DNA of 64,000 nt from Luteibacter jiangsuensis. GTDB taxonomy: Bacteria > Pseudomonadota > Gammaproteobacteria > Xanthomonadales > Rhodanobacteraceae. This document shows, piece by piece, positions 1-64,000 of the stretch (positions are counted from its first letter, which is position 1; each line of letters starts with the position of its first letter). Under the pieces are notes generated by a model that saw only the letters and a program-made list of their open reading frames with translations, searched no databases and was not told the DNA's origin. The position numbers and the translations under genes are program-made. Location: the NCBI RefSeq assembly GCF_030812295.1, contig NZ_JAUSSK010000002.1, positions 558,001-622,000 of the forward strand, written 5' to 3'.

Positions 1-1620
1 CGCCGGTGCGGCGCGGTCGGAATCGCGCAGGTCCGCCGGCGACTTGTCGACGCGCAATGCCTTCAGGCTAGGCTGGCGCAGCAGGTTCTGGTTGCCGATG
101 CCACGGTAATAGACCTCCGCGACCGCCGTCGGCGGCACCCAGAGCGCACCGCGCAGGGCAGGGTCGATCTGCCCGATCTTCACCGTCGGCTTTTTCGTTC
201 CGCCCTTCGCCAGCGTCTCGCCGAGCGAGCGCAGCATCTGGTCCGTGAAGCCTGTGCCGACGCGGCCGACATAGGTCCAGCCGCCTTCCGCATCCGGACG
301 GGCCAGCAGCAGCGACCCAAAGACCAGGCGGGAACCTTTCGCCGGTGTGTAACCGACCACGGCGAATTCATCGCTTTCGAGCCGCTTGATCTTCTGCCAG
401 TCGTCACCGCGTCCTGCGTGATAACCACCGTCCGCGCGCTTGGAGACGATGCCCTCAAGCTTCTGTTCCATGGCCATGGCGAACACCTCGTCGCCGTGGC
501 CGACGTGGTGTCCGCTATAGGCGAGGTGCGCGGGTGCATGCGCGAGCAGGCGCTCCAGCAGCGCCTTGCGTTGGTAAAGCGGCACGCGGGTAAGGTCATA
601 GCCCTCCAGGTAGGGCAGGTCGAACAGCATGTACACCAGTGGTGCTTGCGCTTCACCCGACAAGGTCCGTTGCAGGGCGTTGAAGTCGCTGCGCCCTTGC
701 GCGTCGAGTGCGATCAGTTCGCCGTCCAACCGCAGGCTGTCCAGGCCGAGACTTTCGATGGCTCCGACGATTTCCGGCAGGCGATCTTTCCAGGGCAGGG
801 CATTGCGCGACCAGAGCATCACCTTGCCCTTGGCCACGCTCGCGAGGATCCGGTAACCGTCCCACTTCACTTCGTGCAACCAGCCGTCCCCCTGAGGCGG
901 AGACTCACGAAGACGGGCGAGTTGCGGCGCGAAGAAATCGTTGCTGGCTCGCGCCTTGCGGGCGCCATCCAACGCGGCCGCCGCCTTGGCGAGGGTGGCG
1001 GCCGGAACCTTGCGCGTCTTCGGCGGCGCTTTTTTACGCGAGGTGGATTTCTTCGCCGCGGCGCGCAGCCCGGGTGTCGTCGCCGCGCGGCGCGTGCTCT
1101 CGCGCATTCTCGCGTCCAGCAGGTCGTCCGCTTCCACATCGCCCGCGTAGGCATCGTCCGCCTTGATCAGGAACCACGTGGGCTGTCGCTCTTTCTTCGC
1201 GCCACGCACGAGATGCCATTCACCCTTGAGCCGCTTGCCGAACAGTTCGAAGGTGAGATGGCCCTTGCGGATCTGCGCCTCGGCGTCGCCTCGCGTCGCC
1301 CATACGCCGCGATCGAACAGATCGACGTGCCCCTTCCCGTAGCCTTCCTCGATGTCGCCCTCGAAGCTGGCGTAGGAGACCGGATGGTCCTCCACTTCCA
1401 CCGCCAGCCGCTTTACCTTGGGGTCGTAGCTGGGTCCCTTGGGTACCGCCCAGCTGCGCAGCACATCACCCACCTGGAGGCGAAAATCGAAGTGCCGGCG
1501 CGAGGCATGGTGCAGCTGCACGACGAAGATGGCGCGGCCGCTGCCGAGGGCGGAATCGTCCGGCGCGGGTTCGCGGGTCTTCGCGAAGTTTCGCTTGCGG
1601 CGGTAGTCCTGCAGACTCAT
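1..1620 (-). CDS. ligD: DNA ligase D, N-terminal 540 residues (3' part lies outside the window)
   Basis: ATP-dependent ligase of bacterial non-homologous end joining, acting with Ku on DNA double-strand breaks. The frame is open from the ATG at 1620 to the window edge. The first ~170 residues match the LigD 3'-phosphoesterase domain (FVVQLHHASRRHFDFRL, then WAVPKGPS and GDIEEGYGKG). A Lys/Arg/Ala-rich linker follows. The ligase adenylation domain begins with the nucleotidyl-Lys motif HEVKWDGYR, whose Lys is residue 252, and continues through LRLDGELIALD and EGIVSKRADGGY into the OB-fold. A C-terminal polymerase domain would be expected further left but cannot be seen. No ku gene is in the window. 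Confidence 0.95.
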   Translation of the reverse strand, partial: MSLQDYRRKRNFAKTREPAPDDSALGSGRAIFVVQLHHASRRHFDFRLQVGDVLRSWAVPKGPSYDPKVKRLAVEVEDHPVSYASFEGDIEEGYGKGHVDLFDRGVWATRGDAEAQIRKGHLTFELFGKRLKGEWHLVRGAKKERQPTWFLIKADDAYAGDVEADDLLDARMRESTRRAATTPGLRAAAKKSTSRKKAPPKTRKVPAATLAKAAAALDGARKARASNDFFAPQLARLRESPPQGDGWLHEVKWDGYRILASVAKGKVMLWSRNALPWKDRLPEIVGAIESLGLDSLRLDGELIALDAQGRSDFNALQRTLSGEAQAPLVYMLFDLPYLEGYDLTRVPLYQRKALLERLLAHAPAHLAYSGHHVGHGDEVFAMAMEQKLEGIVSKRADGGYHAGRGDDWQKIKRLESDEFAVVGYTPAKGSRLVFGSLLLARPDAEGGWTYVGRVGTGFTDQMLRSLGETLAKGGTKKPTVKIGQIDPALRGALWVPPTAVAEVYYRGIGNQNLLRQPSLKALRVDKSPADLRDSDRAAPA

Positions 1621-1761
1621 GCGCCGATGGTTGGCGAGGCCGGGTGAACGCGCCGTGCAATGCAGACGCACACTGTCATCGCATTTTCAGATTCGTCGTA
1701 TGGGATGCGTGTCCGTCGCTGGGCAGACTTCCAAGACATATGTCCCCAGGGAAGCCGCTCC

Positions 1762-2706
1762 ATGTCCTTGCCATCCACGCACCGGTTCATCGTCGTCGCC
1801 ACCGTCCTCCTTGCGGCAGGCCAGTCGCAGGCGGGATGCCTGGGCCATCCGTCCCAGGGCACGCCGCAGCCGCTTTCCTTCGGTACCGTCGAGGCGGCGG
1901 TGGATGCGGCACCGCGAACCGTGCTCGCGGAGCGTGTCACCACCGGTTGGAATTCACCCGGCTTCAAGTGCTTCAAGCCGACGCGTACCGGTAGCCTGGG
2001 TGTTTTCGCAACCCCCAGCGCTCTGGGAGATGGAATCTACGACACCAACGTGCCCGGCGTGGGTATTCGAATCCAGTTTCACCACAGCGGCCAGGGTGAC
2101 TTCGTCGTGCCGTATAGCTCACCCAGTCAATGGAGTTTCGACGGCAAGCTGAGCAATGCGCGATTCACGGTGCAACTCATCAAGACGGGGCCGATCCGCG
2201 AAGGCGGGTCGCTGACGAGGGGCACCTTGGCCCGGGCCGGCTACGACGGCCATGCCCAGGTATGGACCGATCTGCTCGATGCGCGCGTGGAGCCGCAGCG
2301 GCCTACCTGTGCCTTTGCCTCGCGCCGCCTGGTCTTTCCGATCGGCAAGGTCGAAGGCGGGACCCTCGCCGTGGCCGGAAGCAGTCATTGGGCCACGCAG
2401 CAGCTGGTCGCCACGGGATGTACCCATGCCACCCAGATACTCCTGACCTTCGCCGGAGCGGCCGACGAGACCGACGCCTCCCTGTTCAAGCTCACCGGTA
2501 GCGGTGCCGCGACGGGTGTCGCCGTGGAACTTCGTAGCGACGATCCGGACGCCCAGGCCATTCCCAACAGCGTCGCTCCGCTCATACTGAGCGCGGTGCA
2601 GGAAGGCCGGAATTACGGTTTCCGGGCGCGCTACCGCACCACCGGCAAGCCACTCGCCCCCGGGTCCGCGAATGCCAGTGTCACGGTCAACGTCGCCTAC
2701 CGTTGA
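1762..2706 (+). CDS. secreted fimbrial-type (adhesin/pilin-like) protein
   Basis: Predicted exported protein of 314 aa. I chose the ATG at 1762 because it gives a clean signal peptide (hydrophobic VVATVLLAAGQ, then SQAG) and follows a GGGA; an in-frame ATG at 1660 would add a poor leader. The mature part has two regions. The C-terminal ~150 residues resemble the chaperone-usher Fimbrial domain: a paired Cys (CAFASR...CTHATQ), a fold rich in small residues, and the ending ASVTVNVAYR, typical of the terminal beta strand taken up by a chaperone. No chaperone or usher gene is adjacent, so it may be an orphan tip adhesin. The 3' end overlaps the convergent MFS gene by 10 nt. Confidence 0.7.
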   Translation: MSLPSTHRFIVVATVLLAAGQSQAGCLGHPSQGTPQPLSFGTVEAAVDAAPRTVLAERVTTGWNSPGFKCFKPTRTGSLGVFATPSALGDGIYDTNVPGVGIRIQFHHSGQGDFVVPYSSPSQWSFDGKLSNARFTVQLIKTGPIREGGSLTRGTLARAGYDGHAQVWTDLLDARVEPQRPTCAFASRRLVFPIGKVEGGTLAVAGSSHWATQQLVATGCTHATQILLTFAGAADETDASLFKLTGSGAATGVAVELRSDDPDAQAIPNSVAPLILSAVQEGRNYGFRARYRTTGKPLAPGSANASVTVNVAYR

Positions 2707-4274
2707 AGGTCGCCATTGACGGAAGCCCTGGTCGCTTGCCTACCGCTCAAGCCGAGCGCCGCCACCAGGGCCGAGAGTACCGACAGGCCCGCCGAAAAGA
2801 GCATGACCGCACGGAAGCCCGCGATGAAGGATTCCCCGATCACACGGCGCGCGTCGGCGTTCGCGACTTGAATTCCGGCCAGCTTGGCGCGTTGCGCCAC
2901 GATGTCATGCATGGTGTCGCTGTCCAGGCGCAACGTCGCCAGCCGGACATCCAGGGTGGCGTTGAACACTTCGGTCAGCATGACGCCGAACACCGCGATA
3001 GCCAGCAATCCGGCGGTGCGCGATATCGCATTGTTGACACCCGAGGCGGTGCCGGCCAACGAGGGGTCGAGAGCGTTCATCACCGTGGTGGTGAGCGGGG
3101 CGACGACGATGCTCATGCCCAGCCCGAGCACGCAACTGGCCGGAAAGAACGTCGTCCAATAGCTTGCACCGACACCGGGCAGCGCGTACAGGACGAAGCC
3201 GGCGGCGGCCACGAGGGGGCCCACCATCAACGGCAGGCGAGCACCGACGCGATCGACCAGTTGGCCGGTCCAGCGCGACAGGGCGAACATGATCGCGATC
3301 AGGGGCAGCAAGGAGGCGCCCGCGCCGGTCGCGCCGTAGCCTTGCACCTGGATCAGGTTCAGGGGAACGAAGAACAGGCTTCCGCCGAGCGCTGCGTATA
3401 GCAACAGGGTGAGTGCGTTTGCCGCGGAGAAATCGCGGTTGCGGAACAGGTGCAGCGGCAGCATCGGCGTGGTCGTGCGGCGTTCCACCAGGATGAAGGC
3501 GACAAGTGCCGCCACGCCCACGCAGACTGAGCCGGCGACCGACGGGGCGGACCACCCGCGCTGCGGCCCTTCGATCAGTGCGAACACGACGCCCGCCAGC
3601 CCCAACGTCGCCAGGACGGCGCCGCTGGCGTCGAGTTGGCCACTGGCGAGGCCGCCACGGCTCTCGGGTACCCGCCACCAACAGATCGCCACGAGTGCCA
3701 CGCCGAGCGGCAGGTTGATCAGGAAGGCCCAGTGCCAGGACACATGCTCGACCAGGTATCCGCCGAGCACCGGCCCGGCCGCCGCCGTTATCCCGCTGAA
3801 GGCGGACCAGGTGCCGATGGCCGCACCCCGTCGCTCCTTGGGAAACGCACTGCTGATGAGCGCGAGGCTGCCGGGTACGAGAAGAGCGGCACCAAACCCC
3901 TGGATGGCGCGCCCACCGATAAGGGCGGCTATGTCCGGTGCTCCCGCGCAGACCAGCGAGGCCAGGGTGAATACCGCTGTGCCGATCATGAACACGCGAC
4001 GGCGCCCGAAGCGATCGCCGAGTACACCGCCGACCAGCAGCAAGGCGGACAAGAGCAGGGCATAGGCTTCCATCACCCATTGCGCGTCCGCCGTCGTGGC
4101 GTCCAGGGCTTTCTGGATCGCCGGCAAGGCGACATTGACGATCGTGCCGTCGACGAAGGCCATGCCCGACCCGACGATGGCGGCGACGAGGGTCCAGCGG
4201 CGCGCGACATCGCCGCAGTCGACGGCATCGCCGCTGGCCGCGCGGTCGCAGGGATGGGGGCCGAGAGGGGTCAT
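2697..4274 (-). CDS. MFS transporter, DHA2 family (EmrB/QacA type, 14 TM helices)
   Basis: Inner-membrane proton-driven drug or metabolite exporter of 525 aa. The start at 4274 (MTPLGPHP) is preferred because upstream in-frame residues are Arg-rich and not membrane-like. Visible family signatures are FVDGTIVNVALPAI in helix 1 (DHA2 motif), GDRFGRRRVF in the helix 2-3 loop (MFS motif A), and GPVLGGYL in helix 5 (antiporter motif C). Many hydrophobic helices are spread over the whole length, as expected for 14 TM. It stands alone, with no adjacent EmrA-like membrane-fusion gene or regulator, and its substrate cannot be told from the sequence. Confidence 0.9.
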   Translation of the reverse strand: MTPLGPHPCDRAASGDAVDCGDVARRWTLVAAIVGSGMAFVDGTIVNVALPAIQKALDATTADAQWVMEAYALLLSALLLVGGVLGDRFGRRRVFMIGTAVFTLASLVCAGAPDIAALIGGRAIQGFGAALLVPGSLALISSAFPKERRGAAIGTWSAFSGITAAAGPVLGGYLVEHVSWHWAFLINLPLGVALVAICWWRVPESRGGLASGQLDASGAVLATLGLAGVVFALIEGPQRGWSAPSVAGSVCVGVAALVAFILVERRTTTPMLPLHLFRNRDFSAANALTLLLYAALGGSLFFVPLNLIQVQGYGATGAGASLLPLIAIMFALSRWTGQLVDRVGARLPLMVGPLVAAAGFVLYALPGVGASYWTTFFPASCVLGLGMSIVVAPLTTTVMNALDPSLAGTASGVNNAISRTAGLLAIAVFGVMLTEVFNATLDVRLATLRLDSDTMHDIVAQRAKLAGIQVANADARRVIGESFIAGFRAVMLFSAGLSVLSALVAALGLSGRQATRASVNGDLQR

Positions 4275-4419
4275 GGCGGGCAGCCTAGCGCGTCGGCGGG
4301 GGTAACGCCTTGCATGGCACCGCCCGGGAATTGTCGATTTGGCGTATCTCCGTTCGACGAACGAGGACAAGGCCGCTGTTCCGTGACCCGCTCAAGTCCA
4401 CCGAACGCAGGAGAATCCC

Positions 4420-4899
4420 ATGTCCCATCGTTTCCAGCGCATCACGCCGTTCCTCTGGTTCGACACCGAGGCCGAGGAAGCTGCCAACTACTACGTCTCG
4501 ATCTTCCCCAACTCGCGGGTGGTCGGCACGACCCGCTATACCAAGGAGGTATCGGCGGCATCGGGCCGGCCAGAGGGCTCGGTGATGACGGTTGCCTTCG
4601 AACTGGACGGCCAACCCATCACCGCGCTCAATGGCGGGCCGGAGTTCACGTTCAACGAGGCACTTTCCCTCGTCGTCCACTGTCACGATCAGGTCGAGAT
4701 CGATCGCTTCTGGGAAAAGCTATCGGCCGGGGGCGACCCGGGCGCACAGGCCTGCGGGTGGCTGAAGGACAAGTACGGCTTGTCGTGGCAGGTGGTCCCC
4801 GAGAATATCGAGGAGCTGGTGCAAAACCCCGGCTCCGTCGCGGCCCTGATGCACATGACCAGGCTCGACATCGCCGCGATGAAGGCGGCGGCGACCTGA
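4420..4899 (+). CDS. VOC family protein, PhnB-like
   Basis: Small soluble protein of 159 aa in the vicinal-oxygen-chelate superfamily, of the subgroup named PhnB or 3-demethylubiquinone-9 3-methyltransferase-like. It has the typical opening ITPFLWFDTEAEEAANYYVSIFPNS, then FELDGQPITALNGGPEFTFNEALSL and DRFWEKLSAGG, ending with GWLKDKYGLSWQVVP. These paralogs usually have no assigned reaction and often sit near antibiotic-resistance or ECF-sigma loci. A GGAG sits upstream of the ATG. It is divergent from the MFS gene across about 145 nt that probably hold both promoters. Confidence 0.85.
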   Translation: MSHRFQRITPFLWFDTEAEEAANYYVSIFPNSRVVGTTRYTKEVSAASGRPEGSVMTVAFELDGQPITALNGGPEFTFNEALSLVVHCHDQVEIDRFWEKLSAGGDPGAQACGWLKDKYGLSWQVVPENIEELVQNPGSVAALMHMTRLDIAAMKAAAT

Positions 4900-4994
4900 C
4901 CGTCGCGCATACCCGGAGGTGTGACGCGGTCGCGTTGACATGAGAAGCCCACGCGGCGAGAGTCGAATGTCACACCAGCCGGGGAGTGGGTCCA

Positions 4995-6461
4995 TTGAAT
5001 CGACGTGAGTTCGCGAAGGCGTTGGCCGCGGCCGGGGCCTTCAGCGGTGGCCTCTGGCCTGCGGTACGGACGATGGCGGCGACGCCTCCCCCCTTGGCGG
5101 GGGATCGCGTGGCGGTGGACCCTGACCGCCTCCTGGCCCTGCAGCAGGCCTTCCTCGATCTCCGTTTCGGCATGTTCATCCACTTGAACCTCGCCACTTT
5201 CGAGGAACGGGAATGGGGCGATCCCACGTTGTCGCCGAAGCTGTTCGATCCGAAGCATCTCGACACCGACCAGTGGGCGCGCGCCGCGAAGTCCGCCCAC
5301 ATGGGCTACGCCTGCCTCACCACCAAGCATCATGACGGCTTCTGCCTGTGGCCGACCCGGACCGGCAGCGCCAACGTCATGCAGTCCTCGTATCCGCACG
5401 ATGTCGTGCGCCGCTACGTCGATTCGTTCCGCAAGGCGGGACTCAAGGTCTGCCTGTATTTCTCCATCCTCGACCTGCGCCAGGACATCCGCGCACGCAC
5501 GGTCACGCCGGAGAAGATCGCGCTGATCAAGGCGCAGATCACCGAGTTGCTGACGAACTACGGTCCGCTCACCGCGCTGATCCTCGATGGCTGGAATGCA
5601 TCCTGGTCGCGCATCTCGTACGCCGAGTTGCCGTATCGCGAGATCTACGACCTGGTGAAGTCGCTGCAGCCGGACTGCCTGCTCACCGACCACAACGCCG
5701 GCAGCTATCCCGGCACGGCGCTCTACTACACCGACATCAAGCAATACGAGCAACACGCCGGGCAGAAGATCCCGCCGGACAGTCCCGTTCCCTCGCAATC
5801 GGGAACGACCTTGCAGAGCGACTGGTTCTGGAAGAAGGCCTATCCCACCTCGGAACTCGCCGCGGCCAAGACCATCGTCGACGAATGGCTGAAGCCGTTC
5901 AACGACAACCACTGCAACCTCATCCTCAACGTGGCGCCGAACCGTGACGGCCGTTTCGACGACAACGCCGTGGCGCGGTTGGCCGAGATCGGCAAGCTAT
6001 GGAAGAACGAGGGGCCCGCACCGAAGATCGGCCGCTCGGTGACGATCACCACGCCGGATCTCGCCGCCGGCAAACCGGCATGGGCCAGCGCGAGCGACGA
6101 GGCCGTGGGCCCGGACCAGGCGTTCGACGATAACTTCCGCACGTACTGGCTTGCCGACCGCGGCAAGAACGAGGGCTGGATCGAAGTGCGCTTCGATGCG
6201 CCGGTGTCGTTCAATACCTTGTCCATCGTGGAACCGCTGCACGACGAGGACTATGGCGATACGAGCCGTATCGCGTCGTACAAGGTGGAAGTCGAACGCG
6301 ACGGTGCGTGGGTGGAGGTGGTCTCCGGCACGAAGCCCGCGCACTACCAGTTCCACGAGGTGGCTCGTACGACGGCGAAGCGCGTCAGGCTCAGCGTTGC
6401 CGGAAGCCAGCCGGGTATCACGGAGTTCGGTTTGTACGATGAACCGAGGGTGGCTGGCTGA
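4995..6461 (+). CDS. alpha-L-fucosidase (GH29) with C-terminal F5/8 type C domain
   Basis: Exported glycoside hydrolase of 488 aa releasing L-fucose from glycans. I chose the TTG at 4995: GGGGAG at 4981-4986 lies 8 nt upstream, whereas the GTG at 4986 would overlap that Shine-Dalgarno. It also puts NRREF at the N-terminus, a twin-arginine-like signal before the hydrophobic AKALAAAGAFSGG. GH29 features are FGMFIHLNLATF, KHHDGFCLW, and the likely nucleophile Asp198 in LILDGWNASW. After residue ~350 comes a discoidin-like (F5/8C) carbohydrate-binding domain ending PGITEFGLYDEP. Most GH29 enzymes have HWG after FGMFI; here it is HLN. A monocistronic layout is likely. Confidence 0.9.
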   Translation: MNRREFAKALAAAGAFSGGLWPAVRTMAATPPPLAGDRVAVDPDRLLALQQAFLDLRFGMFIHLNLATFEEREWGDPTLSPKLFDPKHLDTDQWARAAKSAHMGYACLTTKHHDGFCLWPTRTGSANVMQSSYPHDVVRRYVDSFRKAGLKVCLYFSILDLRQDIRARTVTPEKIALIKAQITELLTNYGPLTALILDGWNASWSRISYAELPYREIYDLVKSLQPDCLLTDHNAGSYPGTALYYTDIKQYEQHAGQKIPPDSPVPSQSGTTLQSDWFWKKAYPTSELAAAKTIVDEWLKPFNDNHCNLILNVAPNRDGRFDDNAVARLAEIGKLWKNEGPAPKIGRSVTITTPDLAAGKPAWASASDEAVGPDQAFDDNFRTYWLADRGKNEGWIEVRFDAPVSFNTLSIVEPLHDEDYGDTSRIASYKVEVERDGAWVEVVSGTKPAHYQFHEVARTTAKRVRLSVAGSQPGITEFGLYDEPRVAG

Positions 6462-6556
6462 CGCCGAAGCGCCGTCGGGATGGCGCTTCACGCCTTTAAA
6501 ACCAAAGACTTGCCACCATGTTCTTGCGTCTGAGCCAACGCGCCGGGAGGTGACCC

Positions 6557-6823
6557 ATGGCAACCGGATGGGCGGGCGATACCGCCGTGCAGGACCAGAT
6601 CGACGCCACCGTGGACGACGCGGTGAAACGTGCCCGTAGCCGCCTTGCGAAAGGGCCGAGCCTGGAGCGCTGCGAGGAGTGCGACAAGCCGATTCCCGAA
6701 GCCCGCCGTAAGGCGGTGCCGGGCGTACGCTTGTGCGTGGTGTGCCAGGAAGCGGCCGATCGCGAAGAAGCGGCGTTCGCCGGTTACAACCGCCGCGGGA
6801 GCAAGGACAGCCAGCTGCGTTGA
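6557..6823 (+). CDS. DksA/TraR-type C4 zinc-finger protein (YbiI-like)
   Basis: Short cytosolic protein of 88 aa. The C-terminal half has the four-cysteine DksA/TraR finger CEECDKPIPEARRK...CVVC, and the N-terminal half is a short helix (VDDAVKRARSRL). It lacks the long coiled coil and the DxxDxA tip of true DksA, so it is more like YbiI/TraR-length members whose effect on RNA polymerase is uncertain. A strong Shine-Dalgarno (GGGAGGTGA) precedes the ATG. It is convergent with the regulator ending at 6834. Confidence 0.85.
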   Translation: MATGWAGDTAVQDQIDATVDDAVKRARSRLAKGPSLERCEECDKPIPEARRKAVPGVRLCVVCQEAADREEAAFAGYNRRGSKDSQLR

Positions 6824-6833
6824 AGGCGCGGAC

Positions 6834-7460
6834 TCACGAGGCCTCGCGCACCACCTTGAGCGTTTTGTACAAGGTGGCGCGGGACAGGCCCAGGAGCTGG
6901 GTGATGTACGCGACGGCGTTGCGCACGTCGAAGAGACCGCGGGATTCCAGCGCCGCGACGACCGCTTCGCGATCGGCGAGGCTCATCGCCGCGAGCGTGG
7001 TGCCGCGATCGACGAGGAACTGGCCGACGACGTCGTTGATCTCTTCGCGCCAATCGCCGCGAAACAGTGCCGAAGGCCGTTCGCTGGTGTCGGCGAAGCG
7101 AAGGAAATCCCTCGAGACCGATTGCAGGGTTTCGAACATGCTCACATCCAGATTGATGCAGAGCAGCCCCACGGGCTTGCGCCGGCCATCGCGCACGACG
7201 GCCGTTACCGACTTGAGCGAGCGTCCGTCCCCGTTGGTCTTCGCATAGGGTCCGATGACCGGCGTATCCAGCGACATGACGTCACCGGCATCCGTCAACG
7301 ACGCGTCGCCTGGTTCGCGGCGGGACAGGCGATTGGCGATGTGACGGATGGTGCCGGTCGCCAGGTCGTGGATCACCACCTCCGCATGCGGACGGAGCAG
7401 GGCGGCGATCGCATCGGCGACCGGAACGAAGGTGGAAAGGTGATCGGCCATGCACGGCAT
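6834..7460 (-). CDS. YheO/DauR-type transcriptional regulator (PAS-like plus HTH)
   Basis: Cytosolic DNA-binding regulator of about 205-208 aa. The N-terminal two thirds match the YheO-like PAS domain (PHAEVVIHDLATGTIRHIANRLSRREPGD...SVTAVVRDGRRKPVGLLCINLDVS). The C-terminal third is a DauR-type helix-turn-helix (DREAVVAALESRGLFDVRNAVAYITQLLGLSRATLYKTL). The first ATG (7460) sits very close to an AGGGA; the ATG at 7451 (MADHL) is an equally possible start. The family controls amino-acid or dipeptide catabolism in some bacteria, but no target is evident here. The upstream region has a GTCCAG/CTGGAC palindrome near 7483. Confidence 0.85.
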   Translation of the reverse strand: MPCMADHLSTFVPVADAIAALLRPHAEVVIHDLATGTIRHIANRLSRREPGDASLTDAGDVMSLDTPVIGPYAKTNGDGRSLKSVTAVVRDGRRKPVGLLCINLDVSMFETLQSVSRDFLRFADTSERPSALFRGDWREEINDVVGQFLVDRGTTLAAMSLADREAVVAALESRGLFDVRNAVAYITQLLGLSRATLYKTLKVVREAS

Positions 7461-7506
7461 GATCCCTGTGCCGATACACCAAGTCCAGCCTGGACGTTCT
7501 GTGTCG

Positions 7507-8214
7507 TCAGCCCGGATAGTCCAGGCTGGGGTACCAGGTGGGCCTGCGTCCTTCCGGTGTGCAGTCGATCACCGTCCACAAGGGCATGAGGTCGGGCGCA
7601 CCGCGCGGATCTTCGCCGGGGTCGGCTGTCTCGAAGCCCATCTCGCCACCCCAGAAGTGACGGATCACGCCGTCGCGCCAGGTATACACGTTGAGTGCGG
7701 GCTCGTCGCCACCTTCCTTGCCGATCGCGTGGTAGTCGCGGCTGAATTCACCGTTGGCATCCGAATAGAGCTTCAGGTGCCGCCAGCCGCGTTCGCGAGC
7801 GAAAGCCTGCATGCGTTCGTAAGGCGAGCGTGAAATCACGGCCAGCGCCACGTTCTGCTCCATGTCGCACGCCTCGCCGTCCCAGGCGCTGAGCAGGGAC
7901 GTGCACATCGGGCAGGGCCGTTCGCGTTGCGGGCCGAACATCCAGCTATACGTCACGAGGGTGTTCTTGTCGCCGAACAGCGCGGCGAAATCGACCGGAC
8001 CATGCTGGCCGATGAAGTGGTAGTTGCCGCGCACCTCGCCGCCGGGCGGGAGGGCGCGGCGCTGCACGGCCACGCGTTCGATATGCCTGCGCAGTTCGAT
8101 TTCCTCGGCGAGCAGGGCATTGCGCGCCGCGCGGTACTCGGCGCTTTCGTTCGGCATGCGGTACGTATTGCGCGCGGCCAGTTCGGTGGCTGGCACGAGG
8201 GTTGGGGCGGTCAT
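7507..8214 (-). CDS. DUF899 family thioredoxin-like protein
   Basis: Soluble protein of 235 aa with the DUF899 layout: an N-terminal helical part, then a thioredoxin-like core with GNYHFIGQHGPVDFAALFGD, YSWMFGPQRERPCPMCTSLLSAWDG (a CPMC CxxC pair), and a C-terminal WTVIDCTPEGR. Function is unknown; members often neighbour GSTs, VOC proteins and regulators. AAGGAG lies 8 nt upstream of the ATG. It follows the GST gene after 15 nt on the same strand, so the two are probably one transcript. Confidence 0.9.
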   Translation of the reverse strand: MTAPTLVPATELAARNTYRMPNESAEYRAARNALLAEEIELRRHIERVAVQRRALPPGGEVRGNYHFIGQHGPVDFAALFGDKNTLVTYSWMFGPQRERPCPMCTSLLSAWDGEACDMEQNVALAVISRSPYERMQAFARERGWRHLKLYSDANGEFSRDYHAIGKEGGDEPALNVYTWRDGVIRHFWGGEMGFETADPGEDPRGAPDLMPLWTVIDCTPEGRRPTWYPSLDYPG

Positions 8215-8229
8215 GTCGGTCTCCTTCGG

Positions 8230-8889
8230 TCAATCGCGGTCGGGTGCGCCCAGAGGAAAGAACGGACGATAGACGCGGGCCTCGTCGACGGCGCGGGCAA
8301 ACGAGGGGCGGGCGAGCAGGCGCCGGCGGTACGCGTGCACGTGAGCGAATCGCGGATCGATCGCGTGGGTCCAGTCCGCATAGAAAAGGAAGGGAGCGGC
8401 CCCGCAATCGGCCAGGCTGAAGCGGTCTCCCACGGCCCATTCGCGGCCGGCCATGTGACGGTCGAGCCAGGCGTAGGCGGTGTCGAGCATCGCGCGCGCC
8501 TCGGCCACGCCATGTGCGTCGTGCTTGCCCTCGGGGCGCAATGCGTCGAAGACGATCCGCTGCTGCGGCGTCGACACGTAGTTGTCGAAGAAGCGGTCCA
8601 TGTTGCGAACCTCGAGCGCCGCCTCGCGATCCTCGGGGAGCATCGGCGCCGGGCCGGGGTGGTGGAGGTCCAGGTATTCGATGATGGTGCTGGCTTCGGT
8701 GACGGTGCGCTGGCCATCGACCAGGACCGGGAACCGCTTCAGTGGCCACAGATCGGCGAACTCCGCATAAGTCTCGGGGTGCTCCGGCGAAAGGAGCTTC
8801 CACTCGAACGGCGTGCCGTTCTCGTAGAGGGCCACCAGGGCTTTCTGGCAGTAGGACGAGAACGGGTGGGCGTAGAGCTTCAGGGTCAT
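8230..8889 (-). CDS. glutathione S-transferase family protein
   Basis: Cytosolic GST-fold protein of 219 aa. The start at 8889 (MTLKLYAHPFSSYCQKAL) places the thioredoxin-like N-domain and its Ser/Cys active-site loop directly at the N-terminus. The cis-Pro region is FPVLVDGQRTVTEASTIIEYLD, and the all-helical C-domain contains GDRFSLADCGAAPFLFYAD. It is first gene of the GST-DUF899 pair and is divergent from the L,D-transpeptidase gene at 9036. Substrate unknown; detoxification or disulfide reduction is plausible from the family and the neighbour. Confidence 0.88.
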   Translation of the reverse strand: MTLKLYAHPFSSYCQKALVALYENGTPFEWKLLSPEHPETYAEFADLWPLKRFPVLVDGQRTVTEASTIIEYLDLHHPGPAPMLPEDREAALEVRNMDRFFDNYVSTPQQRIVFDALRPEGKHDAHGVAEARAMLDTAYAWLDRHMAGREWAVGDRFSLADCGAAPFLFYADWTHAIDPRFAHVHAYRRRLLARPSFARAVDEARVYRPFFPLGAPDRD

Positions 8890-9035
8890 CGGTGCACCTG
8901 GGTTCGTGGGAGGCTTTCCCTTTCGTCGAACGAGGAAGCTTGAATTCGACATGAGAGCCAAATCGCGAACGATCCATACTCGCCTGGGTACACCGGCTCC
9001 GATTAATCTCGAGCCATCTGGATCAGGAGCCGCCC

Positions 9036-10067
9036 ATGAAACGCTTGCTCGTCGGCCTCGCGCTGTCCCTCTCGCTCGCCTCGTCGGCCATCGCCAGCGT
9101 GCCCATCTGGGGCGCGAAGCAGTCGAGTCCGGCCGATACCCCGCCCTCGGCGTTGAAGCCCGGCGAGTGGATATGGGGCGGACGGGGGGCTTCCCCGGGT
9201 CCCATGGCGGTGATCGTGAGCCTCACCGAGCAGAAGGCCTATGCGTACCGCAACGGCATCCTCATCGGCGTTACCACGATCAGTACCGGCAGGAAGGGCT
9301 ACGAGACGCCCACCGGGGTGTTCACGATCCTGCAGAAGGACAAGGACCACCATTCCAAGAAGTATGACAACGCACCCATGCCGTACCAGCAGCGGCTGAC
9401 CTGGGATGGCGTGGCCCTGCATGCGGGCGGCCTTCCCGGCTATCCGGAATCGCACGGTTGCGTGCACATGCCGACCGAGTTCGCGAAGCTGCTGTTCGAC
9501 GCGACGAACATGGGCATGACCGTGGTGGTGGCCGAGGAAGGCACGGCGCCGGTGACGGTGGTGCATCCCACCGCCGTCATTCCCATCGACCCCCGCAATG
9601 GTGCCGACCTGAACCTCGAGCCGCTGGCCGATGGGCAGCTCTACCGATGGACGCCGGAAGCCTCGCCAACCGGACCGATCTCCATGGTGCTGAGCGTGGC
9701 CGACGGCCGGGTCATCGTGTTCCGCAACGGCATCGAGATCGGCCGCAGCCAGGTGCAGGTGCGCGATCCCCTGGCCGGGACGCATGCCTTCATCGTCGCT
9801 TCCGGCTACATGCCCGACGCGCCGCAGCGATCGGGCCTGCGCATGCCGAACTGGATCACCATCGGCATTCCCGGGCATGGCGATGAAGCGGGCAAGGTGG
9901 TGGACGAGGCGCTCGTGGATCGCGTGGCCGTGCCACGTGAGTTCATGGAGAAGGTTCTGCCCTTGCTCTCGCCGGGTTCGGTGCTCCTCGCAACCGATGA
10001 AAGCATCCAGCCCGCGAGCACGGGGCCGAAGGTGCAGGTGATCGACTCGAATCCACCCGGCGTCTGA
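9036..10067 (+). CDS. L,D-transpeptidase (YkuD domain), periplasmic
   Basis: Exported protein of 343 aa with signal peptide MKRLLVGLALSLSLASSAIAS and AGGAG 9 nt before the ATG. The YkuD domain (about residues 60-170) starts at VIVSLTEQKAYAYRNGILIGVTTISTG and carries the catalytic motif ALHAGGLPGYPESHGCVHMP, with nucleophile Cys142. A second region (about 205-300) repeats a similar strand pattern (MVLSVADGRVIVFRNGIEIG) without a Cys and looks like a degenerate YkuD copy. The family makes 3-3 peptidoglycan cross-links or attaches proteins to the wall. Convergent with the LysR gene at 10079. Confidence 0.9.
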   Translation: MKRLLVGLALSLSLASSAIASVPIWGAKQSSPADTPPSALKPGEWIWGGRGASPGPMAVIVSLTEQKAYAYRNGILIGVTTISTGRKGYETPTGVFTILQKDKDHHSKKYDNAPMPYQQRLTWDGVALHAGGLPGYPESHGCVHMPTEFAKLLFDATNMGMTVVVAEEGTAPVTVVHPTAVIPIDPRNGADLNLEPLADGQLYRWTPEASPTGPISMVLSVADGRVIVFRNGIEIGRSQVQVRDPLAGTHAFIVASGYMPDAPQRSGLRMPNWITIGIPGHGDEAGKVVDEALVDRVAVPREFMEKVLPLLSPGSVLLATDESIQPASTGPKVQVIDSNPPGV

Positions 10068-10078
10068 GTGCGGCGTCC

Positions 10079-10981
10079 TCAGCGGTCGAAGCCGTGCTCC
10101 CCGATCGCCTCGGCAAGATAGGTGACGAACGAGGCGATGCGCGCGGAGATGGCCGTGTTGCGGTAGTACACCGCATTGATCGGCTGGCGGAGCTCGGCGA
10201 TGTGCTTGGACAACACGGGTACCAACGTGCCCGCCTCGCGGTCGCCGCGCGTCATGAAATCGGAAAGGCAGACGATACCGTTACCTTCGAGTGCGAGCTG
10301 GCGCAGCGTTTCGCCACTGGACGAACCGATGGTGGGCTTGATGCGCACGCGTTCTCCGCCCTCGTCCAGCAGGGGCCATTCGTTGAGCGACTCCGGCTCC
10401 GTGAAACCGAGCAACGCGTGCTTGCGCAAGTCCGATACCTTGCGCGGCCGTCCGTGCCTGGCGAGGTAGGCCGGACTGGCGAGACAACGCACCTGGCTCG
10501 TGCCGATCGGCCGGGCATGCAGGGTGGAATCCTTCAGCCGCCCGATGCGCAAGGCCACGTCGGTGCGGCGTTCCAGCAAGTCGATATAGCCTTCGCTGCT
10601 GTGCAGTTCCAGTTCCACGTCGGGAAAGCGTTCGCGGTAACCCGCTATCAAAGGCACCACCACGTGCAGCATGAAGGGCGATGCCGCATCGATGCGAAGG
10701 CGCCCGGCCGGGCGGCCGCGCCGTGCCGCCATCTGTTCTTCCGCGTTCTCCACCGCCGCGACGATGTCGCGGGCGCGTTCCAGGAAAGCCTCGCCTTCAT
10801 CGGTAAGCTCGAGGCGACGGGTGGTACGGCGAAGCAGGGTGGTCTTGAGCTTCTGTTCCAGTCTCGCCAGCGACCGGCTCGCCGCGGACACGGTCTGCTC
10901 GAGCTGCTGCGCGGCGGCCGTGATGGAGCCGGTATCGACCACCGCGATGAAATTCTGGATCTCGTCGAGGGTGATGTTCAT
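10079..10981 (-). CDS. LysR-family transcriptional regulator
   Basis: Regulator of 300 aa. The winged HTH is residues 1-60 (LDEIQNFIAVVDTGSITAAAQQLEQTVSAASRSLARLEQ), followed by LLRRTTRRLELTDEGEAFLERAR, then a periplasmic-binding-like effector domain (GRLRIDAASPFMLHVVVPLIAGYRERFPDVELELHSSEG). It resembles the group that regulates adjacent oxidoreductases or transporters. Its upstream neighbour is the divergent S53 protease at 11298, over 300 nt away; regulation of that gene is possible but not shown. Confidence 0.92.
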   Translation of the reverse strand: MNITLDEIQNFIAVVDTGSITAAAQQLEQTVSAASRSLARLEQKLKTTLLRRTTRRLELTDEGEAFLERARDIVAAVENAEEQMAARRGRPAGRLRIDAASPFMLHVVVPLIAGYRERFPDVELELHSSEGYIDLLERRTDVALRIGRLKDSTLHARPIGTSQVRCLASPAYLARHGRPRKVSDLRKHALLGFTEPESLNEWPLLDEGGERVRIKPTIGSSSGETLRQLALEGNGIVCLSDFMTRGDREAGTLVPVLSKHIAELRQPINAVYYRNTAISARIASFVTYLAEAIGEHGFDR

Positions 10982-11297
10982 CGTTGCGCCTGTCGCAAAT
11001 ACCTACGGTTATACACCGCTTTCGGAGAAAAAAAGAAAGCGGGTCAACGCGACACGTTGCCGCAAGAAAGTGCGAATGAACAAACGCATTACGAACAGGA
11101 ATTTTCCTGATGCCGACCCGCCGATTTGCTGTGCTAGCGTCGTTTTCGGGGAGCGGTGCTTTGTCGTCGAAACGGAGTTCGCCGGGGGGGAATGAAAACG
11201 GAATGACAAGGGGCCGAGCTGCCAGCGTCCGGTGACAACGTCACTGGAACCACATATCCCAATCGGGATTCGGCTCAACTTACGGGAGAGACGTTTC
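10982..11297. promoter_or_regulatory. 316-nt divergent intergenic region with two short palindromes
   Basis: No gene seen. It separates the divergent LysR and S53 protease genes. It holds CAGGAA-TT-TTCCTG at 11096-11109 and GTGAC-AAC-GTCAC at 11232-11244, both candidate regulatory sites. An Ala/Gly-free, A-rich stretch near 11027-11036 lies close to the LysR start. GGGAGAG at 11283-11289 is the ribosome binding site for the protease. Confidence 0.4.
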
Positions 11298-12908
11298 ATG
11301 CAGATGAAGAAATCCTCGCTATGTGTGGCGATGAGTGCGGTGCTGGGTGCGTTCGTGTGTGCGCCCGCCATGGCCGCGGGGGCGGCGACGGCGTGGGCGG
11401 TCACGGCCACGCGCGCGCACGAACTCGCGGCGACGGCGACAGCCGCCGACCTGGCGGACGCTGCTACGCCGGTCCATATCGAAGTGGTGTTGAAGGTGCA
11501 GAACCGTTCCACGCTCGACGACTTCATCGCATCGGCGCATAACCCGTCCAGCCCGATGTTCCACGCGACGCTGCAACCGGCGGATGCGGTCGCCATGTTC
11601 TCGCCGAGCGACGACCAGGTGCAGGCCGTGGTCGCCTACCTCGGCAAGGCCGGCTTCACCAACATCAGCGTTTCTTCGAACAAGCTGCTCGTTTCTGCGG
11701 ATGGCAACGCGGGTGCCGCGCAGTCGGCCTTCGCCACGCGTCTGGTCAAGGCGCAGGACGCCGAAGGCCGTGCCGCCTACGCCAACATCGACGACGTCAA
11801 GGTGCCCGCCGCACTCGGCGACTCGGTACTCGCCGTGGTGGGTTTGCAGACGGTGAACCACGCACACACCATGATCAAGCCCGCCGACCGTATCGGCACC
11901 AAGGCCACCACCGGCGTGACCGGCCACAATCCCACCACGTTCCCGACCATCTACAACGTGGGCAGCACGCCGACGGCGGCGACGGTCACGGTGGGCATCA
12001 TCAGCGACGGTGACATGACCCAGCCGTTGAAGGACCTGACCAGCTTCACCACCGCCAATGGCCTGCCCGCGGTGAATACGCAGGTGGTCGTGGTCGGGGC
12101 GGCGGGAACCGATACCAGCGGCACGCCCGAGTGGGACCTGGACAGCCAGAACATCGTCGGCATGTCGGGCGGCGTGAGCAAGCTGATCTTCTACGCGGCG
12201 AATTCGCTCAGCAACAGCGCGCTGACGGCCGCGTTCAACCGGGCGGTGAGCGACAACCAGGCGAAGGTCATCAACGTCTCCCTGGGCGAATGCGAGACCA
12301 GCGCCTACAACGATGGATCCATGGCGGCGGACGACCAGATCTTCGCGCTGGGCGTATCGCAGGGGCAGACCTTCTCGATCTCCACGGGCGATTCCGGTTC
12401 CAACGAGTGCACCAAAGCGCCCCGCGGCACGACGCCCAGCTATCCGGCGAGTTCACCTTATGTGGTGGCCGTCAGCGGCACGACGTTGAGCACCGGTACC
12501 GGCAACAGCTGGGCGGGCGAGACCCTGTGGTCCAAGGCCGGCGGCAGCCCGAGCACGGTGGAGCCCAAGCCGAGCTGGCAGACACAGGGAGGCGGGACGA
12601 CACGCGACGTCGCCGACGTGGCGTTCGATGCGGACCCGAACTCCGGTTCGATCATCATCGTCAACGGCAGCAATGCGCAGTACGGCGGCACCAGCCTGTC
12701 CGCACCGCTGTTCGCCGCCACCTGGGCGCGCATGCTCGCCGGCCATTCCACGCTCGGCTTCGCCGGTCCGCACCTCTACCAGGTACCCTCCAGCGTCTAT
12801 CACGACGTCACCTCCGGCAGTAACGGCGGCGAGACGGCCACGGCGGGCTGGGATTACGCCAGTGGCTTCGGCAGTGCGATCGTGAGCAACCTCTACAGCA
12901 ACCTCTAA
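11298..12908 (+). CDS. sedolisin-type serine protease (peptidase S53) with propeptide
   Basis: Secreted acid serine protease of 536 aa. The start at 11298 (MQMKKSSLCVAMSAVLGAFVCAPAMAA) gives a good signal peptide and follows GGGAGAG; the open frame extends further up but without such features. Residues ~50-190 form the pro-kumamolisin activation domain (HIEVVLKVQNRSTLDDFI...FHATLQPADAVAMFSPSDDQVQAVVAYL). The catalytic domain has Glu278 and Asp282 in GTPEWDLDSQN (E-x3-D) and Ser466 in GGTSLSAP, with SISTGDSGSNECT as the oxyanion-region Asp. It ends at the family's calcium-site region. A strong intrinsic terminator follows. Confidence 0.93.
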   Translation: MQMKKSSLCVAMSAVLGAFVCAPAMAAGAATAWAVTATRAHELAATATAADLADAATPVHIEVVLKVQNRSTLDDFIASAHNPSSPMFHATLQPADAVAMFSPSDDQVQAVVAYLGKAGFTNISVSSNKLLVSADGNAGAAQSAFATRLVKAQDAEGRAAYANIDDVKVPAALGDSVLAVVGLQTVNHAHTMIKPADRIGTKATTGVTGHNPTTFPTIYNVGSTPTAATVTVGIISDGDMTQPLKDLTSFTTANGLPAVNTQVVVVGAAGTDTSGTPEWDLDSQNIVGMSGGVSKLIFYAANSLSNSALTAAFNRAVSDNQAKVINVSLGECETSAYNDGSMAADDQIFALGVSQGQTFSISTGDSGSNECTKAPRGTTPSYPASSPYVVAVSGTTLSTGTGNSWAGETLWSKAGGSPSTVEPKPSWQTQGGGTTRDVADVAFDADPNSGSIIIVNGSNAQYGGTSLSAPLFAATWARMLAGHSTLGFAGPHLYQVPSSVYHDVTSGSNGGETATAGWDYASGFGSAIVSNLYSNL

Positions 12909-12933
12909 CCGCCAGCGGAAACCGGCGGTAACG

Positions 12934-12967
12934 ACGGGGCGCACGCGCAAGCGGCGCCCCGTTTTTT
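12934..12967 (+). terminator. intrinsic terminator after the S53 protease gene
   Basis: Perfect 9-bp stem ACGGGGCGC / GCGCCCCGT followed by six T (12962-12967), 26 nt after the protease stop codon. Confidence 0.9.
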
Positions 12968-12970
12968 GTG

Positions 12971-13052
12971 GTGGGAGCCGACCTTGTCGGCGATGGGTGC
13001 TTGCGGCAACCTGGCCCGCTGCCGCGGGATCGCCGACAAGGTCGGCTCCCAC
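12971..13052. repeat. REP-type palindromic element, copy 1 (24-bp perfect arms)
   Basis: Arms at 12971-12994 and 13029-13052 are perfect inverted copies beginning GTGGGAGCCGACCTTGTCGG. The 34-nt middle (gggtgcttgcggcaacctgg...) is also shared with the copy at 18939-19020. Each arm is itself a small hairpin (GCCGAC/GTCGGC). Three tandem CAGGTCTCCCAC-like units follow at 13053-13080. The layout resembles REP doublets or BIMEs mobilised by RAYT transposases; no RAYT gene is in the window. Confidence 0.85.
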
Positions 13053-13111
13053 CAGGTCTCCCACCAGGTCTCCCACCAGGGTTTCCCTTCCCGCGCGATT
13101 TCCGTGCGCAG

Positions 13112-13132
13112 GAATTTACGCCGAATTTACGC
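13112..13132 (+). promoter_or_regulatory. tandem GAATTTACGC repeats upstream of the kdp operon
   Basis: GAATTTACGC occurs at 13112-13121 and again at 13123-13132, an 11-bp spacing (one helical turn) as expected for a tandem response-regulator site. It is 77 nt upstream of the first small kdp ORF. KdpE is the obvious candidate by analogy with the E. coli kdp promoter, but no kdpDE is present in the window. Confidence 0.45.
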
Positions 13133-13208
13133 GGGCCAGGCCGCGCCTTACACCGAAGATATCCGGCGATTTCGATAATTCCGCAGTTCTTCTCACTTGG
13201 GTGAACCT

Positions 13209-13298
13209 GTGGAAATCCTCTACGTCCTCCTGATCGTCGTGCTCACCGCGGCGACGATCGGCTTCCTCATGATCTGCGACCGGCTCGGTCGCCGCTGA
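13209..13298 (+). CDS. 29-aa membrane peptide preceding kdpF
   Basis: GTG-started ORF encoding a single TM helix: EILYVLLIVVLTAATIGFL, then MICDRLGRR. Its length, cytoplasmic positively charged tail and position 10 nt before kdpF suggest a small Kdp-associated subunit or regulator. Similar short peptides occur ahead of kdpF/kdpA in other proteobacteria, as I recall. The GTG follows GGGTGAACC, a weak Shine-Dalgarno. Function unknown. Confidence 0.55.
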   Translation: MEILYVLLIVVLTAATIGFLMICDRLGRR

Positions 13299-13308
13299 GG
13301 GTGCCGCC

Positions 13309-13401
13309 ATGAATGTCTCCTATCTCATCGCCGGCTCGATAGCCGTCGCCCTTGCGGGCTACCTGGTCGTGGCGTTGCTCAAGCCGGAGTGGTTCGAATG
13401 A
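13309..13401 (+). CDS. kdpF: KdpF, small subunit of the K+-transporting ATPase
   Basis: 30-aa single-TM peptide (YLIAGSIAVALAGYLVVALL, then KPEWFE), matching the KdpF pattern in size, hydrophobicity and the LL.PE.F ending. KdpF sits in the inner membrane and stabilises the KdpABC complex. GAGGGTG precedes the ATG, and the stop overlaps the kdpA start in an ATGA, implying coupled translation. Confidence 0.85.
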   Translation: MNVSYLIAGSIAVALAGYLVVALLKPEWFE

Positions 13402-15206
13402 GCGCGAACGACTGGATCCAGATCGTCGTCTATCTCGCCGTGTTGCTGCTGCTGGTCAAGCCGGTCGGCTCGTACATGGCCCTTGTTTTCGCGGAAAGCC
13501 CCAACAAGGTGACGCGTTTCGGTGCACGCATCGAGCGGGTCGTCTATCGCGTGGCCGGCGTCGAGCCGGGCGAGGAGATGGGCTGGAAGAAGTACGCGCT
13601 CGCGATGTTGCTGTTCAACGTGCTGGGCATGGTCGCCGTCTACGTGCTTCAGCGGGTGCAGCAATGGTTGCCGCTTAACCCGGAGCACTTCGCGGCGGTT
13701 ACACCGGATTCCGCGATGAATACCGCCGTCAGCTTCGCCAGCAACACCAACTGGCAGGGGTACGGCGGCGAGTCGACCATGAGTTACCTCACCCAGGCAG
13801 TGGGCCTGTCGGTGCAGAACTTCCTCTCGGCCGCCACCGGCATCGCCGTGCTCGTTGCCGTCATCCGGGGATTCTCGCGCCGGGGTGTGAAAGTGCTCGG
13901 CAACTTCTGGGTCGACCTGACGCGGACCACCCTGTACATCCTGCTTCCCCTGTCGCTGGTCATCAGCCTGCTGCTCGTCTCGCAGGGTGTTGTCCAGAAC
14001 GTGCTTCCCTACGAGCATGCAACGACGGTGCAAGCCACTTCATACGATGAACCGGTGAAGGATGCCGATGGCAACCCGGTGGTCGATGCAGCCGGCAAGC
14101 CCGTGGTCAGGCACGTTTCCACGCAGGAGCAGGTGCTCCCGATGGGACCGGCCGCCTCGCAGGTCGCCATCAAGATGCTGGGCACCAACGGCGGTGGCTT
14201 CTTCAACGCCAACTCGGCGCATCCGTACGAGAACCCGACGCCCTTCTCCAACTTCATCGAGATGCTGGCGATCTTCCTGATCCCCGCCGGGCTCTGCTAC
14301 ACCTTCGGCGCGATGGTGGGCGACCGCCGCCAGGGCTGGGCCATCCTCGCGACGATGCTGGTGATCTTCGTGCCCTTGACCTTCGGCCTGGTGGCGGCCG
14401 AGCAGGCGGGTAATCCCGCGCTGCACGGGCTGGCCATCGATGCGCACGCCTCGGCGCTGCAGAGCGGCGGCAACATGGAGGGCAAGGAGACCCGCTTCGG
14501 TATCGCCTCGTCGGGATTGTTCGCCGCGATCACCACGGCCGCGTCCTGCGGCGCGGTCAATGCCATGCACGACTCGCTGACTCCCCTGGGCGGCCTCGTG
14601 CCGATGTGGCTGATGCAGCTGGGCGAGGTCATTTTCGGCGGTGTGGGTTCCGGCTTGTACGGCATGCTCGCCTTCGCCGTCGTCGCGGTCTTCATCGCCG
14701 GCCTGATGGTCGGCCGGACACCGGAGTACCTGGGCAAGAAGATCGAGGCGCACGAGATGAAGATGGCCAGCCTGGCCGTACTCCTGCCTTGCGCCCTGGT
14801 GGTGATCTGCACCGCCATCGCCGTGATGACGCCCGCCGGCGTCGCGGGTGTCGCCAACCCGGGTGCCCACGGATTCAGCGAAATCCTCTACGCGGTGAGT
14901 TCCGCGTCGAACAACAACGGCAGCGCCTTCGGCGGCCTTTCGGTGAACACGCCGTTCTGGAACGTACTGCTGGCCATCTGCATGTACTTCGCACGCTATC
15001 CACTGGCGATCGCGATGCTGGCGATGGCCGGATCGCTGGCGGCCAAACGTCACGTGCCCGAATCCGCAGGCACGTTGCCGACGCATACACCGCTGTTCGT
15101 GGTGCTGCTCGCAAGCGTCGTCATCGTCGTCGGCGCCCTCACCTTCCTTCCGGCGCTCGCCCTCGGGCCGATCGCCGAGCAATTGATGTCCGCCACGGGG
15201 CACTGA
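13398..15206 (+). CDS. kdpA: K+-transporting ATPase subunit A
   Basis: Potassium-selective channel-like subunit of the Kdp pump, inner membrane, 602 aa. The start at 13398 is fixed by the ATGA overlap with kdpF. Pore-region signatures are NTNWQGYGGESTMSYLTQ, GTNGGGFFNANSAHPYENPTPFSN, AASCGAVNAMHDSLTP and SSASNNNGSAFGGL. It is ~45 residues longer than E. coli KdpA. Part of the excess is a polar insert around residues 215-245 (DADGNPVVDAAGKPVV) in a loop before the second selectivity segment. First large gene of the operon; kdpB follows after 3 nt. Confidence 0.97.
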   Translation: MSANDWIQIVVYLAVLLLLVKPVGSYMALVFAESPNKVTRFGARIERVVYRVAGVEPGEEMGWKKYALAMLLFNVLGMVAVYVLQRVQQWLPLNPEHFAAVTPDSAMNTAVSFASNTNWQGYGGESTMSYLTQAVGLSVQNFLSAATGIAVLVAVIRGFSRRGVKVLGNFWVDLTRTTLYILLPLSLVISLLLVSQGVVQNVLPYEHATTVQATSYDEPVKDADGNPVVDAAGKPVVRHVSTQEQVLPMGPAASQVAIKMLGTNGGGFFNANSAHPYENPTPFSNFIEMLAIFLIPAGLCYTFGAMVGDRRQGWAILATMLVIFVPLTFGLVAAEQAGNPALHGLAIDAHASALQSGGNMEGKETRFGIASSGLFAAITTAASCGAVNAMHDSLTPLGGLVPMWLMQLGEVIFGGVGSGLYGMLAFAVVAVFIAGLMVGRTPEYLGKKIEAHEMKMASLAVLLPCALVVICTAIAVMTPAGVAGVANPGAHGFSEILYAVSSASNNNGSAFGGLSVNTPFWNVLLAICMYFARYPLAIAMLAMAGSLAAKRHVPESAGTLPTHTPLFVVLLASVVIVVGALTFLPALALGPIAEQLMSATGH

Positions 15207-15209
15207 TCC

Positions 15210-17282
15210 ATGACTCATCCAACCACGACCCGGCGCGGTCTCGATCGCGCCCTGGTGGCGCGCGCCCTGGGCGACGCCTTCATCAAGCTCTCGCCACGCC
15301 TCCAGTTCCGCAACCCGGTGATGTTCGTCGTCTTCGTCTGCAGTGTCCTCACGACGCTCCTGTGGTTCCAGGCGCTGGCCGGGCACGGCGAAGCGCCCAC
15401 CGGCTTCATTTTCTGGGTGAGCCTGTGGCTCTGGTTCACGCTGTTGTTCGCGAACTTCGCCGAGGCACTCGCCGAAGGACGCGGCAAGGCGCAAGCCGAC
15501 GCGTTGCGCGGCTCGCGCCGCGACGTGGCCGCGAAGAAACTGGCCCGGGCCGAACGTGACGCGCCGATCGTCTTCACGCCTTCCAGCGAACTTCGCGCCG
15601 GTCATTTCGTCCTCGTGGAAGCGGGTGACATCGTGCCCGGCGATGGCGAGATCGTGGTCGGCGCGGCAAGCGTCGACGAAAGCGCCATCACCGGTGAGTC
15701 CGCGCCGGTGATTCGCGAATCGGGTGGCGACCGCAGCGCCGTGACCGGGGGCACCCGGGTGCTGTCCGACTGGGTCGTCATGCGGATCACCAGCAACCCC
15801 GGCGAGAGCTTCCTCGATCGGATGATCTCGATGGTGGAAGGCGCATCGCGGCGCAAGACACCGAACGAGATCGCACTGACGATCCTGCTGGCCAAGTTCA
15901 CGCTGATCTTCCTGCTCGCCTGCGCCACCCTGTTGCCGTACTCCATCTACAGCGTGCAGGCGGCCGGTATCGGCAATCCCATCACGCTGACCGTGCTGAT
16001 CGCCCTGCTGGTATGCCTGATTCCGACCACCATCGGTGCGTTGCTCTCGGCCATCGGCATCGCCGGCATGGACCGGATGATCCGGGCCAACGTCATCGCG
16101 ACGTCCGGCCGCGCCGTGGAAGCGGCAGGCGATGTGGACGTGCTCCTGCTCGACAAGACGGGCACGATCACGCTCGGCAACCGCCAGGCCGTCGCCTTCC
16201 ACGCGGCTCCGGGCGTCGAGGAGCGTGAACTGGCCGAGGCCGCCGAACTTGCCTCGCGTGCCGACGAGACACCGGAAGGCCGCAGCATCGTCACGCTGGC
16301 CGCGAAGCGCTTCGGTGGACCGGATCGCCGCGCGATCGATGCGCGCGCCGAGTTCGTACCCTTCACGGCGCAAACCAGGATGAGCGGCGTCGACGTCGGC
16401 ACCCGGCATATCCGCAAGGGCGCGATGGATGCGGTCGAGCGCTACCTGGAATCGCAGGACAGCCATCTGCCGCCGCTGGTCAGGCGGATGGCCGAGGATG
16501 TCGCACGCCGCGGCGCCACCCCGCTCGTCGTCGTCGACGGATCGCTCACCCTCGGTGTCCTCGAACTCAAGGACATCGTCAAGGAAGGCATCAAGGAGCG
16601 GTTCGCCGAGATGCGCAAGATGGGCATCCGCACGGTGATGATCACCGGCGACAATCCGTTGACCGCCGCGGCGATCGCGGCCGAGGCGGGCGTCGACGAC
16701 TTCCTGGCCGAAGCCACGCCCGAGGCGAAGCTGAAGTACATCCGCGACATGCAGGCGGAGAACCGCCTGGTGGCGATGTGCGGCGACGGCACGAACGATG
16801 CGCCGGCCCTGGCCCAGGCGGATGTCGCCGTGGCGATGAACAGCGGCACGCAGGCGGCCAAGGAAGCCGGCAACATGGTCGACCTGGATTCGAACCCGAC
16901 CAAGTTGATCGAGATCGTGGGCATCGGCAAACAGATGCTGATCACGCGCGGTTCGCTGACGACGTTCTCCATCGCGAACGATATCGCCAAGTACTTCGCG
17001 ATCATCCCGGCCGCCTTCGCCACGACCTATCCGGCCTTGAATGCGCTCAACGTGATGCACCTGGCCACGCCGCAGAGCGCGATCTTGTCGGCCGTCATCT
17101 TCAACGCGCTGATCATCATCTTTCTCATTCCCCTTGCCCTGAAAGGTGTCGCTTACCGCGCGCTGGGCGCCGGTGCGCTGCTGCGCCGCAACCTCCTGGT
17201 CTATGGCCTGGGCGGCATCGTGGTTCCGTTCATCGGCATCAAGTTGATCGACATGCTGCTGGTCCTGTTCGGACTGGCCTGA
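15210..17282 (+). CDS. kdpB: K+-transporting ATPase subunit B (P-type ATPase)
   Basis: Catalytic subunit of 690 aa coupling ATP hydrolysis to potassium uptake. Landmarks in order: TGES at 161-164 (actuator domain, containing the inhibitory phospho-Ser of E. coli KdpB), [16 protein letters not shown] (TM4), DKTGTIT with phosphorylated Asp315, KGAMDAV (nucleotide domain), [10 protein letters not shown], and [42 protein letters not shown] (hinge). Normal length and complete motifs. kdpC does not follow directly: a small ORF and a porin gene intervene. Confidence 0.98.
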
Positions 17283-17295
17283 CCCGAGGTCACCC

Positions 17296-17481
17296 ATGCA
17301 TTCCGTAAAGCTCACCGTACTCATCGAAGACACCGACGACCTGGACATGGAAGTCCGGGTCGTGGTCCCCCACGCCGAGCACGTCGCAGACAACGTCACG
17401 CCGCTTCCGCCGCGCGCGGTCGCCGTCGCACATCCTCCCATCGAGGACGACTACGCGCTCGGCGGCTACGCCGGCATCTGA
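17296..17481 (+). CDS. 61-aa hypothetical protein inside the kdp operon
   Basis: ATG preceded by GAGGT at good spacing, 13 nt after kdpB and 28 nt before the porin gene. The product is acidic and soluble with no TM segment (SVKLTVLIEDTDDLDMEV, then a Pro/Val-rich middle and EDDYALGGYAGI). I do not recognise a family. Its place within a tight run of same-strand genes and proper translation signals argue that it is real. Confidence 0.55.
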   Translation: MHSVKLTVLIEDTDDLDMEVRVVVPHAEHVADNVTPLPPRAVAVAHPPIEDDYALGGYAGI

Positions 17482-17509
17482 TTCGCCACTTTCCACCTAG
17501 AGCATTCCC

Positions 17510-18316
17510 ATGAAGATCGTCTCCTTGACCGCCTCGGCGGTTGTCTCCTTCCTCAGCCTGGGTTCGATCGCACAGGCCCAAGACGCCTCGCCGGTGACCG
17601 GCAACGTGGCGATGGTCTCGGACTACATGTTCCGCGGCTTGACCCAGACCTGGGGCCACCCCGCGATCCAGGGTGGCGCCGACTACACGAACCCGAATGG
17701 GTTCTCCGCGGGTACCTGGGCTTCGAGCATCAGTGACAAGAGCTATCCAGGCGGTTCCATGGAGCTGGATCTCTACGCCAGTTTCGGTCGTCCCATCAAT
17801 GCCGACTGGTCCTGGCGAGTCGGCCTGTACGGTTATGTGTATCCCGGTGCGGATCTCGACGAAGCCGGCCTCCGCTCGCGTTCCTTCAATACGGTCGAAG
17901 CCAACGCCGCGCTGACGTGGCGCCAGTTCACCCTGAAGTACAACCGGTCGCTGACGGACTATTTCGCCGCCGACAAGGAGCAGGGCTACGACGGCGATAC
18001 ACGGGGGACGGGGTATCTCCAGTTGGATGGCACGTTTCCGCTGTCCGATACGTGGTCGTTGGCGCTGCACGCGGGACATACCCACTACACCGCGAAGCTG
18101 GCCGTTCCACTCTCCAATGGAGCGCGTGACGCGAGTTATAGCGACTACTCGGCGACGATCAAGTACCAGTTCGCCACGCACTGGTCGGTGAGCGGTGGCG
18201 TGACCCATGCCACGGACGACACGTTCTATCACCGTGTGTCGAGCTTCGTGGACGCCAGCGATACGCGCAATGTCGGCGGGACTCGCGGTTTCGTCATGTT
18301 CCAGGGCACGTTCTAA
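17510..18316 (+). CDS. TorF-family putative outer-membrane porin inserted in the kdp operon
   Basis: 268 aa with signal peptide MKIVSLTASAVVSFLSLGSIAQA. The mature part is a beta-rich outer-membrane protein of the TorF/gcw_chp type: NVAMVSDYMFRGLTQTWGHPAIQGGADYTNPNGFSAGTWAS, then alternating amphipathic strands and the C-terminal strand RGFVMFQGTF ending in Phe. Placement between kdpB and kdpC, 12 nt before kdpC, predicts co-expression under K+ limitation and suggests it helps K+ (or a partner solute) cross the outer membrane. That function is inferred from context only. Confidence 0.8.
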   Translation: MKIVSLTASAVVSFLSLGSIAQAQDASPVTGNVAMVSDYMFRGLTQTWGHPAIQGGADYTNPNGFSAGTWASSISDKSYPGGSMELDLYASFGRPINADWSWRVGLYGYVYPGADLDEAGLRSRSFNTVEANAALTWRQFTLKYNRSLTDYFAADKEQGYDGDTRGTGYLQLDGTFPLSDTWSLALHAGHTHYTAKLAVPLSNGARDASYSDYSATIKYQFATHWSVSGGVTHATDDTFYHRVSSFVDASDTRNVGGTRGFVMFQGTF

Positions 18317-18328
18317 GAGGGCAGCGTC

Positions 18329-18904
18329 ATGAAAAAGCTCATCAGGCAGTGCGTCGTGCTCTTCCTCGCCATGACGGTGCTTACCGGCATCCTGTATCCG
18401 CTGGCGGCCACCGGCCTCGCCCAGGCGATGTTCCATGGCAAGGCCAACGGGAGCCTGGTCGAGAAAGACGGCAAGACGATCGGTTCGACACTGATCGGCC
18501 AGGCGTTCTCCGAGCCCAGGTATTTCTGGGGCCGTCCCTCGGCCACGGCCCCCAATCCGAATAACGGCGCCTCGTCATCCGGCTCGAACCAGGGACCGAC
18601 CAACCCCGCCCTCACCGATGCGGTGAAACAGCGGATCGACGCGCTGAAGCAGGTCGATCCATCGAACGAGGCCTCCGTTCCCGTCGATCTGGTCACCGCA
18701 TCTGGCAGCGGCCTCGATCCCGAGATCAGCCCCGCCGCCGCCGAGTATCAAGTCGCCCGCGTGGCCCGCACGCGGAACGTGGACCCTGCGAAGGTTCGTG
18801 AACTGGTAGCCGCCAACACCCAGGGTCGCCAATTCGGCGTGCTCGGCGAACCGCGCGTCAACGTGCTTGCGTTGAACCTGGACCTGGATCGCTTGGCGCC
18901 CTGA
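18329..18904 (+). CDS. kdpC: K+-transporting ATPase subunit C
   Basis: 191 aa with a single N-terminal TM helix ([28 protein letters not shown]) and a periplasmic domain containing [33 protein letters not shown], the family's [25 protein letters not shown] and [14 protein letters not shown]. It is a KdpABC assembly and ATP-affinity subunit. The middle of the protein (residues ~90-125) has a slightly long Ser/Gly/Asn linker. Last gene of the operon; REP elements begin 35 nt downstream and may end or stabilise the transcript. Confidence 0.97.
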
Positions 18905-18938
18905 TATCGGCCGGCGCCACTTTGGTGGGGTGGACTTG

Positions 18939-19020
18939 GTGGGAGCCGACCCTGTCGGCGATGGGTGCTTGCCACAACCTGGCCCGCTGCCGCGGGATCG
19001 CCGACAAGGTCGGCTCCCAC
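18939..19020. repeat. REP-type palindromic element, copy 2
   Basis: Arms at 18939-18962 and 18997-19020, with a middle nearly identical to copy 1. The left arm reads GACCCTGTCGG while the right arm reads GACAAGGTCGG, giving one mismatch in the pairing. It follows kdpC directly. Confidence 0.85.
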
Positions 19021-19046
19021 CAGTCACCGCAGTCGGCTTTTCTATT

Positions 19047-19070
19047 GTGGGAGCCGACTCTGTCGGCGAT
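19047..19070 (+). repeat. REP half-element, copy 3 (single arm)
   Basis: GTGGGAGCCGACTCTGTCGG plus CGAT, followed by ggatgcttgcc as in the full copies, but without a right arm. It lies 26 nt beyond copy 2, so kdpC is followed by a two-unit cluster. Confidence 0.75.
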
Positions 19071-19100
19071 GGATGCTTGCCTTAGCCTGGCCGTACCACA

Positions 19101-19871
19101 TCACCAGCTGACGCGCGCGAATTCCGACTGTTGCCACCATGCCTGGAACCCGACCCCGCCAACGTGCGCGTCGCCCTGTGGCACCAGGGTCAGCTCATCG
19201 AGGGTGGCGCCGAAGTACGGTGCCTGCACGTTGGCGACCACATCGCATGGCGCCTCGATGTCGACGACAAAGCGCTGGATGAGTTGCGACATGCGTTCGC
19301 GCTCCGGCCCGGCGATCTCGATCGAACCGTTGAGCGGTGGATCAACCGCGAGGCGGGCCATCAACGCCGCGACTTCGTCCGATGCGACAGGCTGAATATA
19401 GGCCGGCGGCAGGTAGACGGTCTGGTCGTGCATGGCCGACGTGACGATAGCGACCAGGAATTCATAGAACTGGGTCGCGTGCACGATCGTGAAGGGAATG
19501 CCGGATTCCCTGATCAAGCGATCCTGCAGCGCCTTGCCGCGCAGATAGTCGCTGCCGAGGGCGGCCAGCCGGTGGGTGCCGACGATCGACAGCGAAAGGT
19601 GGTGCTTCACTCCCGCCCGGGCTTCGGCTTCGAGCAGATTGACGGCAGCCGCCTTGAAGAACTCGAACGCGGCCAGGTCGTCGAACGTGGGCGAGTTGCT
19701 GACGTCGATAACGACCTCGGCACCGACGAGGCATCGATCGAGACCGACCCCGGTGATCACGTCCACGCCCGTCGCACGCGAGGCAGCCGTCACATCGTGA
19801 CCCTGCCCACGCAGCCGATCCACGATGTTCCGGCCGACGAGACCTCGCCCACCGATGACGACGATATTCAT
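19101..19871 (-). CDS. NAD(P)-binding NmrA-type protein (atypical SDR)
   Basis: 256 aa Rossmann-fold protein. The N-terminus MNIVVIGGRGLVGRNIVDRL has a GGxGxxG dinucleotide loop; GVDVITGVGLDRCLVGAEVVIDVSNSP and GVKHHLSLSIVGTHRL match NmrA/SDR_a5 proteins that act as redox sensors or quinone/flavin reductase-like enzymes. The canonical YxxxK is not clear (YLRGKALQDRLIRESG has Y-x3-K, in roughly the right place). The start overlaps the stop of the upstream gene by ATGA, so the two are translationally coupled. Confidence 0.85.
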   Translation of the reverse strand: MNIVVIGGRGLVGRNIVDRLRGQGHDVTAASRATGVDVITGVGLDRCLVGAEVVIDVSNSPTFDDLAAFEFFKAAAVNLLEAEARAGVKHHLSLSIVGTHRLAALGSDYLRGKALQDRLIRESGIPFTIVHATQFYEFLVAIVTSAMHDQTVYLPPAYIQPVASDEVAALMARLAVDPPLNGSIEIAGPERERMSQLIQRFVVDIEAPCDVVANVQAPYFGATLDELTLVPQGDAHVGGVGFQAWWQQSEFARVSW

Positions 19872-20749
19872 GCAGGCCTCTCATGGACGCCGCCAAGCCA
19901 GAAAGCGACGTTCCGGACGTATTGCCGGGTGGAGCGCAACGCTTCCGGGAAGCGGATCATTCCGTCACCGGGCGCTTCCGATACGAACGAAGGACAACCG
20001 GCGGCGGTGTCCCAGTTGTAGTCCGCGAAATGATGGAACGTCGACTGCGCGATGGCCCGGCCACCCTGGTCGGACTGTTCGAACGCGACCGCCAGGTTGA
20101 ATTCCCTTCCCGTGGCCTGGCTGCGACCTTGCAGGATCACCCGGCTGGTCTCGTCCCCTGGAGGGGCGCCGACCGCGCCCTCGTGAGGATGGGCGGGCAG
20201 GTAGCGGATGACGCCCGCATCCGAATGCGGATCGCGCAGGACAGGATGCACGTCGCCCACGGACTGCACATGCTGGAAATCGCCGTTCGCCCCGGAGTGA
20301 TAGTTGGGCCACGAGATATACGTGGTGTCGCGGTCGTCGACGCAGCAGCGGCTTGGATCCGGATCGGGGTTGCGTGTGTGGAAGTGGTGCGCCGCGCCGA
20401 CACCGCCGAGTGTGCATATCGAACTGCCGAGGTCCATGTGGTCCCGGGTCACCAGCATGCCACCACCGCGCTGCCGGAATTGGCTTATCCCGTCGCAATC
20501 CTCCTCGGTAAGACCATCACCGGTATCGACGGCGAAGAGCCATAACTGATGGAAGTCCGACTCGTGGAGTCGCGCGAGGACGGCGTCGGCCTTTCCGAGC
20601 GGATCGCGGTTGCGGGCGGTGACGCGGAAGGCCGGTTGCCCATCGTCGTCACGAAGGCCCTCCAGGAACGCCTTCAGGTGACTGAAGCGCGAGATGTTCC
20701 AGTCGTCGGGATCCCCTTCGATGGTGGTCTGCAACAGTAGGTTCTGCAT
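19868..20749 (-). CDS. ThuA-like (class I glutamine amidotransferase-fold) hypothetical protein
   Basis: 293 aa. I chose the ATG at 20749 (MQNLLLQTT), preceded by GGAAGAG; upstream in-frame sequence is not protein-like. The middle resembles the ThuA/GATase fold: FHQLWLFAVDTGDGLTEEDCDGISQFRQRGGGMLVTRDHMDLG, later HPVLRDPHSDAGVIRYLPAHPHEG and a C-terminal TFHHFADYNWD. No amidotransferase Cys-His-Glu triad is evident. Operon partner of the NmrA-like gene. It may handle a sugar or carbonyl compound, but this is only a fold-level guess. Confidence 0.6.
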   Translation of the reverse strand: MQNLLLQTTIEGDPDDWNISRFSHLKAFLEGLRDDDGQPAFRVTARNRDPLGKADAVLARLHESDFHQLWLFAVDTGDGLTEEDCDGISQFRQRGGGMLVTRDHMDLGSSICTLGGVGAAHHFHTRNPDPDPSRCCVDDRDTTYISWPNYHSGANGDFQHVQSVGDVHPVLRDPHSDAGVIRYLPAHPHEGAVGAPPGDETSRVILQGRSQATGREFNLAVAFEQSDQGGRAIAQSTFHHFADYNWDTAAGCPSFVSEAPGDGMIRFPEALRSTRQYVRNVAFWLGGVHERPA

Positions 20750-20802
20750 GGCGGTCTCTTCCTGTGGATCCGATCCTAGCGCTCTCGCCGGGATCGTATT
20801 GG

Positions 20803-20818
20803 TGTTTCGAGTGAAACA
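20803..20818. promoter_or_regulatory. TGTTTC-N4-GAAACA palindrome
   Basis: Perfect 6-bp arms separated by 4 nt, 54 nt upstream of the ThuA-like gene start and 199 nt before the divergent epoxide hydrolase. A directly repeated GTTTGTATCC lies at about 20854-20873. Good size and symmetry for a dimeric repressor site; the regulator is not identifiable. Confidence 0.45.
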
Positions 20819-21016
20819 TGGTGTGGCGTGGAACGAACAGCTTACCGGGGGACGTTTGTATCCGTTTGTATCCGTAAGCCATGAGATACATGCCGTTTCA
20901 AATCGGCCCTTCCTGGACACCATCGAAGTGGAAACCGCTTCATAGACTGTGGACACGTCGGGGCAAGCAAGCCCGGGCGTCACCATAAAAATCGTGAAGC
21001 CCACAGGAGAACGACG

Positions 21017-22357
21017 ATGTCAGCCGTACACGCACACATGTTCCGGAAACCTTCATTCACCCGGCGCGCGCTCGCTGTCGCCCTCGGCTTCGCCGTGCTC
21101 GCGCCGACACTCCACGCGCAGCCTGCCGCCGCTTTCGATCAAGCGGCGGATGCCACGGCCAAGACAACCAAGGTCGACGAAAGCATCCGCCCGTTCCACG
21201 TCCACGTTCCCCAGGAGCAACTCGACGACCTGCGCCGCCGCATCGCTGAAACGCGCTGGCCGGACAAGGAGCTCGTGAAGGACGATTCGCAGGGTATCCA
21301 GTTGGCCCGCGTCCAGGAACTGGTCCGCTATTGGGGCACGGGTTACGACTGGCGCAAGGCCGAGGCCCAGCTCAATGCCCTGCCGCAGTTCGTCACCACG
21401 ATCGATGGCGTGGACATCCAGTTCATTCACGTGCGTTCCCGCCATCCCAATGCGCTTCCTGTCATCCTGACCCATGGCTGGCCGGGCTCGCCCTTTGAAT
21501 TCATCAAGACCATCGGTCCGTTGACCGACCCCACGGCCTACGGTGGTCGCGCAGAGGACGCATTCGACGTGGTCATCCCGGCCATTCCCGGCTACGGCTT
21601 CTCCGGCAAGCCGACGGCCCTGGGCTGGGGCCCGGATCGCACCGCCCGTGCCTGGGACGTGCTGATGAAGCGGCTGGGCTACAAGCGCTACGTGTCGCAG
21701 GGCGGTGACCATGGCTCGGTGATTTCGGACGCGCTCGCCCGGCAGGCGCCGAAGGGTTTGCTCGCCATCCACCTCAACATGCCCGCGACCGTTCCGGGCA
21801 ATCTCGCCCAGGCGATCAACAGCGGCGACCCGGCCCCGGCGGGCCTTGCCCCCGACGAGCAAGAGGCCTATCAGTCGCTGAGCACCTTCTTCGGCCGCAA
21901 CGCCGCGTACGGCGCCATGATGGTCACGCGTCCGCAGACCATCGGCTATTCGCTCTCCGATTCGCCAGCCGGGTTGGCCGCGTGGATGTACGAAAAGTTC
22001 GCGCAGTGGAGCGATAGCGACGGCGTGCCCGAGCGTGTGCTGAGCAGGGACGAGATGCTCAACGACATCACCTTGTACTGGCTCACGAACACGGGTGCGT
22101 CGTCATCGCGCTTCTACTGGGAAAACAACAACAACAACTTCAGTTCCGTGACCCAGCGGACCACCGAGATCAAGGTTCCCGTCGCCATCACCGTCTTCCC
22201 GCACGAGATCTATCGCGCGCCGAAGAGCTGGAGCGAGAAGGCGTATCCGAGCCTGTATTACTACAACCAGGTAAGCAAGGGCGGGCACTTCGCGGCCTGG
22301 GAACAGCCGCAGATCTTCGCCGAAGAACTGCGTGCCGCGTTCAAGTCGGTTCGCTGA
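21017..22357 (+). CDS. epoxide hydrolase (alpha/beta hydrolase, EHN domain), exported
   Basis: 446 aa with a signal peptide (RRALAVALGFAVLAPTLHAQPAAA). Residues ~55-165 are the epoxide-hydrolase N-terminal domain (IRPFHVHVPQEQLDDLRRRIAETRWPD...WRKAEAQLNALPQFVTTIDGVDIQFIHV). The hydrolase fold carries the HGWPGSPFEF oxyanion loop and nucleophile Asp231 in SQGGDHGSVIS, with a late GGHFAAWEQP supplying the catalytic His. It opens epoxides to diols; an exported location fits detoxification. Downstream is a convergent TetR gene. Confidence 0.9.
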   Translation: MSAVHAHMFRKPSFTRRALAVALGFAVLAPTLHAQPAAAFDQAADATAKTTKVDESIRPFHVHVPQEQLDDLRRRIAETRWPDKELVKDDSQGIQLARVQELVRYWGTGYDWRKAEAQLNALPQFVTTIDGVDIQFIHVRSRHPNALPVILTHGWPGSPFEFIKTIGPLTDPTAYGGRAEDAFDVVIPAIPGYGFSGKPTALGWGPDRTARAWDVLMKRLGYKRYVSQGGDHGSVISDALARQAPKGLLAIHLNMPATVPGNLAQAINSGDPAPAGLAPDEQEAYQSLSTFFGRNAAYGAMMVTRPQTIGYSLSDSPAGLAAWMYEKFAQWSDSDGVPERVLSRDEMLNDITLYWLTNTGASSSRFYWENNNNNFSSVTQRTTEIKVPVAITVFPHEIYRAPKSWSEKAYPSLYYYNQVSKGGHFAAWEQPQIFAEELRAAFKSVR

Positions 22358-22502
22358 GGAACGGTCGATCGTTTGATCCGGGCGGGAGCCAATGGGCTTC
22401 CGCCTTTCACTGCCGACTAATTGGCACGTCGTCTCCCGATTGACGAATGGGGCATCTTGAGAACCCATCGGGCGACGATATGGCGGTAGGCAAAGTTCGT
22501 CT

Positions 22503-23081
22503 TCACTCTTTGCGATGACGCAAGAGCTTCTTCAAGCCGCTGCCGACGATGTCCGCGAACACCTTCGGGTCGCCATACGCGCGCGCGGTAAGCATCGCGC
22601 CGTACACCATCGACATGAACGATTCCGCTTCCAGGCGGGCCGAGCCGCGCAGTTCGAAAAGGCCCAGTTGCGCACCCTTGGTCAACACGGTTTCCAGCCA
22701 GTTCGACAGGTCGCGGAAATGTGCGCGCACGTTCTCGGCCAGGTCGGCGGGAAGGGTGGGCAGTTCGGAGGCGAGCATGCCGGCGACGCAGAACGGAGCG
22801 GACGCGTCGGCGATGCACCGCTCCCAATAGCCGGTGTAGAAGCGGAGCTGTTCTTCCGGATCGAAGGCACCGCCATCGAGCGTCCGCGTCTGCGCGACGA
22901 TCAACGCCCGGGATTCCTCCACCACCGCCCGGGCGAGATCGGCCTTGGTCGGGAAGTGGTGGTGGATGCTCGCCTTGCGTACCTGAACCTGCTCGGCGAC
23001 ATCGGCGTAGCTGAAACCGTTGTAGCCCCGCGTCTGTATGAGGTAGCGGGCTGAATCGATGAGTTTCTGCTGGGTGCTCAT
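22503..23081 (-). CDS. TetR/AcrR-family transcriptional regulator
   Basis: 192 aa repressor. The start at 23081 (MSTQQKLIDSARYLIQTRGYNGFSYADVAEQVQVRKASIHHHFPTKADLARAVV) gives a standard TetR HTH. The C-terminal ligand domain is the TetR_C_6-like type (LRFYTGYWERCIADASAPFCVAGMLASELPTLPADL). It is divergent from the DUF308 gene. A perfect palindrome CTACCA-TG-TGGTAG lies 11 nt upstream of its own start, consistent with autorepression. Confidence 0.92.
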   Translation of the reverse strand: MSTQQKLIDSARYLIQTRGYNGFSYADVAEQVQVRKASIHHHFPTKADLARAVVEESRALIVAQTRTLDGGAFDPEEQLRFYTGYWERCIADASAPFCVAGMLASELPTLPADLAENVRAHFRDLSNWLETVLTKGAQLGLFELRGSARLEAESFMSMVYGAMLTARAYGDPKVFADIVGSGLKKLLRHRKE

Positions 23082-23091
23082 GCCCGGAATT

Positions 23092-23105
23092 CTACCATGT
23101 GGTAG
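23092..23105. promoter_or_regulatory. TetR-type operator CTACCATGTGGTAG
   Basis: Perfect 14-bp palindrome 11 nt before the TetR start. Near-identical 14-mers stand beside the other TetR gene at 29773 and 29828, supporting a real operator class. Confidence 0.65.
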
Positions 23106-23180
23106 GTGTCGGTCTTGGCACAACCTGAATCGTGGGCCTGTAAATAAAGATTCATCTTGGCAAGGTTGACGCATTACCTA

Positions 23181-23192
23181 CCTACTAGTAGG
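23181..23192. promoter_or_regulatory. CCTACTAGTAGG palindrome
   Basis: Perfect 12-bp palindrome 29 nt upstream of the DUF308 gene, preceded by TACCTA. It may be a second, weaker TetR site (shared CTAC/GTAG half-sites) over the DUF308 promoter. Confidence 0.5.
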
Positions 23193-23220
23193 GTGTTATC
23201 ACCTTATTCGGACTCCCTCC

Positions 23221-23760
23221 ATGAATCCCCTCCGATCCTTCTACTACCTGCGCGCGGGCGTCGCCTTCGCATGGGTGGCCGCGGTACTCCTGTCCGCACC
23301 CGCGCCGGTACCGCTCGCGGCGGCGCTGCTCGTGGTCTACCCCGCCTGGGACGCGATGGCCAACGTCATCGATGCCCGGCGAAGCGGTGGACTGCAAGCC
23401 AATCCGGGCCAGAAATTCAACGCCCTCGTCAGCGTGATCACGGCCATGGCCATGGCTGTTGCTTTTGTCTTGCGAGGAAATGCGGGTGGCGTGCTGGTGT
23501 TTGGCGCATGGGCCCTGCTGGCCGGGCTCTTCCAGTTGGCCGTCGGCATTCGTCGCCGCAAGCTCGGCGGCCAGGTGTTCATGATGATCAGCGGTGCCCA
23601 GTCGGCACTCGCGGGTGTGGTCTTCATCGTCCAGTCGTTTGGCGTGGCGCCCGGCCTCGCACAACTCGCGCCCTATGCCGGATTCGGTGGTCTTTACTTC
23701 CTGCTGTCCGCCCTATGGCTGACCTTCAGGAAACCGCGCCCGTCACCTTTGACGCCCTAA
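23221..23760 (+). CDS. DUF308-type integral membrane protein
   Basis: 179 aa with about six hydrophobic helices (AGVAFAWVAAVLLSA, PLAAALLVVYPAWDAMANVI, FNALVSVITAMAMAVAFVL, GVLVFGAWALLAGLFQLAVGI, QVFMMISGAQSALAGVVFIVQSF, GFGGLYFLLSALWLTF). This is the HdeD/DUF308 layout. Inner-membrane, function unknown. Controlled in all likelihood by the divergent TetR gene. Its last 4 nt overlap the convergent hydrolase gene. Confidence 0.8.
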   Translation: MNPLRSFYYLRAGVAFAWVAAVLLSAPAPVPLAAALLVVYPAWDAMANVIDARRSGGLQANPGQKFNALVSVITAMAMAVAFVLRGNAGGVLVFGAWALLAGLFQLAVGIRRRKLGGQVFMMISGAQSALAGVVFIVQSFGVAPGLAQLAPYAGFGGLYFLLSALWLTFRKPRPSPLTP

Positions 23761-24746
23761 GGGCCGGCGGAAGGAACGACACCGATCGTGCTCATCCAAT
23801 GCTCCGCCAGCGACGGCCATCCGGTGATGGGGTCGGCCGTCTTTCGCAAACCGAAGGCATGGCCGCCGTTGGCGTACAGATGCATCTCGACGGGAATCTT
23901 CGCCTGCTGGAGTGCGAGGTAATAGGTAAGCGATTCGCGGATGTCGTCCGTCGGATCGTTCTCCGCCTGGATGATGAGCGTCGGCGGGGCATGCGGGTCG
24001 ATCTTTACGCCGGGATCGAGTGTCAATCCTGGTTTTTTCCAGAGATGCCCGGGATAGAGCGCGATGGCGAAATCGGGCCTCGCGCTTTGCCGGTCGGCCG
24101 CATCGACGGGGCGATAGCTGCGCTGCGGGTGGTTGCTGACGTCCGCGACCATGCGGCCGCCAGCGGAAAAGCCGACGACGCCGATCTTGTGTGGGTCGAT
24201 GCCGAGCGCAGTCGCTTGTTCGCGCAAGAGGCTGATCGCCCGTTGCGCATCCTGCAAGGCCATCGGTTCCGCTGGAACGCGCCTGCAGTTGCATTCGTCG
24301 TTCCAGTAGGGACCGGAGCCGGGAACCCGGTACTTCAGGACGACACAGGTGATGCCCTTGGGCGTGAGCCAGTCACAGACCTCGGTGCCTTCGAGGTCGA
24401 TCGCCAACACCCGGTAACCACCTCCGGGAAACACGACCACGGCGGCACCGGTGTTCTTGCCGCTGGAGCGATAGATCGTCATGGTGGGAACCGACACGTG
24501 TTGGACCACCGTGACCGGGCGGCCTGCGATTTGCCCTCGTCCTGTCCCGAACACTTCGTGGCCGGGCGAGGCGGGCGCGGCGATGGAAAGTCCCTTCGGC
24601 CAGAGCGGTGTCTGCACCGCCGGTGCCACGGGTTGCCATGGCCGGTCCTGCCGGTTGAGCAGCGGTTCGCTTCCCGTCGTCGCCACCGCGGCGGCGATGG
24701 GTGCCGATAGCGCGATGACAAAGCCGATCCATGCCGTCGTCTTCAT
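23757..24746 (-). CDS. exported alpha/beta hydrolase (BD-FAE/prolyl-oligopeptidase-like esterase)
   Basis: 329 aa from the ATG at 24746, which gives a signal peptide (MKTTAWIGFVIALSAPIAAAVA). Core motifs: VVVFPGGGYRVLAIDLEGTEVCDWLTPKGI (HGGGF-like oxyanion loop), nucleophile Ser in VVGFSAGGRMVADVSNH (G-x-S-x-G), Asp in IIQAENDPTDDIRES, and His in YANGGHAFGLRK. The layout fits carbohydrate esterases of the BD-FAE type (acetyl-xylan or feruloyl esterase-like). Substrate not deducible. Confidence 0.88.
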   Translation of the reverse strand: MKTTAWIGFVIALSAPIAAAVATTGSEPLLNRQDRPWQPVAPAVQTPLWPKGLSIAAPASPGHEVFGTGRGQIAGRPVTVVQHVSVPTMTIYRSSGKNTGAAVVVFPGGGYRVLAIDLEGTEVCDWLTPKGITCVVLKYRVPGSGPYWNDECNCRRVPAEPMALQDAQRAISLLREQATALGIDPHKIGVVGFSAGGRMVADVSNHPQRSYRPVDAADRQSARPDFAIALYPGHLWKKPGLTLDPGVKIDPHAPPTLIIQAENDPTDDIRESLTYYLALQQAKIPVEMHLYANGGHAFGLRKTADPITGWPSLAEHWMSTIGVVPSAGP

Positions 24747-24864
24747 GAGTTGATCACCCCGGTGCGAGAAGCGAGCCAGAGCCGCTACCTTCACCGGGCC
24801 GTCTGTCTTTATCGTGGCGGAGCGAAAGCCGAAACGTGGCAACCGAAGATCCGGTTGATGCTCG

Positions 24865-25833
24865 TCAGCGACGCGAAGCACCGGGATCGCGAGTGATCCG
24901 GATAGCCGCATCGACCGCCGAAAACCGCGCCGGCAAGTCCTGCTCCCGAAAGCACTCCACGATGTGATCGATGAACAGCCTCGTCTTCTGCGGCAGCAGA
25001 CGTTGCGCCGGGTAGTAAAGCGACAGTTGGCCACCTTCGACCCACCAGTCCGGCAACACGCGCACGATTCGCCCTCGCTCCATCCAGGGCAGGGCGGATT
25101 GCACGGCAAGCAACGCGATGCCCATGCCGAGTGCGGCGGCGTGACCGGCGGCGTCGGGGTCGTCGAACAGGATGCGGCGATCCAGTGCCACGGCCGCTTC
25201 CGCGCCGTGCCGGTCGGAAAGTACCCAATCCCTCACGCGGCCGGTTTGCGGCGAGCGAATGAGGATGCCTTCGCGACCGGCGAGATCCGCGGGCGTGGCG
25301 ATCGCGGGTCCGTTCGCGAGGAATTCCGGTGACGCCACCAGGATGCGGTGAGCCGGTGCGAGCGCACGGGCGACGACGCCTGGCCGCATGTCGAAGCCTC
25401 CACCGATGGCGACATCGAAGCCTTCGGCGATGAGATCGACCGGGCGGTTGTCGAAACGCCAGTCAGGCCTTACGGCGGGAAACGCTTCCAGGAACGAGGC
25501 AAGCATCGGCACGATGTATTCCCGGCCGAACGCGTAGGGAAGCGCGACCCTCAGCGACCCGGCGGGGCCGGTCGTGCGTGCCCGCGCATTGGCCATGGCG
25601 CCGTGGAGTTGGTCCAGGCTGCCCTGGACTTCCAGCCGGAATGCCTCGCCCGCTTCGGTGAGTGAGAGCCGCCGCGTGGTTCGCTGGAAAAGACGAACCC
25701 CCAATTCGGCCTCCAGGCGTGCCACATTCTTGCCCACGGCGGCGGGCGTGAGCCCGAGTACCCGCGCGGCAGCGGCAAAATTGCCCAGTTCCGCGCTGCG
25801 TACGAAGCAAGCGATGCCGTTGAGGGTATCCAT
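24865..25833 (-). CDS. LysR-family transcriptional regulator
   Basis: 322 aa. HTH at residues 1-60 (MDTLNGIACFVRSAELGNFAAAARVLGLTPAAVGKNVARLEAELGVRLFQRTTRRLSLTEAGEAF), then the effector domain (GSLRVALPYAFGREYIVPMLASFLEAFPAVRPDWRFDNRPVDLIAEGFDVAIGGGF), as in regulators of short-chain dehydrogenases. It is divergent from the SDR gene, with a long palindrome between the two starts, so it probably controls that gene. Confidence 0.93.
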   Translation of the reverse strand: MDTLNGIACFVRSAELGNFAAAARVLGLTPAAVGKNVARLEAELGVRLFQRTTRRLSLTEAGEAFRLEVQGSLDQLHGAMANARARTTGPAGSLRVALPYAFGREYIVPMLASFLEAFPAVRPDWRFDNRPVDLIAEGFDVAIGGGFDMRPGVVARALAPAHRILVASPEFLANGPAIATPADLAGREGILIRSPQTGRVRDWVLSDRHGAEAAVALDRRILFDDPDAAGHAAALGMGIALLAVQSALPWMERGRIVRVLPDWWVEGGQLSLYYPAQRLLPQKTRLFIDHIVECFREQDLPARFSAVDAAIRITRDPGASRR

Positions 25834-25868
25834 GTGGCGACTCTAAACCAGATGGATCGAATGAAACT

Positions 25869-25888
25869 ACCACTAGGTCGCTAGTGGT
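25869..25888. promoter_or_regulatory. inverted repeat ACCACTAG-N4-CTAGTGGT
   Basis: Perfect 8-bp arms around GTCG, located 35 nt from the LysR start and 59 nt from the SDR start. The position and symmetry fit an operator for the divergent pair. Confidence 0.65.
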
Positions 25889-25947
25889 TGAGGCTCCAAG
25901 GGCCTAGATTTGCTCGGGAATCGAACACAACTTACCGGAGTCCCACC

Positions 25948-26697
25948 ATGAACGACCTCAATTCCATCCAAGGCAAGAGCGCCCTCGTGCTCGGCGGTTC
26001 ACGTGGCATCGGTGCTGCGGTAGCGCGTCGGCTTGCCGCCGGCGGCGCATCCGTCGCGATCACCTATGTGCAAGGCGCTTCCGCCGCCCATGCCGTCGTC
26101 GACGACATCACCAAGGCCGGCGGCCGCGCCATCGCCATCCAGGCGGACAGCGCGAACGATACGGCTATCGAGGCGGCGGTGAGCAAGACGAAGGAATCCT
26201 TCGGTGGCTTCGACATCCTGGTAAACAACGCGGGCGTGCTCGCCATCGCGCCGATCGAGGAGTTCACGACGGAAGACATCGACCGCACGATCGCGGTCAA
26301 CATCCGCGCCGCCGTGATCGCCAGTCGCGCCGCGGCTCGTGTCATGGGCAAGGGCGGCCGCATCATCCACATCGGCAGCACCAATGCGGAGCGCATGCCG
26401 TTCGCTGGTGGGGCGGTCTATGCGATGAGCAAGTCGGCGCTGCAAGGCCTGACACAGGGCCTTGCGCGCGATCTCGGACCGAAGGGGATCACCGTGAACG
26501 TGGTGCAGCCGGGACCCATCGATACCGACATGAATCCGGCGGATGGTCCGATGGCCGCAGGCCTCATCCCCATGCTTGCGGTTGGCCGCTATGGCCATCC
26601 TGACGAAGTCGCCAGTCTTGTCGCTTACCTGGCGGGGCCCGAGGCGGCCAACATCACGGGCGCGGGCCTTTTGATCGATGGTGGATTCGCCGCGTAA
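25948..26697 (+). CDS. SDR-family oxidoreductase (3-oxoacyl-ACP reductase-like)
   Basis: 249 aa classical short-chain dehydrogenase, start ATG 25948 after CCGGAG. Motifs: GGSRGIGAAVARRLAAGGA (cofactor loop), NNAGVLAIAPIEEF, catalytic Ser in IIHIGSTNAERM, YAMSKSALQGL (YxxxK) and PGPIDTDMNPADG, ending ITGAGLLIDGGFAA. Cytosolic, NADP(H)-dependent reduction of a carbonyl. Similar SDRs paired with a divergent LysR are common; the substrate cannot be told. Confidence 0.93.
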   Translation: MNDLNSIQGKSALVLGGSRGIGAAVARRLAAGGASVAITYVQGASAAHAVVDDITKAGGRAIAIQADSANDTAIEAAVSKTKESFGGFDILVNNAGVLAIAPIEEFTTEDIDRTIAVNIRAAVIASRAAARVMGKGGRIIHIGSTNAERMPFAGGAVYAMSKSALQGLTQGLARDLGPKGITVNVVQPGPIDTDMNPADGPMAAGLIPMLAVGRYGHPDEVASLVAYLAGPEAANITGAGLLIDGGFAA

Positions 26698-26734
26698 GCG
26701 TGATCCACTGATAACTTCTCGACTGTAAGGAACG

Positions 26735-26765
26735 GGATGGGCCGTGCCCTGCGCACGGCCCATCC
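26735..26765. terminator. bidirectional hairpin terminator between convergent genes
   Basis: Perfect 12-bp stem GGATGGGCCGTG / CACGGCCCATCC with a 7-nt loop, between the SDR stop and the stop of the minus-strand 96-aa gene. It is followed by TTATGTTT on the plus side; the T-run is imperfect, so efficiency is uncertain. Confidence 0.7.
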
Positions 26766-26771
26766 TTATGT

Positions 26772-27062
26772 TTACTTGCCCTCGGGAACGAGGTTGGCCA
26801 GCTTGCCCTTCTTGTCGAACTGGCAGGTGAAATTCTTCTTGCCATCCATGCCCGCGTCGGCGGTACCGGTGATCGTGTAACCGGCATCGGCGGCCTGGAT
26901 CGGCTGCAGTTGGATGTAGTCGTTCTTCACGTCGAACTTGTCCGCGGCGGCATCCAGGCAGCGGGTGGTCAGCTTGCCCGGATCGGGACGGTCGGAAGCG
27001 ACGGCGTGCGAGGCAAGGACGAGGCCGAGAGAAGCGGCCAGAAGCAGGGTGGAATGGCGCAT
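26772..27062 (-). CDS. 96-aa periplasmic hypothetical protein
   Basis: Signal peptide MRHSTLLLAASLGLVLASHAVASD, then a 70-residue mature domain with two cysteines (TTRCLDAAADKFDVKNDYIQL...DGKKNFTCQFDKKGKL) that probably form a disulfide. I do not recognise a named family; small Cys-pair periplasmic proteins of this type are common in Xanthomonadales. Monocistronic, sharing a terminator hairpin with the SDR gene. Confidence 0.75.
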   Translation of the reverse strand: MRHSTLLLAASLGLVLASHAVASDRPDPGKLTTRCLDAAADKFDVKNDYIQLQPIQAADAGYTITGTADAGMDGKKNFTCQFDKKGKLANLVPEGK

Positions 27063-27180
27063 GGGACTATCTCCGTACGAGGCACGAGGCCGGGATACTG
27101 CCAGCGCGAGTCTGCCTTGGAATTCCTTGCGGCAGGATGAACTGGGGTAGGCGGCCGTAGGTGCCGGCGTTCAGCTTGGC

Positions 27181-27204
27181 GTGGGAGCGGACCCTGTCCG
27201 CGAA
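27181..27204 (+). repeat. REP-related single unit
   Basis: GTGGGAGCGGACCCTGTCCGCGAA: the same GTGGGAGC head as the other REPs with a compensated stem (GCGGAC/GTCCGC). A stand-alone unit between two minus-strand genes. Confidence 0.6.
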
Positions 27205-27248
27205 CCCTCAGCCCGGCACGGTACGAAAGAAGCCGTGCACCACATCAG

Positions 27249-28094
27249 TTACCAGGAGTCATCGTCGCTAGACCCGCCATCACCCGACGAACTGTCATCC
27301 CACGAACTGTCGTCATTGCCCATATCGATCGGGTCGCTACGAAGATCGTCATAGGCCTGTGCCGAAGGATCGCGATCATCACGAACGACAGAGCCTGTTT
27401 CGCGCGATACCTCGCCATCGCCGTGGGAGCGGAGCGCTTCGTCGAGCAACATGCCTGCTGCCACGCCGCCGAGTCCCGCCGCTACGGCCGTGCCCACGCC
27501 CGAATGTGCTTGCGGAGGCGGGGGCGGGGCGTAGGGACCGTTACCCGGGTACCCGCTGTAAGGTGACGCCCCGCCGGGCGGCGTTGCGAGGGGATAGCCG
27601 GTGGAAGGGCCATCCACTGCGCGCTTCCGGCGCATCCAGAGGGACGCGATAAGCGCGATACCGGCCCCGATGGCCAGGATCTTGAGCAGGTTCGACGAAC
27701 CGCCTTCGTCGCGGGACGGCTGTCCGGTCTCGCCGTAGCGCGCAGGAGCCGCCGTGGTCCGAACGTTGGCCGCAGGGGCCAGCGCCCCATTCAGCTTCCG
27801 CTGAAAAGCCTGGAACTTCGCGGGATCGGTGAAGTGCGTACCCGGATCGAGCGTTGCCGCCTTGGACGCCTCCGCCTTCGCCTCGCCGATGTTGCCTTCG
27901 TGAGCCAACACCTCGGCCAGCACGTAATGGGCCTTCGCGCTTTGCGGATGTTCCGCGATGGCGTCGCGAAGCATCGCTTCCGCTCCCGCATAGTCACCGC
28001 GAGAGATAAGGGCCTGCACGTCCTTGGGCGAGTCGGCGGCGCCCGCCAGCGGCGCGAGGATCAGCAACGCGAAAAAGAGAATCAGCTTCTGCAT
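27249..28094 (-). CDS. TPR-containing single-pass membrane protein with acidic tail
   Basis: 281 aa. Signal peptide MQKLILFFALLILAPLAGAADS; residues ~22-90 form two TPR-like helical hairpins (ALISRGDYAGAEAMLRDAIAEHPQSAKAHYVLAEVLAHEGNIGEAKAEASKAATLDP). A TM helix follows at ~140-158 (LLKILAIGAGIALIASLWM) with an RRKR stop-transfer. The rest is a Pro/Gly-rich cytosolic region, a Gly/Ala hydrophobic segment (VGTAVAAGLGGVAAGMLL) and a Ser/Asp-rich low-complexity end. Function unknown; similar proteins are annotated as tetratricopeptide proteins. Confidence 0.8.
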   Translation of the reverse strand: MQKLILFFALLILAPLAGAADSPKDVQALISRGDYAGAEAMLRDAIAEHPQSAKAHYVLAEVLAHEGNIGEAKAEASKAATLDPGTHFTDPAKFQAFQRKLNGALAPAANVRTTAAPARYGETGQPSRDEGGSSNLLKILAIGAGIALIASLWMRRKRAVDGPSTGYPLATPPGGASPYSGYPGNGPYAPPPPPQAHSGVGTAVAAGLGGVAAGMLLDEALRSHGDGEVSRETGSVVRDDRDPSAQAYDDLRSDPIDMGNDDSSWDDSSSGDGGSSDDDSW

Positions 28095-28147
28095 GAGGTT
28101 CTTCGGTGCCCGGGTTGGTGGCTTTCGGCAGCCTACTCTCCCTCGAT

Positions 28148-28172
28148 TTTCATCAAGCTTTCTTTGATGAAA
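28148..28172. promoter_or_regulatory. TTTCATCAA-N7-TTGATGAAA inverted repeat
   Basis: Perfect 9-bp AT-rich arms, 54 nt upstream of the TPR protein start. Either an operator for that gene or the end of an older transcript; there is no T-run. Confidence 0.5.
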
Positions 28173-28187
28173 CAGCCGTCACCTCAC

Positions 28188-28262
28188 TCACGCGCGCACG
28201 AAGAATTCGAGGCCATCGCGCAGGCGGTCGTAGAAAATCTTCGGAATGAGGTTCTTGAGCAT
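28188..28262 (-). pseudogene. 24-codon remnant of a VOC/glyoxalase gene (tentative)
   Basis: The frame reads MLKNLIPKIFYDRLRDGLEFFVRA and stops. LIPKIFY...GLEFFV resembles the first beta-strand and helix of VOC-family proteins, so this looks like the 5' stub of a gene truncated in place. No further VOC sequence was found downstream. It could be chance. Confidence 0.3.
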
Positions 28263-28350
28263 GACGCGCTCCCTGGAAACCGCTCGATCGTATGCCCGCA
28301 TCGATGGTTCGACAAGCTGTGCAAGCAATAGGGGCCCGGTGGGCCGGATG

Positions 28351-29760
28351 TCAAAGCGCCGGACGCAGACCCCGGACGGGGCTGATGGCTTCGAGCAACG
28401 AAGCGACATGCAGGATGGTCGATTCGGCCTGCCACTTGCCGACAATCTGCACGCTGATCGGAAGGCCCTCCTTGCTCGTGCCGAACCGCATCGCCAAGCC
28501 AGGCAGACCCGTGAGGTTGAGCGGTACGGTCGCGCCCTGGAGGTAGGTGGCATCGACGGTCTGCCCATCGATGGTGAACTCCTCGACGCCATGCTTGTGG
28601 GCGGGAATCGGCAACACGTGGGTGATCAGGGCGTCGTAGCGCGAGAAGTAATCGGCGTAGCCATCGCGCAACCGTTCCACTGCCTGCTCGGCATCGATGA
28701 AGTCGTCCATCGACGTATCGGGCAGTGAGAGCATGGTTTTCGCCATCTTGTAGAGTTCGTCGGGACGGCGCCCCGCCGTGGCTTGCCGGAAGGCGGGCTT
28801 CATCTCCATGACGTGCAACCGATTGAACACGTCGAGCGCGAAGTCGCGTTCGAGCGCCGGAATGCCTACCTGCTCGACGAACACCCCCCATTGCTTCAAG
28901 GCATCGGCCGCCGCCTTCACGGTGGCCACCACCTCGGGATCGACCGGCCCGAATCCCGGCCCGACCATCCAGCCCACGCGCAGCTGTCGATAGGGCTGGC
29001 GCCCGATACCTGCATCGAAGGCAGCGGTGCTGGTCGCGAAAGCATCCTGGCCATCGGGTCCAGCGAGCAGGGAGAAGGCGAGGGCGATGTCGCGCACCGA
29101 ACGTGCCATCGGTCCCACATGCCAGAAACGACGTGGCGCACGTGGCCAGATGCCAGTCATCGGTACGCGACCGTGGGTGGCCTTCATCGACGTGATGCCG
29201 GTTTGCGCCGCTGGGCCGCGCACGGAGATGGCGAGATCGGTGCCGAGTCCGATCGGCGACATGCCCGCGGCGATCGCCGCCGATTCACCGCCACTCGATC
29301 CACCCGGTGTACGGGTCAGGTCCCAGGGGTTGTTCGAGCGGCCGGAGAGAAGGTTGTCGCTCTCGATCCAGTACGAAAACTCGGGGAGGTTGGTCTTCGC
29401 CAGCAGGATGCCGCCGGCCGCTTTCATGCGCGCGACGCTCGTGGCATCGGTGTCGGGCACGCGGCCTTGGAAGAGCGGGGAGCCACGCTGGGTGAGGACG
29501 CCCGCCGTGTCGATCGAGTCCTTCACCGTGAACGGGACACCGTGCAAGGGGCCGAGCGCGTCGCTCGACATGACGGCTTGCTCGGCGGCCTTGGCGGCAT
29601 CGAGGGCGCCATCCACCACCGTGACGATCGCATTGACCCTGGGGTCGACGGTGGCGATCCGGTCGAGATGCGCCCGCATGATTTCGACGGGGGAGACCTC
29701 TTTGGTGCGGACCAGTTCCGCCAGCTTCGTCGCGTCGGAAAAGAGGATGTCGTCGCTCAT
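28351..29760 (-). CDS. amidase (amidase signature family)
   Basis: 469 aa cytosolic amide hydrolase. Motifs: catalytic Lys in VPFTVKDSIDTAGVLTQRG, cis-Ser in TPGGSSGGESAAIAAGM, and the nucleophile region GTDLAISVRGPAAQTGITSMKATHGRVP. The usual GTDxGGSIR reads GTDLAISVRG here, keeping the Ser but replacing Gly-Gly with Ala-Ile. It is divergent from a TetR gene, with two copies of a shared operator between them, so it is probably the target of that repressor. Confidence 0.92.
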   Translation of the reverse strand: MSDDILFSDATKLAELVRTKEVSPVEIMRAHLDRIATVDPRVNAIVTVVDGALDAAKAAEQAVMSSDALGPLHGVPFTVKDSIDTAGVLTQRGSPLFQGRVPDTDATSVARMKAAGGILLAKTNLPEFSYWIESDNLLSGRSNNPWDLTRTPGGSSGGESAAIAAGMSPIGLGTDLAISVRGPAAQTGITSMKATHGRVPMTGIWPRAPRRFWHVGPMARSVRDIALAFSLLAGPDGQDAFATSTAAFDAGIGRQPYRQLRVGWMVGPGFGPVDPEVVATVKAAADALKQWGVFVEQVGIPALERDFALDVFNRLHVMEMKPAFRQATAGRRPDELYKMAKTMLSLPDTSMDDFIDAEQAVERLRDGYADYFSRYDALITHVLPIPAHKHGVEEFTIDGQTVDATYLQGATVPLNLTGLPGLAMRFGTSKEGLPISVQIVGKWQAESTILHVASLLEAISPVRGLRPAL

Positions 29761-29772
29761 ATCGTCATCTAC

Positions 29773-29786
29773 CTAACATTTGGTAG
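29773..29786. promoter_or_regulatory. TetR-type operator CTAACATTTGGTAG
   Basis: 13 nt before the amidase start. Twelve of fourteen positions follow the CTAnCA-N2-TGGTAG pattern of the site at 23092. Confidence 0.6.
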
Positions 29787-29827
29787 GTAAACCATAGGCG
29801 CCATCCACGGCGCCCGTCAAGGCCTAA

Positions 29828-29841
29828 CTAACACATGGTAG
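29828..29841. promoter_or_regulatory. TetR-type operator CTAACACATGGTAG
   Basis: 33 nt before the TetR start at 29874. Second copy in the divergent region; spacing between the two sites is 55 bp (about five turns). Confidence 0.6.
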
Positions 29842-29873
29842 GATGCTTGTCGCGGTAACCACCGGAGCCAGGC

Positions 29874-30431
29874 ATGAGCACGAACGAAGCCATTCTTTCC
29901 GCCGCACGGCGCAGCGCCCAGGCGCACGGGTACGGCGGCTTGAACATTCGCGACTTGGCCGGCGAGGTCGGAATCAAGGCGGCCAGTATCTATCACCACT
30001 TCCCGAGCAAGGCCGAACTCGGCGCGGCGGTGGCGAAGCGCTATTGGGAAGACACGGTGGCCGACCTGGAGGCGATGTCCCAAGAAACGCCAGAACCCCG
30101 GGACGCCCTGCGCAAATATCCGCAGATTTTCCGGCGCTCCCTCGAAAACGGGAACCGTCTCTGCCTGGGCAGTTTCATGTCCGCCGAATACGACGATCTT
30201 CCGGAGCCGGTGAAGAAGGAAGTCCAGACCTTCGCGGATGTGAATGTGGCCTGGATCGGCAAGATGTTGAAAACGGCCGGCGTGGTCACGGCAGAAGAAA
30301 GCGAAGCGCGCGCGCGAGCCATCTTCGCCGCGGTTGCCGGTGCGCAACTGATGGCGAGAAGCCGCTCGGACATCTCGTTGTTCGACACGTTGATCGAGAG
30401 TTACCGTGAGGCCGGCCTGTTGCCCGCTTAA
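29874..30431 (+). CDS. TetR-family transcriptional regulator
   Basis: 185 aa. HTH: MSTNEAILSAARRSAQAHGYGGLNIRDLAGEVGIKAASIYHHFPSKAELGAAVAKRYW. Its recognition helix region (KAASIYHHFPSKAEL) is close to that of the TetR at 22503-23081 (KASIHHHFPTKADL), in keeping with their common operator. The C-terminal domain is a 110-residue helical ligand pocket. It probably represses the divergent amidase and itself. Confidence 0.92.
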   Translation: MSTNEAILSAARRSAQAHGYGGLNIRDLAGEVGIKAASIYHHFPSKAELGAAVAKRYWEDTVADLEAMSQETPEPRDALRKYPQIFRRSLENGNRLCLGSFMSAEYDDLPEPVKKEVQTFADVNVAWIGKMLKTAGVVTAEESEARARAIFAAVAGAQLMARSRSDISLFDTLIESYREAGLLPA

Positions 30432-30538
30432 GCAGGCCAGGCGTTATTCGGGGAGAGGCTGTCGAATTCCGTACCCTTCGTTCGACGTATCGGTAAGGCG
30501 GGCATTGGCCCGACTGAAAGCCACTCGAGGAGAAGGTG

Positions 30539-30886
30539 ATGCCGCAGTATCTGGTTGCTGGTTACCTCCCCGACGATTTCGACCCGTCCCAGATGGATGA
30601 AGCCGTCGGCCGCGAAATTCACGCGTTGAACAAGGAAATGATCGACGCCGGCGTCAGGAAGTTCGCTTGTGGACTCGGCGCCGCGAAGTCGCTGCGCACG
30701 CAAGCCGGCGGCGACGTCTTCATCACCGATGGTCCGTACCTTGAAGCCAAGGAACATATCGGCGGCTTCTGGATACTGGAATGCGCCGACATGGACGAGG
30801 CACTGGCGTGGGCGCGGAAGGGTGCCACTGCCACCCGGGGACAGGTCGAGGTGCGGGAGATCTTCTTCAGTCCGGCTCCGGAATGA
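30539..30886 (+). CDS. YCII-related (YciI/DGPF-type) protein
   Basis: 115 aa soluble protein. The ATG at 30539 is preceded by GAGGAGAAGG; a GTG immediately before (30536) is less likely. Family signature: MPQYLVAGYLPDDFD...LNKEMIDAGVRKFACGLGAAKSL...DVFITDGPYLEAKEHIGGFWILECADMDEALAWA (GP[YF].E.KE...GF.I). Such proteins often accompany ECF sigma factors; none is adjacent here. Reaction unknown. Confidence 0.88.
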   Translation: MPQYLVAGYLPDDFDPSQMDEAVGREIHALNKEMIDAGVRKFACGLGAAKSLRTQAGGDVFITDGPYLEAKEHIGGFWILECADMDEALAWARKGATATRGQVEVREIFFSPAPE

Positions 30887-30960
30887 TCCCGGACTTACCA
30901 GTCTTCGCATCTCCGGCGTCCGCGAAGATGGCGCTGGGTAACCAGCGCCACCTGACATCC

Positions 30961-33957
30961 TCAGTAGTCGTAACTCACACCAAGCCGCACGTAACGCGGC
31001 ACCTGGCGAACCACCGCCTGCCCATACTGCGGGTCGGGCACGCCGGGATCGGTCTGCGAGTACGGGTACCGGTTCAACGGGCGCTGCTCGTTGAACACGT
31101 TGAAGACACTGGCGGTGAAGGACAGCTTGCCGTCGGCGAAGGCCGGGCGATACGTCGTGCCCAGGTCGAGCTGGCGGATCCAGGGCAGCCGGCCCTGCTT
31201 GCCCGGCGGCGACGCGACGCCGTCGCAGTAGTGGTACGAACCACCGTACTTGCCAGGGTCCGAGAAGTCGGGGCCGTAGTAGCCCAGGCAGATCTTCGGC
31301 GAACCGGAGGTCAGGCTGAGGTTGGCCGAGACCAGCCATTCCGGCGTCAGCTGGTAGTAGCCGAACAGCTTCAGCTGATGGGTGTGGTCGTTGTTGGTCG
31401 GGCCGTTGGTGTTCTCCATGATGTAGCTGTTGTCCCAATCCTCGCTGGTCGAGGCCGCCGTCTGCTGGAGGTCCGAGCGGAGCTGGCCTTCGGTGTTGCC
31501 GTAGCTGCGCGAGAACACATAGTCGACCTTGCCGTACCAGCGGCCGTCGAACGGGTGCTCCAGGAATCCTTCCAGCGAGTAGTAGCGGCGTTTCAGGCTT
31601 TGAAAGCCCAACTCGCTGTTGCTCAACGGCACGGCGACCAGGTTGCCGGAGGTATCGATCACGTTGAACGTGTTCGCCCGGCCCGGGTTGAACAGGTAGC
31701 AGCTGTTGGTCGTGGTCACGTCGTAACCGAGCGCCGCCGCCTTGGCGACGATCCGGTCGGTGTCGCAGTAGTCGTCGATCGCGCTGCGCAGGATGCGCTG
31801 GGTCGCCTTCGCGCCGTAGACCCAGTCGTGACCCAACGTCTTGGTGAAGCCGAGGATGAACTCGTCCTGGTATTCCGACTTGAGGTTGCTTGCCGTGACC
31901 GTGCGCGGATCGGGCAGTACACCGTAATAGTTGTTCGACGAGACCGGCTGCGAAAAGGCCGTGAGGCCCGTGGGCAGGCCTTGTGCGTCGATGCCTCCAT
32001 AGGTGAAGTACTGCGACGTGCTGAGCGACGCGCCGGCGGCATTGAGGCCGGGATTGAGCGGCAGGCCGAGATAGTAGCGGCCGGCATTGCCGTAGACCTT
32101 GAAGCTGGCGTCGCCGTTCACGTCCCAGCTGAAACCGAGGCGAGGCGCCCACTGCGGCCGGTGCTGCGTGACATAGGCATCGCCGTCGCGGTTGTAGTTC
32201 TCGAACTGGTCGTTGCGCAGGCCCAGCGAGAGCAGCCAGCGATCGTCGACCTGCCATTTGTCCTCGATGTACTGGGCCTTCTGGCTCGCGCGCACGCTGG
32301 CCAGCGAACTGACCACATGCCGGACCACGTAATAGCCCTGCTCACCGTTGACGATGCCACCGGTGGCGGGGACGCCCAGCCCCGTGGAGATCGGCGTATT
32401 CGGATCGGCCTTGCCGTAGGTCCAGTAATAGCCATCGCCCGAAGCCTGTGAGCCCTGGTCGAGCGCACGGGTGACCTGGTTGTCGATGCCGGCGCTGATC
32501 GTGTGGTCGCCGAGCACGTAGGTCACGTCGAAGCGCGTGTTGGTGCTGCGGGTGCCGCGGCCCGAATCGGTCAACGTCTGCACCGTCTGGTTGTTGCCGA
32601 ACGGCGAGCCACCGTTGAGCGCTGGATTCTGGTTCGTGAGTCCGTTGACGTAGGTCAGGTCACCGTTATACGAGCCCGGCTGGTCGTACTGGTCAAGTTT
32701 CATCTTGCCGTACAGCGCCGAGACGGTGAGGTCGTCGGTGATGTAGCCGGTGTACTTGGCCGACCACACGTCGCCGCCCGTCTTGGTGTCGTCATCCGAA
32801 CCGATCCGTCCGCCGCGACGCAGCGCGCTGTAGTCGTAATCGTAGATCGTGCCTTGCGTCTCGCGTTTGCTGGAGGCGCTGGTGACCTCGAGGATGTGGC
32901 TGTCCGTGATGTTCCAGTCCAGCTTGCCGTACCAGCGCGGCGAGCCATACCGGTACTGCACGTCCGGACTCGTGTCGTCCACGTTGTTGTGCGTCGAACC
33001 TTCCTGCCGCTCGAACTCGCCAGCCAGGAAGAAGAACAGCTTGTCCTTGATCAGCGGACCGCCGACGTAACTGCTCACCGTGGTCACCCAGCTGCGGTCC
33101 TCGCGATTGGGCTGGTAAAGATCACCCGCGACGGGCGAGGCGGGCAGGCCGTTGGTGTAATACGTGTTGGCCGACCCGGCACGCGCGAAGGCGGGTTCCC
33201 AGAGCACCTGTCCGCCGAAGTGCCACTCGTTGCTGCCGCGTTTGCCGACCTGGTTGATGACACCGCCGTCGGAGCGCCCGTACTGCGCGCTGTAGCCACC
33301 CGTATAGACTTCCTGCTGGTCGACGGCGCCGTAGGGCAGGGAGATGCCGCCCATGCCGCGTTGCGGGTCGGTCACGTTGTAGCCGTTGATGTAATAGGCG
33401 TTTTCGCTGGCCGCCGAGCCGCCGAAACTGTTCAGCGACGACCCGGTCGGGCCCTTGAATCCACCACTGTTCGACACGACGCCGGGGGCGAGCCGGGCGA
33501 TTTCATCCGCGTTGCGTGTGAGTGGCAGCTTGGCCAGCTGGTCGGCGGTGATCACCGAGCGGGAGTCCACCGATGTCACGTCGATATCGGGCAGGCGCGA
33601 GGCGCTGACACTGACACCTTCGAGATTGGCCGCGCTGGCGACGAAGGACACGTCGGTCGACGCGCCCACCCTGAGCCCCACGTCCTTGCGGCTGTCGACG
33701 TCGACGCCGTTTCGCCGGAGGGTGACGGTATAGGTGCCGAGTGGAAGCTGGCTTGCGCTGTAGCGCCCCTTGGCATCGACCGTGACCTCGCGGGTCAGGC
33801 CGTTGCCGCCTTGTACGACGACGGTGGCGCCCTGCGCATCGCCGACCTGGCCCGAGATGGCGCCGGTGGTCGACTGGGCGAAGGCGGCTTGCGTGCCGAG
33901 TACGGAGAGAAGTGTCGCAGCCAGCAACTGGCGGCGGATCGGTAGCCTGGAATGCAC
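30961..33957 (-). CDS. TonB-dependent outer-membrane receptor with N-terminal carboxypeptidase-regulatory-like domain
   Basis: 998 aa. I chose the GTG at 33957 (VHSRLPIRRQLLAATLLSVLGTQAAFAQS), which gives a signal peptide and follows CCAGGGG; the open frame above it is not protein-like. Residues ~28-105 form a CarboxypepD_reg-like beta-sandwich, followed by a plug domain (SRSVITADQLAKLPLTRNADEIARLAPGV...YYINGYNVTDPQRGMGG) and a 22-strand barrel rich in aromatic strands, ending VRLGVSYDY. This is the Oar-like class of Xanthomonadales receptors, importing large ligands with TonB energy. It lies 35 nt downstream of a broken TonB receptor on the same strand. Confidence 0.92.
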   Translation of the reverse strand: MHSRLPIRRQLLAATLLSVLGTQAAFAQSTTGAISGQVGDAQGATVVVQGGNGLTREVTVDAKGRYSASQLPLGTYTVTLRRNGVDVDSRKDVGLRVGASTDVSFVASAANLEGVSVSASRLPDIDVTSVDSRSVITADQLAKLPLTRNADEIARLAPGVVSNSGGFKGPTGSSLNSFGGSAASENAYYINGYNVTDPQRGMGGISLPYGAVDQQEVYTGGYSAQYGRSDGGVINQVGKRGSNEWHFGGQVLWEPAFARAGSANTYYTNGLPASPVAGDLYQPNREDRSWVTTVSSYVGGPLIKDKLFFFLAGEFERQEGSTHNNVDDTSPDVQYRYGSPRWYGKLDWNITDSHILEVTSASSKRETQGTIYDYDYSALRRGGRIGSDDDTKTGGDVWSAKYTGYITDDLTVSALYGKMKLDQYDQPGSYNGDLTYVNGLTNQNPALNGGSPFGNNQTVQTLTDSGRGTRSTNTRFDVTYVLGDHTISAGIDNQVTRALDQGSQASGDGYYWTYGKADPNTPISTGLGVPATGGIVNGEQGYYVVRHVVSSLASVRASQKAQYIEDKWQVDDRWLLSLGLRNDQFENYNRDGDAYVTQHRPQWAPRLGFSWDVNGDASFKVYGNAGRYYLGLPLNPGLNAAGASLSTSQYFTYGGIDAQGLPTGLTAFSQPVSSNNYYGVLPDPRTVTASNLKSEYQDEFILGFTKTLGHDWVYGAKATQRILRSAIDDYCDTDRIVAKAAALGYDVTTTNSCYLFNPGRANTFNVIDTSGNLVAVPLSNSELGFQSLKRRYYSLEGFLEHPFDGRWYGKVDYVFSRSYGNTEGQLRSDLQQTAASTSEDWDNSYIMENTNGPTNNDHTHQLKLFGYYQLTPEWLVSANLSLTSGSPKICLGYYGPDFSDPGKYGGSYHYCDGVASPPGKQGRLPWIRQLDLGTTYRPAFADGKLSFTASVFNVFNEQRPLNRYPYSQTDPGVPDPQYGQAVVRQVPRYVRLGVSYDY

Positions 33958-33992
33958 GTTGTAGCCCCTGGACGGTCGTGGAAAAAGCGCGG

Positions 33993-36380
33993 TCACCAGC
34001 GATAGGCGATGCGCGTGTAGAGATACCGTCCGCTGTAGCCGAACGGCGAGTAATCCGGATAAGGCCAGGTGCCACCGACGGCACCGTCGCTTCCGGTCCT
34101 GTACTTCTGCGGGTAGACGTTGGTGAGGTTGTCGACGCCTGCCGTGAAGGTCCAGCCGTGGACCGCGTAGCTGGTGGACAGGTCGAGCAGCCACCGCGCG
34201 GGAAAGACCTGGTCGAAACCGGGGTTGCCGACCGGGTCCTGGTTGACGGTGAACTGGCCGTAGCGCGTCAGCGCCGCGTGGACGCTCCAGTCGCGGATGC
34301 CGTAATCGGCACCGAAGGCGATCTTGTCGCGCGGCGCACCGTTGGTGATGTAGCCCTGCGCGATGTGTCCGACACGTACCAGTTCCAGGCCGCTCTCGGC
34401 GAGCGTGGCGGGGTTGGGTGCCACCGAGAGGATCGACGTGTGGTTGCGGTTGTAGGCGACCGTGAGCTGGAGTTTGCCAGCATCACCGAAGTCGAGGCGG
34501 TAACCGCTGCTGAGATCGACGCCGCGCGTGCGCGTCTTCAAGGCATTGGTGAAGTAACTGCCGCCCTGGATGTTGGCGAAGCCCTGGCTCTGCAGGTACG
34601 CCTGCACGTCGTCGCCGACCAGGTTCTCCGAGGGAACGATGCGATTGCCGATCGTGATCTGGTACAGGTCGAGCGACAGCGTCCACGTGCCGGGCGCGTA
34701 TACGGCGCCGAGGGTGTAGTTATGCGATTTCTCGGGCTTGAGCGGTTCCGCGCCAAGCGCGCGGGCGACCGGATCGCTCACCGCGACATTGCGGATCTGC
34801 GTCGGCACGCCGCCGATGACATTGGTCGACGTGGTCGTGTAGTACTGCTGCGGCAGCGATGGCGCGCGAAAACCCGTCGCCGCCGTGCCGCGCAGCGCGA
34901 AGCTGTCGGTGAAGTCGTAGCGCGCCGACAACGTGCCCGACGTGGTGTTGCCGAAGTCGCTGTAATCCTCGTGACGGACCGCCAGCGAACCGTTCAGCTT
35001 GTCGGTGATCTGGTTTTCCAGGCTGACGTACTCGGCGACGTCGTGACGGCTGTGGCGCCCCGCGTCCCCTGGCGTGAACCCGGGGAAGCCCTGCGATCCC
35101 GTGCCGAAATACGACGACGGATCGCCGGCTTCGATCTCGTACTGCTGGTGCAGGTACTCGATGCCGAAAGCGAGGGTCACCGGGTTGGTCAACTAGCCCA
35201 CGTCGAGATCGCGGGCCACGTCGACATCGAACGCCTTCTGCGTGGCGATCAGGCGCCCGGCGTTGAAGCGGGTGGGGCTCGCCGCGCCGAGGTCGACATT
35301 GAGCGTATGCGTCGGGTCGATGCTGACCCGATCGCGTCCATAGTTGCCGCTGATGTCCCAGCGCCAACCGCCCGCGGTGGTGCCGCGCACGCCGGCGACC
35401 ACGGCGCTGTCGATCGAGCGCACGTCGTTGAGGGGAAGGTAGCCGTTCGGGTAGATCGACGGCACGTTGCGCGCGCTGTCGTAGGTGCGGAACAGGGCGG
35501 GCGACGTGCCCTCGCGGCTGCTGGTGCTGGCGAAGGCGTAGAAGTCCACGTTCGAGGCCAGCGCGTACTGGACGTTGAGCAGGGCCTGGTGGTTGCCGAT
35601 GTCCGGCTCGCCGATGCGCTGCGTCCTCTGGCCGTAAACGGGCGAGGACGAATCGCGGTAGTCGCGGCCACCACGGTGGGTCGCGTCCGCATGGCCCTGG
35701 ACCAGACTCAGGCGTGCCCAGCCCTTGTCGCCGCCGAGCGGAACACCGAGGCTGGCTTCGCCCTGCCATTGCTTGCCGTCACCCGCGCTGTAGCGTCCCG
35801 CGGTGATGCTCGCTTCATTGGTCCCGGTACCGGCGGCACCCTTGAGCACGATGTTGATCACGCCGGCGATCGCATCGGAGCCGTACTGGGCCGAGGCACC
35901 GTCGCGCAGCACTTCGATGTGGTCGATGGCCGAGATCGGGATCGCGTTGAGATCGGCGGGCGCGGAGCCGCGGCCGAGCGCACCTTGCAAGTTGAGCAGC
36001 GCGCTGGTGTGCCAGCGCTTGCCGTCGACCAGGACCAGTGTCTGGTCGGGTGACAGGCCGCGTAGCGCGGCCGGGCGCACGATACCCGAGCCGTCGTTGC
36101 CCGGGGCGCGCGGGAAGTTGAGCGAGGGGGTGAGCCGCGATAGCACGGCGCCCAACTGGGTATCGCCGAATGATTGCAAGTCCTGCGACGTGACCACGTC
36201 GATCGGTGACAGCGAACTGCTTTGGCTGCGATTGACGGAGCGGGTGCCGGTGACGACCACCGTCTGCAGTTTGGTGGCGTCCTCGGCCTTGTCGGCATCT
36301 TCGGCGTGGGTGACGGGGCCATACAAGCTGGTGGCGAAAAGGACGGACAGCGACAAGCGCGCTGGCAGGGCATGCCTCAT
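33993..36380 (-). pseudogene. TonB-dependent receptor interrupted by one in-frame amber codon
   Basis: Reading from the ATG at 36380, the frame encodes a signal peptide (LSLSVLFATSLYGPVTHA), a plug (LQTVVVTGTR...SPIDVVTSQDLQSFGDTQLGAVLSRLTPS, LVDGKRWH, IEVLRDGASAQYGSDAIAGVINIVLK) and the first barrel strands. It stops at TAG 35193-35195 after ARDLDVG. Reading continues in the same frame (TTG ACC AAC CCG...) as LTNPVTLAFGIEYLHQQYEIEAGDPSSYFG and the rest of the barrel to the terminal strand YTRIAYRW. Total 795 codons, normal for the family. No frameshift is needed: one nonsense change (for example CAG to TAG) explains it. Possibly a recent loss, a readthrough case, or a sequencing error. Confidence 0.85.
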
Positions 36381-36467
36381 GAACGGATTCCTGGATGGTG
36401 CGGGCAGCGGTACGGCACGCGGCGAGGAGCCGCGCGTGACGCAGGGGACTAGGGGGAGGTGTTTCTA

Positions 36468-36501
36468 TCCGCCCGTCAGGCGGAGGGGCGCAGGTGCGCC
36501 C
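36468..36501 (-). promoter_or_regulatory. two adjacent hairpins between the poly-Cys leader ORF and the TonB receptor gene
   Basis: Hairpin 1: GGGCGCA-CC-TGCGCCC (36486-36501), starting 7 nt after the leader stop. Hairpin 2: TCCGCC-N5-GGCGGA (36468-36484). Both are perfect. There is no U-run, so simple intrinsic termination is unlikely; Rho-dependent attenuation or translation control fits better. Confidence 0.55.
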
Positions 36502-36507
36502 GAAGGA

Positions 36508-36585
36508 TCAGGCAGGACAACAGCAACACGCACCGATCGTGGGGACGATCGGATAGCGCGTGTCGGTCGTGGGCTGCGTGATCAT
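36508..36585 (-). CDS. 25-aa candidate leader peptide with four consecutive Cys codons
   Basis: Minus-strand ORF starting at ATG 36585 with GGAG ten nt upstream. It begins MITQPTTDTRYPIV and ends GACCCCPA, then TGA: Cys codons TGT TGC TGT TGT lie three codons before the stop. It is 127 nt upstream of the TonB receptor pseudogene and followed at once by two hairpins. This is the layout of a cysteine-responsive attenuator. It is not conserved-sequence evidence, and its expression is unproven. Confidence 0.5.
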   Translation of the reverse strand: MITQPTTDTRYPIVPTIGACCCCPA

Positions 36586-36758
36586 GGCGGTTCTACTCCG
36601 GAGGACGACCAGATGTCTGGGTGTTTAGAAGTCCGAATGGGAAATCCATGCTGGTGCAGGAACGTGCGGTTGTCAACTACCCGCGAGGAGGTGGGGTAGG
36701 ACGTTCTGGGTGGATTCCGCTCGCGGGACGCTCACGCGAGCGGATGTCCTTGCCTGGA

Positions 36759-37271
36759 TCAGCGAGAAATTCGCTTCCAGCCCGTCAATGGAATATCGCC
36801 ATTGGGCCGCGGCGGCACCTTGTAGCTCAGCATGTCGCCGCTCAGTTCATAGCTGCGCACCTGGGTCGTTCCCTCCCAGTTCGGATACGTCGCCCCCTCG
36901 ATGTGGAACGTGAGCGTTCGCTTCACGGGATCGGCCTCGACCGTTCCAAAGTGAGAGCTCGTTCCCAATATGACCGATCGGAATTCATCCGGCGTCCCCG
37001 CGTTCTTGTCGTTGGCGGCGAACCTAGGCCGGGCGCTGTTGAAGATAAACAGCGAATAGTGACCGGCGCGATCGATTTGCAGCACGCCCTTCGGGGCATC
37101 GCCGTAGTCGTGCGTTCGCGTTCCGTCCGGATGTTGAACGTCGGCGAAGGCGAGTGTCCAGGTGCCTTCGATGGGAGCGGCCGTATTCGTGGTGCCGGGC
37201 TCCGAGGCGGTGACTGCACGGATCGGGAGAAGGGCCAGAAGGGCGAATAGAAGCGTCTTCGAGGATTTCAT
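36759..37271 (-). CDS. exported lipocalin-like domain protein
   Basis: 170 aa from the ATG at 37271, with signal peptide MKSSKTLLFALLALLPIRAVTAS. The mature part has the lipocalin-like (PF13924-type) strands: IEGTWTLAFADVQHPDGTRTHDYGDAPKGVLQIDRAGHYSLFIFNSARPRF, then FGTVEADPVKRTLTFHIEGATYPNWEGT and LSYKVPP...GWKR. A small-molecule binding role is usual, ligand unknown. It is divergent from a LysR gene with a T-N11-A box between them. Confidence 0.85.
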   Translation of the reverse strand: MKSSKTLLFALLALLPIRAVTASEPGTTNTAAPIEGTWTLAFADVQHPDGTRTHDYGDAPKGVLQIDRAGHYSLFIFNSARPRFAANDKNAGTPDEFRSVILGTSSHFGTVEADPVKRTLTFHIEGATYPNWEGTTQVRSYELSGDMLSYKVPPRPNGDIPLTGWKRISR

Positions 37272-37316
37272 GACGGGGATTTCCTGCCGATGTGCGGCGC
37301 AGTTTAGTGCGCTACC

Positions 37317-37339
37317 ATTCATTTCGAACATATATGAAT
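37317..37339. promoter_or_regulatory. LysR-type box ATTCAT-N11-ATGAAT
   Basis: Perfect 6-bp arms with an 11-nt spacer, the classic T-N11-A geometry. It lies between the starts of the divergent lipocalin-like gene (37271) and LysR gene (37377), 38 nt before the latter. Confidence 0.7.
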
Positions 37340-37376
37340 ATGTGTTTCAGTCATTTAAGAATGAAATGGATACACC

Positions 37377-38234
37377 ATGAAAGCCCTCGATCTCGATGCC
37401 GTCAAAGCCTTTGTCCTGATCGCTGAGTTGCAGAGCTTCACCCGTGCCGCCGAGGCGCTGAACAGCACGCAGTCGGCGATCAGCCTGAAGTTGCGCCGGC
37501 TGGAAGACCAGCTGGGCCGGCGCCTGCTGGAGCGGACGCCGCGCCAGGTGAGGCTGTCCGCCGAGGGAGCCGCATTCATGGAGGCCGCTCGTGAGTTGGT
37601 CGGTGCGCACGAACGCGCCATCGCGTCGTTCGACGTGAAGCAGCGGCGACTTGTGATCGGCGTCAGCCATCAGTTGGTGGGCAGTGAGTTACCCGGGTTG
37701 TTGCTCTGGATGAACGAGCACGATCCCCATCTGGTGATCGAGTTGCGCGTCGCCGGCTCGAACGAAGTACTCAAGGCCTACGACGACGGCGTGCTGGATG
37801 CCGCCCTGGTGTTGCAGCCGGAAGATCGCCGTCGCCATGGTGAAGTGCTGTTTGCCGAATCGTTCGCATGGATCGCCGCTCCGCATTGGCAACCGCGCCC
37901 AGGTCAACCGCTCCCGCTGTCGACCCAGGGCGAAACATGCAGCATTCGCGCGGCAGCGGTCCGTGCGCTGGATAGTGCCGGCATCGCCTGGACGGAAGTG
38001 TTCATCGGCAAGGGTGCTGCCGTGGTGGGAGCCGCGGCTACGATCGGCTTGGCGGTCGCCGTATTGCCGAGGCGTGCCGCACCGTCCGGTACCATCGATA
38101 TCGGCCAAGCGCTTTCATTGCCTCCGTTACCCACGCACGAGGTGGTGCTGTATTCGGCGCTTCATGACAATCGGTCGCGCAGTGCGCTGCATACGCTGGG
38201 GATGGCGTTCAAGAATCTGTCCAAGACGGGTTAG
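37377..38234 (+). CDS. LysR-family transcriptional regulator
   Basis: 285 aa. HTH: KALDLDAVKAFVLIAELQSFTRAAEALNSTQSAISLKLRRLEDQLGRRLLERTPRQVRLSAEG. Effector domain: RRLVIGVSHQLVGSELPGLLLWMNEHDPHLVIELRVAGSNEVLKAYDDGVLDAALVL. Probably regulates the divergent lipocalin-like gene through the box at 37317. Confidence 0.92.
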   Translation: MKALDLDAVKAFVLIAELQSFTRAAEALNSTQSAISLKLRRLEDQLGRRLLERTPRQVRLSAEGAAFMEAARELVGAHERAIASFDVKQRRLVIGVSHQLVGSELPGLLLWMNEHDPHLVIELRVAGSNEVLKAYDDGVLDAALVLQPEDRRRHGEVLFAESFAWIAAPHWQPRPGQPLPLSTQGETCSIRAAAVRALDSAGIAWTEVFIGKGAAVVGAAATIGLAVAVLPRRAAPSGTIDIGQALSLPPLPTHEVVLYSALHDNRSRSALHTLGMAFKNLSKTG

Positions 38235-38344
38235 TCACTTGGATGTAACTTGACGCGATTTTTACGGCTCGCCGCCCCGCTCGACCGGGAGAATTTACGG
38301 CGGGCAGGCAGATACTGGGCCCGTTCCCACTGCCGAGTTCTCCG

Positions 38345-38782
38345 ATGTCGATTCTGTTGCTTGTCGCTCCGGTTCATCCCCAAGAAGCGGAGGCGGTCGC
38401 CGATGACGCGTTGATGGGTTTATGGGACCGCGCGCAAGCGCAAGGGGAAGACCTGGTCTGGCGAGCTTGCGCCGACATCGAGCAGGTGACCGATTGCCTG
38501 GCCGGCCGGGAGGCTGCCTCGGTGGACCTGGTCCTTCTGGACGTCGACGCGGATGCGATACCCGAGGGACAGGTGGCTCCGTTACGCCGCGCGCTCAACG
38601 CGTTGAGCGTGCCGTTGATCGAGATCCACGCCGATAGCCGCGCCGGCGACCTGGCGACGATCTCTCCGGCTCATCCGTCCCTGGTGAGTGTCACCACGCC
38701 GGGCAATCCCGCCGCCGGGTACGAGATGGCGCTTTCGATCGGGCTTCGCTACCTCGCGCGGAACCGGCAGCTGGCGGCGTAG
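38345..38782 (+). CDS. degenerate type II 3-dehydroquinase-like (AroQ-like) protein
   Basis: 145 aa, the length of AroQ. It opens MSILLLVAPVHPQ where AroQ has ILVLNGPNLN, and keeps the core ALNALSVPLIEIHADSRAG (AroQ: alrd.l.gv.lP.vEvHlSn..aR) and the last helix AGYEMALSIGLRYL. It lacks the active-site Tyr/Arg loop (LLGtREPe.YG), the NPgAyTHtS segment (here LDVDADAIPEGQ) and the REpFR..S arginine. It probably no longer makes dehydroshikimate and may be a structural or ligand-binding relative. Stand-alone gene. Confidence 0.6.
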   Translation: MSILLLVAPVHPQEAEAVADDALMGLWDRAQAQGEDLVWRACADIEQVTDCLAGREAASVDLVLLDVDADAIPEGQVAPLRRALNALSVPLIEIHADSRAGDLATISPAHPSLVSVTTPGNPAAGYEMALSIGLRYLARNRQLAA

Positions 38783-38954
38783 CTAGTGCCGCGGCGACCG
38801 GTTACACGCTTGATGGCTCCTTGCCAAAACTGCATATAACTAGCCGCGTCACGTAGGACCACTCCTATATCTCGCTACTTCCTGAATACGTAGTCTTGCG
38901 TGCAGCGCGCATCGGGCTTTCCACGCGCTCAGACAAACACGGCAGGGAAACGCG

Positions 38955-41900
38955 ATGGACGTTCGGGGCACTCAGGGAGGGAGGGCGAATTGGCCCGCCA
39001 CAGGGATGGGTTTGGTCGGTATCGCATGGCGGTATGCTGTTCTGGTGCTTTTCGTCGCTGGCGCGGTGATCTCGCCGGAAGCACGTGGTCAGGATGCCTC
39101 GCCGTCGTCAGGACGACAGCTCCCGGCGTGGACGACGACTGTCCCGGCAGCCGCACCAAACGGCATCGCTGCCACCGTTGACGTGACCGGCACCTGGCAC
39201 GGCAACCTGCATGCAGCCGGTGATTCCACCGCCGCAGACTGGGCCGAGGAATTCGAACTCACGCAGGACGTTGCCGGTAATGTGACAGGCACGCGTCGTA
39301 CGACGCCGCTGTCGAATGCCAGTGGCTGGTACTTATGGTCGATAGCCGGCGGCGTCTCGGGGAACACGTTGACGATCGGCGACGGCACCATCCTTGCGCA
39401 AGGCGGCTCGAACACGGGATGCAAGACGTCGATGTCGCTCGCCTTGTCCGAGACACCGGACGGCACTCGATTACAAGGTACCTGGACCTCAACCCAGGCC
39501 GGCTGTTCCAGTGGCACGGTGGACATCACGCGCTATGGTGGGCAGGCAACCAAGAACCTCGGCAGCGGAGCGAGGTGCGATGGCGGTCTCGGCTCCGCCA
39601 AGTCCGGTAGCGGGAGCGGCGGCACCGCCAGCGGCAATGCCAACGGCTCGTCTTGCGCCGAGGTCATGGGTGCAAACGTCGTGGGCGACCCGATCGATGC
39701 CTCCACCGGTAACTTCCATCTTCAGGAGGACGACTACGAGGGCGGCCCCTGGCTCACCTTCCGGCGCTTCTACAACAGCAACGGCGCGACCGCACCGGCG
39801 GCCATGGGGTTCCGCTGGCGGCACGTCTTCGATCGCTCGCTGAACATCTCGGGCAATCCAGCGAACACCATCATTTCATTGCGCCCCGACGGTAAGCAGA
39901 CGATCTACACGCGCAGCGACAGTACCGGCTCATGGCTCGCCGACACGCGGACGGACATCCTCACCGATCTCCGTGACGCGCAGGGCGCGCCCATGGGGTA
40001 CGCCTTGTTTGTCGGCGGCACACGACAGACCGAAAACTATGATCTGGCCGGTCACCTGATATCGGTGGTTGGCCAGGACGGCCAGGGAATCACGCTCAGT
40101 TATACGGCCACGCCTTCGCCGGCGATCGGATTGCTGTCGACGGTAACTGACTCAAAGGGCCGCCAGCTCGTCTTCACCTACGACAGCTCCGCCCGGCTCA
40201 GTGTGGTGAAGCTGCCCGATGGCAAGAGTCTGTCCTACAGCTACGGCTCTTCCTCGTCCAACCTCAGTCAGGTGGTCTATGCGGACAATCAAACCCGTAG
40301 GTATACCTACAACGAGAGCGGCTTTGTCGGTGCAACACCGCTGCCGAACGCGCTGACGGGCATCACGGACCAGCGCGGTATACGTTACGAAAGCATCACC
40401 TACGACGACCTTGGACGGGCAACCTCGTCGACGTTCAACGGCAATGTTGGCACCACGCGGATCGCTTACCAGGCCGATGGAACCTCGGCGATCACCTACC
40501 CGCTAGGCAATACCGTTCGCATCGCGCCCGTTTCTATCGACGGCCTGATGAGGGTGGGTTCGCTCGACGGTCCTTGCACCCCCGACTGCGGTCAGCCCTG
40601 GCAGTCTCGCACGTATGATGCGCGCGGCTTCCCAGCGAGCATGGTGGACTTCAACGGCGTTTCGACGCAGACCACATACGACGCCTTTGGGTTACTGGAG
40701 TCGACCAGCGAAGCAGTGGGCCTGCCCGAGGAGCGGCGCACGCAGACCACATGGGACACGGGTCTTCGCTTGCCATTGGTGACGCGTGTGCTCGACGGTG
40801 CCGGAACGGCGCTCATGGCCACGAGCCAGGTCTACGATGCGACAGGGCTATTGCTTGCACGTTGCCAAGCGGATCTCGCAGAACCTGGCGCTTCGACCTA
40901 TGTCTGCTCGCCGACCGGAGATGTCCCTGCTGGCGTACGTCGCTGGATCTACACCTATTGCGCTGTGGTCGACACCACACAGTGTCCGCTAGCCGGTCTT
41001 CTGCTGAGTATCACCGGACCGCGCAAGGACGTGGTGCAGACCACGACGTACCAGTACTACATGGACGATACCGCTCAGTGGCGACACGGCGACCTGAAGT
41101 CCGTCACCGATGCATTGGGCCACGTCACCCGCATTGCGAAGTACGACGGCGCGGGTAGACCGACGCGCACCATCGATGCCAATGGCGTCATCACCGATCT
41201 CACGTACACGCCACGCGGATGGCTACAATCGCGGACGGTACGGGCCAATGCCGATGGCTCGGATGCATCGGGCGACGTCCTGACGAAAATTGCCTACACA
41301 ACGTACGGCAACGTCGAGACCCTCACCGACCCCAGCGGTGTCGTCACGAATTTTATCTACGACAACGCCCATCGCCTGACGGACATCAAGGACACCGCGG
41401 GAAACCGCATTCACTATATTCTCGATGCGGCGGGCAATCGCGTGCAAGAGCAGGTGCTCAATCCGTCTGGCGTCGTGATCAAGGGCGTAACGCGGACATA
41501 CAACGCCTTGGGACGCCTGACCCGACTCTTCGACGGCCTGAACCACGTGATCATGGATGCCAGCGCCCCCGCCGCATACGACGGCAACGGCCATCTCGTA
41601 CAAAACATCGACGGCCTGGGCGTGCAGACGAAGGCAACGTACGACGGCCTGGATCGACTGGTCGTGGCTATTCAGGATGCCAGCGGGAAGACAGCGGCCA
41701 CTCAAAACACGCAGACCGTGACGCAATACGATGCGCTCGATCACATCGAGGGCATCAGCGACCCCGAGGGCCTAGCGACCACGTACGTTCGCAACGCCTT
41801 CGGCGATGTCGTGAACCAGGTGAGCCCGGATACGGGGCCATCGTCGGCAGGTTTCGACGAGGCTGGCAACGCCACGACCAGCACGGATGCCCGTGGCACG

Positions 41901-43586
41901 ACCGTCAGCTACACCTACGACGCACTGAACCGTCGTACCTCGGCGACTTACCCGACGACCGCCGACAACGTGTTGTGGCGTTACGACGAGCCGGACAGTA
42001 CGACCGGATGCGCGGGCTCCTTCCCGATCGGCCGGCTCACCCGCATCGTGGAATCGGCCGTGACAACGACCTATTGCTACGACCGGCGTGGGAACGTTAC
42101 CCGGAAGAGCCAGACGCTCGGAACACAGACCGACACGACCAGTTACACCTATACCCGCGCGGATCGGCTGGACACCGTGACGTATCCAAATGGTGGCAAG
42201 GTGACCTATTCGCGGGACTACCGGGGTCGCACGGTATCGATACTCTTCACGGCCCCTGGGGTGGGCCAGACCGTGGTCAGTAGCGTCACCTATCTGCCTT
42301 TCGGACCGGTGGCAAGTTACCGCCTGGGGAGCGGGCAGACCGTTACGCGAACTTACGATGCGAACTTTGCGGTCACCGACGTCTCCAGCCCGGCGCTCGA
42401 TCTGCACTTCGCACGCGACGTCATGGGCAACCTCGTGTCGCTCGGTGCCACCCCTGGCGCCATTCCGGCAACGGAAACCTACACTTATGATCCGCTCTAC
42501 CGCCTGACCTCCGTGAATGACGCGGATGGCGCGGCGATCGAGGCCTACACGTATAACAGGACCGGCGATCGACTGAACAAGGTGGCGCCAGGACAAGCCA
42601 CCGGCGCTTACGGCTATCAGGCAGGTACTCATTGGCTCACGAGCGTAGGAACCGATTCCCGTACCTACGATTCCAATGGAAACACGACCGGAAGCACGAT
42701 CGCCGGCGAGGCACTCGGCTACGGTTACAACGGCCGCAATCGCATGACGGCGGTCCGGCGCAATGGCGCTACGGTAGGTACGTACGTCTACAATGCGCTC
42801 GGACAGCGAGTGTCCAAGACGGTAACAACGCCTGCTGCTGGTATCACGCGGTTCGTGTATGACGAAAACAGTCAGCTATTGGCCGAGTATGGGGCCACGA
42901 ACCGGGATATTGTCTGGCTGGACAACTTGCCTATTGCAACGGTCGACATCGCTGGCGGAATTGCGACTTTCGGATATATTCACGCGGATGCATTGGGTAC
43001 GCCTCGTGCGGTCGCCGATGCCAAGGGCGTGACGATCTGGACGTTGGTGTTTCAGGGAAACCCGTTTGGCGAGATGCTGCCGGCGTCTCTGACGGGTTAC
43101 ACGTTGAATCTTCGTTTTCCCGGTCAGTACTTCGATGCAGAGAGTGGGCTGAGCTACAACGTAAACCGTGACTATGAACCCGCAACTGGGCGGTACATTC
43201 AAAGCGATCCACTCGGTTTACTCGCAGGCACTACTACGTTCGCCTACGTAGGAAGCAATCCGCTTGGTTACGTAGATCCTCTAGGGCTCGCTACAAAGTG
43301 CAAAACGATTCTCAAGCTTCCCGGCTTCGACCTCCAGAAATGCTCCGACGATGGATCACAGCCCTCGCCACAAGATGCGAAGGATGCGAAGCGGATGTCA
43401 CCGGGACAGTTGGACAAGGCATGTGAGGCAAACGGATACAAAGACGCACATGAAATGAAGAGGGATCTAAACCTCGGCAGCGACCGTGACATATTTGTCG
43501 ACGGGAATGGGAACATGTATTCCGGGCCACGGCAAGGAACCGGGCAAATGGAATACTTAAATATGAACTCGAACGGGTGGAAGTAA
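38955..43586 (+). CDS. exported Rhs/YD-repeat polymorphic toxin
   Basis: 1543 aa with AGGGAAA before the ATG. A signal or TM segment lies at residues ~20-40 (WRYAVLVLFVAGAVISPEARGQ). Next are a region of unknown fold, the DUF6531-like start VVGDPIDASTGNFHLQEDDYEGGPW, about 30 YD repeats forming the Rhs cocoon, and the core ending YFDAESGLSYNVNRDYEPATGRYIQSDPLGLLAGTTTFAYVGSNPLGYVDPLGL, the self-cleavage motif. The last 98 residues are the variable toxin. Its end (SDRDIFVDGNGNMYSGPRQGTG) resembles the polymorphic toxin 33 type; that call is tentative. No PAAR or VgrG is present. The stop overlaps the immunity gene start (TAATG). Confidence 0.93.
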   Translation: MDVRGTQGGRANWPATGMGLVGIAWRYAVLVLFVAGAVISPEARGQDASPSSGRQLPAWTTTVPAAAPNGIAATVDVTGTWHGNLHAAGDSTAADWAEEFELTQDVAGNVTGTRRTTPLSNASGWYLWSIAGGVSGNTLTIGDGTILAQGGSNTGCKTSMSLALSETPDGTRLQGTWTSTQAGCSSGTVDITRYGGQATKNLGSGARCDGGLGSAKSGSGSGGTASGNANGSSCAEVMGANVVGDPIDASTGNFHLQEDDYEGGPWLTFRRFYNSNGATAPAAMGFRWRHVFDRSLNISGNPANTIISLRPDGKQTIYTRSDSTGSWLADTRTDILTDLRDAQGAPMGYALFVGGTRQTENYDLAGHLISVVGQDGQGITLSYTATPSPAIGLLSTVTDSKGRQLVFTYDSSARLSVVKLPDGKSLSYSYGSSSSNLSQVVYADNQTRRYTYNESGFVGATPLPNALTGITDQRGIRYESITYDDLGRATSSTFNGNVGTTRIAYQADGTSAITYPLGNTVRIAPVSIDGLMRVGSLDGPCTPDCGQPWQSRTYDARGFPASMVDFNGVSTQTTYDAFGLLESTSEAVGLPEERRTQTTWDTGLRLPLVTRVLDGAGTALMATSQVYDATGLLLARCQADLAEPGASTYVCSPTGDVPAGVRRWIYTYCAVVDTTQCPLAGLLLSITGPRKDVVQTTTYQYYMDDTAQWRHGDLKSVTDALGHVTRIAKYDGAGRPTRTIDANGVITDLTYTPRGWLQSRTVRANADGSDASGDVLTKIAYTTYGNVETLTDPSGVVTNFIYDNAHRLTDIKDTAGNRIHYILDAAGNRVQEQVLNPSGVVIKGVTRTYNALGRLTRLFDGLNHVIMDASAPAAYDGNGHLVQNIDGLGVQTKATYDGLDRLVVAIQDASGKTAATQNTQTVTQYDALDHIEGISDPEGLATTYVRNAFGDVVNQVSPDTGPSSAGFDEAGNATTSTDARGTTVSYTYDALNRRTSATYPTTADNVLWRYDEPDSTTGCAGSFPIGRLTRIVESAVTTTYCYDRRGNVTRKSQTLGTQTDTTSYTYTRADRLDTVTYPNGGKVTYSRDYRGRTVSILFTAPGVGQTVVSSVTYLPFGPVASYRLGSGQTVTRTYDANFAVTDVSSPALDLHFARDVMGNLVSLGATPGAIPATETYTYDPLYRLTSVNDADGAAIEAYTYNRTGDRLNKVAPGQATGAYGYQAGTHWLTSVGTDSRTYDSNGNTTGSTIAGEALGYGYNGRNRMTAVRRNGATVGTYVYNALGQRVSKTVTTPAAGITRFVYDENSQLLAEYGATNRDIVWLDNLPIATVDIAGGIATFGYIHADALGTPRAVADAKGVTIWTLVFQGNPFGEMLPASLTGYTLNLRFPGQYFDAESGLSYNVNRDYEPATGRYIQSDPLGLLAGTTTFAYVGSNPLGYVDPLGLATKCKTILKLPGFDLQKCSDDGSQPSPQDAKDAKRMSPGQLDKACEANGYKDAHEMKRDLNLGSDRDIFVDGNGNMYSGPRQGTGQMEYLNMNSNGWK

Positions 43587-43972
43587 TGTCGTCGAAATTG
43601 TTCATCTCATTTTCACTCATCGGCACAACCACGCATCCTCGTGATATTTCTGCCGTTACTCGCATCAAGCCTTATACGGAATTATTGCGAGGCGAGCGAA
43701 ACAGCGAGCGAGACTTACCAAGATCCAATCTATGGACGCTTCGCTCGGAAGGCGGCCCGGAACAGTCCGTGGAGTCACATTGGAACACAATCGAGAAAGA
43801 TCTTCTGTCCAACATCGATGCTTTTCGTCGTTTTTCTGCAGAAGGTAGAGCAGTTATAACCATTGTCGTTATGGGCGATGACCCGCGATGTCCGAGTATT
43901 GAGATTCCCCCGTCCATGTCGCTTTTTGCTGGATCAATTGGTGCGACGATCGATGTCGATCACCTACAATAG
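43586..43972 (+). CDS. DUF4279-type cognate immunity protein
   Basis: 128 aa. The ATG at 43586 shares one base with the Rhs stop codon, and GGTGGAAG precedes it. KLFISFSLIGTTTHPRDISAVTRIKPY, later SVESHWNTIEKDLLSNIDAFRRF and the ending GSIGATIDVDHLQ match the DUF4279 pattern used by immunity proteins of Rhs and WapA toxins. Base composition is clearly lower in GC than the Rhs core, as usual for exchangeable toxin-immunity tips. Confidence 0.8.
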   Translation: MSSKLFISFSLIGTTTHPRDISAVTRIKPYTELLRGERNSERDLPRSNLWTLRSEGGPEQSVESHWNTIEKDLLSNIDAFRRFSAEGRAVITIVVMGDDPRCPSIEIPPSMSLFAGSIGATIDVDHLQ

Positions 43973-43975
43973 GAG

Positions 43976-44038
43976 TTCCGGGGAAGTAATTACGATGTCG
44001 AGTCGCATCTGAGCTTCAGCGTAAATCGTGACAACTGA
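43976..44038 (+). pseudogene. remnant of an Rhs core tip (displaced former C-terminus)
   Basis: In frame from 43976, translation gives FRGSN then YDVESHLSFSVNRD and a stop. It aligns without gaps to FPGQYFDAESGLSYNVNRDY in the intact Rhs core (about 43117-43176). It is the scar left when a new toxin-immunity tip was placed upstream of an older one, a known feature of Rhs loci. Confidence 0.75.
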
Positions 44039-44279
44039 ATTGCTCCGGTTCTATCGAGTGAAGGGGGCGGTGTACAGCAGGGAGACTGGCTTCTTTGCAC
44101 CGATTGCAGAGATCAACACGTCGGACTATTTTCACAACGTTGATTGTGGCGAAAGCTTTGATAGGGTTCAGAGCGATGACGCCAAACGAGAGCGGGCATC
44201 GCTTCCGAAGCATGACAGGCAGTCTCTACATAGTTTGATCAAGCGAGAGTATTCGTTACTGCGGGCGCTCTTCGAGTGA
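44028..44279 (+). CDS. 83-aa hypothetical protein after the Rhs remnant
   Basis: GTG-started ORF with no clear Shine-Dalgarno, overlapping the Rhs remnant in another frame. The sequence (TELLRFYRVKGAVYSRETGFFAPIAEINTSDYF...LIKREYSLLRALFE) is protein-like but unrecognised. It might be part of an older orphan toxin or immunity module, or chance. Confidence 0.25.
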   Translation: MTTELLRFYRVKGAVYSRETGFFAPIAEINTSDYFHNVDCGESFDRVQSDDAKRERASLPKHDRQSLHSLIKREYSLLRALFE

Positions 44280-44598
44280 TAGGGACTGCAACGCAGCGGC
44301 GTCGCCAGTCACTCTTTGGCGGGCGTCGTCGGGGCGGCTTCGTTAGTCTGAATCCAAACAGTCACTGTACGGCGGCGGCAATCCTATCAATACGCGCGTC
44401 GCTTTGGATGAATAAACATGGGTCTCAGCTAAGTCTTGGGCTTGTATCCTTGTGGTCGCATCAAGATTAAGAGCGGCCGCATGCGGGCCGAACACGGGCG
44501 GCAGTGGTCTTTGACCAGTAGTCCGGCCAATCCCCGGCTCGCCGCGTCATACTCGCAGTGGGCGGAGTGCCAAGAGCTAGCGGCGGCTCCCCCTTGGC
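44280..44598. other. 319-nt stretch without a convincing gene
   Basis: Boundary between the Rhs locus and the ubiquitin-like operon. ORFs here are short and have no start signals. A GCGGCCGC palindrome lies near 44473. No att repeat was visible by eye. Confidence 0.4.
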
Positions 44599-45012
44599 TC
44601 ATCGGCCGAAGGTGATGAACCGCTTGAGCCTGCCCGTTGCTCGTGCGATCACCCGACGCGTGCGCTCCCGCCACGAGCGACTAGCCCGATCAGAGGCGAC
44701 GTGACGTGCTACCTGCTTCCGCATGATCGCTTCGGCTTGGCTTGGTGAGAAGGCCCGAAGCCATTCCACTTCTCCATTGGAAATAAAGTAATGCGAGTGG
44801 CACGGAGCATCAGCAACGAGAATCGACGGCGTAATAGACGGTCCAGTCACCGTCGCTGAGATACGGTGACCGTCTGGCACCAACAGCGTGATACGGTGAC
44901 CGCATCCGCATGCGCAAAGGAGCGCTGCTAACTCGAATTCCACGTTGTGGTACACGACGCCCGCGATCAACTCCGCAGGAATACGCTGTACTGCCTCATA
45001 TCTGTATCTCAT
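44599..45012 (-). CDS. DUF6527-type protein of a ubiquitin-like operon
   Basis: 137 aa. The core AGVVYHNVEFELAALLCACGCGHRITLLV...PSITPSILV...PCHSHYFISNGEVEW has a Cys/His cluster (CACGCGH plus CHSH) that probably binds zinc, as in DUF6527 proteins associated with ThiF/multiubiquitin operons. The C-terminus is basic (SRSWRERTRRVIARATGRLKRF). Its ATG overlaps the E1 gene stop by 4 nt, so it is the last gene of the three-gene operon. Its biochemical role is unsettled; an E2-like, adaptor or target role are all possible. Confidence 0.75.
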   Translation of the reverse strand: MRYRYEAVQRIPAELIAGVVYHNVEFELAALLCACGCGHRITLLVPDGHRISATVTGPSITPSILVADAPCHSHYFISNGEVEWLRAFSPSQAEAIMRKQVARHVASDRASRSWRERTRRVIARATGRLKRFITFGR

Positions 45013-46220
45013 TCGCTGGCTCGCTCGGCGTCCGCTTCAAATGACGCGGTTTCGAAGGTGTACCACGCGGCGTCGTTCGTCCGGTCATATAGCCCGAAAT
45101 GCTGTTTAAAGCGGACAACGGCCATCGCCGCATTCAGCGCATTGAGCTCAATGATCTGCGCCTGCTTGCGGTACTCCGCATCCTTCGGATTCACAGTTGG
45201 CAAGTATGGGCTATCCACGGCTCGTTCGTAGGCCTCGCGATCGATTCCGGTGATGCGAACCACGCCGTTAAGCGTTCCGCCGAAGGATCGATTGAGTCCC
45301 ATACCGCAATCGACATAGGGGATGCCCCCATTGCTCAGCCATTCGACGATGAAGCGCCGCGAGGGGCCATCGTCGACTGAGACGAAGACGAAGTCGAAAT
45401 CGCGCAGACGATCTATGTTCTCGGCGGTAACCCGCTCTGGCACAGGTGTGATGCCAGCGTGCCAACTGTCGTAGTACTGACTCAGTGCTTCGACCTTCGG
45501 CTTTCCGATGGCGTTGCTGCCTATGACTCCTGGGATCCGAAACAGCGTATGGACGTGAATCTTGTCATCGTCGAACAACGTGATGGCTTCCAAGTGTGTT
45601 CGCACAACAAAATCCAGGATGCATGATCCGGTACCCCCGAGTCCGACAATGGCTACCTTTTTTCGTCGAAGGCGGTCACTTAGGTCGTTAATGCCGTAGT
45701 TCGAAGAAGCCGTGTCTGGGAGCCGAAGCGGCGATCCCTGCTCGGCAGCCCGCCGTTCGATGCCACGCAAAGGTGTCGCGCCGGGATGCGCCGCTATAGC
45801 TGGCCGGACTATGACGTCGAGATAGGTTTGGATCTTCTCTTGGAAGGAGACGTAGTTGCGCGGCTGCTGGTCATCGTCCCGCAGCTTCAACGAGAACGCC
45901 CAGTCCGTCATGATGCCGGGAATGATCTGGACAGTCGCAGGTGCGGCACCAATGCCCAGCTCGACTCCGCCCGCGGCGTACGGCCGGCCGCCACGCCACC
46001 ACACCTGGTGGGTGCCGGCAGGCTCGATCACTGATTCGGGACCAAGGGCAACGGGGGTGAACAGATCGCCATATTGAATAGCGCCGGCCTGATCCAGGTA
46101 GGGCAAGCCGTAGAGCGAAAAGTGCCCCCCCAAGAAGTCGGCGTGGTAGCCGAGTTCATGGAGGTCCCGGACGAACGGATTACGACTCGCCAGTTCCAGA
46201 AACACGGAATCGCATGCCAT
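45009..46220 (-). CDS. ThiF-family E1-like adenylyltransferase with N-terminal E2-like/DUF6791 region
   Basis: 403 aa from the ATG at 46220 (MACDSVFLELASRNPFVRDL). The N-terminal ~170 residues match the DUF6791 type (HFSLYGLPYLDQAGAIQYGDLFTP...HQVWWRGGRPYAAGG). The ThiF domain has the ATP loop KKVAIVGLGGTGSCILDFV, LFDDDKIHVHTLFR, RDFDFVFVSVDDGPSRRFI, and YVDCGMGL, whose Cys is a candidate for the thioester residue. Such enzymes adenylate the C-terminus of a ubiquitin-like protein. It overlaps the multiubiquitin gene by 41 nt and the DUF6527 gene by 4 nt. Confidence 0.88.
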   Translation of the reverse strand: MACDSVFLELASRNPFVRDLHELGYHADFLGGHFSLYGLPYLDQAGAIQYGDLFTPVALGPESVIEPAGTHQVWWRGGRPYAAGGVELGIGAAPATVQIIPGIMTDWAFSLKLRDDDQQPRNYVSFQEKIQTYLDVIVRPAIAAHPGATPLRGIERRAAEQGSPLRLPDTASSNYGINDLSDRLRRKKVAIVGLGGTGSCILDFVVRTHLEAITLFDDDKIHVHTLFRIPGVIGSNAIGKPKVEALSQYYDSWHAGITPVPERVTAENIDRLRDFDFVFVSVDDGPSRRFIVEWLSNGGIPYVDCGMGLNRSFGGTLNGVVRITGIDREAYERAVDSPYLPTVNPKDAEYRKQAQIIELNALNAAMAVVRFKQHFGLYDRTNDAAWYTFETASFEADAERASE

Positions 46221-46428
46221 TTTTGATTCTAACCTCTTCTGAAGGTGCGAGCGTGCCACTCGGATTCTCCGAGGGGCCATGGGAATACTTGACGACGTAC
46301 TGTTTCGACTGCGGTTGGCCTGCGCCAAGGTAGAGATCGACGACACGCTCGTACGAAATCGTCTGTGTCTCGACCTCGTGGCTATCCTGGTTGACGAAAA
46401 TATGAAGCTTTTTCTTTTCGGTGGTCAT
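46180..46428 (-). CDS. multiubiquitin-domain (ubiquitin-like) protein, single domain
   Basis: 82 aa: one beta-grasp unit, KLHIFVNQDSHEVETQTISYERVVDLYLGAG...YVVKYSHGP...GTLAPSEEVRIKNGMRFRVSGTGES. It matches the multiubiquitin pattern (v.Ing..y.v....itye.lv.l...vtys.....gtL..g..v.vk.Gm.F.V..T..S). It ends GTGES rather than Gly-Gly, like other proteins of this family. First gene of the operon; the putative substrate of the E1 encoded downstream. Confidence 0.85.
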   Translation of the reverse strand: MTTEKKKLHIFVNQDSHEVETQTISYERVVDLYLGAGQPQSKQYVVKYSHGPSENPSGTLAPSEEVRIKNGMRFRVSGTGES

Positions 46429-46710
46429 AATCTGTGCTCTCGAGGAGGTCCGTATAAAAGCCCATGGCGGTCATGAAATTAGAGACAACTCATCTTTATG
46501 AGTCCATGGACACAGATGCTGTGTTCGACTAAGAATCGAACATACAACGCGTTAGGTCGGGCACAGGGCCGCCCATATCCTTAGGCGCTTGGAAACGGCA
46601 AGTTCGGACATGACCGAAGGAACTATCTCCAGGGGCATCGCGTTGGCGGTAAAGTTGGGTGGCGTGTCCTAACGGGCGCGTCTGGAGAGCCTAAGCACAA
46701 GGAGGCCGCC
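46429..46710. promoter_or_regulatory. divergent control region of the ubiquitin-like and sigma/ImmA operons
   Basis: 282 nt with three inverted repeats: ACTCAT-N4-ATGAGT (46488-46503), TGTTCGA-N7-TCGAACA (46522-46542) and TTCGG-N6-CCGAA (46603-46618). The second is the strongest operator candidate. AAGGAGG at 46699-46705 is an ideal Shine-Dalgarno for the sigma factor gene (GTG 46711). Confidence 0.55.
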
Positions 46711-47268
46711 GTGACCAAAGCAGATCCCGATCATTCCATCCGGTCTACGGACGAAATTCATTCATTGATTCAGCAGCTTACGCGTGCCGAATGGCGGCGA
46801 TTGATGGTCGCCGCCTCCCGTCTCGCATCGAGCCTGCCAGGCTCAAGCGCTGAAGACGTGCTGCAAGAAGCCCTAGATGCGGCCTTGACTGGCCGACGAA
46901 TCTGTCCCAGGCATGTACCCGTTGTGACCTTTCTTGCGAATGCCATGCGTAGCGAACTAAATAACCTGCGCAAGAAGGCGGAGCGAACGGATGCATTGGA
47001 CGAAGTCTCGGAGGATCTCGATGGTTTGGTCGTCGAGTCGGCCGAGGACGCCGTGGTGTGGATGAACGACCTCGTCGCGCGGGTGCAACGCATCGCGGCG
47101 GCGTCGAAAGACGGTCGGGTACTAATGGTTCTTGAGGGGCGAGCAGAAGGGATGTCGCGCGAGGAGTTGCGTGACATGCTTAGCATCCCTTGGACCGAGT
47201 TCGAGTCCCTGGAGCGGCAGATCCGCCGGCTTCGGGATCGCGACGCCGACGAGGAGCGGACGGCATGA
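46711..47268 (+). CDS. sigma-70-like (ECF-type) transcription factor
   Basis: 185 aa with GTG start and a strong AAGGAGG. The region-2-like part (RLMVAASRLASSLPGSSAEDVLQEALDAALTGRRICPRHVPVVTFLANAMRSELNNLRKKAER) and the region-4-like part (GRVLMVLEGRAEGMSREELRDMLSIPWTEFESLERQIRRLRDR) show the sigma pattern. It is divergent from the ubiquitin-like operon and overlaps the next gene (ATGA). It probably directs transcription of these operons, under control of its two partners. Confidence 0.8.
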   Translation: MTKADPDHSIRSTDEIHSLIQQLTRAEWRRLMVAASRLASSLPGSSAEDVLQEALDAALTGRRICPRHVPVVTFLANAMRSELNNLRKKAERTDALDEVSEDLDGLVVESAEDAVVWMNDLVARVQRIAAASKDGRVLMVLEGRAEGMSREELRDMLSIPWTEFESLERQIRRLRDRDADEERTA

Positions 47269-47690
47269 CCAAGCACGCCAACGATGCGAAAGACCAGTTC
47301 GAACGGACGCTTGATTTCCTGCTTGAGGATGTCGATCGCCTGACCGACGCGGAGGTCGAGGAGGAGCTGCGCCTGGCCTTTGGCGATGTGTCTGCCGCCG
47401 ATGCCGCCGCTGCGCGCGCATTGATGGGCGCGAAGCGAGCCGGCGGGGCTGCCCGATTGGCCAGGGCAAAGATGGCCCTCGCCGGCCAATCGCGCGCCGA
47501 CGCACTACCTAGCGTGTCCGGCGCCGAAGCCAAGGCAGCGGTGCTCGGATACTGGCGTGCCAACCCGGGAGAACGGCCGATCACTATGGCCGCGAGAAAC
47601 GGCCAGACCTTGTCGGAAAGCGATGCGCTAGAAGTCTATCGCTCTCTCTTAGCATTGGGTTTAATCTCGGAGCCATCGAGTGGCCAGTGA
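47265..47690 (+). CDS. 141-aa unknown protein between sigma factor and ImmA (candidate anti-sigma)
   Basis: Start ATG 47265 overlaps the sigma stop. The protein is helical and charged: QFERTLDFLLEDVDRLTDAEVEEELRLAFGD, then Ala-rich helices, then SVSGAEAKAAVLGYWRANPGERPITMAARNGQTLSESDALEVYRSLLALGLI, which could form a small helical domain. No TM. I do not recognise a family. Its position makes it a good candidate for a repressor or anti-sigma factor cleaved by the ImmA protease encoded next. Confidence 0.7.
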   Translation: MTKHANDAKDQFERTLDFLLEDVDRLTDAEVEEELRLAFGDVSAADAAAARALMGAKRAGGAARLARAKMALAGQSRADALPSVSGAEAKAAVLGYWRANPGERPITMAARNGQTLSESDALEVYRSLLALGLISEPSSGQ

Positions 47691-48471
47691 TTTGGCCGCA
47701 GAGGCGCTCATCGACGAGCTGGGCATTGACCATCCAAAAGACATCGATCTCGACGCGATCGCGTTGACAGTGGGCATCTCGGTAACCTATCGCCGCTTGA
47801 CTGGTTGCGATGCGCTTCTCGTTGGACATGAGGCTCGTGCCATGGTCACAGTCAATCGGGACTGCTCGACAGAGCGGCAACGGTTCTCGTTAGCCCACGA
47901 ATTGGGACACTGGCACTATCACCGAGGTCAAGGCTTGTATTGCTTGTCGGGCGACATAGACGGCGACCCCCGAGTAGGTCGAGAGCCAGAGCTGACGGCC
48001 GATCATTACGCCTCGTCGCTATTGATGCCCACACGACTTTTTGTACCCTTCGTGGACGCAGCGCAACCAACGTGGAAGCACATGCGTTCCGTTGCATCAG
48101 CTTTCTCAACTAGCCTCGTCGCAACCGCTCTGCGAATGTCAGAATTGAGCGCTTCACCGTTGCTGTTTGTCGTGGCCAAGCATGGGCGAAGGCAGTGGTT
48201 CCATCGAGGTCCAGCGGGTACCGAAGCGGGTTGGTTTCCTACAGAGGCGCTGGGGGCGGAGAGCGCCGCGTTTGACCTGAGCTTCAGAGCGGAGCCGGCA
48301 CGTGGGCCTCGCCGCGTACCGGCCCACGCTTGGTTTGATGGGTGGACGTTTGGGGGCGGCATGGAGATCATGGAGGATGCAATCCGCGTCGGCGACTCAG
48401 CCTACGCATTGCTCTGGCCCACTACGGGTGGTCTGCAAGCGAGGTCTAGGGGTGCGTCCCGGACGTGGTGA
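47680..48471 (+). CDS. ImmA/IrrE-family metalloprotease
   Basis: 263 aa with GTG start overlapping the preceding gene by 11 nt. The zinc site is HELGHWHYH (HExxH) in QRFSLAHELGHWHYHRG, and the third ligand region is EPELTADHYASSLLMPTRLF. The C-terminal ~110 residues (KHGRRQWFHRGP...HAWFDGW...EDAIRVGDSAYALLWP) form an extra sensor-like domain. IrrE/ImmA proteases cleave a partner repressor in response to stress or phage-derived signals; the 141-aa neighbour is the probable partner. Confidence 0.88.
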   Translation: MASDLAAEALIDELGIDHPKDIDLDAIALTVGISVTYRRLTGCDALLVGHEARAMVTVNRDCSTERQRFSLAHELGHWHYHRGQGLYCLSGDIDGDPRVGREPELTADHYASSLLMPTRLFVPFVDAAQPTWKHMRSVASAFSTSLVATALRMSELSASPLLFVVAKHGRRQWFHRGPAGTEAGWFPTEALGAESAAFDLSFRAEPARGPRRVPAHAWFDGWTFGGGMEIMEDAIRVGDSAYALLWPTTGGLQARSRGASRTW

Positions 48472-48850
48472 CCTGATCAGAAAATTGAGGCAAATGCTCG
48501 CGCTAGGGCTGCATCGTTCGTCTGCACTCGTGGGTAGACGAACGGTCAAGGAAGTCGTTGGTAATGGACGAACGCAAAGACCATCTTTCGTCGCATCGTA
48601 TGTGCCGCAGACACCAGTATTGCAAACGGCCATAATAGGCCGCAGAAAAATCACCACATCAATCGGCTCGACCGAGGTGCAATCCGCTGGCAGCTCATCT
48701 TGCAAGCCAGGCGAAAGCCAAACGTCGTGATACGCCTGTTCGCGGCGCCGCTTGTAGGTCTTTCAGGCCCCACGCCTGCCCTCGCTGTCAAGCCCAGTCA
48801 GGCGCCGACGCGCCGTCATGCTCGAGCCATTATGTTTGTCGTTAACGAAG
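48472..48850. other. 379-nt stretch without a convincing gene
   Basis: Contains only unsupported ORFs on both strands. Base composition is near 53-55% GC, lower than the core genome, in line with an acquired region. No strong palindromes seen. Confidence 0.35.
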
Positions 48851-49726
48851 ATGATTCACCACTACACCAGTGCCGCCACGCTCAAACTGATTCTCGCCAA
48901 CCGAACGATTCGCTTCAGGCGCGCGGACTTGCTCGACGATGAGTCCGAGGTGCCGTTTCAGCATGCGCTTGTACATCGGAAATCGTTCTTCATCAGTTCT
49001 TGGTCGCAGGCAACAGTCGGCGAAGCAGGCATGTGGTCGCGTTACGGCGACTTTGACCAAGGTGTTCGCCTCTCGGTAGACACCTTGCGCTTTCCATGGT
49101 CACCACTGTCTCTGGAGATATCCCGAGGCACCGGAAGGCTAAAACCCGATGGCACGCCTCAGCGTGTGGGCCTCAAGGTGACCGATCTTTTAGTTCCCTT
49201 CTCAAAAGAGACCTTCTTGGGAAACGGCTATATCGCGACCCCCATGAGCGGGGACTTGCAAGAGACCTTCGGCGGAAGAGTGCACTACGCCACCGATCCG
49301 CAGGCCGTCATCGCGCAGCTCATTAATGTCACAAACGAGGGCATTACCGTCAGAGGCGACGGCTCAATTTTGGCGCGTGTCAAAGACAGCGGATGGGCGG
49401 ACCAAGCGGAGTATCGCTTCGTTCTCCACGCGATTCGTGGTCCGGCTATGGTCTACACGGCGGATCCGGCGGCATATGAGCGGTCAATGGTGAATATGGT
49501 GGAGGCGGCCCTAGAGCGGATGGTGTTCGCCGACTTGCATCCCGAAGTCGAGTTCATCGACTTGCCCCTCGCTTATGACGCTTTCGACGATCTCACCGTC
49601 ACTCTGGGGCCTGCCATGACAGCAGAGCAGCAACAGGCGACCATCGAAGACGTCCACGCGCTAGCACCATCGGTGCGCGTCGTGCCATCGGCCCTACGCA
49701 TCAAGCCCCGACCTCGTCCTGCCTGA
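48851..49726 (+). CDS. DUF2971 domain-containing protein
   Basis: 291 aa; the start at 48851 gives MIHHYTSAATLKLILANRTIRFRRADLLDDESE, the typical DUF2971 opening (lyhYts...l..Il....lrfs.p..fND..E). SWSQATVGEAGMWSRYGDFDQGVRLSVD, YATDPQAVIA and WADQAEYRFVL follow in the expected order. Such proteins are frequent in defence islands and have been linked to ADP-ribosyltransferase-like folds; no activity is shown. It sits alone between the ImmA and phosphoesterase genes on the same strand. Confidence 0.8.
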   Translation: MIHHYTSAATLKLILANRTIRFRRADLLDDESEVPFQHALVHRKSFFISSWSQATVGEAGMWSRYGDFDQGVRLSVDTLRFPWSPLSLEISRGTGRLKPDGTPQRVGLKVTDLLVPFSKETFLGNGYIATPMSGDLQETFGGRVHYATDPQAVIAQLINVTNEGITVRGDGSILARVKDSGWADQAEYRFVLHAIRGPAMVYTADPAAYERSMVNMVEAALERMVFADLHPEVEFIDLPLAYDAFDDLTVTLGPAMTAEQQQATIEDVHALAPSVRVVPSALRIKPRPRPA

Positions 49727-50037
49727 GCCGCTGGCACCGCGTAGCGTTGCCAAGGATCGGCATTCGTGACACGAAGGCACGCCCATGACGCGTTGCCGAA
49801 AATGCGTACTGGCCTTAGGGGAGTGGTCGAAAAAATATCACTGAGGACGCTTCAGCACATTGATATGATGGATCGCTACAGGGGAAGCACAGGGTTTCAT
49901 GCGCGCCGCCAACGCGGTGATCCATTCGGATCATCGCTGGTCGCTCCGTGGATGAGGCACCAATGGGTTCACCTGAGAGTGGGGTGCAAGCCATTGATCG
50001 GCCTGCGCCATGTCGATGACCCAATCCAGGAGCGCCC
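49727..50037. other. 311-nt leader region before the phosphoesterase-NTPase gene
   Basis: An ORF (49766-50041) ends in an ATGA overlap with the next gene but its Arg/His/Trp-rich product has no start signal and looks spurious. A possible -10 (TGATATGAT) lies at about 49860. CCAGGAG before 50038 is the ribosome binding site of the next gene. Confidence 0.35.
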
Positions 50038-53000
50038 ATGAAGGTCGCGATGCTCATCTTGAGCGACGTCCATATCTCACATGCTGCCGACCCTATCTTG
50101 GGTAAGGCAAAAGAGATTGCGCAGGCGTCGTATGTCTGCTTGGCCAATGTGGACGCCGTACTCATGCTGATCGCCGGGGATGTCGCGTTTAGCGGTCGAG
50201 CAGAGGAATACGATCTAGCCACACCATTCTTCAGTGAAATAATTTCAAGCCTGCGGGCCGAGCGAGACCTGCCCATACATGTCGCTGTCGTACCCGGTAA
50301 CCATGACTGCGACTTCTCCCAGAACGACTCCATACGAAAAATGCTCATCAAGGGCGTGCTGAGTGGCGACAAGGCTGACGACGAGGTCGTCAAGAAGTGC
50401 ACCGGAGTTCAGGAGGCGTTCTTCGCCTTCCGTGACGCACTCGAGGGTGTAACCAACAAGCGCGACATCAGTGATCGCTTGTGGCGTACCACTGAGATCG
50501 TCGTGGGCGACGAGTCCGTATTCATCGATGCCATCAACGTCGCTTGGCTGTCGACGCTCAAGGAAAAGATCGGCGAGCTCACGTTCCCTTGGGAGGACTT
50601 CGCCCCAGCTTTGGCGCCGAGCGCAAGGGGGCTTCGGGTGGCTATCCAGCATCACCCGTCGAACTGGCTGCATCAAGCGACGTACCGGCCTTACCGTGCA
50701 TTTTTGAAGAAGCGATCGCAGATCGTGATCACCGGCCATGAGCACGAGCCCAACGTCGGGCTAACCATTGACACCGAAGCGGCCACGACCACCTTTGTCG
50801 AATGCGGGCCCTTGCAAGAACACGATGGCCTGGGCCGCGCGAGCTTCTTGGTGCTAACGGTTGATACCGGAGCCGAGCAGGTCTCGGCCTGGCGTTTCAG
50901 CTTCGATGGCACCAGATTTGTGCCCGCGGCCGACGCACCTTGGGTACAGCCCCGGGCGCTTCGATTGACCGAAGGTGAGGCCTTCGTAGTTCGCGCCGCC
51001 TTTGAGCGAACACTCAATGACCCAGGTGCGCCAATCATGGACGCCTACAGCCGAGAAATCGAGCTGGCCCAGTTTTTTGTATACCCTGACATGACCGATC
51101 AGGCCCAGCGCGGTAAGCGCGGGTCTATGCCGATTTATTCAAGCACCGAACTGGCCTCGATGGAGTGGCTCAAGACTGGTGTCATTGTAGCTGGCGAGGA
51201 GAAGTCGGGCCGGACGTCGTTGCTCTATCAGCTCTTTGGGCGGTATCGCGATGCAGCGCTGATTCCGGTCATCGTCAATGGTAAGGATCTCAAACACACC
51301 CAGCCTGATCAGATCGAGCGGGTGATTCGCGGCGCCTTCGAAGCCCAATACGAAACCGACTATCTCCGCTTCCAGCAGCTGGAAGTGGCGCGAAAAGTCG
51401 TCCTCGTCGATGATTTCCAATTCGTCGGGCTCAAGAACGAGCAACATCGTCGCGTGCTGTTAGCGAACCTTAAGGCAGTCTGCGGTGGCCTGTTGATAGC
51501 GTGTGACAAGGCGTTCTCGACGGGCGGTCTGGAGCTGGACGGAGTCAAGCTACGCCGGTTTAGTCTTCAGCCATTTGGATACAAAGCACGCCAAGAGCTG
51601 ATCCAGCGTTGGTACGGATTCTCCGAACCCAACCTCAGCGAAGCTGAGTTCACGGTCCGTTGCGACGAGTCTGAGCGCGTGGTCAATCATGTCATGACTC
51701 GAAAGGTTATTCCGGCGCTGCCGCTCTACCTGGTCACGCTACTGCAAAGCCTGACGGTCAAGCGTGGGCCTGAGCTTATCGACAGCAGCCTCGGTCATTA
51801 CTACCACTACCTTATCTCGGAGGCATTCCGTGGCTCTCATGCGCCTTTAGAAAAGTTCAACGAACTGTTCGACTATTGTGCGCACCTTGCTTGGACGTTT
51901 CATTTAGGTGGTGCGGAGGACCTGTCTGAGGCGAGTATGCGAAGGTTCACGCAGGAATACGCGAAGGAGTGGACGACGACCGAATTTGAGTCCCGATTGG
52001 AATTCTTACTCAAAGCCAAGATCCTGGAGCGTCGCGGCTCGTCTCTGTCGTTTCGCTACCCGTATGTGTACTACTATCTCAAGGGCAAATATCTCGCTGA
52101 GCAGATCGACGACAAAGAGGTTCGGGCGTACATCGAATCGGCCTGTGCTCAATTGTATGTGCGTGACAATGCCAACACGGTGCTGTTCTTGGCTCATCAT
52201 GCGCACGAGGACTTCTTTGTGCGCTCTATCCAAGGCACCCTCGACGCTCTATTCGCCGATTTCAATCCCGTTTGCTTTGATGGTGACATTCGTGATGTCA
52301 CAGATCTGGTGACCAAGGCTGCGCCGAAGATTGAGTTCAGAGGCGGTACGCCGAAGGAGCATCGGGCCAAGGCAGCTGAATTCCAGGATGACATGGACGA
52401 CGGCGACGACGGCCTGATGGATGTCCCCGAGACGGGCGATCAAGCTAGCTTTCAAGCTCAGACGACCATGCTGTTCAAGACCACCGAGGTATTGGGGCTG
52501 CTCCTCAAAGCCCAATACTCGAGCTTCCGTCACAGCCGGAAGCAGGAGCTTCTAAGCAGCATTTTCAACGGTTCGATGCGCGGCCTGCGAGCCATCTATG
52601 TCGCACTGATTAAAGAGCCTGAGCGGCTTCAGCGCAGAGCGGACTCCTTTGCCGGCAAGGCTGTTAAGAATCTCGAGGAACGGCGGAAGCTAGTGGAGCG
52701 CATCATTGCGTTGATTATCGAAATGTTGAGCTTTGGCTACGTGGTCCACGCAGCGGAATGCGCACGTTCCCCCGATTTGCGTGACGATGTAGAAGCGGTT
52801 ATCAAGCGAACGAATTCCTCGGCCTTTGACCTGATCTCGGTCGCGATATGCTTGGATTCGGGTAATGGATTGCCTCGTGCTGAGCTTCGTGAGCTAAAGA
52901 AGCGTGTCGCGGACAACCTAGTGGCCACACGGTTGCTGTCGCTGGTCGTAATGTATCGCCTATACATGTTCGAGACGACCGACGAGGACCGGGTCTGGGT

Positions 53001-53094
53001 GTATCGAGAGTTTGGTTTTGGTTATGGGAATCCAGGGGCCGCCATCGCCGCAACCAGCTCGTCCATGGCTGGCTTGGCCACGCTCGATAGTTAG
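50038..53094 (+). CDS. metallophosphoesterase fused to a STAND-like NTPase and a helical sensor region
   Basis: 1018 aa. Residues ~1-270 are a calcineurin-like phosphoesterase with all metal motifs: SDVHIS (DxH), AGDVAFSG (GD), PGNHDCDFS (GNHD) and TGHEHEPN (GHxH). Residues ~375-620 form an NTPase with P-loop AGEEKSGRTSLLYQLFG and Walker B KVVLVDDFQFVG; the P-loop has Arg where Lys is usual. The remaining ~400 residues are helical (SRLEFLLKAKILERRGSSLSFRYPYVYYYLKGKYLAEQI, then an acidic DDMDDGDDGLMD loop), typical of STAND sensor repeats. The fusion suggests ligand-gated activation of a phosphoesterase that could degrade nucleic acid or nucleotides, as in abortive-infection systems. Confidence 0.85.
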   Translation: MKVAMLILSDVHISHAADPILGKAKEIAQASYVCLANVDAVLMLIAGDVAFSGRAEEYDLATPFFSEIISSLRAERDLPIHVAVVPGNHDCDFSQNDSIRKMLIKGVLSGDKADDEVVKKCTGVQEAFFAFRDALEGVTNKRDISDRLWRTTEIVVGDESVFIDAINVAWLSTLKEKIGELTFPWEDFAPALAPSARGLRVAIQHHPSNWLHQATYRPYRAFLKKRSQIVITGHEHEPNVGLTIDTEAATTTFVECGPLQEHDGLGRASFLVLTVDTGAEQVSAWRFSFDGTRFVPAADAPWVQPRALRLTEGEAFVVRAAFERTLNDPGAPIMDAYSREIELAQFFVYPDMTDQAQRGKRGSMPIYSSTELASMEWLKTGVIVAGEEKSGRTSLLYQLFGRYRDAALIPVIVNGKDLKHTQPDQIERVIRGAFEAQYETDYLRFQQLEVARKVVLVDDFQFVGLKNEQHRRVLLANLKAVCGGLLIACDKAFSTGGLELDGVKLRRFSLQPFGYKARQELIQRWYGFSEPNLSEAEFTVRCDESERVVNHVMTRKVIPALPLYLVTLLQSLTVKRGPELIDSSLGHYYHYLISEAFRGSHAPLEKFNELFDYCAHLAWTFHLGGAEDLSEASMRRFTQEYAKEWTTTEFESRLEFLLKAKILERRGSSLSFRYPYVYYYLKGKYLAEQIDDKEVRAYIESACAQLYVRDNANTVLFLAHHAHEDFFVRSIQGTLDALFADFNPVCFDGDIRDVTDLVTKAAPKIEFRGGTPKEHRAKAAEFQDDMDDGDDGLMDVPETGDQASFQAQTTMLFKTTEVLGLLLKAQYSSFRHSRKQELLSSIFNGSMRGLRAIYVALIKEPERLQRRADSFAGKAVKNLEERRKLVERIIALIIEMLSFGYVVHAAECARSPDLRDDVEAVIKRTNSSAFDLISVAICLDSGNGLPRAELRELKKRVADNLVATRLLSLVVMYRLYMFETTDEDRVWVYREFGFGYGNPGAAIAATSSSMAGLATLDS

Positions 53095-53173
53095 CCGCAT
53101 GCGTTAGGTCAGCCCCTGCGCGGACAACGACGTTACACCCAGTTGGCAGGACGCGGAGGACTCTGGAAAAAAT

Positions 53174-53218
53174 TCCCGTCCCGTCCCGTCCCGTCCCGTC
53201 CCGTCCCGTCCCGTCCCG
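53174..53218 (+). repeat. nine tandem copies of TCCCG
   Basis: An uninterrupted 45-bp run of a pentanucleotide, 80 nt after the phosphoesterase-NTPase stop. Intergenic, so no reading-frame effect. Length variation by slippage is likely. Confidence 0.95.
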
Positions 53219-53295
53219 CGTTCGGCTGCGGGGTAGGCCGAGCGAATTACTAGGTATGCATGAGCGCCGTTAGTATCCCTATGGTCCCTGCAAAA

Positions 53296-53325
53296 AAAGG
53301 CCTGCTAGTGAGCTAGCAGGCCTTT
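53296..53325. terminator. bidirectional intrinsic terminator
   Basis: Perfect 13-bp stem AAAGGCCTGCTAG / CTAGCAGGCCTTT with loop TGAG, flanked by A-runs on the left and T-rich sequence on the right. It serves the convergent phosphoesterase-NTPase and Ntn-hydrolase transcripts. Confidence 0.9.
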
Positions 53326-53354
53326 CTACGGCACACGGTAAAGAAGGCGGGCGA

Positions 53355-53558
53355 TCATCGCTTCCTAACGGAACCGTTCTTCACGGAAAAAACGCCATCA
53401 TTGAACACTACGGTGTACGAGCGTGTCTTCGTAGGTCCACGTGTCTCAGCTGACCTGGGTGTGCTAACCGCTCCGGTCCGCTCTGACGGCTTCGAAGGAC
53501 TGGCGCCCTTCGATGATCGGGGTGATCTAACTGAGTTGGTAAACCCGTTATCTATCAT
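53355..53558 (-). CDS. 67-aa small protein coupled to the Ntn hydrolase
   Basis: ATG at 53558 overlaps the hydrolase stop by 11 nt. A Ser/Arg/Pro-rich N-terminal half (TNSVRSPRSSKGASPSKPSERTG) precedes a compact ending SYTVVFNDGVFSVKNGSVRKR. Unrecognised. The tight overlap and the terminator right after its stop (30 nt) argue it is real. Confidence 0.5.
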   Translation of the reverse strand: MIDNGFTNSVRSPRSSKGASPSKPSERTGAVSTPRSAETRGPTKTRSYTVVFNDGVFSVKNGSVRKR

Positions 53559-54579
53559 GGCTGAATCCCGTGTGGTCGTGCGTCAGTTCCGGTTCGTGAA
53601 GCATGGTGAAGCGCTCTCCACGCCGCAATACGCCAATGTGGGTACGCCCCCCGACCGTTGCGATACCTTTGCTGAAGTGCTGCATACCGGACTGTGTGTT
53701 AACCAGGAACGAAACTAGATCGATGCCGTATTGAGTCGGGAGGTTGGCATAATCTATATCTGCCCAGCCCACCGACCACGGTAGGGACGGTTCGACCGTC
53801 TCCTCGATCCGAAGTTCCGTTCCATCAGGAACGGCGATTCCGGCAACGTGAAGTTCCCGTGAAACTCCTTCCAGCAGCGTCGTTCGCTGGTCCTCGAGCG
53901 CCCGAACGATCTCACGGCTAACAATGGCCCGCAACCTTCCGTCGACGCCGCTCAGGAGCCGTTCGACGAAGTTTGCCTGGCCGGTCCAGCAGAGACCCGA
54001 CCGTTCTTCCTCAAACTGCTCATGGCAGGAATTCTCCTTGGTATCGATCACGAATACTTGGCCGTGGTCGTGGTCTGGCGAAAAGCCTCCCACGATGAGC
54101 TCTACCGTTCCCAAATATCGCTTCCGTTCGTCAGGGAGGTTCTCCCAGTCGGTTTGCCTCTCCCATTCGCTGCGGATGTATGCCCGGAAGTCCTCGGCAA
54201 CGGCGCTGACCGAGTCAAAGTGGGTGTTCGCCCGACCGCACGCTCGTCTATAACGTCCAGCGTGAGCCGCGATGGTCAGCCCGTTCAACGTGCCCATTCC
54301 CGCAGTCGTCGCAGCGACGCTGGTATCGCCGTCCTCGAATAGTAGAAACATCTTATTGACGCCCCCGAATACTGTGGTGGCAACAGTCTCGATGTGAGGC
54401 TGGGCGAGAGCGACAACGAAGTTGCCATCTCTGTCGGTAATGAAATCGCCATTCTCGTCGAGCGCAAAGCCCGCGCCATCTGGGCGGAATGGAAAGATTG
54501 CGGTGTCGGTGAGACTAGAGAAGCTGTCGCAACCGAGAACGATGGCGTCATACGTAAGCGCAGCAACATTAATTGTCAC
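53548..54579 (-). CDS. proteasome-type Ntn hydrolase
   Basis: 343 aa. After Met removal the N-terminus would be Thr1: TINVAALTYDAIVLGCDSFSS, with Asp at position 17, exactly as in HslV and proteasome beta subunits (T1...D17). VFGGVNKMFLLFEDGDTSVAATTAGMGTLNGLTIAAHAG parallels the Lys33 strand and the AGxxADA region of HslV, with an insertion between D17 and the Lys. The ~190-residue C-terminal extension (GGFSPDHDHGQVFVIDTKE...LCWTGQANFVERLLSG) is longer than HslV. No ATPase partner (HslU-like) is next to it. Predicted self-compartmentalising or single-ring protease, convergent with the phosphoesterase-NTPase gene. Confidence 0.75.
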   Translation of the reverse strand: MTINVAALTYDAIVLGCDSFSSLTDTAIFPFRPDGAGFALDENGDFITDRDGNFVVALAQPHIETVATTVFGGVNKMFLLFEDGDTSVAATTAGMGTLNGLTIAAHAGRYRRACGRANTHFDSVSAVAEDFRAYIRSEWERQTDWENLPDERKRYLGTVELIVGGFSPDHDHGQVFVIDTKENSCHEQFEEERSGLCWTGQANFVERLLSGVDGRLRAIVSREIVRALEDQRTTLLEGVSRELHVAGIAVPDGTELRIEETVEPSLPWSVGWADIDYANLPTQYGIDLVSFLVNTQSGMQHFSKGIATVGGRTHIGVLRRGERFTMLHEPELTHDHTGFSHDR

Positions 54580-54929
54580 AAACAGACCCTCCCTGCCATG
54601 CGATCGGCGGCAAGTGAAGCATATTCAGAGCGAAGCAGTGTCAGGCCCGGGCGGAGCAGGAAGCACGCCGCAAAGAAAACGGACCAAAAAAGCAAAACCG
54701 TAGCCCAGTCCACCCTTTACGGGCCGATCAAGCAAAAGGGCTATAAGCAAATCAATCACTTACAGGCACCTATCGGCGGGGGCGAATCCGCATCCATCAA
54801 CCTAGTCACGCCGTCTCCGTTCGTGCGTTCACCATAGTGCTCACTGCAGCGAGAACTATGGTATTCCGTCCACCTCAGCCCCGAATCCGTCCCATTGCCC
54901 CCGCCCCCCTAACTCCCTACATTGGTGCA
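54580..54929. promoter_or_regulatory. 350-nt region between the island and ntrB, with an 8-bp inverted repeat
   Basis: ACCATAGT (54831-54838) pairs with ACTATGGT (54855-54862) over a 16-nt spacer, 68 nt before the ntrB start. GGTGCA-N5-TGCACC spans the ntrB ATG (54925-54941), an arrangement opposite to the usual NtrC site. No gene seen. Confidence 0.4.
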
Positions 54930-55935
54930 ATGCATGCACCCAGCCAGGCGGAACTGCTGACCCTGCTGTCCACCGGCCTAGCCATCGTGGGCTTGGATGG
55001 CCGCGTCCAATGGCTCAACCCCGCCCTCGGCGAGGTCCTGGACGTGGGCCCAAGAACCGCCGTAGGCCAGGAACTGACGGCCCTGATGCGCGAGCCCGGT
55101 CTCGCCTCGCAACTCACCCGTACCCTCTCCGAACGCCGCGCCTTCAACCTCCGTGGAGTGACCTTCGGCGTGGCGCGGGGGCGCGAAGTCACCGCCGACC
55201 TGACCATGCAGCCGATCGACGAGGACCGGATCCTGGTCGAGGTTCACGCCCTCGCTCCCGACCTGACCCCGGGCGGCACGCCCCTCTCGGCAACCCTGCG
55301 CGGCTTCGCCCATGAGGTGAAGAACCCCCTCGCAGGCTTGCGCGGTGCGGCCCAACTGCTCGAACGCCGCGTGGTGGAGGAGGACCTGCGCCAACTCGCC
55401 AGCATGGTGATCGGCGAGGCCGACCGGCTGGCGGCGCTGGCCGATGGCCTCCTGCGCCATCGCGGCGCGGCACGAATCGGCCCGGTGAACGTACACGAGT
55501 TGCTCGAACGGCTCGAAGGCCTCGTCGGTGCCGAAGCGGATGCCCCGCGTCTTCGCCACGACTACGACCCCAGCTTGCCGGACAGCCTCGGCGATACCGA
55601 CCGCCTGCTCCAGGTGCTGCTCAACCTGACCCGCAACGCCGGGGAAGCCGGGGCGGAGACGATCACGCTGCGCACGCGCGTGGAACATGGCGCGCGCCTG
55701 GGCGAGCGGACGGTGCGCGCGGCCTTGCGTGTCGATGTGGTCGACGACGGTCGTGGCGTGCCGGACGAGTTGCGCGATTCACTCTTCCAGCCCCTCGTGT
55801 CGGGACGGCCGGACGGCACGGGCCTTGGCCTCGCGCTCTCGCGCGAAATCGCCCTCGAACACGGCGGCGACCTGCGCTACACCAGCCATCCCGGCGAGAC
55901 GGTCTTCTCGCTGTACCTTCCGATGGAGCGGCCGC

Positions 55936-55943
<8 letters not shown>
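54930..55943 (+). CDS. ntrB: nitrogen regulation sensor kinase NtrB
   Basis: 337 aa soluble histidine kinase of the nitrogen-limitation two-component system. The ATG at 54930 (MHAPSQAELLTLLSTGLAIVGLDGRVQWLNPAL) begins directly with the PAS domain. The phospho-acceptor is His128 in LRGFAHEVKNPLAGLRGAAQLLE, and the ATPase boxes are LLQVLLNLTRNAGEAG (N), VDDGRGVP (G1) and GTGLGLALSREIALEHGG (G2). In vivo it is controlled by PII. ntrC starts 8 nt before its stop, a standard coupling. Confidence 0.95.
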
Positions 55944-57321
<1,378 letters not shown>

Positions 57322-57325
57322 CCCC

Positions 57326-57781
57326 ATGACCCTCGAGATTCGCCGCGCCGCGCCGGATGACGCCGACGCCATCGCCCGTTGGAACATCGCCATGGCATGG
57401 GAGACCGAGGAGAAGCGCCTCGATCCCGGGACCATCGGCCGTGGCGTGCGTGCGGTGTTCGACGAGCCGCGCCGGGGCTTCTACCTGATCGCCGAACTGG
57501 ACGGCGTCGCCGTGGGCTGCCTGCTCGTCACCTATGAGTGGAGCGATTGGCGGTGTGGCGATTTCTGGTGGGTGCAGAGTGTCTACGTGGCGCCCGAGGC
57601 GCGGCGTGCCGGAGTGTTCCGCGGGATGTACGCGCATGTGAAGGCGATGGCCGAAGGTGCGGGTGCGGTGGGCCTTCGGTTGTACGTGGAAGTGGAGAAC
57701 GAGCGCGCGCAGGCGACGTATGCGGGGTTGGGGATGGAGCGGTGTCACTACTTCATGTATGAGGCGGCGCTGGGGGCTTGA
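57326..57781 (+). CDS. GNAT-family N-acetyltransferase
   Basis: 151 aa acetyltransferase, start 4 nt after ntrC. MTLEIRRAAPDDADAIARWNIAMAWETE, then WWVQSVYVAPEARRAGVFRGMYAHVKAMAEGAGAVGLRLYVEVENERAQATYAGLGME. The acetyl-CoA loop RRAGVFRGM is a variant of R/Q-x-x-G-x-G/A. Substrate unknown. Its 3' end is tandemly duplicated (57759-57819). Confidence 0.9.
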   Translation: MTLEIRRAAPDDADAIARWNIAMAWETEEKRLDPGTIGRGVRAVFDEPRRGFYLIAELDGVAVGCLLVTYEWSDWRCGDFWWVQSVYVAPEARRAGVFRGMYAHVKAMAEGAGAVGLRLYVEVENERAQATYAGLGMERCHYFMYEAALGA

Positions 57782-57819
57782 GGCGGTGCTGCATGGATGA
57801 GGCGGCGCTGGGGCCTTGA
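57759..57819 (+). repeat. 23-bp direct repeat duplicating the end of the GNAT gene
   Basis: ATGAGGCGGCGCTGG... at 57759-57781 (coding, includes the TGA) and 57797-57819 (downstream), 38-bp period, one mismatch. Probably a small tandem duplication; it does not alter the protein. Confidence 0.8.
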
Positions 57820-57903
57820 ATCGCCGACAGTGTCGGCTCCCACCAGAACCGCTCCACCCGCCGCGGCATGTAAGCCTTTGTGGGAGCCGCTTCAGCGGCG
57901 ATG
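57820..57903. repeat. REP pair, copies 4 and 5
   Basis: The arm ATCGCCGACAGTGTCGGCTC (57820-57843, inverted orientation) is followed by GTGGGAGCCGCTTCAGCGGC (57880-57903, direct orientation) of a different stem subtype. The pair sits head-out between the convergent GNAT and GGDEF-EAL genes. Confidence 0.8.
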
Positions 57904-57907
57904 CCCC

Positions 57908-60397
57908 TCAATCCACCGGCACACGCGGGTCACCGGTATCCACCGCCGAGATGCGCTCCTCGAAATCGCGCACCGTCATGGCCTTGCCGAACAGGAAGCC
58001 CTGCATCTGCGAGCAGCCGACCGAGTCGAGGAAGCTGGCCTGTTCCATGCTTTCCACGCCTTCGGCGAGCACGTGTTTGTTCATGCCCTTGCCCATGGTG
58101 ATGATCGCACTCACGATGGCGGCGCTGTCGTTGTCCCAGGCGACATCGCGGATGAAGGCGCGGTCGATCTTCAGCGTGTCGATCGGGAAATGCTTCAGGT
58201 AGGACAGGCTGCAATAGCCCGTGCCGAAATCGTCCAGGCTCAACGAGACACCCAGCGACTTGATCTTGCGTAGCAGGTTGGCGATGTGGTCGCCGCCTTC
58301 CATCACCGTGCGCTCCGTCAGCTCCAGCTCGAGCAGCGTGGGATGCAGGCCGGTTTCCGTGAGGATGCCGCGCAGGGCTTCGAAGAAGCGTGTGTGCTGG
58401 AACTGCAAGGCGGAGACGTTCACGGATACCGATAGGGGCCGGTGGAGGCGTGTCCATGCTTCGGCCTGGCCACAGGCCTCGCGCAGCGCCCATTCACCGA
58501 TGGGAACGATCAGGCCGCAGTCTTCCGCCACCGGGATGAACTGTTCCGGCGTATAGACATCCTCGCCATCCACTTGCCAACGCAACAGCGCCTCCGCGCC
58601 GACGATCGTGCCGAGACTGACATCGACCTTGGGTTGGTAGTACAGGCTGAGTTCGTTCCGCGCCAGCGCCTTGCGCAGTTCCACCTCGATGCGCACGCGC
58701 GCGCTGTTGCGCTCGTTCATGTGCGGATTGAAGAAACGGTAGCCGTTGCGGCCTTGCATCTTCGCCTCGTACATCGCGGTGTCGGCGTTGCGCAGGAGCG
58801 ACTCGGCGTCGATCGCGTCGTCCGGATACACGCTGATGCCGATGCTGAAACTGATCGTCAACGCGGAAGTGTCCACGCCGACGGCCTGGCTGCAGGCGGC
58901 CAGTACCTTTTCCGCCACGGCGCTCGCATCGGACGGACCTTCGATCTGCGGCAGCAGCACCACGAATTCGTCGCCGCCCAGGCGGCTCACGGTGTCGTCG
59001 GTGCGCACGGAGGCACGGATGCGTCGGGCGATCTCCTGGAGCAGGACATCGCCCGCGGCGTGCCCCATGGTGTCGTTGATCTGCTTGAAGTGGTCGACAT
59101 CGACGAAGAGCAGTGCCGCGCGCTGGTGGCGCCGTGCCGCCACGGTCACCGCGAACTCCATGCGTGAGGTGAGGAGGGCTCGGTTGGGCAGGCCGGTGAG
59201 GGTGTCGTGGTGGGCGAGGTGGGCCATCTTCAGCGCGAGTGCGCGGGTCTCGCTCACGTCATGGAACACCACCACGCCACCGATCACGTTGCCGGCGTGG
59301 TCGTGGATCGGAGCGGCGGAATCCTCGATGGGGCTGTCGAAGCCGTTGCGATGAACGAGGATCGCATCGGTGGTGAGCCCGACGATGCTGTTCTTGTCCA
59401 CCGCCATGATCAGCGGGTTGGGTATCGGCCGCCGGGTGAGGGGGTCGCGCAGCTGGAAAATGTCGTCCATCGGCCTGCCCACGGCCTCGTGGCTGGACCA
59501 CCCGGTCATCGCTTCGGCGATGGGATTGAGCGAGGTGACGACCAGATTCGGATCGGTGGTGATCACCGCGTCGCCGATCGACTTCAGCGTGACCTCGGCC
59601 AGCTCGCGTTCGCGGAACAGGGCTTCCTCGAAGGCCTTGCGCTCGCTGATGTCCTGCACCTGCGAGATGAAGTACAGCGCCTCGCCATGCTCGTCGCGCA
59701 CGAGGGACACGCTGAGCTGTGCATGCACGACGTGTCCGTCGCGGTGCAGGTAGCGCTTCTCCATGTGGTACGACAGACTCTCGCCCGCGAGCAGCTTCCC
59801 GACCAGCGCGAGATCGGCGGCGAGGTCGTCGGGATGGGTGAGTTCCTGGAACGAGCGCATCATCAGTTCGGATTCGTCGTACCCCAGCATGGCGCACAGC
59901 GCGTCGTTCACCTGCAGCCAGCGTCCGTCGGGGAGCACCAGCGCCATGCCGATGGCGGCGTAGCGGAACGCCTGGAAAAAGCGCCGCTCGCTTTCCTTCA
60001 GCCGCGCCTCGAGTTCGCGCCGGCTGGAGATGTCGGCAAGCAGGATGGCCACGCCACGTACCTTGCCCAGCGCGTCGATGTCGGGCGAGAAGGTGGCTTG
60101 GGCATGGCGGCTGCCATCCTCGTGGGCGATGGCGCGATCGGCCACGACCGGCGCCCCGGCGAGGGCCGCGCACAGGTCCGGTTCGATGCTTGCGTGGAGA
60201 TCGGGCGAGATCAGTTCGTCGATGCGCCGGCCGACCACGTCGTCTTCCTGGATGTTCATCCAGGCGAGGTAGGCGGGGCTGGCATAGCGGTAGCACAGGG
60301 ATGTATCGACGTAGGCGATCATCGCCGGCGCGCGTTCCAGCAGGTACGCGGACCAGTCCGAGGGTGAAGCGTTCGCGGGGAGGGCGGAAGCGGGCAT
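57908..60397 (-). CDS. PAS-PAS-PAS-GGDEF-EAL bifunctional cyclic-di-GMP protein
   Basis: 829 aa from ATG 60397 (MPASALPANAS); a GTG at 60424 is an alternative. Three PAS domains (YVDTSLCYRYASPAYLAWMNI..., AFRYAAIGMALVLPDGRWLQVNDALCAMLGYDESELM..., VTLKSIGDAVITTDPNLVVTSLNPIAEAMTGW...) are followed by GGDEF (VSRLGGDEFVVLLPQ, intact active site) and EAL (GAEALLRW, DDFGTGYCSLSYLKHFPIDTLKIDRAFI, HVLAEGVES). No TM, so a cytosolic sensor. Both enzyme motifs are complete, so either synthesis or breakdown of c-di-GMP may dominate. Confidence 0.95.
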   Translation of the reverse strand: MPASALPANASPSDWSAYLLERAPAMIAYVDTSLCYRYASPAYLAWMNIQEDDVVGRRIDELISPDLHASIEPDLCAALAGAPVVADRAIAHEDGSRHAQATFSPDIDALGKVRGVAILLADISSRRELEARLKESERRFFQAFRYAAIGMALVLPDGRWLQVNDALCAMLGYDESELMMRSFQELTHPDDLAADLALVGKLLAGESLSYHMEKRYLHRDGHVVHAQLSVSLVRDEHGEALYFISQVQDISERKAFEEALFRERELAEVTLKSIGDAVITTDPNLVVTSLNPIAEAMTGWSSHEAVGRPMDDIFQLRDPLTRRPIPNPLIMAVDKNSIVGLTTDAILVHRNGFDSPIEDSAAPIHDHAGNVIGGVVVFHDVSETRALALKMAHLAHHDTLTGLPNRALLTSRMEFAVTVAARRHQRAALLFVDVDHFKQINDTMGHAAGDVLLQEIARRIRASVRTDDTVSRLGGDEFVVLLPQIEGPSDASAVAEKVLAACSQAVGVDTSALTISFSIGISVYPDDAIDAESLLRNADTAMYEAKMQGRNGYRFFNPHMNERNSARVRIEVELRKALARNELSLYYQPKVDVSLGTIVGAEALLRWQVDGEDVYTPEQFIPVAEDCGLIVPIGEWALREACGQAEAWTRLHRPLSVSVNVSALQFQHTRFFEALRGILTETGLHPTLLELELTERTVMEGGDHIANLLRKIKSLGVSLSLDDFGTGYCSLSYLKHFPIDTLKIDRAFIRDVAWDNDSAAIVSAIITMGKGMNKHVLAEGVESMEQASFLDSVGCSQMQGFLFGKAMTVRDFEERISAVDTGDPRVPVD

Positions 60398-60478
60398 GCG
60401 GTCGCCGTAAGGACGTCGACCCACTCTAATCCGTCACCCTGGCCCGCGTATATCGAACGATTCGGGAAAACGCGAGTT

Positions 60479-61606
60479 TCAATGCAGGCTTGGCGCGGGT
60501 GCCGACAGCGCGCCATCCGCGTCGAGGAGCACGCGGCCGAGGGCATGGACCTCGTGCTCCGTCGCATAGCGTCCGGCCAGGGTGTCCAGCAGCGGCGCCA
60601 GCGCATCGGGCGCCAGCGGGTAGCCGTGGGCCAGGATGCGCGCCTTGCCTGCCGCCGGCTGGGCCACCGTGAGCGCGGCCATGCCCAGACCGGGTGCCTC
60701 GTGCGCGTAGATCGCGGGCGCAGGCAGGGCGGGATCGGCGTCGGCGACCGGCTCGATCAGGTAGCCGGCGGTTTGCGCGGGCTGGCCCTGGAGGTGCAGG
60801 GGTACGTGGTGCGCCGCGAGCAGCGCGGCGTACTGGCGAAGCTCGAACAGGGTGCCGGCGAATTCGTGGGCGGGGTTTTCCCGCTGGGCCCCGGCGCGGG
60901 CGAACCAGGCGGCCGGACCGGGGATGCCGACCCGCCCCTCGGCGTAATGCAGCGGAAGGCCGCGCGAGCCCAGTGCGGTCTCTTCCTTGTAGGGGGTGAG
61001 CAGGGCGGCTTCGAGCATCGTCCACAACGGGGCCAGGTTCACGTGTTCGTACTGCACGCAGGTGAGCGCCAGCAGGTCGTCGCGGCTGAGGTAGCGCGCG
61101 TGTTCGAGGCGCATGCCCAGCGTGCGCATGAGGAAGTCGGCGGTGGCGGCGCCGGCTTCGCCACGGCCCACCAGTTCCACTTCCATGCGTGCCGTGAGTT
61201 CCGCGGCCAGGTCTTCCGGCGCCAGCAGCATCCATGGGACCAGGCGCATCGGCCCGCCGGCATAGCGGGTATCGGGCACCAGCGGCTGGGCCGGCATGTG
61301 GCCATCATGGGTGCCGAAGGCCACCACGCCGCCCGCGGTGGTCACGCGGGGAATGCGCCGGGCCAGTTCTTCCAGCGTGGTGAACACGGGGAAACCGGGC
61401 CTGAGCAGTTCGACACCGTCGAACAGGGCGCCGGCCAGGGCGAAGCGCGAGGCCTCCACGCCGGGCAGCAGGGTGCGCAGGTCGTCGGCCACCAGGGTCG
61501 CCAGGGCCTGCGCCTCGTCCCGGGTCAGTTCCAGCCGGGCGGGCACTTCGCCCGCAGCCAGTTCCAGCGCCAGGACGGCGGGGCAGGCGATCAGCGACTC
61601 GTTCAC
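60479..61606 (-). CDS. conserved hypothetical protein, 375 aa
   Basis: Soluble protein rich in Ala/Leu, no TM or signal. Distinctive parts: VTTAGGVVAFGTHDGHMPAQPLVPDTRYAGGPMRLVPWMLLAP, LGMRLEHARYLSRDDLLALTCVQYEHVNLAPLWTMLEAALL and LFELRQYAALLAAHHVPLHLQGQ. I do not recognise a Pfam family; it appears to be one of the lineage-typical unknowns. Monocistronic, upstream of the convergent-facing thiolase promoter region. Confidence 0.75.
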   Translation of the reverse strand: MNESLIACPAVLALELAAGEVPARLELTRDEAQALATLVADDLRTLLPGVEASRFALAGALFDGVELLRPGFPVFTTLEELARRIPRVTTAGGVVAFGTHDGHMPAQPLVPDTRYAGGPMRLVPWMLLAPEDLAAELTARMEVELVGRGEAGAATADFLMRTLGMRLEHARYLSRDDLLALTCVQYEHVNLAPLWTMLEAALLTPYKEETALGSRGLPLHYAEGRVGIPGPAAWFARAGAQRENPAHEFAGTLFELRQYAALLAAHHVPLHLQGQPAQTAGYLIEPVADADPALPAPAIYAHEAPGLGMAALTVAQPAAGKARILAHGYPLAPDALAPLLDTLAGRYATEHEVHALGRVLLDADGALSAPAPSLH

Positions 61607-61796
61607 GGCAGGTTTTTCCGAACGGCAAAGGAACGTAATTCTATCATCGGGGCACGTCGGGCTTTCGCCGGGCGGGGATGCGGGTTAGCCTTGCCGATAC
61701 GCGTTCGTCGGCGATCGTCGGCGTCCGCGATCCCTTCGTCTTCGCATTTCGGCTTGCCCCCGTGGCATCCCCATCGGTCTGGATCGTTTCTCAAGC

Positions 61797-63083
61797 ATGG
61801 ATAAGACGCAAAAGCGTGTGGGTGTGGTCGGCGGCGTCCGCATTCCCTTCTGCCGCAACAACACCGCCTATGCCGATGTCGGCAATTTCGGGATGTCGGT
61901 CAAGGTGCTGGGGTCCCTGGTGGAGAAGTTCGGCCTCCACGGCGTGGAACTGGGCGAGGTCGCGATGGGAGCGGTCATCCGCCACTCCTCGGACTGGAAC
62001 CTCGCGCGCGAGGCCCTGCTGTCGTCGGGGCTGGCGCCCACCACGCCCGGCATCACCACGGCACGTGCCTGCGGCACCTCGCTCGACAACACCATCCTCA
62101 TCGCCAACAAGATCGCCACGGGCCAGATCGACGCGGGTATCGCCGGTGGCTCGGACACCACCAGCGACGTGCCGATCGTCTATGGCCAGAAGTTGCGCAA
62201 GCGGCTGCTGGCCCTGAACCGGGCGAAGACGCTGAAGGAGAAGTTCCAGGTCGCCACGCGCGGTTTCGCCCTGAAGGAACTGAAGCCATCGTTCCCGGGC
62301 GTGGCCGAACCGCGCACCGGCAAGTCGATGGGCGACCACTGCGAGTTGATGGCCAAGGAGTGGAAGATCGGCCGCATCGAACAGGATGAACTGGCCCTCG
62401 CCAGCCACAAGAAGCTGGGCGCCGCGTACGAGGCGGGCTTCTTCGACGACCTGGTGGTGCCTTTCCGGGGCCTGAAGCGCGATGGCTTCCTGCGTGCCGA
62501 TTCCACGCTCGAGAAGCTCGCTTCGCTGAAGCCGGCCTTCGACAAGACCAGCGGCCAGGGCACGCTCACCGCGGGTAACTCCACGGGTTTGTCCGATGGC
62601 GCGGCAGCCGTGCTGCTGGCCAGCGACGAATGGGCCGCCGCGCGCGGCCTGCGGATCCAGGCCTACCTCACGCACGCCCAGGTGTCCGCCGTGGATTTCG
62701 TCCATGGCGAAGGCCTGCTGATGGCGCCGACCGTGGCCGTGCCGCGCATGCTCAAGCAGGCCGGACTCACGCTGCAGGACTTCGACTTCTACGAAATACA
62801 CGAGGCTTTCGCCGCGCAGGTGCTCTGCACGCTGCGTGCATGGGAGAGCGAGGACTATTGCCGGAACCGGTTGGGTCTCGAAGCCCCGCTGGGATCGATC
62901 GACCCGGCGAAACTCAACGTCAACGGTTCCAGTCTCGCCGCCGGCCACCCGTTCGCGGCGACCGGTGCGCGCATCGTCGCGACCCTGGCGAAGATGCTGG
63001 AGCAGAAGGGGTCGGGTCGCGGCCTGATCTCCATCTGCACGGCCGGTGGCATGGGCGTCACCGCCATCCTCGAACGGCCCTGA
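61797..63083 (+). CDS. fadI: acetyl-CoA C-acyltransferase (FadI-type thiolase)
   Basis: 428 aa. Catalyses the thiolytic cleavage step of fatty-acid beta-oxidation (3-ketoacyl-CoA plus CoA). Nucleophile Cys92 in TTARACGTSLDN, then NGSSLAAGHPFAATGAR (His) and ICTAGGMG (second Cys). Length and the opening RVGVVGGVRIPFCRNNTAYADVGNFGMSVKVLG match FadI rather than FadA. The symbol is by resemblance; no fadJ partner is next to it here. Confidence 0.85.
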   Translation: MDKTQKRVGVVGGVRIPFCRNNTAYADVGNFGMSVKVLGSLVEKFGLHGVELGEVAMGAVIRHSSDWNLAREALLSSGLAPTTPGITTARACGTSLDNTILIANKIATGQIDAGIAGGSDTTSDVPIVYGQKLRKRLLALNRAKTLKEKFQVATRGFALKELKPSFPGVAEPRTGKSMGDHCELMAKEWKIGRIEQDELALASHKKLGAAYEAGFFDDLVVPFRGLKRDGFLRADSTLEKLASLKPAFDKTSGQGTLTAGNSTGLSDGAAAVLLASDEWAAARGLRIQAYLTHAQVSAVDFVHGEGLLMAPTVAVPRMLKQAGLTLQDFDFYEIHEAFAAQVLCTLRAWESEDYCRNRLGLEAPLGSIDPAKLNVNGSSLAAGHPFAATGARIVATLAKMLEQKGSGRGLISICTAGGMGVTAILERP

Positions 63084-63102
63084 TGCCTTCCGCGCAAGAC
63101 TC

Positions 63103-63663
63103 ATGCTCACACTACGCAGCAGTACATCGCTCAGTGCCCTGGCCCTCGTCATGGGTATCGCCGGCACCAGCTGGCTCACGGCGCTGACTTACGAACGCGC
63201 ACCCATGACGCGCCGTCTGGCCGAGGTGACCCTGCCAACGGCTGCGCCCGCCCTGGTCTCGAAGACGGTGTCCCGTATCGCGCCGTCGCCGGTGGTGGCG
63301 GTGGCGGATGCAGCGTCGCGTTCGCACCATGCCGTCGCGCGGATTCCCGGGCCGCGAGTAGCTCCGGTGCAAACGACGACTCCGATTCCCGCGACGGAGC
63401 CCCTCGTGCCCGTCTACATGCCATCGCCGCGCTACCCGATGTCCGCCCTGCGCGCGGGGCGGGAGGGCAAGGTGGTCCTGAGCGTCACGGTCACGCCGGA
63501 AGGCGATGTCACCAGCGTCACCGTCGGACATTCCAGCGGGGACATCGACCTGGACCGTGCGGCGGAAGACGCCGTGCGCGGCTGGCGCTTCGCCGCCGCC
63601 GACCGTCCATCGCGCTATACCGCCGACCTGCCGGTCAACTTCGAGCTGACCCGCACGTATTGA
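63103..63663 (+). CDS. TonB C-terminal-domain (energy transducer) protein
   Basis: 186 aa from ATG 63103. An N-terminal TM/signal-anchor (LSALALVMGIAGTSWLTAL) is followed by a Pro/Ala/Val-rich periplasmic spacer and a C-terminal TonB domain: PVYMPSPRYPMSALRAGREGKVVLSVTVTPEGDVTSVTVGHSSGDIDLDRAAEDAVRGWRF. No ExbB/ExbD genes are adjacent, so it is probably an accessory TonB serving one of the many receptors of this genome. Confidence 0.88.
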   Translation: MLTLRSSTSLSALALVMGIAGTSWLTALTYERAPMTRRLAEVTLPTAAPALVSKTVSRIAPSPVVAVADAASRSHHAVARIPGPRVAPVQTTTPIPATEPLVPVYMPSPRYPMSALRAGREGKVVLSVTVTPEGDVTSVTVGHSSGDIDLDRAAEDAVRGWRFAAADRPSRYTADLPVNFELTRTY

Positions 63664-63688
63664 GCGAGGGTGGATGGCGGTTCGTCGC

Positions 63689-64000
63689 TCAGAGGATGCC
63701 GGCCGCGGACGAACCGAAGGCCGTGATCATCCGCGTGTAGATCAACTTCAGCGAGACATCCACTTCCGGGAAGTCGCCCACCGGTTCGTAGCATTCGAAG
63801 AATCGCGGGTCGCTCCAGCGCATGGGGATGCAGCCGGGCTTGAGCTCATAGCTGGTGGCGTAGCGGAACGGCCATAGGTCGAAGAACGGCAACCGCTCGG
63901 AGACATCGCCGATGAATTCGTTGACCGACGACAACACCGGGATCGACTTCCGCCGCGGCGCGATCACCCAGGCGTTGCCGGGCCGGGTGTCCTGCATGAT
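63689..64000 (-). CDS. hypothetical protein, at the right window edge (possibly partial)
   Basis: The frame is open to the window edge; an ATG at 63997 would give 102 aa (MQDTRPGNAWVIAPRRKSIPVLSSVNEFIGD...PFRYATSYELKPGCIPMRWSDPRFFECYEPVG), but upstream sequence is not available. Soluble, no recognisable family. Convergent with the TonB-like gene. Confidence 0.5.
   Translation of the reverse strand: MMQDTRPGNAWVIAPRRKSIPVLSSVNEFIGDVSERLPFFDLWPFRYATSYELKPGCIPMRWSDPRFFECYEPVGDFPEVDVSLKLIYTRMITAFGSSAAGIL

Follow-up and report, generated by a model that had tools for sequence, protein, structure and literature searches.

A ubiquitin-like (Ubl) operon, a sigma-factor gene and a proteasome-like gene lie close together in the window (the whole 64,000-nucleotide stretch of DNA analysed here), raising the question of whether they form a single tag-and-degrade system, as a preliminary description of this DNA had suggested, or whether a smaller unit is at work. 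All of the genes named in that description were present at their positions, and most of the families assigned to them were upheld by profile search. The region from 43 to 55 kb is low in G+C (52–62%, compared with 61–71% outside). The operon encoding the Ubl, DUF6791-ThiF, and DUF6527 proteins is divergent from a second gene set, sigma–X–CapP, and the functional unit is this divergon (44599–48471), not the whole island as one tag-and-degrade system. With a probability of roughly three in four, the divergon pairs the Ubl operon with a sigma–X–CapP controller in which X would be a CapP-targeted anti-sigma factor and two matched promoters would serve the two sides. The features of the region are as follows.

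44599–45012, minus strand: DUF6527 protein (PF20137, E = 4.6e-16), encoded third in the ubiquitin-like operon; its start overlaps the E1 stop
45009–46220, minus strand: DUF6791-ThiF (E1-like) protein (PF20590, 1.2e-17; PF00899, 1.3e-16)
46180–46428, minus strand: single-domain ubiquitin-like protein, Multi_ubiq (PF14452, 39 bits; cut-off 24.5)
46582–46610, minus strand: predicted sigma-type promoter toward the ubiquitin-like operon, TGTCCGAA ... GCCTA (matrix score 23.5)
46665–46693, plus strand: predicted sigma-type promoter toward sigma–X–CapP, TGTCCTAA ... GCCTA (matrix score 16.7)
46711–47268, plus strand: probable ECF-like sigma factor whose GTG start follows AAGGAGG (weak sigma-70 matches alone; Sigma70_r2 at family level)
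47265–47690, plus strand: X, all-helical, proposed anti-sigma (AF2 model, pLDDT 86; ATGA overlap with the sigma gene)
47680–48471, plus strand: CapP-type M78 metallopeptidase, HELGH (PF06114, 1.4e-12; PADLOC capP, 2.2e-54)
48818–49726, plus strand: DUF2971-like protein, unlinked neighbour (PF11185, E = 0.032, below cut-off)
50038–53094, plus strand: DS-8 anti-phage protein, metallophosphoesterase plus STAND/NACHT-type NTPase (nSTAND4), unlinked neighbour (NF053861, 939.6 bits)
53548–54579, minus strand: Ntn hydrolase resembling proteasome beta subunits and Anbu, an accessory gene of phage type and an unlinked neighbour (fold and triad; phage occurrence)

The ubiquitin-like operon and its unlinked neighbours

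The Ubl protein matched a multi-ubiquitin protein of known structure (PDB code 9cd2, E = 2e-6) and ends in GTGES, as do the four relatives read. The likely start of the DUF6791-ThiF gene is the ATG at 46220, 41 nt within the Ubl gene, and the same 41-nt overlap is found in an annotated relative (locus L031); comparisons of this E1 were run on 45009–46202, that is, on the protein from residue 7. Its plasmid relatives, 57–61% identical and annotated as ThiF, adjoin a multiubiquitin protein. In DUF6527, Cys33, Cys35, Cys37, Cys71, Ser73, and His74 are invariant among nine aligned sequences, and comparison with known structures gave no significant match. The operon resembles the Bub operons (BubCD, PDB code 9ea4) in bringing together a Multi_ubiq protein, a ThiF E1, and DUF6527, and in its association with CapP, but differs in its single Ubl domain and DUF6791-ThiF protein. 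In a search of the PDB the E1 reached BubCD (2e-10) through the ThiF domain only, with no BubCD-like E1 along its full length in the window operon, whereas a locus of the other class (L037) gave a BubCD match of 2e-25 together with a Prok-E2_E domain. Prok-E2_E was absent from the window operon by profile search, a criterion taken here from that BubCD-type relative and not from a published definition.

The Ntn protein gave no family match in profile searches and nothing meaningful when its sequence was compared with the PDB. Foldseek nevertheless matched its predicted model (pLDDT only 66) to 20S beta subunits and Anbu (E = 1.1e-6, probability 1.00), and Thr2, Asp18, and Lys76, which we take to be the proteasome/Anbu triad residues, are invariant in the alignments made. 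It thus shares with these subunits a likely fold and a Thr-Asp-Lys triad, and differs from them in its length of 343 residues with insertions, in having no Pfam match, and in being phage-borne. The seemingly intact triad and modelled proteasome fold, the proximity of the genes, and the presence of both Ntn and the Ubl operon, albeit on different contigs, in one relative of the same order (G100) would speak for a scheme in which Ubl-tagged proteins are degraded by the proteasome-like enzyme of the same island. We nonetheless regard this as extremely improbable. A survey of 103 other sigma/CapP/Ubl loci (including a few duplicates) revealed no Ntn relative within the DNA examined there; two order relatives, G100 being one of them, carry Ntn with no Ubl operon beside it; all 16 phage records with Ntn relatives are Pseudomonas phages with P. 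aeruginosa as host, and eight viral contigs carry further relatives. No unfoldase gene was recognised among the island genes, though without a dedicated search for one. The tag-and-degrade link was rejected because the Ntn gene is unlinked to the Ubl operon; it is a gene of temperate-phage type and an independent neighbour. No Ntn relatives were found on plasmids, and the three LESphi2 papers found by a literature search do not mention a proteasome.

The remaining neighbours behave likewise, with relatives of neither DS-8 nor the DUF2971-like protein found at the 103 other loci, and the proposal that the island genes form one system was not borne out. DS-8 is described as a single-protein defence system (PMC13092281), and the window protein is most simply a neighbour for this reason. 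It has the metallophosphoesterase and NTPase and scores above the curated NCBIfam cut-off of 790 bits, and it differs in its P-loop, GEEKSGRTS, with Arg where Lys is usual; six plasmid records hold relatives, all of them distant (20–24% identity). The gene labelled DUF2971 exists, with a family match too weak to pass the cut-off, and is likewise an independent, unlinked neighbour. Independent occurrence of the components without linkage, named beforehand as evidence against a joint system, was therefore found for DS-8, the DUF2971-like gene, and Ntn, but not for the Ubl operon and the sigma/ImmA trio.

A conserved cassette with paired promoters

The window contains a CapP-type M78 protease with its HExxH motif, which is kept in 86/86 CapP frames. 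The earlier label of ImmA was correct as to the M78/ImmA-type peptidase, which is more exactly CapP, a known controller of immune operons that had been overlooked. In PMC13373217, CapP is the ssDNA/DNA-damage-linked M78 protease of CapH+CapP controllers. Of the CapP relatives in public genomes, the best 80 include 75 with a sigma match beside them (one in two pieces, L067; one cut by a contig end, L077; one weak, L098), two of the five exceptions being contig ends, and 76 with an X match. The sigma and X genes overlap by 4 nt in 65/80 loci. The window sigma protein itself matches no Pfam sigma family, and its NCBIfam sigma matches are weak (best 0.0024). Among 67 members of its family, 19 matched Sigma70_r2 (PF04542, best 1.8e-6), the window member not among them, and one matched region 4 (PF08281); one relative is annotated as sigma-70 family. 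The family-level match points to an ECF-like sigma factor with region 2 at 46711–47268.

The operon opposite the cassette is Ubl/E1/DUF6527 in 26 of these loci and a CBASS-type cyclase cluster in 10, with MBL-type plus E1-E2-JAB, BilD-like, and SLATT operons elsewhere, suggesting that sigma–X–CapP is plugged into different immune operons. These partners bear on whether the divergon, real as it may be, serves general DNA-damage or stress physiology rather than phage defence. For Bub operons, PMC13373217 reports that protection was not shown and that they may mediate more global stress responses, in line with such a role. We consider it rather unlikely, given a cassette that elsewhere faces CBASS, E1-E2-JAB/MBL-type, and BilD-like genes and a locus in a variable region beside DS-8; phage protection by the Ubl operon is what we infer.

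The intergenic region contains two predicted outward-facing two-box promoters of the form TGTCCGA-N~17-GC[AC]TA. The strict motif was present in 43/83 sigma-upstream regions, compared with a mean of 0.61 and a maximum of 3 in 100 shuffles, and the matrix exceeded its 1% threshold of 12.2 in both orientations at 52 of 70 non-redundant sigma loci. Paired sites were found at 0/12 Ubl loci without sigma and in 0/14,373 random windows. Within a locus, both sites are alike (13.7 of 17, versus 11.4 for permuted pairs; permutation maximum 12.1), the A/C base of the -10 box is concordant in 50/52 loci, and promoter distance follows sigma distance (r = 0.53, permutation maximum 0.19). Promoter variants are thus common to both sites of a locus and track sigma relatedness, and this comparative evidence supports a cognate, autoregulated two-box promoter for sigma. 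Sequence shows the gene set and how far it is conserved, the exchange of partners, and paired sigma-type promoters that co-vary with sigma. These features lend support to inducible transcription of the Ubl operon, which the preliminary description had suggested while overlooking the matched promoters between the two operons. A genome-wide sigma regulon was also considered; the strict pattern gave 32 genome matches against 85 for the reversed control, and therefore no regulon can be claimed beyond the divergon.

Activation and de-repression as modes of control

X gave no match in the PDB, where no known anti-sigma domain or fold was found for it. At loci with CapP it is full length (9/9 distinct loci), and without CapP its N-terminal part alone is present (5/5), so that a shortened X pairs with sigma in the absence of CapP. 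We infer that X is an anti-sigma factor destroyed by CapP upon DNA damage and that, therefore, a dedicated sigma factor would turn the operon on. The N-terminal half of X would bind sigma, intact X holding it off, and the C-terminal half would be the target of CapP. Once activated by ssDNA or DNA damage, CapP would destroy X and free sigma, which would drive the promoter of its own operon, giving positive feedback, and the second promoter, reading the immune operon.

Alternatively, X could be a diverged CapH, binding DNA as a repressor and keeping both promoters blocked until it is cut by CapP, with sigma merely a polymerase subunit and control by de-repression as in CapH+CapP. X does sit in the position of CapH beside CapP, and PADLOC capH matched it weakly (1.9e-4 for the window protein, and 3/6 other X proteins). 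However, neither the window X nor any of six relatives had a Pfam HTH match, compared with 4/4 CapH proteins adjoining other Ubl operons, and X aligned against a 4-sequence CapH profile with an hhalign probability of 0.2 (percent scale). Among the 25 of 39 families listed for 72 X proteins, the only HTH family was MCM_C, a winged-helix family that gave marginal matches in 5/72 (best 0.009). The -35 boxes face each other with spacings clustering near 8–11 and 18–24 bp, which speaks for this reading, but their range of 4–176 bp rules out a fixed palindromic operator. The pairing of an N-terminal-only X with sigma without CapP also argues against a repressor, and we judge this reading improbable. 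By sequence, X does not appear to be an HTH repressor of the CapH kind. Control here is most likely activation, not de-repression, because the promoters are predicted to be paired sigma-type elements.

The proposed sigma–X–CapP mechanism has partial counterparts. ECF sigma/anti-sigma pairs with regulated proteolysis combine a membrane protease cascade, an autoregulated promoter, and a small coupled partner. The cassette resembles them in its translationally coupled small partner, autoregulated promoter, and protease input, but differs in the soluble CapP, the immune-operon output, and an X matching no known anti-sigma fold. With CapH+CapP it shares a CapP-type protease beside an immune operon and a gene for a small regulator immediately upstream of the CapP gene; here, by contrast, X has no recognised HTH and no alignment with the four CapH compared, a sigma gene precedes X, and paired sigma-type promoter elements are predicted. 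CapK+CapS, described in PMC13373217 as a modular DNA-damage controller common to Bub, CBASS, Bil, and MBL operons, is similar in its modular DNA-damage control and in its kinship with sigma regulators (it comprises relatives of an anti-sigma kinase and of STAS proteins), but CapS is a repressor and no sigma is involved, in contrast to the sigma and protease seen here. The DNA-damage controllers of bacterial immunity that PMC13373217 names, CapW, CapH+CapP, and CapK+CapS, all relieve a repressor. A literature search found no sigma–CapP controller of immune operons, which does not establish its absence from print.

The cassette probably represents a further class of controller, consisting of sigma and an anti-sigma X with a C-terminal degron for ssDNA-activated CapP, with matched divergent promoters and positive feedback, and serving unrelated immune operons (ubiquitin-like, CBASS, Bil-like, and E1-E2-JAB/MBL). 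If so, a sigma-based controller with feedback would follow another logic, in which induction is strong once a threshold is passed and is insulated from host promoters, and how and when bacterial ubiquitin-like operons switch on would become directly testable. The promoter motif would also flag which neighbouring operon the cassette controls, allowing easy prediction, and therefore unknown operons opposite the cassette would become candidate immune systems; examples include those with small proteins of the DUF3892 and DUF2188 types.

Association of the ubiquitin-like operon with the sigma trio

The main finding is a putative sigma-based immune controller, recognized by sequence comparison and placed between an operon for ubiquitin-like (Ubl) conjugation and three further genes.

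44599-46428, minus strand: genes for DUF6527, DUF6791-ThiF (E1) and a single-domain ubiquitin-like protein
46711-48471, plus strand, beginning 282 bp from the minus-strand genes: the trio of sigma-like gene, gene X (47265-47690, 141 residues) and M78 peptidase gene (CapP)
48818-49726, plus strand, downstream of the M78 peptidase: DUF2971-like gene
50038-53094, plus strand, downstream of the M78 peptidase: DS-8
53548-54579, minus strand, downstream of the M78 peptidase: proteasome-like (Ntn) gene

The preliminary description had grouped all of these as one possible system. Comparison with loci from other genomes, plasmids and viral contigs (L numbers) upheld this in part: the Ubl operon and the trio go together, while relatives of DS-8, the DUF2971-like protein and Ntn were not found at 103 other loci (L018 and L045 being one locus) within the DNA examined there.

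That the Ubl operon and trio belong together is indicated by several comparisons. E1 was matched at E ≤ 1e-10 in 12 of 299 genomes of the order sample, over most of its length in nine (the window's own counted) and over the ThiF domain only in three. Genes for Ubl and DUF6527 lie beside E1 at all eight other long matches, the Ubl of one (L024) being visible only with a later profile. The entire six-gene set is present at L018, with an E1 78% identical, and at L019, L021, L022, and L025 a less closely related CapP is encoded divergently from the Ubl operon. A search of plasmids with the sigma protein gave 17 records, with the trio located opposite Ubl operons in Paracoccus (L037) and Pseudosulfitobacter (L042), opposite a CBASS operon (SMODS, SAVED) in Cereibacter sphaeroides (L036), and opposite small genes at L035, L038, L039, and L040; the sigma loci L041, L043, and L044 have no CapP gene. 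The operons of L037 and L042 form a second Ubl class using the same trio, comprised in L037 of Multi_ubiq fused to Prok-E2_E, plus a BubCD-like E1. On the Ensifer adhaerens plasmid L041 (5896-9646), where neither X nor CapP is present, a sigma relative sits directly 5' of a helicase gene.

When 84,980 species genomes were scanned with an alignment of CapP proteins from the trio loci, 374 relatives emerged, the best 80 of which were kept. Among these, a sigma match was observed upstream of CapP in 75 (in two pieces at L067, cut by the contig end at L077, weak at L098) and X in 76. Two of the five loci without sigma are cut by the contig end (L064, L099) and three truly lack it (L058, L061, L095), L058 retaining a C-terminal remnant of X. 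The opposite operon contains Ubl/E1/DUF6527 relatives at 26 of the best 80 loci, eight of the window's class, with DUF6527 in 24 of the 26; at ten others it is a cyclase-like gene cluster, confirmed as DncV-like in the representative L113. Other recognized partners, assigned in each case on the basis of one or two representatives, were a TRIP13 relative, E2-ThiF-JAB with an MBL-type gene, BilD-like, SLATT, and PDC-S06. At L038, L040, L047, L056, L074, and L083 the position of the immune operon is taken by small genes (DUF3892-type, DUF2188-type, and an unnamed family of ∼93 residues), which are candidate immune or stress genes.

Paired candidate promoters

An unsupervised two-box word count revealed TGTCC-N19-GCAT upstream of 23 of 71 non-redundant sigma genes, compared with at most six in five shuffled sets. 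The strict form of the motif is carried by 43 of 83 regions, against a mean of 0.61 and a maximum of 3 in 100 shuffles; 16 of the regions have it in both orientations. With a matrix at a 1% threshold, trained on these same loci, sites were found in both orientations in 61/83 regions and in at least one in 73/83 (52/70 and 60/70 for non-redundant loci). Five loci outside the training set gave both sites in three and at least one in four. Sites in both orientations were found at none of 12 Ubl loci without sigma and in none of 14,373 random windows of 400 bp drawn from the same loci (370 of these windows had at least one). Both sites are present irrespective of partner, at 21 of 29 Ubl/E1-opposite loci and 39 of 50 others. 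The window carries one candidate in each direction.

46582-46610, minus strand: candidate promoter facing the Ubl gene
46665-46693, plus strand: candidate promoter facing the sigma gene

The pattern alone is not rare, with at least two in 13 of 100 window shuffles and 32 in the whole genome; the case for these promoters is a comparative one, made across loci.

Paired sites within a locus share variants (13.7 of 17 positions versus 11.4 when permuted), including a concordant A/C base of the -10 box in 50/52, promoter distance tracks sigma distance (Mantel r 0.53; permutation maximum 0.19), and the gap between the two -35 boxes varies from 4 to 176 bp. Because of these properties, the paired sites point to sigma promoters rather than a generic operator. 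The spacing of the facing -35 boxes clusters near 8–11 and 18–24 bp at 52 non-redundant sigma loci, perhaps through helical phasing.

X and the proposed control mechanism

According to PMC13373217, CapP is activated by ssDNA and then cuts the repressor CapH, and CapW or CapH with CapP adjoins 219 of 544 Bub operons; a linkage of CapP to ubiquitin-like operons was therefore already known. In place of the HTH repressor of CapH+CapP, the window cassette has a sigma factor and X with matched promoters.

The reading frame of X opens within the stop codon of sigma (4-nt overlap) at 65 of the best 80 of 374 loci. Neither the window X nor any of six relatives has a Pfam HTH hit, and one is present in 4/4 CapH proteins of other Ubl loci; X and CapH profiles gave no alignment (hhalign probability 0.2 on a percent scale). 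Among the 25 of 39 families listed, matches of 72 X proteins were marginal only, the commonest being a winged-helix family in five (best 0.009). The model of X is helical, with a pLDDT of 86 per residue yet a pTM of 0.49, and has no match in the PDB.

At L043, L044, and L127, sigma loci without CapP, X is cut down to its N-terminal ∼60 residues. The sigma family was next sampled in 14 of 248 genomes of one family and pooled with the plasmid loci. CapP accompanies full-length X at 9/9 distinct loci and is lacking at 5/5 loci where X is N-terminal only (L159, L161, which is L127, L162, L043, and L044; pooled Fisher ∼5e-4, with only L159 and L162 new after the idea arose). Sigma relatives at L126, L128, L164/L129, and L041 have neither a recognizable X nor CapP. 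The simplest reading is that the N-terminal half of X would hold sigma and the C-terminal half would be the CapP target. We infer that predicted X binding and CapP cutting would free sigma by proteolysis, and that the freed sigma could then drive positive feedback.

Unlinked neighbors and island borders

The proposal that Ubl tagging leads to degradation by the proteasome-like enzyme was not supported, as neither of the two order relatives carrying Ntn has an adjoining Ubl operon and no Ntn relative was found at the 103 loci within the DNA examined. The Ntn protein has an apparently intact triad and a predicted proteasome/Anbu fold, with relatives in 16 Pseudomonas phage records (50–51% identity) and eight viral contigs (L132–L139), and its gene is best regarded as an accessory gene of phage type. 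Temperate phages of Pseudomonas aeruginosa carry such a gene repeatedly, the LESphi2 copy being annotated "proteasome subunit beta", and lies <2 kb from the contig end in six of the eight viral contigs. DS-8 is described in PMC13092281 as a single-protein system requiring both phosphoesterase and NTPase; its P-loop here is GEEKSGRTS, with Arg at the Walker A Lys position.

The G+C content of 43–55 kb is lower than that of its surroundings. Sequence shared with congeners resumes at 54,879–54,914 in 7/7 compared, and the right flank is found in 21/21 genomes of the genus, the window's own counted. To the left, up to 18 kb compared in the seven congeners gave no match to the window, bar a 0.4-kb repeat in two. 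The island is thus a variable insert adjoining a core gene and the Rhs locus. Because what lies across this sharp core junction is unlike the window in every congener, the site at about 54,880 looks like an insertion hotspot. A DUF4279 gene (43577-43972; E 2.6e-8) overlaps the end of the Rhs gene and is perhaps its immunity gene.
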